Assembly (NCBI GenBank): GCA_001953115.1
Contig: LSSL01005539.1
Coordinates: 1-34,282, forward strand
DNA: 34,282 nucleotides
DNA from: Smittium mucronatum
Lineage: Eukaryota; Kickxellomycota; Harpellomycetes; Harpellales; Legeriomycetaceae
Direction: 5' to 3'
Part shown: positions 1 to 34,282 of the stretch, piece by piece
Numbering within the stretch: the first letter of the stretch is position 1
Layout: each line of letters begins with the position of its first letter
Translations under genes and position numbers: made by a program
Notes under the pieces: model-generated
What the model saw: the letters and a program-made list of their open reading frames with translations, nothing else
Database searches by the model: none
What the model was told of the DNA's origin: nothing

Positions 1-349
1 TACTGGTTTTTCCTACTATCCTAAATAAAGAGTTACTAAGTCCTAACCCTGTGTTTTACCCTGACCCCGGATCTTTTTTAAAAGATTCTTGTTGAATCTT
101 ATAATTTCTAGGGGAGTTATATCTGATATAAAGTCTGTAGATCTAGACTCTTTGTACAATTATTTCAAAATTAGAATAGGGTGTCAGAGAATATTTACAA
201 GCAATAGGTTAATATTCAAAAAGGAAAATGATATACAAAGAAGAGTATCATTAATAGAAATAGTTGAACCACTGCAAGTATACAGCGAAGAAAATCCTAA
301 CGAGAGCGAAAATTTACTAATAGCAAGCTCTGTTAAAATTATATAATTT
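1..349 (+). pseudogene. 3' part of an unrecognised protein gene, frameshifted, cut by window edge
   Basis: Two overlapping + strand frames give a coding-like stretch. One is open from base 3 to a TGA at 93-95 and is proline-rich (it includes the residues SPNPVFYPDPGS). The other is open from about base 62 to the TAA at 347-349 and gives roughly 85-95 residues of mixed, soluble composition, with several Asp/Glu and few homopolymers. No ATG opens the second frame, so the simplest reading is one gene whose C-terminal part is split by a frameshift near base 90, with its 5' end outside the window. G+C is visibly higher than in the following sequence, which supports former coding. I do not recognise the family and see no catalytic motif or membrane segment. 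A spliced exon junction could also explain the frame change. Confidence 0.4.
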
Positions 350-890
350 ACGATATTAAAATATATTGGTTTAATTCCAAAAATAATTTTCAAACACTAA
401 AATTTGAATTTTATTTATAATTAACTTTTACTAAATTTCAAATAAATATATTAGAAAATGTAAAATTTTAATTATATATTTGAAAATATATAACAATGCT
501 TAAAAATAAGTGGGCTAATAACATAAAGATTTAAATAGATTTTAGAAGGAAAAATTGGAGAATTTGGGAAATTCAAGAAATTTATGATAAAGTAAAGATT
601 AACAACATTAAAAAATCAACAATAATTATAAATAAATAAAAATTTAACTGCCGAATTTATTTTAATTATATTATAAATAATAAAAGAATAAAAGAATAAA
701 ATTCAAAATTTAAAGTATCGTCAAAGAGAATTAATGTCAAAACAAAAAACTAAATGATTCATTTCAAGTAAAAAAATGAAAAAAATATTAAACTAGAACG
801 TAACTTTTTTATCGCCTACTGTTAGAACTAATATAAATATTTAATACTAATTGTACTACGTCTATCCGGAATTAATTCCAAATCACTTAA
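350..890. other. AT-rich non-coding stretch
   Basis: All frames are closed by frequent stops and the sequence is dominated by A/T homopolymers. I see no gene, RNA or repeat here. Confidence 0.6.
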
Positions 891-998
891 ATTATCCAAT
901 GAGCACAAAGCTGCTTATCGGATAAGACCAGGGATTTGGTATAAAAGAAAAATTCAAATCCTTTCGAAAAGGATTAGGCTTTTCAGCATAGTAAATTA
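891..998 (+). promoter_or_regulatory. Promoter-like repeat copy A with TATAAAAG box
   Basis: This block matches, in inverted orientation, the block at 8752-8838. Shared landmarks in order are TTATCCAATGAG (892-903), TATCGGATAAGACCAG, the box TATAAAAG at 940-947, and a TTTTCAGCATAGT-like segment near 981-993. Copy A carries about 18 extra bases between the TATA-like box and the last segment. In copy B the same block lies upstream of two ORFs, so I infer a promoter or terminal-repeat role. Downstream of copy A there is no open frame, only AT-rich sequence, so this copy looks solo or stranded. Confidence 0.5.
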
Positions 999-1184
999 TT
1001 CAATTTACTAGTCCTTTGTTCCTAGTCTTGATATCCTTTTACATATTTTTTCATATCCATAAAAATTTTATTAAGTTATTCCTTCCTCTAGTTTAAGTCT
1101 TGAAACTAATAGAATAAAATTGTCTAAAATATATTATAAAAAAGCTGTACCTAGAAAACTTAAGATAGAATCTTTAAAGTGACT

Positions 1185-1374
1185 GAATATCTGTATTCGA
1201 TAAGATCTAAAAATATTTTATGAAATTTTTAATATAAAATATAATACAAACTTTAATATTTAAAATAAAATTTATTTACCTTACTTGTACCCGGAAATAT
1301 CTACTGAGTATATAATTTTTTTTTTTTTTTGAATATCTACATTCGATAGGATATAAAAAAAGTTTATGGAATTG
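1185..1374 (+). repeat. Pair of ~44-bp direct repeats
   Basis: The segment starting at 1185 (GAATATCTGTATTCGATAAG) recurs from 1331 (GAATATCTACATTCGATAGG), spaced 146 bp apart. Similarity continues for about 44 bases, ending near a TTTATG(A/G)AAT motif, and then stops. The second copy follows a run of T's. Confidence 0.5.
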
Positions 1375-3254
1375 ATTTTATTATAGAAAATCTGTTTGTT
1401 TATAATCCAGATTGAATAAAATTATAATTTAATTTACATAAAATTTTCTCAAATTACATTCTATTTTTTCTATAATTTTAAAAAAATTGCAACGTATATA
1501 CACTGATATTTATCCAATTAATGAAGAGTATATTACTTGTATTCATAATTAAAATTAATGCGTATAGCATTATAACGACCCAATTTATATCTCATATAAT
1601 ATATTGGATATATTTATTTAAATCTTAACAGGAAACATTAACTATTTCAACTTTACTTTATAGTTTATTTGTTTTAAATTAACACACTTTATTTAGACAA
1701 AATAATTGGTGCATATGTAATATTTGCTGTTTTAAAACGAGTTTTATAATTAAGATTTATTTTTCATGCAATTATATACTATTCCAATACAATTGGTTGA
1801 TTGATTGATTTAAATTTTTAAAATTTCTATAATACTTAATTTTTTTGGATAGCAATATATGAAAGATATTTTTCAAGATTGTTATTTTTTTGTAATACAA
1901 ACTATAAACTAGAAAAAAATGACGGTATTTTTAAATCAATATAAATGGGAAAATAGTATTATTAATAATTTTTAATTTTTTTAAAAATAGTTGGTTTATT
2001 TTTGCAATTTTATATTTCAATCCAAAAAAAAATATTTTATTTTTTCATAACACTTTATTTCAAACTTATAAAATGATGTATAAATTTATTAGTTTAATTT
2101 TTTTTCTTGACGATAATCCTCCAAAAAAAAGTATTTATTAAGAGTTAGCTAGTAAAAATATGAATTTTGGTATGTATTTCAGGTTTTTAGCTTGCTTAAC
2201 CTAGATTTTGAGTAACATACCTCATAGGTTTATGGTATCTTGTACCATGATTTATGTTTATTATAATATAATATAGTATAATAATAATTTTATTATTACC
2301 CAATATTATTAATAAATAATAAATTAAAAGAAAAAAATTATAGCATGTTATTTATAGAATTTTATTGCGATATTAATTAGAGTAATTTTTTCTAAATGGT
2401 TTTTTTCAATTAAACTACAGAACACTATAAATAAATTATGTTATAAAACGGTAAAAATGAGTATATATTACTTTTATTTTTACTAGAAAATGATTCAAGC
2501 TTGGTAACTTTTTTCTAGTTGAATATTAGAGTTTATTAAAGTAAGTTTTGCACCTTTGGATTAATGATATACAAAATATCTGAGTATCTAATTTAATTAA
2601 TGATTAGAGTGTGATATCATATATTATATTTTATCCACACATCAAAATCATACATAAAAAAAACATAATTCAATAATCACTATAGATGTCTTAAACAACA
2701 ATGAGTTAGGAAAATTAACATAATTTTGAATTTAATATTTAAATTTAAACTTATATTGACATAAATTTAAAATAAGATTTTATCAAATTTTAAATTAAAT
2801 TTGAATATATAAAAAAGTAAAAATCCTTCTATTAATATGAAAATATCCAAATTTAAGTTTTTAGTTGTAAATAAATTAAGAGAAATTTTATGGAAGAAAA
2901 AAACATGCGATTTTAAATTCTTTTTGTTAAAAAATTAAAAGATATGACCTATTTTAGAAGCTTTAATTAACTAATATATATTTTTTTATTAAGTTAATTT
3001 ATAACCGAATTTTCATTGATAAAGCATAGTTTAGTTTTTCGGGCTAATTAAACGTTTTTAAACATTAGTAGAAAATATTGCATAATAATTATTTTGAAAA
3101 AATACGTAATTATAATATTTTTTTTCCAGATATCAATTCTTCATTTTTTTGTGAAGTGTTAAAACTAAGCTCATTATCGAAAAATCCTGTTAATAATTTT
3201 GAAATATTACATTTCAAAAAACTTAAAATATTTTTCAGAACAACAATAAAACAA

Positions 3255-3264
3255 CCCCCCCCCC
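3255..3264 (+). repeat. Poly-C run (10 C)
   Basis: Ten consecutive C's sit in surrounding sequence that is overwhelmingly A/T. A second run of nine C's lies at 3573-3581. Confidence 0.9.
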
Positions 3265-3572
3265 TAATCCCATAAAAAATTAGACTTGATTGAGATTATA
3301 TAATTAAAAAAAAAAAATTCATAGTGTTTTCAAATATTTTGATAAAACTTTATCAAATAAACTTTATTAAAATATAAAAATTTCTTTTTGCTATTATTTC
3401 ATACAAAAAAAATTAGTTAGATTTTAGTTGGGTTATCTTTAATAGGTTGATTTTATGAAAACTATTATCTACACATAAAAGAATATTTAAAATTTTATTT
3501 TAATAATAATTTTTTAAAAAAATAAATAGTAAGTTATAATATCATTGTGAAAATATATGTGTAAATTGATTA

Positions 3573-3581
3573 CCCCCCCCC
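3573..3581 (+). repeat. Poly-C run (9 C)
   Basis: Nine consecutive C's, about 310 bp from the first poly-C run and in the same orientation. Confidence 0.9.
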
Positions 3582-6104
3582 TATTTACAAATTACAGCTT
3601 AATTCCCCTAAAAAAATAAATCTTGGAATTTTTTTAACTTAACTAATTTATAATTTTGGAATTACCATTTTTAAAATTAAGAAAAATAAATGTGGATCAA
3701 ATTAAAATAATTATTTTGGATTGTAAAATTCATTTCATGAAAATAAAATAAATTTGTTATAAAAATTTGACTAATAAATTATGAGTTATTGATATTAAAA
3801 GGTGTTTAAAATCATTTTTTTACCAATTTATCAACGAGCTTGAACTTTTTTAATGAGATAAATTAAAGTGATTTCTATATTATCATTTACAATATCAGAT
3901 AATAATGTTAGTTTAATTGACCTAAACATTCATTATAGTTTATATAGGTAATATTGCATTAAAAACCATAAAATTATAATAATCAGAATATATTCTTATC
4001 GTTAATTAATTTAACTGATATAAAATAAATGTTAATTGGTCATTTGCAAAATAAAAATATCCGTTAATCGAAATTTGGTTTTGCTTTTTAACCGCGCTTT
4101 TAAAATCCGATTTAAAACTTGTTTTTTTTAAACAAATTTAGGATATCATCTAATATCAAAGTTCAAAATTTTTTAATATTTTTAACTTAAATTGTCTTAA
4201 AAAGTTCAATTAAATAATTTTTATGACCAAAATCTTAAATTTCATATTTTTCAATTGTTTGTTGTTATTTTTTGTATATATTTACTGATATAAGTAATGA
4301 GTAATAAGGTTTGAATTTTATATTTATTTTTGAAGCATTTTGCATAGTAAAGTTTTGCATATATAATTTGTGCAAATAATTATGTTCATTCATCTAAATA
4401 TATACTTTTGTTATATCAACCAATATCTTGGGTTAACACAAATTTCAAAAATAAAAAAATGATACCCCAATTTTTAAAAATTCAACTTAGAAAATAATAA
4501 AAGCGCGAAAAGCAATATTGATCATCGGTGTATATTTTACCTAAATAATACCAATTATTTAAAATAGTTATTTTTTTATTAAAGGAGAAAGTTGGTGTAT
4601 ATTACAAATATGGCTAAATATTTTTTGATATATCTTAAAATTTTAAAAAAAAGATCGAGTTTATGGTTTTAAGATTCTGAGTTTTTTAAATCTTTTATTT
4701 TCTAAATATGTTTTCCTTTGAAGATATTTATAGTAAAATTTATTTTTCTATTGAAATTAAAGTCCAACACCCAATGTTAATAATATTTTAAAAATCAAAA
4801 CAGATTATTTAAAATGCTTAAATAATTAATTAAAAGAATTATTATTAATACAAAATATTAGTTACTTACCCATCTATATTTATCCGAATTCTAGTTAAAA
4901 TAAATTTGATAAAATACTTTTAAATGAAAATTATATTAGTTATTGGATAATTTATTTTAAAAGTTAACTAAATTTTAATATTTAACACATTATTCCGAAT
5001 AAAAAAAGATAATTAATAAAAGGTACAAATCATTTATATTTTTATTTTTAGCCAATAAATTAAATATTTTTTTAAATATGTTTTTGATCATTACAAATAA
5101 GTATCTTATATTATCTTTATATACTTATTAAAATTTATCCCAATTATTCTTAAATTATAAAGCTTATTCTATTGGAAAATAAAATAAATTGGAAACCTAT
5201 CAATTAAAAATTTATACAACATAAATTCAATGAAAATTCAGAAATTTTACCAATAGCTTTTATTTTAATATAAGTTTAGAATCATCCGAAAGTATTATAA
5301 TTATATTAAAAAATAATTTCTTAATTAGGAAAAGAACAAAAATTAAAGAAATAAGCTCGCTCTAAAATGGAATCTTAAATAAAATTTCTAAATTAAATTT
5401 ATTATGGTTTTTTTAAAGTAATAGCGTTTATTTCTTTAATAAGAGCCATATTTTACTTCTTAAATTTTTATCGTTTTAAATCTATTAGTTTAAAAATAAT
5501 ATTTACTTATATATAATCATTTCATGAAATTAATACAAATTAACAAGATAAGCATTCTTTTTACTGAAACATATAATATTTTTTTGGGTATCTTTATTAA
5601 ATTATATATATATAAAATCTTAAAATACCATTTTTTTCCTAAAAAACTCACCTGAATTTTGAATTTAAAACAAATCCAAGCTTTATATACTGATAATATT
5701 TCATAAAAACATTAATAATAAACTAAATGATATAAATAAATATGGCATTAACATTTGCGTTCTAGAAGACAGAAAAAATATTCCTTAAAAAAATCAAAAT
5801 GTAAATTTCAGGATTGATAAACCGTTATAGAAGAAATGCATTTCTACAGAAATAATATCTTTATTAATTAAATTTTTTTATTAAAATTAGTACTTTTTAT
5901 AGATAAAAAAATTATGTATGCCAAACAATATTTTATTAGAACGAAAAAATCATATAATTAATTGTAAATATAAAAATATATTTTGAATTTCATATGTGTT
6001 TAATATACATTATATTTTTATAAGTAAATAATATCAAATAAAATTGCCTCTAATTATGTAATTATAGATTTCACCTATTATTGGGACGTCTTAATCAAAT
6101 ATTA

Positions 6105-6618
6105 GATAATTTTGAGTGCTTCATGATTCGTCTGAAGAATCATCCAATAATTTATTGTTAACATTTACCGCGTCAAATTGATCTTTTTCAAGATCTAATT
6201 CAGATTTTCGGTCATTAGAATACAAAAATTTTTCTAAAAATTTTCATTATTTATATTCTGCACTATTTTATTAAAAAATTCTGATCCCGGTTCACTTACC
6301 TAAATGCTTTCAGGAGATTCAAAATAAGGCATCTCAAAAAATTTCGTTGTGAAAACCCAGTTTAATTTTTGGTTTTTTTTTATAAATTTTATTTTAACTT
6401 CTCTTATAATTCACCCTAAAAATAACATTAACAGTTAATATATTCGATTTCTCCACATTTATTATTCGCCTTTTTTGTTTGATGATCCATCCATGTGTGA
6501 TTCTATCACCTATAATTACCCTTGTCATATAAATTGAGGCTAAAGCTACATTTAAACTTTCTATATTAATAAGGCTATATTTTAAAAATAAAAATATAAA
6601 ATATTTCCAATTATTCAA
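6105..6618 (-). pseudogene. Possible decayed coding relic with acidic C-terminus, family unknown
   Basis: Reading the - strand from 6618, one frame runs 74 codons to a stop at 6394 and contains a basic, non-AT-biased patch (GDRITHGWIIKQKRR). Beyond that stop, coding-like pieces continue in shifting frames: MPYFESPES, then SEPGSEFFNKIVQNIN, then a hydrophilic segment ending in LLDDSSDES just before a TGA. The residue composition, rich in Ser, Asp, Glu and Pro, is unlike random translations of the neighbouring sequence, where Asn, Ile, Lys and Phe dominate. The acidic tail resembles an ordinary protein C-terminus. I could not place it in a transposase or host family. It may be chance plus a short old gene fragment. 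Confidence 0.3.
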
Positions 6619-7370
6619 AAAATACTATTATTTATACTAATGAGTATTTAAAACGCTTTTTTTGATAAGTATTTTTTAAAAAAACAAACAAAATAAAAGA
6701 ATTAATAATATAAGATCCCATATAGTCCTTTTTTATAAATAAAAACTAAAAATTATGAATTATGCAAAATATATCATATTGTAAATAAATTTAATATCTA
6801 TTTCATAAAAAAATTATTTCCGATTAATGGATGTTTTAAATTAGAAACAATAAAAACTTTATATAAAGATAGGCAATTGAATATATTGAATAAAAACATT
6901 TAAAAATAAATTATTACAAGTTATAAGCAAATTTTTTTACTTATAAGTTGAATAAAAATTATTAATTAACCTGAAATCTTCCAAGATATTCAATAAAATT
7001 AAAAATTCTATTAAAATATTAGAATATATTGATTGAATTTTATTTCACCAAATTTTGTATAGAATTATTTAATTTATACTGTTGATATAACAAATACTTT
7101 TATTATGTTTACATAAAAAATGTATAACTCGTTATTTTTCTCAATTTTCCTTTATTTCCGAAAATTATTTAGTTCTAGTTCTAAAACCACCAATTGAAAT
7201 GAAATATATTTTATTTTGAAATATCTTCACGTTGAATAACTTACAATTTTCGGAAGCGGATTCTATATACAAGATAGGCTGGTAAAAATCTTAGCTTTGA
7301 AATTGTAGCTGTGCAGTCAATTATGAGGCAACGCTAAGCGCAATATTACTATCACACTTATTGTCCTTAC
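6619..7370. other. AT-rich spacer grading into the less AT-rich island
   Basis: No open frame of note. From about 7240 the G+C content rises. The stretch 7305-7370 contains a CAACGCTAAGCGC segment that may be a further, very diverged unit of the tandem array that follows. Confidence 0.5.
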
Positions 7371-7670
7371 CCAGCAGGTGTCATGATTGGGTAATTTTGC
7401 CTCGACTTTCACTGTGAATTTTACGACCCAATAATATAACGTGATGCAGAAAAACATGATAACGCTATCTCTGTATCTTTATTTCAACCAATAGCACAGC
7501 CATGATTTGTACAAACATACACAACGCTTTTTCTGCAGATTTATACCGCCCAGTAATATAGCTAGTGATACAAAAAACATGATAACGCCACTCTTGCACA
7601 TCTATTTTGACCAGTAACATAGCTACTGATTGGTACAAATATTCCCAACGCTTTTGCTGCGTATTTTTCC
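7371..7670 (+). repeat. Five diverged ~61-bp tandem repeats
   Basis: Units begin with CCA(G/A)(T/C)A at about 7371, 7428, 7488, 7550 and 7611, giving spacings of 57, 60, 62 and 61 bp. The last four share a TGAT-type segment, a run ending in ACAT or an equivalent, then AACGC(T/C), then a pyrimidine-rich stretch with TGCA/TGTA and a T-rich end; the first unit is the most diverged. Alternate units are more alike than adjacent ones (7428 with 7550, 7488 with 7611), implying a 122-bp higher-order unit. The array lies 3' of the two - strand ORFs at 7827-8601, beyond the hairpin at 7729-7762. Confidence 0.75.
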
Positions 7671-7728
7671 TTACTATTACTTACTCTACACTATAGCATT
7701 TATTCTACCCTAAACTATTCCTCCGTTT

Positions 7729-7762
7729 TTTATGTGTTTTGCGTCAGTGCAAAACACATAAA
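7729..7762 (-). terminator. Perfect 14-bp hairpin downstream of the - strand ORFs
   Basis: The arms TTTATGTGTTTTGC (7729-7742) and GCAAAACACATAAA (7749-7762) are perfect inverted complements around a six-base loop GTCAGT. The hairpin is 65 bp past the stop codon of the ORF at 7827-8132 in its transcriptional direction and just before the tandem repeats. A role in 3' end formation, RNA stability or as an element terminus is inferred from position only. The structure itself is certain. Confidence 0.6.
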
Positions 7763-7826
7763 TAGTCCCAGTTTTTCTAGTTTTTGATTTTTTTATCTAA
7801 CAACAATTGTCTTTTGTTCCCTAGTA

Positions 7827-8132
7827 TTAGTCTTGGTTAAATAAATTATACGCTCTCTTGTCAGCCAAAGTAACACTTGGCTTAAATATATCTTTGTTTT
7901 TAGTTAATACCTTTTGTCTTGCTTCTTCTCCCCTTTTTTTTGACAGCAGGAAACTTAGGGAATATATTGCTCCCTTACTCAGCCTATCTAAACTTTGCCC
8001 TTTGCTCCCTGAACTGACTTCATTAAGTGTTTGTACAGCCTCCAAGGTAGGAATAATATGCGAGAACCTTAACGGAGGTTTGGGATCGGAACTTAACGAA
8101 AGTCCCAGCAAAGAAGCTACAAGATCTTCCAT
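7827..8132 (-). CDS. Small soluble protein of unknown function (101 aa)
   Basis: The ORF runs from ATG at 8132-8130 to TAA at 7829-7827. The frame is open six codons further upstream, but only with non-ATG codons, so the ATG is preferred. The product starts MEDLVASLLGLSL and has a proline-containing turn (SDPKPPLRFSHIIP), then helix-prone sequence with a basic patch (KKRGEEARQK), and ends near AYNLFNQD. There is no signal peptide or membrane segment. Its balanced composition (Leu, Ser, Gly, Glu, Lys) contrasts sharply with the Asn/Ile/Phe/Lys noise translated from the rest of the window, which argues for real or recently lost coding. It lies 61 bp downstream of the membrane-protein frame at 8194-8601 on the same strand and is followed by a perfect hairpin. 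I do not recognise the family. It could be an accessory protein of an unknown element or a surviving exon of a longer gene. Confidence 0.5.
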   Translation of the reverse strand: MEDLVASLLGLSLSSDPKPPLRFSHIIPTLEAVQTLNEVSSGSKGQSLDRLSKGAIYSLSFLLSKKRGEEARQKVLTKNKDIFKPSVTLADKRAYNLFNQD

Positions 8133-8193
8133 AACTGGTTCTTTCCCCAAGTTGACTGATATTTATAAGTTTTAGCCTAGCACAGGTACTTCA

Positions 8194-8601
8194 TTAGAGA
8201 AGAATACCTAAGATCACCATCTCTATTTTCCACCAATCTCTCCAAGCGTCAACCTCAGGAGAAAATTTGTAAGAATAAGAACCGGACACGACCAACTCAT
8301 AGCTACACATAAACATGCCCATACCATTAAATAAGCTAATGACTTTACTAAGCAATAAAAACAAAATAGTGAAATTAATGAACCGGGCTAACTGGTAATT
8401 ATCCCAACCCACGAAAGTACTTAGAAAATATCTGCGACCAAATCAACCAAACAAAGGTAAAGCCAAAACGAATATTATAAAAATAGTTATATTTAAAATT
8501 AAAATAAAATCTAAATAAGCTATATTACTAAACCATAAAGTAAATAAAACAATTATCAAACTTTCCAAGACTTTCAGGCCATAAATGGAGCATAGCTTCA
8601 C
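8194..8601 (-). pseudogene. Multi-pass membrane protein frame interrupted by one in-frame TGA
   Basis: One - strand frame runs from a GTG at 8601, right after an in-frame TAG, to the stop at 8196-8194: 135 codons with a single TGA at 8445-8443 (codon 53). Hydrophobic segments lie at roughly residues 15-53 (probably two passes, with Asp31 between them) and 73-90. The C-terminal third is polar and aromatic and contains SPEVDAWRDWW. TGG is used for the other tryptophans and the TGA sits in the context LFG-stop-FGRR, so a TGG-to-TGA change is a natural reading. No in-frame ATG opens the frame. A different frame starts with ATG at 8593 and gives 21 codons (MLHLWPESLGKF...) before a stop, so the true N-terminus may be there with a frameshift or splice. 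The alternatives are decay, recoding, or a genetic code in which TGA is Trp. I do not recognise the family. Confidence 0.45.
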
Positions 8602-8657
8602 CTAGGATGAAAATTCTTAGTCTACCACATAAGTACTAAGATTGTGTATTGATTTAA

Positions 8658-8738
8658 GGGACTAAAAGATTTTATTAAGGGCAACTAATGGCTTGGGGGA
8701 CTAAGAAGTAAATATAAAGAGATAAGGAATTGGGGACT
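8658..8738 (-). repeat. Three AGTCCC leader motifs
   Basis: Read on the - strand, (T/A)AGTCCC occurs three times, at about 8738-8733, 8702-8696 and 8663-8658, about 35-40 bp apart between the TATA-like box at 8790-8783 and the first ORF. The neighbouring bases also partly agree, so this may be a degenerate short tandem repeat in a 5' leader. Copy A near 1009-1030 has a related CTAGTCC...CTAGTC pair. Confidence 0.45.
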
Positions 8739-8751
8739 TATGGATCTCTGA

Positions 8752-8838
8752 ATTTCACTATGTTGAAAAGATTTGGCTTTCCCTTTTATATCGAATTTCT
8801 GGTCTTATCCGATAGACAATTTTTTTCTCATTGGATAA
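8752..8838 (-). promoter_or_regulatory. Promoter-like repeat copy B with TATAAAAG box
   Basis: On the - strand the block reads TTATCCAATGAG (8838-8827), then TATCGGATAAGACCAG, then TATAAAAG at 8790-8783, then CTTTTCAACATAGTG near 8772-8758. It is the inverted relative of the block at 891-998. It lies about 190 bp upstream of the membrane-protein frame and reads towards it. A TATA-like box plus conservation in a second copy is the basis for calling it a promoter or element terminus. No transcript evidence is available. Confidence 0.5.
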
Positions 8839-8879
8839 GATAAGAAATTCGATACTTCAATCTTATAGGCTCATTAAAC

Positions 8880-10860
8880 GAAGTTATGAAATTTTTTTAA
8901 AATAATAATACTCTTATTGGAAAATAAATCAGTAACCCAATAAAATTACAGTCGAATCTCGAATCGATTTTGGATAAAGAAATAAAGAATAATGCTAAAA
9001 AATAACATCAAAATCGTGAAGATTCCAAATGTTGTTAACTGGAAACGAAATTACTATAGTTTGTGAATAAAATTTGGAAGTAATTTGTGCAAAACTTCAT
9101 TTGCGAAAAGTTTATTAAATAGATTTTTTTTCATTTCAAATTTCGTAGAACTCAAAAACTTTAAGAGTCATCATAAAGGTATAATATTTGATAATTTTAA
9201 TTTTAATAAAAATTCACATTGAAAACAAGTATTTTAGTGGATTTATGAAATTTTATTACTGAAAATCCTATTATATAAATAAAAGAATTAAAAAGGTATC
9301 CCTAGAATATTTATTATCAGAAATCAAAAATCCAATAAAAAAAATTAGATTATATATATTTGCGAATAAAAAATAAAAATGAAATAAATAGTTTAAAAAC
9401 TTAGTTAAAACCCCAATTCCATAAAAAAAATTTGCTTTAAAAAAAAAATTTTAGTTGATTTATTTTTAATTTATTTTATGTTAAAGCATAAAATACATTA
9501 AATATGTATTACTTATTAAATAATAATTTACTATTAAATGTTAAATCGATTATAGATACAGATACGAATGTTGCTCATTATATATATTTTTTAGTTTATA
9601 TAATCCCTTTTTTTTCTTAGACACGGTTTAATTGGGTTACTAAGCTTTTAGTCTGATATTTTGAATTTTTTTTTAGAAGATATAATCTTTAATAAAAATT
9701 TAAGTTAGAATTTTTATTTTTTTAATATTCAATTAAATAAATTTAACAATACTTTTAAAATTTACCTAAACATTTTTAATGAATAGCTTGTGGGTCAATA
9801 CTTACTCTGAAATTTCCATAATTTTAATTACCTCCTACTTGTATAAATTTTCATTTTTCTCATAATACTTTATTCACGGCTTTATTATTCAGAAAATTGG
9901 GGCTGTAATTATTTTATTCTACACATGGATATGTATATTTTTATAATCAATTATAAAATTTACTTATCCTATTTTATTTTTTTATTATTGAATTTTGAAA
10001 AATTATTATATTTAATCACGAAATTTTTCTAACTATAAACAATTATGGCTTTGAGTGGAATGAAATGTATCAAATTTCTTCCACAAATTAATTTAATTAT
10101 CCATTAATTCTTTGACAAATAAATTTAATAGAAATTTATAATTAAAATCAAATATTTGTAAGTTATATTTTTTATATTTATGACTATGAATTATAAAATA
10201 TTTATTTATTTAATAAGAATTTTTTTTTTTTTACTATTAATGGCTATTAGGCTAATGCTATACTTCAATTAGCTATAATTGTAAATTTTGAAAGTTTCTA
10301 TAGCTTTATTATCAATAAAAAAATTAATATTCAAATAAAAAAACTAAAGTCGAAAACCAAATTAAAAATTAGTTTAAAATTAAAATTAATTTAATGAATT
10401 GAATTGAAGTATTTTAAATTATCAAATTTTATCTATAAAACAATCAAAATTATTTTTACCAATACAAATTTAACAAAAGAATTTATTTAGTGATAGATTA
10501 TTTCTCATTATGTATATTATAAACCATTTTATCAATATCAGGATAAACGTTAAAATATTGGTTATCTAGTCGATTTTTAGCAATACGAGATACATTAGCT
10601 TATTAATTATTTGATATTATAATTATCGGATTAATAGTTAAGAAAAAAAATATTTAATTAACATAACGGTATCATAAACATAATTTTAAGTATATGAATT
10701 GAATTTTTTTAATTCTAGTTCATTTTTTTCTATTTTTTTGATAAATAAATCGTTTAAAATGATTTTAGATAAATAAAAATTATCGATTTAGGTTAAATTC
10801 ATGAAATTATACAATTAGATAAATTTTAAATCAAATAAATAATAAACTAAAAGTGAAATT
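8880..10860. other. AT-rich gene-free region
   Basis: No convincing ORF or repeat. Bases 8930-9120 are slightly less AT-rich (with AATCTCGAATCG and AACTGGAAACG) but no frame there stays open beyond about 25 codons. Confidence 0.6.
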
Positions 10861-11137
10861 GTGCATTTGAAAGTGTTAGAGGCCTAAAATTACATAAAAT
10901 TTCAAGAAAAACAAAATATTTCCAACTATTTAAAATCTTTCAAAAGGCGCTATTATAATTTTCCATAAGCCTAATGGCTATTTATAATCTTTAAGTTCAA
11001 TTTTTTTTTAAATAAATATATCTTGTTGAAATATTGTATCTATTTGAAAATGGAGCCTATTTTCAAAAAATATGAATTTTTCAATAAAAAGCTTTTTTTC
11101 AAAATAAGTTCTACTATTCAAATTATCAAACTAAAAT
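10861..11137 (+). repeat. Left inverted arm of Harbinger-like element
   Basis: It pairs with the reverse complement of 12838-13105. The best-conserved block is ATGGAGCCTATTTTCAAAAA (from about 11050) with the following ATGAATTTTTCAATAAAAA. Further matches are GTGTTAGAGG near the outer end, ACTATTTAAAATCTTTCAAA and CCTAATGGCTA. Confidence 0.75.
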
Positions 11138-11588
11138 ACTTTATAGTGCTCCAATAATGGTTTTTAAATACGGATCAAAAGTTTTAAAATGAAATTTGAG
11201 AATAATTTGAAATGAATTGAGCTATTGTGTTTTTTTCTCGCTTTCATTGATAGAGTAACAAGTTGGAAGCATATGTAAAGTTTATGTATCTTTAGGAAGC
11301 ACTGAAAGCTTAGTTTTTAATAATTACAGCAAAAAAACAAAAATGTATATTTAATATATCTCACAAGCGGGTTTAAAACCTATTTATATCTTCACAAGAT
11401 ATTTGTATTATTCTCTTCCTAATTAAAATAATTTAAAACTAATATTACTCATTTTTTTGAAAAATAATTTTATTTTTAAAAAATAATAAATGTTTGAATC
11501 ATTTAATAGTTATATTTTTACTTTATTTGGATAAAATAAAAATTTTAAAAAGTATTAAATTAATTATATAAGACATAAGTAAATACTA

Positions 11589-12190
11589 TCAAACATTTAA
11601 ACTCCTAAGTGGCATTTTTCTTACGTTGAAATTAGTAAGGCATATACATATGTCATGTATGTCTTGGTGCAACTCCAGTGAAGTTCTCACTTTGTTTCTT
11701 GCTGACTCCGATAATTTTTTTAAGCGCCCATAATAATTTTCACATATTATTTTTACGGATGCAATATTTGTATTATTATTGTATTCAGTTTGACTCAACT
11801 CAGCTCTTTGTTTGGGAGTATTTCGGGAACATAATATGCATTCCAAGGTATCCAATATACAAAATTATTAACCGAAACAGTGGTTTTACTAATTCTATCT
11901 CCTGTGGATTTTTTTGTAAAAAATTCATAAAAATATTCGCTCTATTTACAAATAAACTGAAATCAAGCTTTGAATCGCAATTTAATGGGATAATATTTGT
12001 CACTCTAATATCGGGTAAATGCGTTAATTCATGAATCACTCAATATTTTTTGTTCTTACCAGAATAAAGCGCTTTCGTACACGAAAATTCCCGGGGAATC
12101 TTGGAAAATCCTGTATTTATGCATCAATTATCAATGCGGCTTTTGGGAAAAGGCTAAAGTTCATTCCTTTTAATATCTGATCTTTTTTTT
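11589..12190 (-). pseudogene. PIF/Harbinger-like DDE_4 transposase relic, C-terminal two thirds
   Basis: Read on the - strand with two or more frameshifts. Near 12155-12110 a segment FPKAALIIDA fits the first catalytic Asp of the DDE_4 (DDE_Tnp_4) fold, and about 30 codons on FYSGKN-like residues fit the usual Y-SGK motif. The frame ending at 11800 contains FLQKNPQEIELVKP, which also looks like family sequence. The last frame (11855-11589) carries VKIICENYYGRLKKL, the third catalytic acid within the family's V(I/V)(E/C)EN-FGRLK block, then ELHQDIHDICICLTNFNVRK, the usual C-terminal end. A stop falls directly after the first Asp region. A possible N-terminal ATG lies at 12603. It is enclosed by the inverted arms at 10861 and 12838. 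Family assignment is fairly secure; activity is ruled out by the breaks. Confidence 0.75.
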
Positions 12191-12837
12191 TTAGAATAAT
12201 ATAATTATCGGACAACTTTTTTTTATTGTATTTGTTATTATTTGTATTATTCCCTATGCAGAAGCATCACTTATACCATAACTTGATTTATAGCAGAAAT
12301 TTATTTACATTTTTTCATATATGATAAAAAAAAACAACAAATTATCTTTTAGTGACAGCTTTGATTTTTTTTCATTTGGTACTTATCATTTTTATTAAAT
12401 CATCAATTAATAATAGAAAAATCATAATATTAAAAACTGCAATCTTTCTAAGTAACTGAATTCATTTGGCTTAATCGATCAATATTTTAATCATTATTTT
12501 GGTATTCATCGTTTATTAAAACTTCCGTGTGGTGATTAAGGCGAAGGTAAAATTAATTAACCGCAGCCTGATCCAAAAAATTTTGAAAACAGTTTTCTTC
12601 CATTATATTTTTTATAAAAAAGGTAAGGTATTTTTCTGATCTATATATATTAGAAAAATGAAAAAACTGGAAATTTATACTTTAGTTGCTAAAAAGATAA
12701 ATTTAAGTTCTAATTTAAAACTATCAAATTTTTATTTTGATATAAATATGAAATATATAATAAACGTATATTTTCGCTAATTGAAGCTTATTTCGATAAA
12801 TTAAATATTGATGTATCGTAAATTTTATATAGTTGTT

Positions 12838-13105
12838 TGGTTTGATGATTTGAATAAATGAATAATTTTGAAAAAAACATTTTTTATTGAAAAATTCATA
12901 TTTTTTGAAAATAGGCTCCATTATCAAATGGATACAAATTTTCCAAAAAAAACACTTTTATTTAAAAAAAAACCAAAAATATGGATTATAATTAGCCATT
13001 AGGTTTATTAAAAATTTTAATATCGCCTTTTAAAAGATTTTAAATAGTTATAAATTTTTTTTTCTTGTAATATTATGTAATTTATGCCTCCAACACGTTT
13101 AAATG
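12838..13105 (-). repeat. Right inverted arm of Harbinger-like element
   Basis: Reverse-complement partner of 10861-11137. The 67-codon frame at 12724-12927 on the - strand lies mostly in this arm and its first residues translate the conserved arm block, so I do not treat it as a gene. Confidence 0.75.
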
Positions 13106-13974
13106 TATCATTTTATACTGTTGGCCTAAATTATACTTAAAAAATCCCTATAAAAAATCATTTTTAATATTAAAATGCTAATTTTATTATGTTTACGTCA
13201 TTATTTTATAATTATTTAATAATTATTTTATAATTATTTTAAAAATTATTACGAAATTTGATCAAGTTAATTTATTTACATAGTTTTGAATTTCTGGATA
13301 AATATTTTTTCATAGATCATGTATAGATGTAAATTATAAAATATCTATCCAATAAACATCAATTTTCGGTGTTATATTTAATAAATAATTTGATTTTTAT
13401 ACACCCTTTCACGTTCAAGTTAAATAAATTTAAACAAGCTTTATTAGAAAATCCAATAAAGAATAAAGAATAGCCATCAGATCTAAAATAATATAAATTT
13501 GGATTTGAAAATTTCAAAACCAATATAAAAGGAAAATTTCTATCTTATTAATTTTTCAATAAAATTTTATGAAACGGTTAAAAAAACATAAAAAATATTT
13601 AAGCCCTGAAATCATTTTCCTGAGCTTTATATTTCAGCTATAAAATTTTTTTGTGTACTCAATAATTTTTTTTACATTAAAGGTAAATAATTCATATGAA
13701 TCGGGTGGCCTACTAAACATAAGTAAAATGTCATTCCGGGTCTAGATCTTTTATTCTGCAAATTATTGTAATTTTTTTTTAATTTCAGTCTTTAAAGAAA
13801 TTCAAGATTTATCTACCGGATTGAGCATTTTTTAATAGGGCCACAGATACAAAATTTTAACTTCCTAAAAAAATTATATTTGTTCAGCAGTTTTTCTTTG
13901 GCAAAGACCATTTTCCTATAACATTACTATACTCGATTTTATTTTCCCTTATTTGAAGTTTTGCGAATCAAATC

Positions 13975-14165
13975 CCATCAGATTCATTATAATCTTCATC
14001 TGAAACTTTTTCTTTTTGTTTTAAAATTTTATATTCCAAAGGCAGAAAGTCCTCCAATCATATGTGAATCCGGAAAACTTGTTAAAGGTAATTAAAAACA
14101 GTCCTTTCACCTCTTCTTTATCTTCTACTAGTTCTCTCAATGAAAAAATGGACTTTACTCTTGTC
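13975..14165 (-). pseudogene. Weak coding-like relic, unknown family
   Basis: On the - strand a frame gives a ~50-codon stretch containing FSLRELVEDKEEVKG and FSGFTYDWRTF. A shifted frame continues with EKVSDEDYNESDGI before a stop. The charged, mixed composition differs from local noise and the acidic end is reminiscent of the patch at 6105-6250. I cannot name a family. Confidence 0.22.
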
Positions 14166-14828
14166 GAAAAAAAATACAACTTCCATTAAATATAATAATT
14201 TTGAAATTTTTATAAGTAATCAGGCTTTTTTTCATTATTTATATGCGAATTTGCTTGTGTTGGCTCAAGAAGAGCCCCTTTAACAGTAAAAGTTTAAAAA
14301 TTTAAAAATTTAGATTTATATTAATTTTTTAAGTATAAACTTTTAATTTGAACTTTAAAAAAATAGATTGGTGTAATTCATGTGATTAATTAATTAATTC
14401 TACTTTTCGTGTAATAAAATCGGAATTATCATCTTTTAATTTGCAAATATTTTATCTTTTTCCTCCTCGATTTACAAGACGTAAACTCCATGACTTAATT
14501 CAGCCATGTTCTGTAATGATGATTATTTTATTAGCTGAGATAAGGCTGCAGAATTAATTTTCTTTTTCGATTGAATTTATCATCTCTGATCTCACTGAAA
14601 TTGGGTATTTCCCATATTTTACACTTTGGAATATTTTATACATAACTACAATAAGAAATTTAATTCCTTCAATAAATCTAATTTTCTTCCTATTTTAGGA
14701 ATTTCTTTTGCGTAAATTCGCTTTATTTACGTTTATTAAGATTCGATTTATTGATGAAAATTACAGTTTACATAAACTATACTTTAAAATGCGTAAAATT
14801 TTATTATTTTGGAACTTTGATATTTTTT

Positions 14829-14850
14829 CCCCTTCCCCTTCCCCCTTTTT
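14829..14850 (+). repeat. C/T tract of three CCCCTT-like units
   Basis: A pure pyrimidine tract, CCCCTTCCCCTTCCCCC plus flanking T's. The - strand has three G-runs (5, 4, 4) separated by AA, one run short of a canonical intramolecular G-quadruplex. A/T-only DNA surrounds it. Confidence 0.85.
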
Positions 14851-17603
14851 GCTGAAAGAGGAACTGTGTATAAATTTCGCAATTTGTAAAAAAAATTGAG
14901 TGATAAAATGCAAAAAAATTAATCCTAAATGTTCTTTTTTTAGAAGCATCTTATTATTGTTATTATTATTTTAGAAATGTTATTCTTAACTAGGAAACAC
15001 AATATTATCAATATATTCACATTTATTTAAAAAAATATATTTATATTCTCGAAAAAAACCAATTTCTAAATATAATTCCACTTAAAATATCATAAAATCA
15101 AATATAGATTAATACCAATTTATTATTTAATCAAAATTAGGTTCACTTATTTTATATTGTAATTTACTTTTTATGAGATTAATCCTTCTAATTCATATTA
15201 AATTTCACTTTTTCTTTAATTTAATGCATTACGGTCAATATTCATTCATTTATTTCGAATTAATTTAATTTTTTTTTAAATTTTCTTTCTATTTTTCCTA
15301 ATTGCATTCACTTATTTTTGATTTGGTAACACTTTTTTTAAAATTTCATTTGAAAAATTGTAGAAAGTGAAATCACTACCTCCTTTTTTGAATATACATT
15401 ATAATATTTTTTGTTTGATATATAAGATTGATATAAATGTAATAATTTTTCATAAGTACCAGTTCACGAAATCTAATATCATTCAGCTCATATTCAATAA
15501 AATTTCAAAAAATTATGGTATTCAGCATATCATTATTTTATATTTCTTTCTTCTTTGGGACTAAATTTTAAAAAAAATAAATTGAGAGCTCTTTTGCTCA
15601 TTTAGGATTTGGTTATTGATTATAATTTATTTTTTGATACATCGTTGGATAAGATAATTTTTTGGTGCTTTTTTATCCAAAATCCAAGCCCTAATTTTTT
15701 TAATTTTTTTTCTTGATTTATTTTTTTTTCATTCTTGAGAATAGTTGAATATTACACTATATATTCATAAAATTTTCTTTTTTGATTAAATTCAATGTTT
15801 AAATTTTATATAAGTTACTATCAGTTTTTATATTTAGGTCTATTTCATGAAATTATCCCCTAAAAAAATATTTATAAAATCTGCATTTTTTTAAAATTAA
15901 TTTTTTCCAAATATACTGCCTATTGTCATGCTATTTTTCTTTTTTTAATTTAATATTTTATTAATTACTGTTTTTTAAGTTTAAATAAGTTTTCTAATCT
16001 TTAAGTTTTTATGTGAAGAGTATATTTAATAAAAAAAATCTTTTGGGATTTAACTGTAAAAACTACAGAATTTTTTACGTTAGAGAACATCATTAATCTT
16101 AGATATTATTCCAGATCATCTAGCTGCTAAATTTAATTTAATTTAATCGAATATTCAGCTTTTGAGAAAGCTATGTTTTTCTTTTTTAATCATTTTTAAA
16201 TTTGGAGTTTTTTTACCTTATCAAATATAGAATTTTTTTAACAAATCAAGTCTGATTTGAAAATTATAATATTTTTATAAACTTTACATATGTAGTTGCT
16301 CATATTCATGCTTTTCGGATCTTTAAAAAAAATAATTAATTATCAGTGATTTAACTATCAGTAAAAATATTTTTATTCTTTTTTACCCCATATATTTTAA
16401 ATATATATTTTCGGGCTATATATTGTCTTTTCATCTCATTTTTAATTTTATTCATTAATTTTTCACTAGAAATTTTATGAAAGAGGCATTTTTTTAAGCT
16501 TTTGACTCCAGAATTTTAAATCCATACTTCTTTCTCTATTTAAATATATTGATTTTTTTTATTATTTTCTTCGTTCCAAATAATAATAAAAAAATGATAT
16601 ATTATATAAAACCTTTGTAAAATGTTAATATATGTTTTCTGTAACATAAATTATAATGCTGAAATGTGTTATTACCTTGGACCTCCTTACTTTATAATAA
16701 TATTCCTATTCTAAAAAAAAATTCTTTTATTTTAAATTTTCGTGGCAAATTCCCTTTTTTAACTTACAGAATACAATAAGGTTTGAAAAATATTCTTTGA
16801 TAATATATTCTTTAAATTATTGATAAAAAAACATAAACAAGTTAAATTCCAATAGAAAGCTAATTTTTATTTATATTTCTTTCTTTTTCGTTTTCATTTT
16901 ATCTCAATGCATGTATTTTCAGGATTTCTTATAACAACCCTTCCTTATTTTTTTAGCAATAATTATTAAAAAACATTATTCATAACTCTTTTCTTTAACA
17001 TAACTACTAATTATAATTCAAATATAGGAATTTGAAATACTGATAATACTTTTGGTTTGGGCTCTAAAAAAGGAACGGAATAATAATAATAAAATATTTT
17101 GGGTAAAAAAATTCTGTATTATGAAGATAAATCGTATTATAACCTTTCATACTAAGAATTTCACTAAATTTTCAACTTTTTTTTATAAAATAATCATGAA
17201 TTGAGCTTAATTTGGGTATTACGAATAATATCTGTGTTTTACTATGAGTAAAATAAATGAAAATCATTAGTGTGATTTATTTGACTATAATACCTTGTTA
17301 ATAAAAAATATTAAGCTAAAATATATTTATGAATGAAAATCTCAACCCAATTATGCACTCTTGGTGTTAGAAGCTATATATGATTAGCCCCGCGGTGAGA
17401 TTCAACCACGATATGAATTATGAAAATAAAAACTTTCTGTTGGTTGTAGATGTGAATTAAATTCCCCAACTATTAAAAACATATTTTTTGAAATTATAAA
17501 ACATTAGAATACAGGAGATATTGGATCTTTGTGCCTAATTAATTTTTTTACCTCTATAATCCGGTATATTTTCAATTTATTCAATTAAAGTCTTTGAGTT
17601 GTG

Positions 17604-18440
17604 GCAGAGAATAAAAAAATTATTGAAATTTGGCTGAAACAAAAAAATTCTTGGATTTTTAATAGATGCGCTCTATTAAACCTATCTTATCACTTTTTTG
17701 ATAAACTTTATTTCTTCAATCAGAATTTTTTTTTGAAATTATATTGTTAAGTATTTTATTTTTTTTAAATTAAGTAGTTTTGAGCTTAATAATCAGGCCC
17801 CCAAAAAATTTTTTTATTTATCGATTATTATTTTGATATATATTGAACCAGGATGCAGTATATGGATTTTGAGAATTTAGGATATATTTTTCCATATTAA
17901 AACAATTAATTTTCCACCAAAAGGTTTATCGCACTTTTTTATTCTGATGTATTATTTAAAAAAATCTTTAAAAAGTTAGCTATTATATCACTAAATTTTT
18001 ACGAAAATAAAAAAGTATACTTAATAAAACTTCTTATTTGTTTTGGGGGAAACAGCTTCATTATTTCATCAAATTGGAAAAAAAAAATTAGTTTCTTTGA
18101 TTCTAGTTATGTTGATTTTTCATTCTTTTTTTTTGGTTTGGAATTGGATGGATATTTTTTCAAATCGTACCATTTTTAAAAATATATGTTTAAAATTCAT
18201 GGTAGGTGGCCAAAAAGATTTCTATCATAGTATACTTCCCTATTTTCGTAAATGAATTGTTTCTCTTAATTTTTTTTCTATATAGTTGAAAATTTCAAAT
18301 TAAAACTATTTTAAAACTATTTTTTTCAGAACGTAAATAACCGAAAATTATGGTTAATTCATCTATTTGCCCATTTTTAAAAAATTTATTTTGTTTCAGT
18401 TGGATTTTATTTCTATATTTTATAATCCATTGGTTAATTG
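17604..18440 (+). pseudogene. pogo/Tigger-like transposase relic (CENP-B HTH + DDE_1)
   Basis: Three + strand pieces in family order. First, 17604-17747 is open for 48 codons and reads like a CENP-B type (HTH_Tnp_Tc5) helix-turn-helix: IIEIWLKQK, then an ALLNLSYHFFDKL helix, then NQNFFLK, corresponding to the family's (L)-EWF-Q-R, A-F-L and NF-AS positions. Second, the frame 18043-18255 starts GETASLFHQIGKKK, matching the DDE_1 signature DETGLF with the catalytic Asp replaced by Gly. Third, 18353-18440 has VNSSICPFLKNLF and, in a shifted frame, ISIFYNPL, fitting the second Asp block (DN-(S/A)) and the TS-(I)-QPLDQG block; the Asp reads as Val. Two catalytic acids are therefore lost and the segments are out of frame. 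No terminal repeats were identified. DDE_1 membership is inferred from the ordered weak matches together. Confidence 0.6.
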
Positions 18441-21400
18441 AACTTTATGTTATTTTTAATCTTAATTTTTCTATTATTATCTGAAAAAAAATTTTCATCC
18501 CTCCAATTACTTTATAATTTTGATTTTTTAAACATATCTGACTTCATAATTGATTTTTTTATAAATACTTATTCGATTGCCTTTTCAAGAAATAGTTATT
18601 AGGCGCTAAAATAATTATTATATAATATTTTTTATTTTTAGGAATTTACTTATTATTTAATATAATTAAAGGAGACAATAATTATAAAAATGTAATCTAA
18701 GAATTTCAGAAAAAGATAATAGAAGGATCATTTATAGTGGATATAGTAAAAAAACATATATATTTTGGCTATTATCCATTATGTAAATTAAATGATGTAG
18801 GTATTTATTGATAGATAAAAATGGATAAAAAATAATAATTTTTATGGAAATGTGGTTTTTTATTTGCATATATCTAACCCTTATTCATAATTTACCCGAT
18901 TTTTTTTCCTATTTCAAATTTACTTTGCTTGAAGTTTATTTGTTTTTTCTAAATAATTTTTTCTAAAATAGCAACTTAATCGTACACTTACAAATTATCA
19001 TATATTTATTTCTCGATTAATTTGAGCTTTTTCCAAATTTCGTCGAGAAAAGGTATAGTAAAAAATAAAATATTATTTTCACTCTAAAACTTAAAAAAAT
19101 ACCAAAAAAATCTTTTAAAAAAGTTCTTCTTTTACGATATTTTCCTGATCTTCTTTTTTTCTGAAATTTTAATTTTTTTAAATTTTTATAATTTAAACTT
19201 ACTTTTATTTGTTTATTGATTTAAATTATATATTATAATAATAACAAAATACATATCATGACTATCCAATAAAATATAAATGATTATTTCGAGATTTTAT
19301 TTAAAAAAAGCGATATATTAGTTTAAAAGGACATAATTTAATATTTAAGCGAGTTGAACTCATTTGTAAAGATAAACGATTGTGCATATTTGGGATAAAT
19401 AAATTATTTTAAGAGAAAATGATGATTAGAAATTTTAAATTTTTTTATATTTTAATGAATTTAATATAAAATTCTCTAATGAAATTAATCTGATCTTAAT
19501 ACGATTTTAAACACTTCAAGCTACAATAATAGTTATTACCCCTTCAAAATCCCTTTGAGGTAACATATATACCATTCCTAAAAATATATTAAGCAAAATA
19601 TCATTCATGCGTCAATTATTCCTTTTGAGTTTTAGGTTTTATATTTTTAACACAATTAAAAAAAAATCGACCAAATTTTATGTAATAATTGCTGAAAATA
19701 AGTGTTTTCATTATAAAAAATAGACTTTTTTTTTTTTGATTTTATAATAAACATATTCACTCATTAATGGGTCGAATATTAACAACAGTGTTTTTGAATG
19801 GATATTTTATTTTATAAATTAAATTATAATTTGGATAACTGGTAGGCTCTATAAGTAAAATAAAATAAATAAATAAAGATGAAAAAAGATGAAAAAATCT
19901 TATATAATAAACCAAAAATCCCATGTGTAATTTAAGTGGCTTTAAATAATTTCTTATATTGTAGCAAAGTTCTTAAGTTTGGTGTTTTTTTTTCTTTATT
20001 TTAAAACCATATTTAAATATATATATATATCGCAAAGAAAACCTGAAATGAGATTTTGCACATTAAATTTGTCTAATTAAGATGATTTTAAGTTATATAA
20101 ATAAACATATACAATATATTTCGACATTTTATCTCATAAATGGATTTCTTTGTGATGAAGCATAAACAGAGGAGTTTATTATTTATTAATTAAAACAGAT
20201 TATATAATTCACAAAATTTAGAGCCCTATTAATAAAAAAAAAAGGCAAAGCGGCTTAAAAATTTACCCACTTTTTTTTAATATAATTTTTTTATTTTCCT
20301 TTATCTTTTTATTACCTCTTTTTCTATTATATTATCCGTGGGAGATAAAATTTTAAAATCCTAGATAAATAAATTTCAGTTCTAAATAATAGCTTACCTC
20401 TAAGTAAACTAAAAAATACTCTAGTTAGAAATCTAGGTGCGTGTGAGAGAATAGCTCACGAGATACATATATCGGATATTAATTTTAAAATTTAAAATGA
20501 TAAATGTCTTATAATCTGATTTAAATTAGTTGGATTAAAAAAATTTATTGATTTTTTAAAGCTTTTTTTATTTAACCAAGGAAATCATAAAATAATTTTT
20601 GTCACATCAGATCTTCTGATTTTTGAAATTTTTTGAAACTTTCCTGGTTTACTAAGATTTTTCCTTCACCATTAAAATTTATAGAAATGGTTGATAAAAC
20701 CATAAGATTTTAAAATAAAATTATATATATTAAATTTTTTTTTACAAAAATCTGAAAGCATGAGCAGAATTAACGCCTTTATGCTCTAAAAGCATTATTA
20801 GTATAATATAAAAGACTAATTCGAAAAAATACAAATATTTTGAACTAAAAAATAAATCTAATTTCATAATTTGATGTTTTATATTTTATAGCGTTTTTTT
20901 TTGAAAATTTAAAACATTAATATTGATTAAATTTTTTTTTAGCCTCTAAATATAAAAAATTTTAAAAAAATTGCAATTAATGATTTTCTTATCTTTTATT
21001 TGTTAATTTTCCATTATTACGATTATAGAAAACTTCAGATTCTCTTGAAATTTCAATTGATATGATAGAAAATTCTTTTACAGATCATCACTTCCACTTT
21101 AAACATTTTTCTTTAATTGTGCTACTATACCAAATTTTAAAAAAAATTGATGGATAAAATTTGCTTTAACCTTATCTTAAATTGGCCCTTACCAATTATA
21201 ATGTTTTTTTAATGACTACAGATACCCTGTAAAAACTTCTACTGATAATCATTTATTGTAAAAAATTCATTTTCCAGAGCTCGGGATTGAAATTATCAGA
21301 TTTAAGAACAGCTGCAGATGCAATGCAGTTATAAATTTTAGAATAATAACATTTAATTCTAGATTTTTGGTTTTAAATATTTTTTTTATTTTTATCTTTA

Positions 21401-24400
21401 CGTGGTATCGAAAATTAGTTTGCCTTAAATATGGATCAAAATATTGCACTACAGATGATATATATTGAGATGAGTCTCCAAATTCATCTGAAATGTTCCA
21501 AACTAATCCAAACTTTTTTGGTTTATTTCTTAAGACCCTAATATTTTATGATATGTTTTCTTTCTATCCAAATTTACCTTAGAAATTGCAAAAGACACAA
21601 ACATTAACTATTATATGTTTTAATATTAGTTATTACTGAAAATTTTCCCAAATTTTATTAAAAGTGGAATAGATGCGCGATTTTTTTTTTTTTTCTTGGG
21701 AGTATAAAAACATGCTTTTATTTTATTTTATTTCGATAATCTGAAAAATAATGATTACAATATAATTCAGATTCATGATAGGATTCACAACTTGATTCAA
21801 AAATTTTAGACGTAATTATTTTAGAATTTTTATTTCTTTTAAAAAAAAATTTATTATCAATATATTCTCGATAATTTAACATCTCTAACCAAATCCATTA
21901 TTTATTTTTTAATCTTGTTAGATATTTATCGCACTTAAATGAAATCCTGTATTATTTATTTTAAATTTACTTTTTTATTCTTTATAGAAGTGGATTTTAA
22001 GTATTTCTTAGATCTGTAAGTTAAAATTCTTGAAAATTTGATTTTTTTTATTTTATTTTTAATTCGGCAATGCAATGATTTTTTTATATATTGACAAAAA
22101 TAAAATTATAAGGCAAATCCATTAGTTTATTTTTAATTAAGGGGCTAAAATTATTTCCGGGCTTTGTCACATAGAGAATATTTATCGACACCCGATTAAA
22201 AGTATCTGTGTAAAAAATTATGCAGCTATATACAAAAATTTATATATATATATCCACATAATTAGTCGATATCATACCAAAATATCTTTTATCCAGTAAT
22301 ATATTGAAGTTTTATTTATTCATATATAAAACTCAAAAATAACTAAAATATCAATTTTTTTCATTAAAAATGTACAATAGCCGATAAAAAAATTTCAAAT
22401 TGAATTATATTAATTTATACATAATTTTTAAAAAACTAGTGATGAAAAAAATAAGATCCATCGAAATATCCCCTTTGAATTGAAATTAGTAAAAAAATGG
22501 CTATTATAAGTTATTTAAGAATGAAGCTTTTTTATAACAAACCTGGGAACTCTCGAATTAAAAGTACAATTACTGATATCCATCACTGAAAAATGTTTTT
22601 CTAACTCTAAAAGATGCAATGAAACCAAAATCTCTGAATAAATTAATATGTTTTAATTAATGATAAAAATATCATATCATATCATATCAATTCTTATCAT
22701 AATTTTATCATACATTTTAAATTTTTACTTTACATAATTTGATTTTAGATCAAAAAATTTATTCAAGGGTCGATTTATTTTTATTACGTTTTATAAAAAA
22801 TAGTTGATATAATCAGAGGAAATTTCAGAATATCTTGTAGATTGAGCTCTTTTTTTTGAAAAAAATATCTAATATTAAACTTAGATTATTTTTATAATGA
22901 TTTAGGACAACCGAGAGATGTTGAAAGAAGTTATATTTTTATAAATTATAAATGTTATTATTTTTCGAAAAAAAATTTTTTATTTTATATTTTTTAATAA
23001 ATATATATGTCACAGTTTTTTTTATCACGGTTTCCTATTTAATGAATAATTTTTATCTGATCTCATTTATTTGCCAACTTATTCTTCGTTCCAAAAATAG
23101 TAGCACTTGTGATATTTAATCTACCTTCCATTTTTGGAATATGGTATACATATTTATATTTCTTAAAGTATAAGAATTGTAAATTTTTTTGTCTATATCT
23201 TCCCAGTCGCTAATAACTGATTATTCCTTTATATTTCAAATTTTTTTAATTTGGATGTGTATTTCTTATTACTTTCATAGGTGATTTAAAATCTCCTTTC
23301 ATAACTTTTTTATTAAACTTGTTGTTAAGATCTTTTTCAGAAAAGATAGACTTTTGAAGCCTTTTGGTGATCCAAGATAATAAAAAAAAAAGTATGTTTC
23401 TTTATAATTAAAAATATTCTATCTCATTTGAGAAATTCAAAATAGAGAATTTTAATCTATTTAATTCTTTCAAAATGATAAACAGATGTAATGAAATTTA
23501 ATCTTTTTTTTAGTTTAGCTGCCTAATATTAAAAATTAAATTGACTTTTTCCAATAATTTATTGTTAATAGAACTAAATAGATATTACTCTTGAAACCAT
23601 TTAAAACTATTTTTAATTTTATTTTCAATTAATTTTAGAGCTATTTCATAAATTCACTCAAATTTTTCCCAATTTTTTTTTCGCTAATAAAAATAAATAA
23701 ATTATTAAATAGTGTTAGAAATTTTAAATTCCTAACACCTTTGAGAAAAAAATTTCTGAAAATAGCAGGATATTATTTTGCAATTTTTTATCACATTTTA
23801 ATAGAGGAATTTTCAATATTTGATCCTCCTTTATCTGGATCTAAAAATTCGACAGATTTTTTTATTTTTGGTTCTTAGTCTTCTTTTAAGTATCTCGTGT
23901 CGAAAATTACCCCCAATGAGTTAGAATTTTTTTCGATTTCTTTTGAACATTATATATGACTATTTTTTTTCTTCGCTTTTAATAATAGCCAATACCATGA
24001 GGATAAATACCCCATTCATATTAGTTACCCCTAGTAAAAAAATATTATTTTCAGATTAAAATTTTTTATATTTTGCATTCATGTAAACATTTTCTGATTA
24101 ACATGATAATTCGATTAAACTTTTTGAAGCGATTAATATTTTCAATTAATTTAATAATTTAACTTTACAATGAATTTGATTAATTTTTTTTTTAATAAAT
24201 GAAAAATTATCTGAATCTAAATTAACCCCACTTAAAAATAAAAAAATACTTCTAAATACCATATTATAAATTTTCGATTTTAATATTGAGGTTTTTATAT
24301 TATTTTCTTTTGTATTTTTTCTTCTAAAATTTGATAAAACGGAGTATATTCTATTGGAAAGAAGTTAAAACCATTTTTTTTAAAATATCTTTTTAATCTC

Positions 24401-25599
24401 CCATGGTCTATTTAAATCTCGTATATATCCATTTAAAATCGATTTTTTTATTTAAAGGAGCTTCAAAAAGAGAGAATTTTTCTGAGCGCTCGTTTATTTT
24501 ATAATTTTTAATTTTTTTATTCTAAAAATCATCCAATCTAGCTCAAACAGGGCATGCAGTTATTAATTGGTTTATTCAAAGTTATAGATATTGTTTAATT
24601 TTTTAAAACTCTTCTATTATAGCTCTTTGAGTAACGGAAGTATCTTCATTTAATCTCCAAAGATATTTAACTTCCTTTCATTTAATTTCCGTTTGATTTA
24701 AATTTATAAAGATGTTAAATATTGAATCTTTACATAATTTATGATTATATTCTTTATCGTAATTGTGCACCCAAACTATAAAAATTCACCAATTAAAAAA
24801 ATATATACCTTTGAAGATCTTTATAACACTTCTAAAAAAAATCTGATTAAGCTATTAAGGTAAATAAGATTAATTTTCTGATTAAATCTTCTAAAATAAA
24901 TAGCCTGAGGTCTAGAAAATATATTCAGCCAATAGCCTAGTAAAATTGAGAAAATGTTAATAATTTCGGCACTAAAAAGATAAATAAAGTTATATTGAAA
25001 CACCTAGTTAATTTCTTAATAGAGGATATTATATCAAAATAACATCACATACTGCATAAAGATTATACATTTTCCTGAAAAAAAATTAAATTTAAAAATT
25101 TAACCAATATATTTAAGGTCTGAGTTTTTTCAAAAAACTAATTCGAAAGTCATATATATTTTTAATAATTAAGAAATCAACACAATAGCGATTGATGAAA
25201 AATACTAATAATAATGACACCTATTCTAAATTTCCAATTTTTTTTAAAAGACCTATTATAAAGCAAGATTTATTTGTTTAAATATTAAATGAAAATTTAC
25301 AATTTTACCATTTTTTTTTCTTAAAAAAATTTATATACTGCGCGATATCGGGTAGCTTATTTTAATTCCAAAATTCGATATAGAATTTTTTTTATACTTT
25401 AAAAAAAATTAGATTAAAAACTTTCTGAGTGAAAGAAAATTTAACTTTGGAATATCCAGAAACCAAATTTAATATTTTATAAACATTTAAAATTTTTCTT
25501 TTAAACCAATTTTTTTTATCTAACATAATTTCTTTATATAATTAAAAAGTTAAAACTATAAAAACTAAAAAATATATTCAAATATTTTTCATTTACAAC
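18441..25599. other. Long AT-rich gene-free region
   Basis: Over 7.1 kb I see no coding relic that stands out from the A/T background. The few ORFs near 60 codons (21267-21449 and 24821-25003, both -) have chance-like composition. There are simple repeats: an AT run near 20019-20030, a TA run near 22240-22252 and an ATATC array at 22669-22690. Confidence 0.55.
22669..22690 (+). repeat. ATATC microsatellite
   Basis: About four consecutive ATATC units. Confidence 0.85.
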
Positions 25600-26819
25600 T
25601 TTAAACATTAAGAATTGCAAAGACGCTACGAAAAGATACGAGTTTGATTTTTATGTTGGCTCTGCGTCTTTTTCTGCTGAATATTCAAGTAACCATGATA
25701 TTTCTGTGCCCGAGTTATATAATAGTCCATCAAAAAACCCGTAGGATATATATTTTTTAACTGGATTTAATATAGAGTATTTTATTGAAATTTATTCAGT
25801 ATGTCAAAAAAATCTTATAGCTTCTGAAATGAAGATGGGAAGAAAATCTAAATTTGCTTTAAAAGATAAATTTCTAATTTTGATCACGTAATTGCAAAAT
25901 TATTTCAAGTATGATAGGTTGGTCCGTGACTTTAAAATATCTAGACAATCCGAATGTAAAATAGTAGATTCTACTGCTGAAGTTTTACACGAGCCATTAA
26001 TAATTCACTACAGTTTCCCAATAAAAAGGAAGCTCAGTTTTCACAATTGATTCTTCTCCCAAATAACAAGAATGTAGATCTGATCATCGACTGCGCATTT
26101 TTTTTTTCATAAACATATCTTTAAGACTGTTTCAAGACGTAAATTTACTTTACTCGGGAAAAAATCGATACTATTTCGTTAAGAGGGAAATAGCGGTGAT
26201 AACAGACGGCAGTTATGTATTTATTATCCCTGTTTTATAGTGTTCAATTCATGAGATATCGGTAATATGAAGAATGGAGAGTATATGCAGAGATTTTTTG
26301 AAAAAATCTCCTACCAATATTAGAATCGGTGATAGAAATGAGGGGATAGTTAATGTTCCATAATGTTTGATAAGGGTTATGTAGTATTGGAAAATAAATT
26401 TATAGTTGTTATTCCCAAAAAGAATAAATATTCCGAAGTTAACATGAGCTCACAGACTCAGATCCATTTTATCTCTCAAACAAAAAACAGGTTCTAACCC
26501 TCTAAAATATACCACTCCGATAAACAGAGTAGATTAAATCAAAGAGTAATAGTAGAAAACTTTTTTGGAAGGCTTAAATGCGTTTTTAAATTGATGAGAT
26601 ACATACAGGGAATATGTAGATAATGTTGAGACTTTCATAGATATGTGCGTTGTTTTAACTAACCTACACATATCAAAATCTCTATTAAGTATTAATGATG
26701 TTAGATATTACAAATCGATAAGATTCAAAGAGTTAGAATTTTTAGGAAGAAAAGGGAAAAAATCAACAGATAAAATTCAAACAGGAAAAGAAATAAAATC
26801 GCTCAAGATATTTTTGTAA
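25600..26819 (+). pseudogene. PIF/Harbinger-like DDE_4 transposase, near full length, broken
   Basis: Coding-like sequence of about 1.2 kb with at least six stops or frameshifts. In order: an N-terminal segment open to a TAG at 25742-25744; TGFNIEYFIEIY and MGRKSKFALKDKFLILIT, the usual pre-catalytic helical region; DLIIDCAFF with the first catalytic Asp at 26089-26091; EIAVITDG; SRDIGNMK-like sequence with the second Asp at 26255-26257 (the preceding codon is TGA); IMFDKGY; and RVIVENFFGRLK with the catalytic Glu at 26555-26557. A last frame (to TAA 26817-26819) continues DMCVVLTNLHISKSLL and a basic tail rich in Lys. All three acidic positions are still readable, so this copy is younger or less eroded than the one at 11589-12190. 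Unlike that copy it has no obvious inverted arms nearby. Confidence 0.8.
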
Positions 26820-29800
26820 TAACCTAAAACTTAAGTGTTAGAGATTATTTAGCTTCAAAAAAAGGTTTTGGGAAGAAGAAAATGGTCTTAAAAACCAGAT
26901 GTTACAGATTCTGATTCATTTTCATAAGCTTTAAGAAATAATTATAATATAAACATATATTTAATATTAGTTATTTGGTGCTATAAATTTTAAATTTTAA
27001 GTTATTTTCGTATAAATCGATTTAAATTATATTTTGAATCAAATGTCAATATATTTATTTCGATTTTAGATAAAAAAATTTTGATTTTTTTTTTTGGTGT
27101 ACAAGGCCAAAAACAATGAAAAAAACTGGCATCTATCTTTCTTCACTTCATCCTCAGAATATTTTACGCCGAAATTTATCTCTCACTAATTATGTAAGTA
27201 ACACTTTTATTTAATCGAAATTTCATTTGCTAATTTTTTTAAAACATAATTAATTGAAGGGTTAAATTTATTTCATCGAATCAATTTAGATGGTTTTAAA
27301 TTTCTAGCAGAATATTGGCTAATATATCTATTATCTTTTTGGACTAGAAAAAGATAAAAAAAAAATTTATTCATCTTTTTTTTCTACTTCTCATATTTTA
27401 AGAAAATTTAACAACATTAAAGCATGCTTTTATCATTTTAAATATATTTTTTATATTGAGATTCATATCTAAAATCATCTTTTTTATAGATTAAAGCTAT
27501 AATATTATGTTATTTATATGAGTCGATTAAAAGAAATACCTCATAAAACCGAGAAAATTGTAATATTATTAGAAAATTATATATATAATGCGATAAAACA
27601 TTCTTCATCTAATTTTAAAAAATGTTTTTAGATCCACTTTAGACTGTATAATACTGAAAAATGTACTTTAATATTTGAATATAGACGAAAAATTTAAATA
27701 AAACTTCTTGTTACGATATAAAGTATATACATTTCCTGCTGGTGGAATGGGTAATAATAGCTAATTATCAATATTATAATGAAATAAATTGTATATAATT
27801 ATACATAATTTAACTTATTTATATAATACTACTATTTTTTCAGGATAATATTCAAAAAAATTCATTAAATTTAAACAATAGACTCTTAAGCCTAAAATGA
27901 GCTTTTTATATAGTAGAAACGATAATAAAATTTTGGGCTTCCTCTACTTTTACTTAATAATCAACGAAATAGACAGATAATTTAGTATCAATATAAAATG
28001 CGATAAAACTTATAGCATTTCTTTGATTCGCAAATTTTATCATAAACTTTTTAAATACTAATGTTTTCAGCGTAGATACAAAGTTTCAAAATAAAAAAAT
28101 GAGTATATTTTTAGTTAATCACTGTATATTTTTTTTCTCTTGATTATCGGTCAATTTAATCATATTATGATCCTATTATTTTAACTTGAAATTTTCAATT
28201 ATTATTCAAAATTTTATTTTGACAAACGTATTTCGCTGAGATTTTTTTAAAAGAAATAACTGAAAGCTTAAACTCTGTTAGTATTCCCTAAAAAAATCTC
28301 AACATCATCGCAAAAAAAATTTCAAATTACCCCGATTTAAATGTTGTCAAAGAAATTTCACGTTGATCTTAGAACATTTTTTTGGGATCATACTTATCAT
28401 GAGCTCAAAATTTGAAACACTTTGGTTCATTCTCTATTATAAATTAATCTATTTGGTTTCTGGGATATAAAAATGACTATCCTTTTTAATGAAATATCAA
28501 TAAATGATTAAAGCTTACTATTTATAATTTTTTGATATTTTTTACTTTATTTAATGATGTTTTATGTAACATTCAGGTAACAAAATAATCATTTTTGGCT
28601 CTATATAATAAAAAAATAGAAATTTCTTTATATTTTCGCGAAAAATAGTTTTTTCAAGCATGTAAATTGATTGATATTATGGCATCCATATTTATGAAAT
28701 TTTCAAAAATGGAGGCCTATTTTAGAGAAAAAATTAACGAATAGGTATAAAATTGGGTATATAATCTAAGTTAGCAATTTATTTATTGGATTCAGCTATA
28801 ATTATTTGTTTTTTCTGATTTTATGACACCCCAGGGTTTGATGCAATAAAAAATTACGCAATTGATAACCATTAAAAATAACTTACTTCAAAATTGGACT
28901 TTATTTTGGCTAATCAGAAACTAAACACGCAGGAATATGCTTTTTTAGGACCAAAGGCAAAAAAGATCTTTATTATTTAGCCAATTTTTAATTAAATTGT
29001 TAATAGTTTAAATTTTTTGATAAAAAAATAGGACTTTTAGCTGCATATCACTTTTACTGGGTAGTTTTTTTATAAACTTCTCTAAAAAATTTGATAAACT
29101 AACTTTAGTCGTTTCTACTGAACAAAAAAAAAGAAATTTTTATTCTCTAATAACCTAAATAGTACTTTGAAATTATTTTAGTGTAGAATAAAAATTTTAG
29201 CTGTAGCTTTTCACTTTTATTGGATAAAAAATAATTTTTTGGGAATTTTGCCTAAGCGGGGTGCGCTATAAATTGCATTCTTAACAAATATTATCCCACA
29301 TTAAAAACCAATAGCTAATCAAAATTTTAATTAAAATATTATAATTGGTAATGATTTTTTTTTTTTAAATTATGATAAATTTCTCATTCGAAGATGTATA
29401 AAAAAAAACTATTTAAAGAAACAAAGCCAAAAATTTTCTTGAAAAAATTCAATTGTTTAATATATGGGATTATTAAATAATTAGGTCAAATTATAAGTAA
29501 TCACTGAAATATTAATAAATCAAGAATTTATTTAATAATTAGCATAGCTATTTATTATATGAGATTTCATTAATTAATAAATGACATATTTCTAAACAAG
29601 TTGCTTCATTATTAAAATAAACCACTTGGATTTCGTAAAAAATTAATTTTAATGAATGATAGATAAATATTCAATGAATTGGTGAACTTTTTAATATATA
29701 CAGGGTTTTTTTTTTTTAATTGGCGGGTTTTTATTGTATAAGCGAACAATTTCGATAAAATCTCTATTAAATAATATTCAGCTTATCATAAAATTTAGAA

Positions 29801-30325
29801 ATTTTTACAATTAAAAAAACTCAAAAATATTAAATTTTTGTTCTCAAGTATGTTCTAAATATTTCGGGTTATTAATTTTTTTAGTAAGTTATTTATAAAT
29901 TATACAAATTCAAATCTTATAAATTTATTTTTATAAGTTTATATCAAGATAAAAATATTTTGGCATTATGAACGTTAAGAAATGACCCACCGGTAATGAA
30001 GGAGTTAAAAATAATGAATTTAGAGTTTTTTATACGAAAACGTAAATCAAATTAAATAATACTAAATAAAAAATAGTGATTTATAAAATCTTCGAATTTT
30101 GTATAGGAATTTCGTTTTTTTTATATTTCTGCTTAATTATCTATGCAGATAATTTTAACCCCGACTTTTAATCTTCCTTCGGGTTCCCTATGTATTATTA
30201 TTAAAGAAAAATAAGTAGTTTTTATAAACCTTTAGATACTTTTTAAAAGGGCAACAAATCCATGCGTTATGTAAAGAATTAATACTTCATTATAATTTTG
30301 ATATATCATTAAAAAAAGTGATAAG
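26820..30325. other. AT-rich gene-free region
   Basis: No convincing coding frame. The first 100 bases may extend the transposase relic (a patch reading YLASKKGFGKKK in a shifted frame near 26845-26885). A GC-richer patch at 29269-29282 (GCGGGGTGCGC) stands alone. Confidence 0.55.
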
Positions 30326-30835
30326 TTGCAAAAATGATCAGATTTTTTTTAATATTTGAAAAAGTGATCAAATAATAAAAGTATTACCAGCTATAGCATA
30401 AAAAATTTCGAAGATTTTTTTAGTAAAATCAATTTGACCTTTCTAAACTGAAAAAAGAAAAAAAATATGGTTTTATAATCCATAGAATTCTTAATCTGAA
30501 ATTTTTTTACTTTTATAGGCTGATTTCTATTTATTTTTTTACTTTATTTTGACACCTATGTATGGGGTAAAAAGCCATTTTTTAGCTTTAAAAGCAAATT
30601 AAGAAAAACAAAAAATTTTAAACTTGTTCATTTCTGTCTTTTGATAGATAAAAACTGACGATTACCCCAAAACTAAAAATCTAAACCGATTCTATAACCC
30701 GAATTTCTGCATCATCTAACCTATTTCCAAAGCGATTTGCAGCTGTTTTAATAAAGAAAAAAAAGTGGCTCAATAAAAATCTTGAAAAAATAAAAGTTAT
30801 AAAAAGTTATTATTAGTTAGCTATTTTTGAAGATT

Positions 30836-31105
30836 TTAAGTTTCCGTGATATTCAACCTTTTAAACTTAAATTGATTTATTATTATTATTATTATTATTA
30901 TTGGGGGTCCAGATTTTAGACTGAAGATCAGAAAGACGAATTTCTCATACCAAGAAAAAATAATTTCGGCATTCGTTTCACTGATATCTCGCTTATAAAA
31001 ATAGCCCTTTTTGGATAAACATGGAATAATATTTACTGATACCACTGAAAAGAAACTTTTTAAGGTATATGTTATTTTCAAAATCTTTTTTTTTTCTATT
31101 TTCAA
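30836..31105 (-). other. Arm-borne ORF, left copy (89 codons)
   Basis: The frame gives a peptide identical over about 84 residues to the one in the right arm. It includes VVSVNIIPCLSKKGYFYKRD and ISETNAEIIFSWYEKF, then a run of Ile encoded by an ATT/AAT microsatellite. The non-repetitive part has coding-like composition. Nearby in the arm another frame reads AANRFGNRLDDAEIRVIES, also coding-like. I do not recognise either piece. They may be captured gene fragments or old element coding sequence. Confidence 0.35.
30877..30902 (+). repeat. TTA microsatellite in left arm
   Basis: About 26 bases of TTA repeat. The right arm has the inverse tract of about the same length at 33551-33576, so the two copies have not drifted in repeat number. 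Confidence 0.9.
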
Positions 31106-31499
31106 TACAAACCAAAATATTCTTCAAATTATTCTTATTAATACATAGATGGCACAAATACATTAATGATAATTTATTGATTATATCAAGATTGTGTTAC
31201 CAACTTAAAAATTTCTTAAATTCAAATGATTTCGAAAATAAACCTTTTTAAAAACAAGGATGAAGCGTAGGAGTTTCTTATTAAACAAAACATCGACAAT
31301 TTTAGTATTTATAAATTGATCTACAGTTCGAATATTTGAATTTTGGAAAAGTTTTATCTTTAAGATTGTGATTTTAATTATAATTTTCATTTAAGAATAG
31401 ACGGTTTTTTATTTTTTTCCAGAAATTAAAATAATGTTTGTTACCGTATGGGTCCTTGATTTACTAGAAAATTTGTCAAAAAGTTTTCAAAAAATTTAA

Positions 31500-32095
31500 C
31501 AGAAACCTGCCCAAAATTAGTTACCAAAGATGCCAAAAAAATTTCCTTGAAAAAAAATAATCTGAAATTAACTATCCTATGGCACATCGTGGAATAGAAG
31601 AAAATAAACCAGATTCAAATAAATATCGGGAGAATAAAGTTAAAAAAATATATAATCTTCTTAAAAAAGCGAAGAGCTTAATCCCGGTACGAATTATGAC
31701 TTCGAAACCAAAGAGGGGTTATTTTTAGTTTCACAACCTTTCCAAATCCATGCTATATATATTTCAGAAATTCAAATCTGTAATTTTATTTGATGCCCTT
31801 CATATAAATTTCAGGTATATTTTAATGATTCTAATAGTTTCATCTACGTGTGTTACGATAGCGTTCTTCAATTATCGTCCGGGGTTTAATATTCTGAAAA
31901 TACAGAATAATGGAATTTTTTCAAAAAAAAAATCAAAGGAAATTAGGATAATATTTATAAAAATTCTAATTTAGTGATGGTTTAAAAGATATGGAGACCG
32001 CGGTATCCGAAGAATTACCACTTTTAAATCACTATAGGTGTTTGGTACATTTAAATAAGAATATAATGTGTAAATTCGGTATGTTAAAAAATTAA
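31500..32095 (+). pseudogene. MULE transposase relic
   Basis: Ordered + strand pieces fit the Mutator-like (MULE domain) transposases. Near 31573 YPMAHRGIE fits the HP-AR-L block after the N-terminal zinc-binding region, followed by a Lys-rich helix with an AKSLIPVRI-like segment (family: AG--P--I). The frame 31750-31974 contains FDALHINFRYILMILIV and VSSTCVTIAFF, fitting the first catalytic Asp block (DATYKTNRY...L) and the (V)SST--T---AF strand; the Asp is at 31792-31794. In another frame, SDGLKDMETAV (second catalytic Asp at 31976-31978) is followed at the right distance by CLVHLNKNI (Cys 32039, His 32048), the family's C-(x)2-H-(I)-KN motif. The third acid and C-terminus were not found. 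Stops and frameshifts make it non-functional. The assignment rests on several correctly ordered motifs. Confidence 0.75.
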
Positions 32096-32716
32096 ATATA
32101 TTAAGCGGGTAGAGATCTCAAAAAAATTCCTTTTTATAAAAAATGGAAAATATAAGATCAGTTTAAGAAAATATCTACAGCTATTTAAAAATTATAAAAT
32201 TTAAAAAATGTGTTTTATCCTATCTTTCTGTCCCTAGATATGGGATATTATCATCTAATAATTATTAGTCAATGAGCAAATGGATTTCGGAATTGATATT
32301 AATGTCTTATTTTGATTTTATATTCATATTTATGTCATAAATAGGCGAAAAAATCTACTTTAAATATAAGGATACTCGAAATAGACTATCAAATATCTCA
32401 AAAAAATCTAAATAAATATTACAAAAAAAACATATTACTAGGGAATGATAAGATAATAAGACAATTAGGGGACAAATGATTCAGTATAGAAAGATCAAAA
32501 TATGGATATAGATCTGTAGATTTCGAAAAATAAAAATTTCTGTGGTTATATTGGGCATTAAATCCTTTTTTTACACTTTTAAAAAGGCTTATCTTTGTTA
32601 AAATTAAATTATGAATATTAAATATGCTATATTTGCAGAAGATACAATTTAATTAAGGTGTATGAGACAAATCTATGTCTCATAGGTAGTAATTTGATCG
32701 AATGTGATAAAAAATA
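32096..32716. other. AT-rich core of the palindromic element, no clear gene
   Basis: Probably holds the eroded C-terminal half of the MULE transposase. A patch near 32345-32410 reads YKDTRNRLSNISKK in one frame, but no diagnostic motif is visible. Confidence 0.35.
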
Positions 32717-32890
32717 ATTATAGCCACTGGTAAGAAATCGCCCTGGAAGACCAAGAACAATAATAACTTAGTATTGATTTGGCTGAAAGTGATTGAAGAT
32801 TAACGGATTTAAATTTTGAAAATTCCGGCTACAATAAAGGGCCTGTAAAAAAGGCTCTTGATGATATTAGTTATGTGTATTGTTAGTATA
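32717..32890 (+). pseudogene. Tc1/mariner-like transposase relic, N-terminal DNA-binding part
   Basis: In three shifting frames: ATGK (from 32723), NRPGRPRT (from 32736), then LAESD-stop-RLT (from 32779) and PVKKALDDISY (near 32843-32877). This reproduces the end of the first helix-turn-helix, the GRPR AT-hook-like linker, and the second helix-turn-helix of Tc1/mariner transposases, where (S/A)DRRLT and TV(K/R)RAL-(D)-(I)G(L/Y) are common. The stop codon is TGA at 32794-32796, exactly where Arg is usual, consistent with CGA to TGA. The downstream DDE/D domain was not recognised before the right arm begins at 33286. It is either a fragment nested in the MULE or part of a composite. Confidence 0.55.
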
Positions 32891-33290
32891 TATAGTTCAT
32901 TCACTCTCAAAATTTCAAATATACTAATTATCTATTTCTTAAACTCATTTAAATTGAACTCTAATGAATTTTAAAAAGAAAACAAAAAATAATATTTTTT
33001 TTTATACATTTTATCACAAATATTTAATCACAGAGGCCGAATTTTTTTAAAAAAATCAACATAAAAGTTTAATAATCCCATAATTTATGGTTATTAAGTT
33101 GCCATATTAATTTTTGAGTCCAGTTTTAAATTTTTTTGGAAATGATGTTTAAGTGTAAAAATATTACTTAGTAAGTTAGAAAGCTGTATAAGCATGTTTG
33201 TAATTTATTATAATAAAATACTGTAACGCTAATCTTTTCATATCGTTCATATCAGAAATTCATCTTTAACTGAGCCTTCGTTTTCCATTA

Positions 33291-33617
33291 ATGTATTTGT
33301 GCCATCTATGTATTAATAAGAATAATTTGAAGAATATTTTGGTTTGTATTGAAAATAGAAAAAAAAAGATTTTGAAAATAACATATACCTTAAAAAGTTT
33401 CTTTTCAGTGGTATCAGTAAATATTATTCCATGTTTATCCAAAAAGGGCTATTTTTATAAGCGAGATATCAGTGAAACGAATGCCGAAATTATTTTTTCT
33501 TGGTATGAGAAATTCGTCTTTCTGATCTTCAGTCTAAAATCTGGACCCCCAATAATAATAATAATAATAATAATAAATCAATTTAAGTTTAAAAGGTTGA
33601 ATATCACGGAAACTTAA
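33291..33617 (+). other. Arm-borne ORF, right copy (108 codons)
   Basis: Same reading frame as the left-arm copy but 19 codons longer at its start, because the 9-A run here keeps the frame that the 10-base run breaks in the left arm. The extra N-terminal residues include a Cys/His-containing start (YLCHLCINKN). Function unknown. It may be only a chance frame in a repeat. Confidence 0.35.
33551..33576 (+). repeat. AAT microsatellite in right arm
   Basis: About 26 bases of AAT repeat, inverse partner of 30877-30902. Confidence 0.9.
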
Positions 33618-34282
33618 AATCTTCAAAAATAGCTAACTAATAATAACTTTTTATAACTTTTATTTTTTCAAGATTTTTATTGAGCCACTTTTTTTTCTTT
33701 ATTAAAACAGCTGCAAATCGCTTTGGAAATAGGTTAGATGATGCAGAAATTCGGGTTATAGAATCGGTTTAGATTTTTAGTTTTGGGGTAATCGTCAGTT
33801 TTTATCTATCAAAAGACAGAAATGAACAAGTTTAAAATTTTTTGTTTTTCTTAATTTGCTTTTAAAGCTAAAAAATGGCTTTTTACCCCATACATAGGTG
33901 TCAAAATAAAGTAAAAAAATAAATAGAAATCAGCCTATAAAAGTAAAAAAATTTCAGATTAAGAATTCTATGGATTATAAACCCACATTTTTTTTCTTTT
34001 TTCAGTTTAGAAAAGTTAAATTGATTTTACTAAAAAAATCTTCGAAATTTTTTATGCTATAGCTGGTAATACTTTTATTATTTGATCACCTTTTCAAACA
34101 TTAAAAAAAATCTGATCATTTTTGCAAATTAATTTAAAAAAATAAACAAACAAAAGCTTTAATCTCCGTTGAATATAAATTCGTATAAAAAAAAAAAGAG
34201 AAAATATTATTCTTTATAAATTTAAATTTATAGAGATAGTATTAGGTTACCAACGCAATTTAGGCCTTTGAATGAAATAAAG

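Follow-up and report, generated by a model that had tools for sequence, protein, structure and literature searches.

A GC-richer island in a contig of Smittium mucronatum is a nest of three mobile-element remnants

Related elements and the make-up of the island

In Ty1 of Saccharomyces cerevisiae, gag begins within the 5' LTR, for a few codons only. Retrozymes and other non-autonomous LTR elements are short, produce 4-bp target-site duplications and are moved in trans by gypsy machinery. Duplications of 4 bp have also been described for non-chromoviral gypsy elements (PMC6875170), and the LTRs of TARE1 of tomato are described as paired, with TA...CA ends (PMC5659011). For Schizosaccharomyces octosporus, the published account is that no full-length elements are left (PMC10085805).

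The locus analysed here belongs to Smittium mucronatum, a member of the Harpellales, which are described as insect-gut commensals (PMC5954228). The window, that is, the whole stretch of 34,282 bp under analysis, is contig C2389 of a genome that was searched as 73.8 Mb in 2957 contigs. As the published assembly is given as 102.35 Mb with 26.05% GC (PMC5954228), about 28 Mb lies outside the searched sequence. Three elements were recognised in the island and are referred to as LTR-A, LTR-B and element C. LTR-A and LTR-B resemble Ty3/gypsy elements in having relatives with paired LTRs around gag-pol domains, with weak integrase matches, and LTR-A also in its TG...CA ends and 5-bp duplications; set against that group nothing about them is unusual, both being decayed copies. 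Element C resembles the solo-LTR families described from S. octosporus in its many LTR-like copies for which no full-length element was found, but differs from them in a frame of ~165 codons that is open through the 3' end and in having recent copies. It shares terminal TA and CA with TARE1 as published, whereas an LTR pair was not found for element C. A gag start within the LTR would be common to Ty1 and element C if the start in element C is indeed gag-like; in element C it extends over ~165 codons, and an interior was not found. With retrozymes element C shares its short length and 4-bp duplications, and mobilisation in trans is weighed below as a rival reading; unlike them, it codes for protein, had no ribozyme at the five loci searched and has no LTR pair.

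The repeat-derived stretch covers positions 7248-8879 and is a nest of three mobile-element remnants, not one gene unit. The initial annotation had described a GC-richer island with an ordered set of signals, and the signals themselves were confirmed, apart from the number of array units. The GC content was 0.337 in LTR-A, 0.356 in element C and 0.32 in LTR-B, against 0.214 in the rest of the window. On the minus strand, three AGTCCC motifs (8733-8738, 8697-8702 and 8658-8663), a hydrophobic frame of 82 codons (8194-8442) and a soluble frame of 111 codons, 101 counted from its ATG (7827-8162), were all present. Their reading as one ordered unit failed, the pieces differing in copy sets, orientations and ends; so did that of a recently acquired gene pair, as the promoter, ORFs, hairpin and array stem from three different repeats. 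The suggestion of mobile DNA was right in that every part has copies elsewhere and the copies of element C share both ends, and wrong in assuming a single small element. There is a match between part of the island and Ty3/gypsy, a transposon group already known, and such an outcome had been named in advance as speaking against the proposal. No sign of an extrachromosomal element was noticed in these analyses.

Searching the genome with the complete island had been suggested as a way to find copies with shared ends. Such copies were found for element C, but the search (best 40 of 350 candidates) returned two separate match sets, switching near 7945, and not one unit. Among the same best 40 of 350 candidates, the left part of the island alone matched five places at 87-90%, and the right part gave long matches at 71-77% identity. 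The search also returned a single fragment of 86 bases (85%), and the hairpin matched itself over short stretches on the reverse strand. The 3' stretch beyond the insertion directly follows the right part, without the insertion, in 28 of the 29 other loci; in the remaining one, L031, the sequence at this position is a string of N. Because the right part is continuous in those 28 loci, the left part, LTR-A, is an insertion, and it is almost certainly nested inside element C.

LTR-A, LTR-B and other repeats of the window

LTR-A occupies 567 bp (7379-7945, plus strand) and is the solo LTR of a Ty3/gypsy element in sense orientation on the plus strand. Its ends are TGTCA...TGACA, and the target-site duplication GCAGG lies on its left (7374-7378) and right (7946-7950). 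The five other genome copies at 87-90% were accompanied by a partial copy on C2026 (89%) and by more distant relatives at 66-86%. Two of the five copies lie on C2079 (at 47987 and 53417), on the same strand and 5.4 kb apart, and are 93% alike (532/570 aligned positions). Between them, Retrotrans_gag (2e-9), RVT_1 (2.4e-16) and RT_RNaseH_2 (2.9e-36) were identified, together with rve (7.8e-5) and Integrase_H2C2 (4.4e-4), both under the Pfam cut-off. A perfect 5-bp duplication was present at three of the five LTR-A insertions examined (the window, C1705 and C96) and absent at the copy on C518 and at the C2079 element. Near the C518 copy (L055), minus-strand frames resembled, by eye, the endonuclease of a non-LTR retrotransposon; a LINE may therefore surround this copy.

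The tandem array and the hairpin both lie in LTR-A, on the plus strand. The array had been counted as five units; its unit of ~61 bp was confirmed, but it holds only ~3.8 units of ~61.5 bp (7427-7660). The repeat search gave a period of 123 with 1.9 copies, three copies were in register, and the autocorrelation peaked at 61 and at 123-124. The hairpin (7729-7762) has the perfect 14-bp stem that had been reported (7729-7742/7749-7762) and a 6-nt loop; none of 500 mononucleotide shuffles of the island contained a perfect 14-bp hairpin. The stem is perfect in the window and in each of the two LTRs on C2079, whereas five other copies have a shorter one. The loop (7743-7748) reads GTCAGT in the window and ACTGAC, the reverse complement, in L006, L011, L012 and L013. 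The stem is thus kept while the loop is reversed, as if the loop had flipped.

LTR-B (8633-8879, minus strand; terminal bases provisional) is what is left of an old LTR, now truncated, from another Ty3/gypsy family that has also decayed. It matched two same-strand sequences on C982, 5.5 kb apart, which form 289-bp direct repeats that are 79% alike. On the minus strand between these repeats, the gag-related DUF4939 (1.1e-6) and SH3_Tf2-1 (3.9e-7) were found, and rve at 0.004, below the cut-off. The TATA-like site of the island (TATAAAA, 8784-8790, minus strand) lies inside LTR-B and is common to the C982 copies. A promoter had been proposed here; the site exists, but it belongs to a different repeat from the ORFs. 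A further LTR-B-like copy was observed at 775-1099, on the opposite strand, at 65-69% identity to the C982 LTRs.

LTR-B lacks ~25 bases where element C starts, at GTAC (8633-8636), the point at which LTR-B homology begins and element C ends, and GTAC is a possible target-site duplication. Its partner was not found: at the opposite end of element C in the window, the bases are, by position, ATTG. Since these are not GTAC, we can only infer that element C inserted into LTR-B. At L072 (C52, ~6544-6750), the 3' end of an element C copy abuts GTACTAAG of an LTR-B copy. With the junctions in the window and on C52, element C and LTR-B meet at the same GTAC site twice, in opposite orientations, and this site in LTR-B is possibly a preferred one.

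Two inverted repeats were observed elsewhere in the window. The larger, of 847 bp (30322-31168 and 33286-34131), has arms that are 99% identical with 2.1 kb between them, a layout resembling that of a DNA transposon with long terminal inverted repeats; no Pfam family matched pieces of the sequence separating the arms, and a flanking duplication was not obvious by eye. The other, of ~470 bp (10687-11145 and 12826-13282), has arms that are 73% identical and 1.7 kb apart. An Rfam scan of the window returned nothing at the gathering level. Many frames were open when read with the ciliate code (table 6), which was ruled out on the ground that the contig is fungal. Eight window pieces read with this table gave no Pfam match above the cut-off, one containing a weak match to PhzC-PhzF (0.0034, below the cut-off).

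Ends, target sites and reading frame of element C

In the window, element C runs on the minus strand from 8632 to 7248 and measures 813 bp excluding LTR-A. Its 5' part (7951-8632), delimited by its copies and ends, comprises the leader and the start of a frame-shifted ORF, and its 3' part beyond the LTR-A insertion (7248-7378) is the stretch found to be continuous in 28 of 29 loci. The family ends are TAAAGTGGTAGGACGCG and CCGCTTCCGACA; they are sharp and of the form TA...CA. A 28-base pattern of the 5' end had 102 matches with up to 3 mismatches, against none in a reversed control, and a shorter 5'-end pattern had 189 with up to 2 mismatches, against 2 in the control. For the 3'-end pattern, there were 289 matches against 60 in the control. 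A protein search of the genome with the element C ORF gave at least 150 places (best 150 of 699 candidates).

To examine target-site duplications, 25 copies were paired from 100 + 100 listed ends. A duplication of exactly 4 bp was present in 17 of the 25 pairs, compared with a mean of 3.7 and a maximum of 9 in 2000 shuffles, and duplications of 3 or 5 bases were present in none. Of three extra pairs whose ends are separated by sequence with an N run, two showed a 4-bp match (C52 and C976, not C377). The middle two bases were TA in 13 of the 17 duplications. Helitrons leave no duplication and LINE-type insertion gives variable ones; on the fixed 4-bp duplication, both were set aside as explanations of element C. 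The fixed duplication would also suit a DNA-transposon derivative that lacks terminal inverted repeats and is mobilised, with 4-bp staggers, by some DDE transposase as yet unknown. The ends TAAAGTGG and CCGACA are not inverted repeats of each other, as judged by eye in 29 aligned copies, which counts against a DNA transposon, and the CA end and the stop-less frame described below suit an LTR better; such an origin is judged quite improbable.

Beyond the ends, the flanks were largely unrelated. For the 3' flanks (100 of the 289 matches), 5 of 4950 comparisons reached 80% identity; four of these were identical pairs, for which contig duplication is a possible reason. For the 5' flanks (100 of the 189 matches), 10 of 4950 comparisons did so, four as identical pairs and the rest AT-rich. 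As no larger flank-sharing group appeared in these samples, no common interior of element C is visible.

The start TAAAGAGGTAGGACGCGCCTTTTCGTCC of young copies was found on eight contigs, with a one-base variant on C2154, and six of these nine contigs terminate within the element. Near-identical repeats break contigs in short-read assemblies. In the leader of these young copies, between one and three hairpin-like repeats of the GGAGGTTGGGATTTGTTACCCAACTCTCC type were seen by eye. One of them, L061, has element C at 313-1107 (795 bp) with GTAT on both sides, and its dS to L068 is 0.10, marking both as recent copies. The RNA of L061:313-1133, including 26 flank bases, folds better than 20 shuffles (z -4.0). 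The Rfam ribozyme search of five element C loci found none, the single match up to E 1 being a tRNA in the L065 flank.

The better copies contain one frame of ~165 codons, from MGMVMRNHELVESG to YQSNWYRESASD, with no stop through the 3' end. In the codon alignment, from which L031 was left out for its run of N and L035 because it duplicates L034, variability was lowest at codon position 2 (0.19; positions 1 and 3, 0.24 and 0.26). The median pairwise dN/dS was 0.59 over 435 non-independent pairs, and 0.85 for pairs that include the window copy. A stop in the reference frame occurred in 24 of the 30 aligned rows. The six stop-free rows include L047 with a net indel, L061 with a net 18-base deletion and L068, which is cut by a contig end; the clean stop-free copies are L028, L032 and L041.

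Three protein searches, in the first of which the best 7995 candidates were scored, gave 114, 116 and 47 relatives, together at least 125 entries, all from S. mucronatum. The expression for the C-terminus matched 64 of 124 family proteins, some at an earlier site, and proteins running past the end of element C carry differing tails. The longest family protein had 262 aa (in one search admitting ~144-458 aa); as the searches are restricted to proteins of 0.55-1.75 times the length of the query, they would pass over a long polyprotein. In the genome search, the longest open frame was of 370 aa, on C319, with two adjacent matching stretches (best 150 of 699 candidates). Five proteins marked partial (P0084, P0088, P0092, P0094 and P0118; 84-86 aa) share the same end point in element C, as if contigs break at one repeat site. 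Pfam returned no family for 6 members of the protein family and, for 51 members, scattered matches only (E 0.04-0.2), none significant; PDB gave no sequence match, and the AlphaFold model was poor (mean pLDDT 49.9, pTM 0.18).

One family protein, AYI68_g7172 (P0096), is annotated in the island, where three pieces of it equal the window letter for letter. The gene model joins 8322-8209 to 8156-7827 on the minus strand. Its first piece (8209-8322) is element C ORF; its second (7827-8156) follows element C to ~7946 and then antisense LTR-A to the stop. The two frames of the initial annotation are thereby accounted for: the hydrophobic frame comes from the upstream part of element C, where the ORF is frame-shifted, and the 101-aa ORF is chimeric, passing from element C into antisense LTR-A at ~7946. 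That the island holds real host genes, from a lineage-specific protein family unrelated to transposons, would agree with the annotation of AYI68_g7172 and with the number of family entries in this species. Against this stand copies that end sharply at the DNA level, with 4-bp duplications and in flanks unrelated to each other, the stops in 24 of the 30 aligned copies, and a gene model that ends within antisense LTR-A and leaves out part of element C, restoring the frame. The host-gene explanation is therefore scarcely credible, and AYI68_g7172 is an annotation of decayed mobile DNA.

Nature and origin of element C

The fixed 4-bp duplications, the TA...CA ends and the frame open at the 3' end suit an LTR that contains the beginning of a gag-like protein, and a stop-less frame with differing tails is the expected residue of an LTR that starts gag. 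The low variability of codon position 2 is counted on the same side, and there are published precedents for the ends (PMC5659011), for 4-bp duplications (PMC6875170) and for the lack of full-length elements (PMC10085805). Element C is thus best read as a solo LTR with the start of a gag-like protein inside it, to which a probability of roughly 0.6 is given. Across the 73.8 Mb searched, two LTRs with an internal coding region, a primer site or a polypurine tract were not found, and the protein had no match to a gag or capsid family in Pfam or among PDB sequences. With no interior found, element C is termed LTR-like and is filed under no family. Same-strand neighbours on C377 and C52 were considered as LTR pairs and rejected, no gag-pol being recognisable between them. 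The C377 copies are only 72% alike (the younger is represented by L061), and in neither case did a frame of 75 codons or more lying between the copies (C377 has one, C52 two) have a Pfam match above the cut-off.

The missing interior can also be taken at face value. Element C could be a stand-alone short element that never had one, inserted in trans by a gypsy integrase and taking its protein tails from the landing sites. None of the flank sets, proteins and neighbour pairs that were examined revealed an interior, recent copies such as L061 and L068 are still bare, and the tails beyond the element end do vary between proteins. A coding frame without its own stop would, however, be odd in a complete element, and full-length copies could be missing from the data, given the ~28 Mb outside the search and the six of nine young-copy contigs that end in the element. 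We regard a stand-alone element as possible, if rather unlikely. Its boldest form would be a new, bare LTR-like unit of ~0.8 kb, recently active with 4-bp duplications, whose interior was never present and whose orphan protein of ~165 aa takes its tail from the landing site, each insertion creating a new chimeric protein; in this full form the proposal is more doubtful still.

On the solo-LTR reading of element C, the history of the island is as follows. LTR-B, an old LTR that is now truncated, goes back to retrotransposition. Element C lies against it at the GTAC site; a retroviral-type integrase working with a 4-bp stagger would have inserted element C. Within element C would be the promoter, the leader and the first ~165 codons of the gag-like protein, whose frame would once have run on into an internal region that is now missing, either removed by LTR-LTR recombination or absent from the searched assembly. 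The later insertion of LTR-A into element C duplicated GCAGG, and a solo LTR is what is left of it. Retrotransposition followed by LTR-LTR recombination is the standard mechanism for such a remnant. Three observations, besides the missing interior and the lack of a gag match, speak against this account: the ATTG in place of GTAC, the lack of 5-bp duplications at the C518 copy and the C2079 pair of LTR-A, and the 60 control matches of the 3'-end pattern.

These results remove a candidate unknown gene pair. They also identify at least 125 annotated host-protein entries of S. mucronatum as mobile DNA, beside the 8,712 gene models of the published table (PMC5954228). The same table gives a repeat ratio of 2.94%, which unrecognised families like element C would raise (PMC5954228). 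If element C is truly without an interior, an element no larger than an LTR would be spreading with a stop-less protein frame, and every copy would be a natural test of which tails the protein tolerates.
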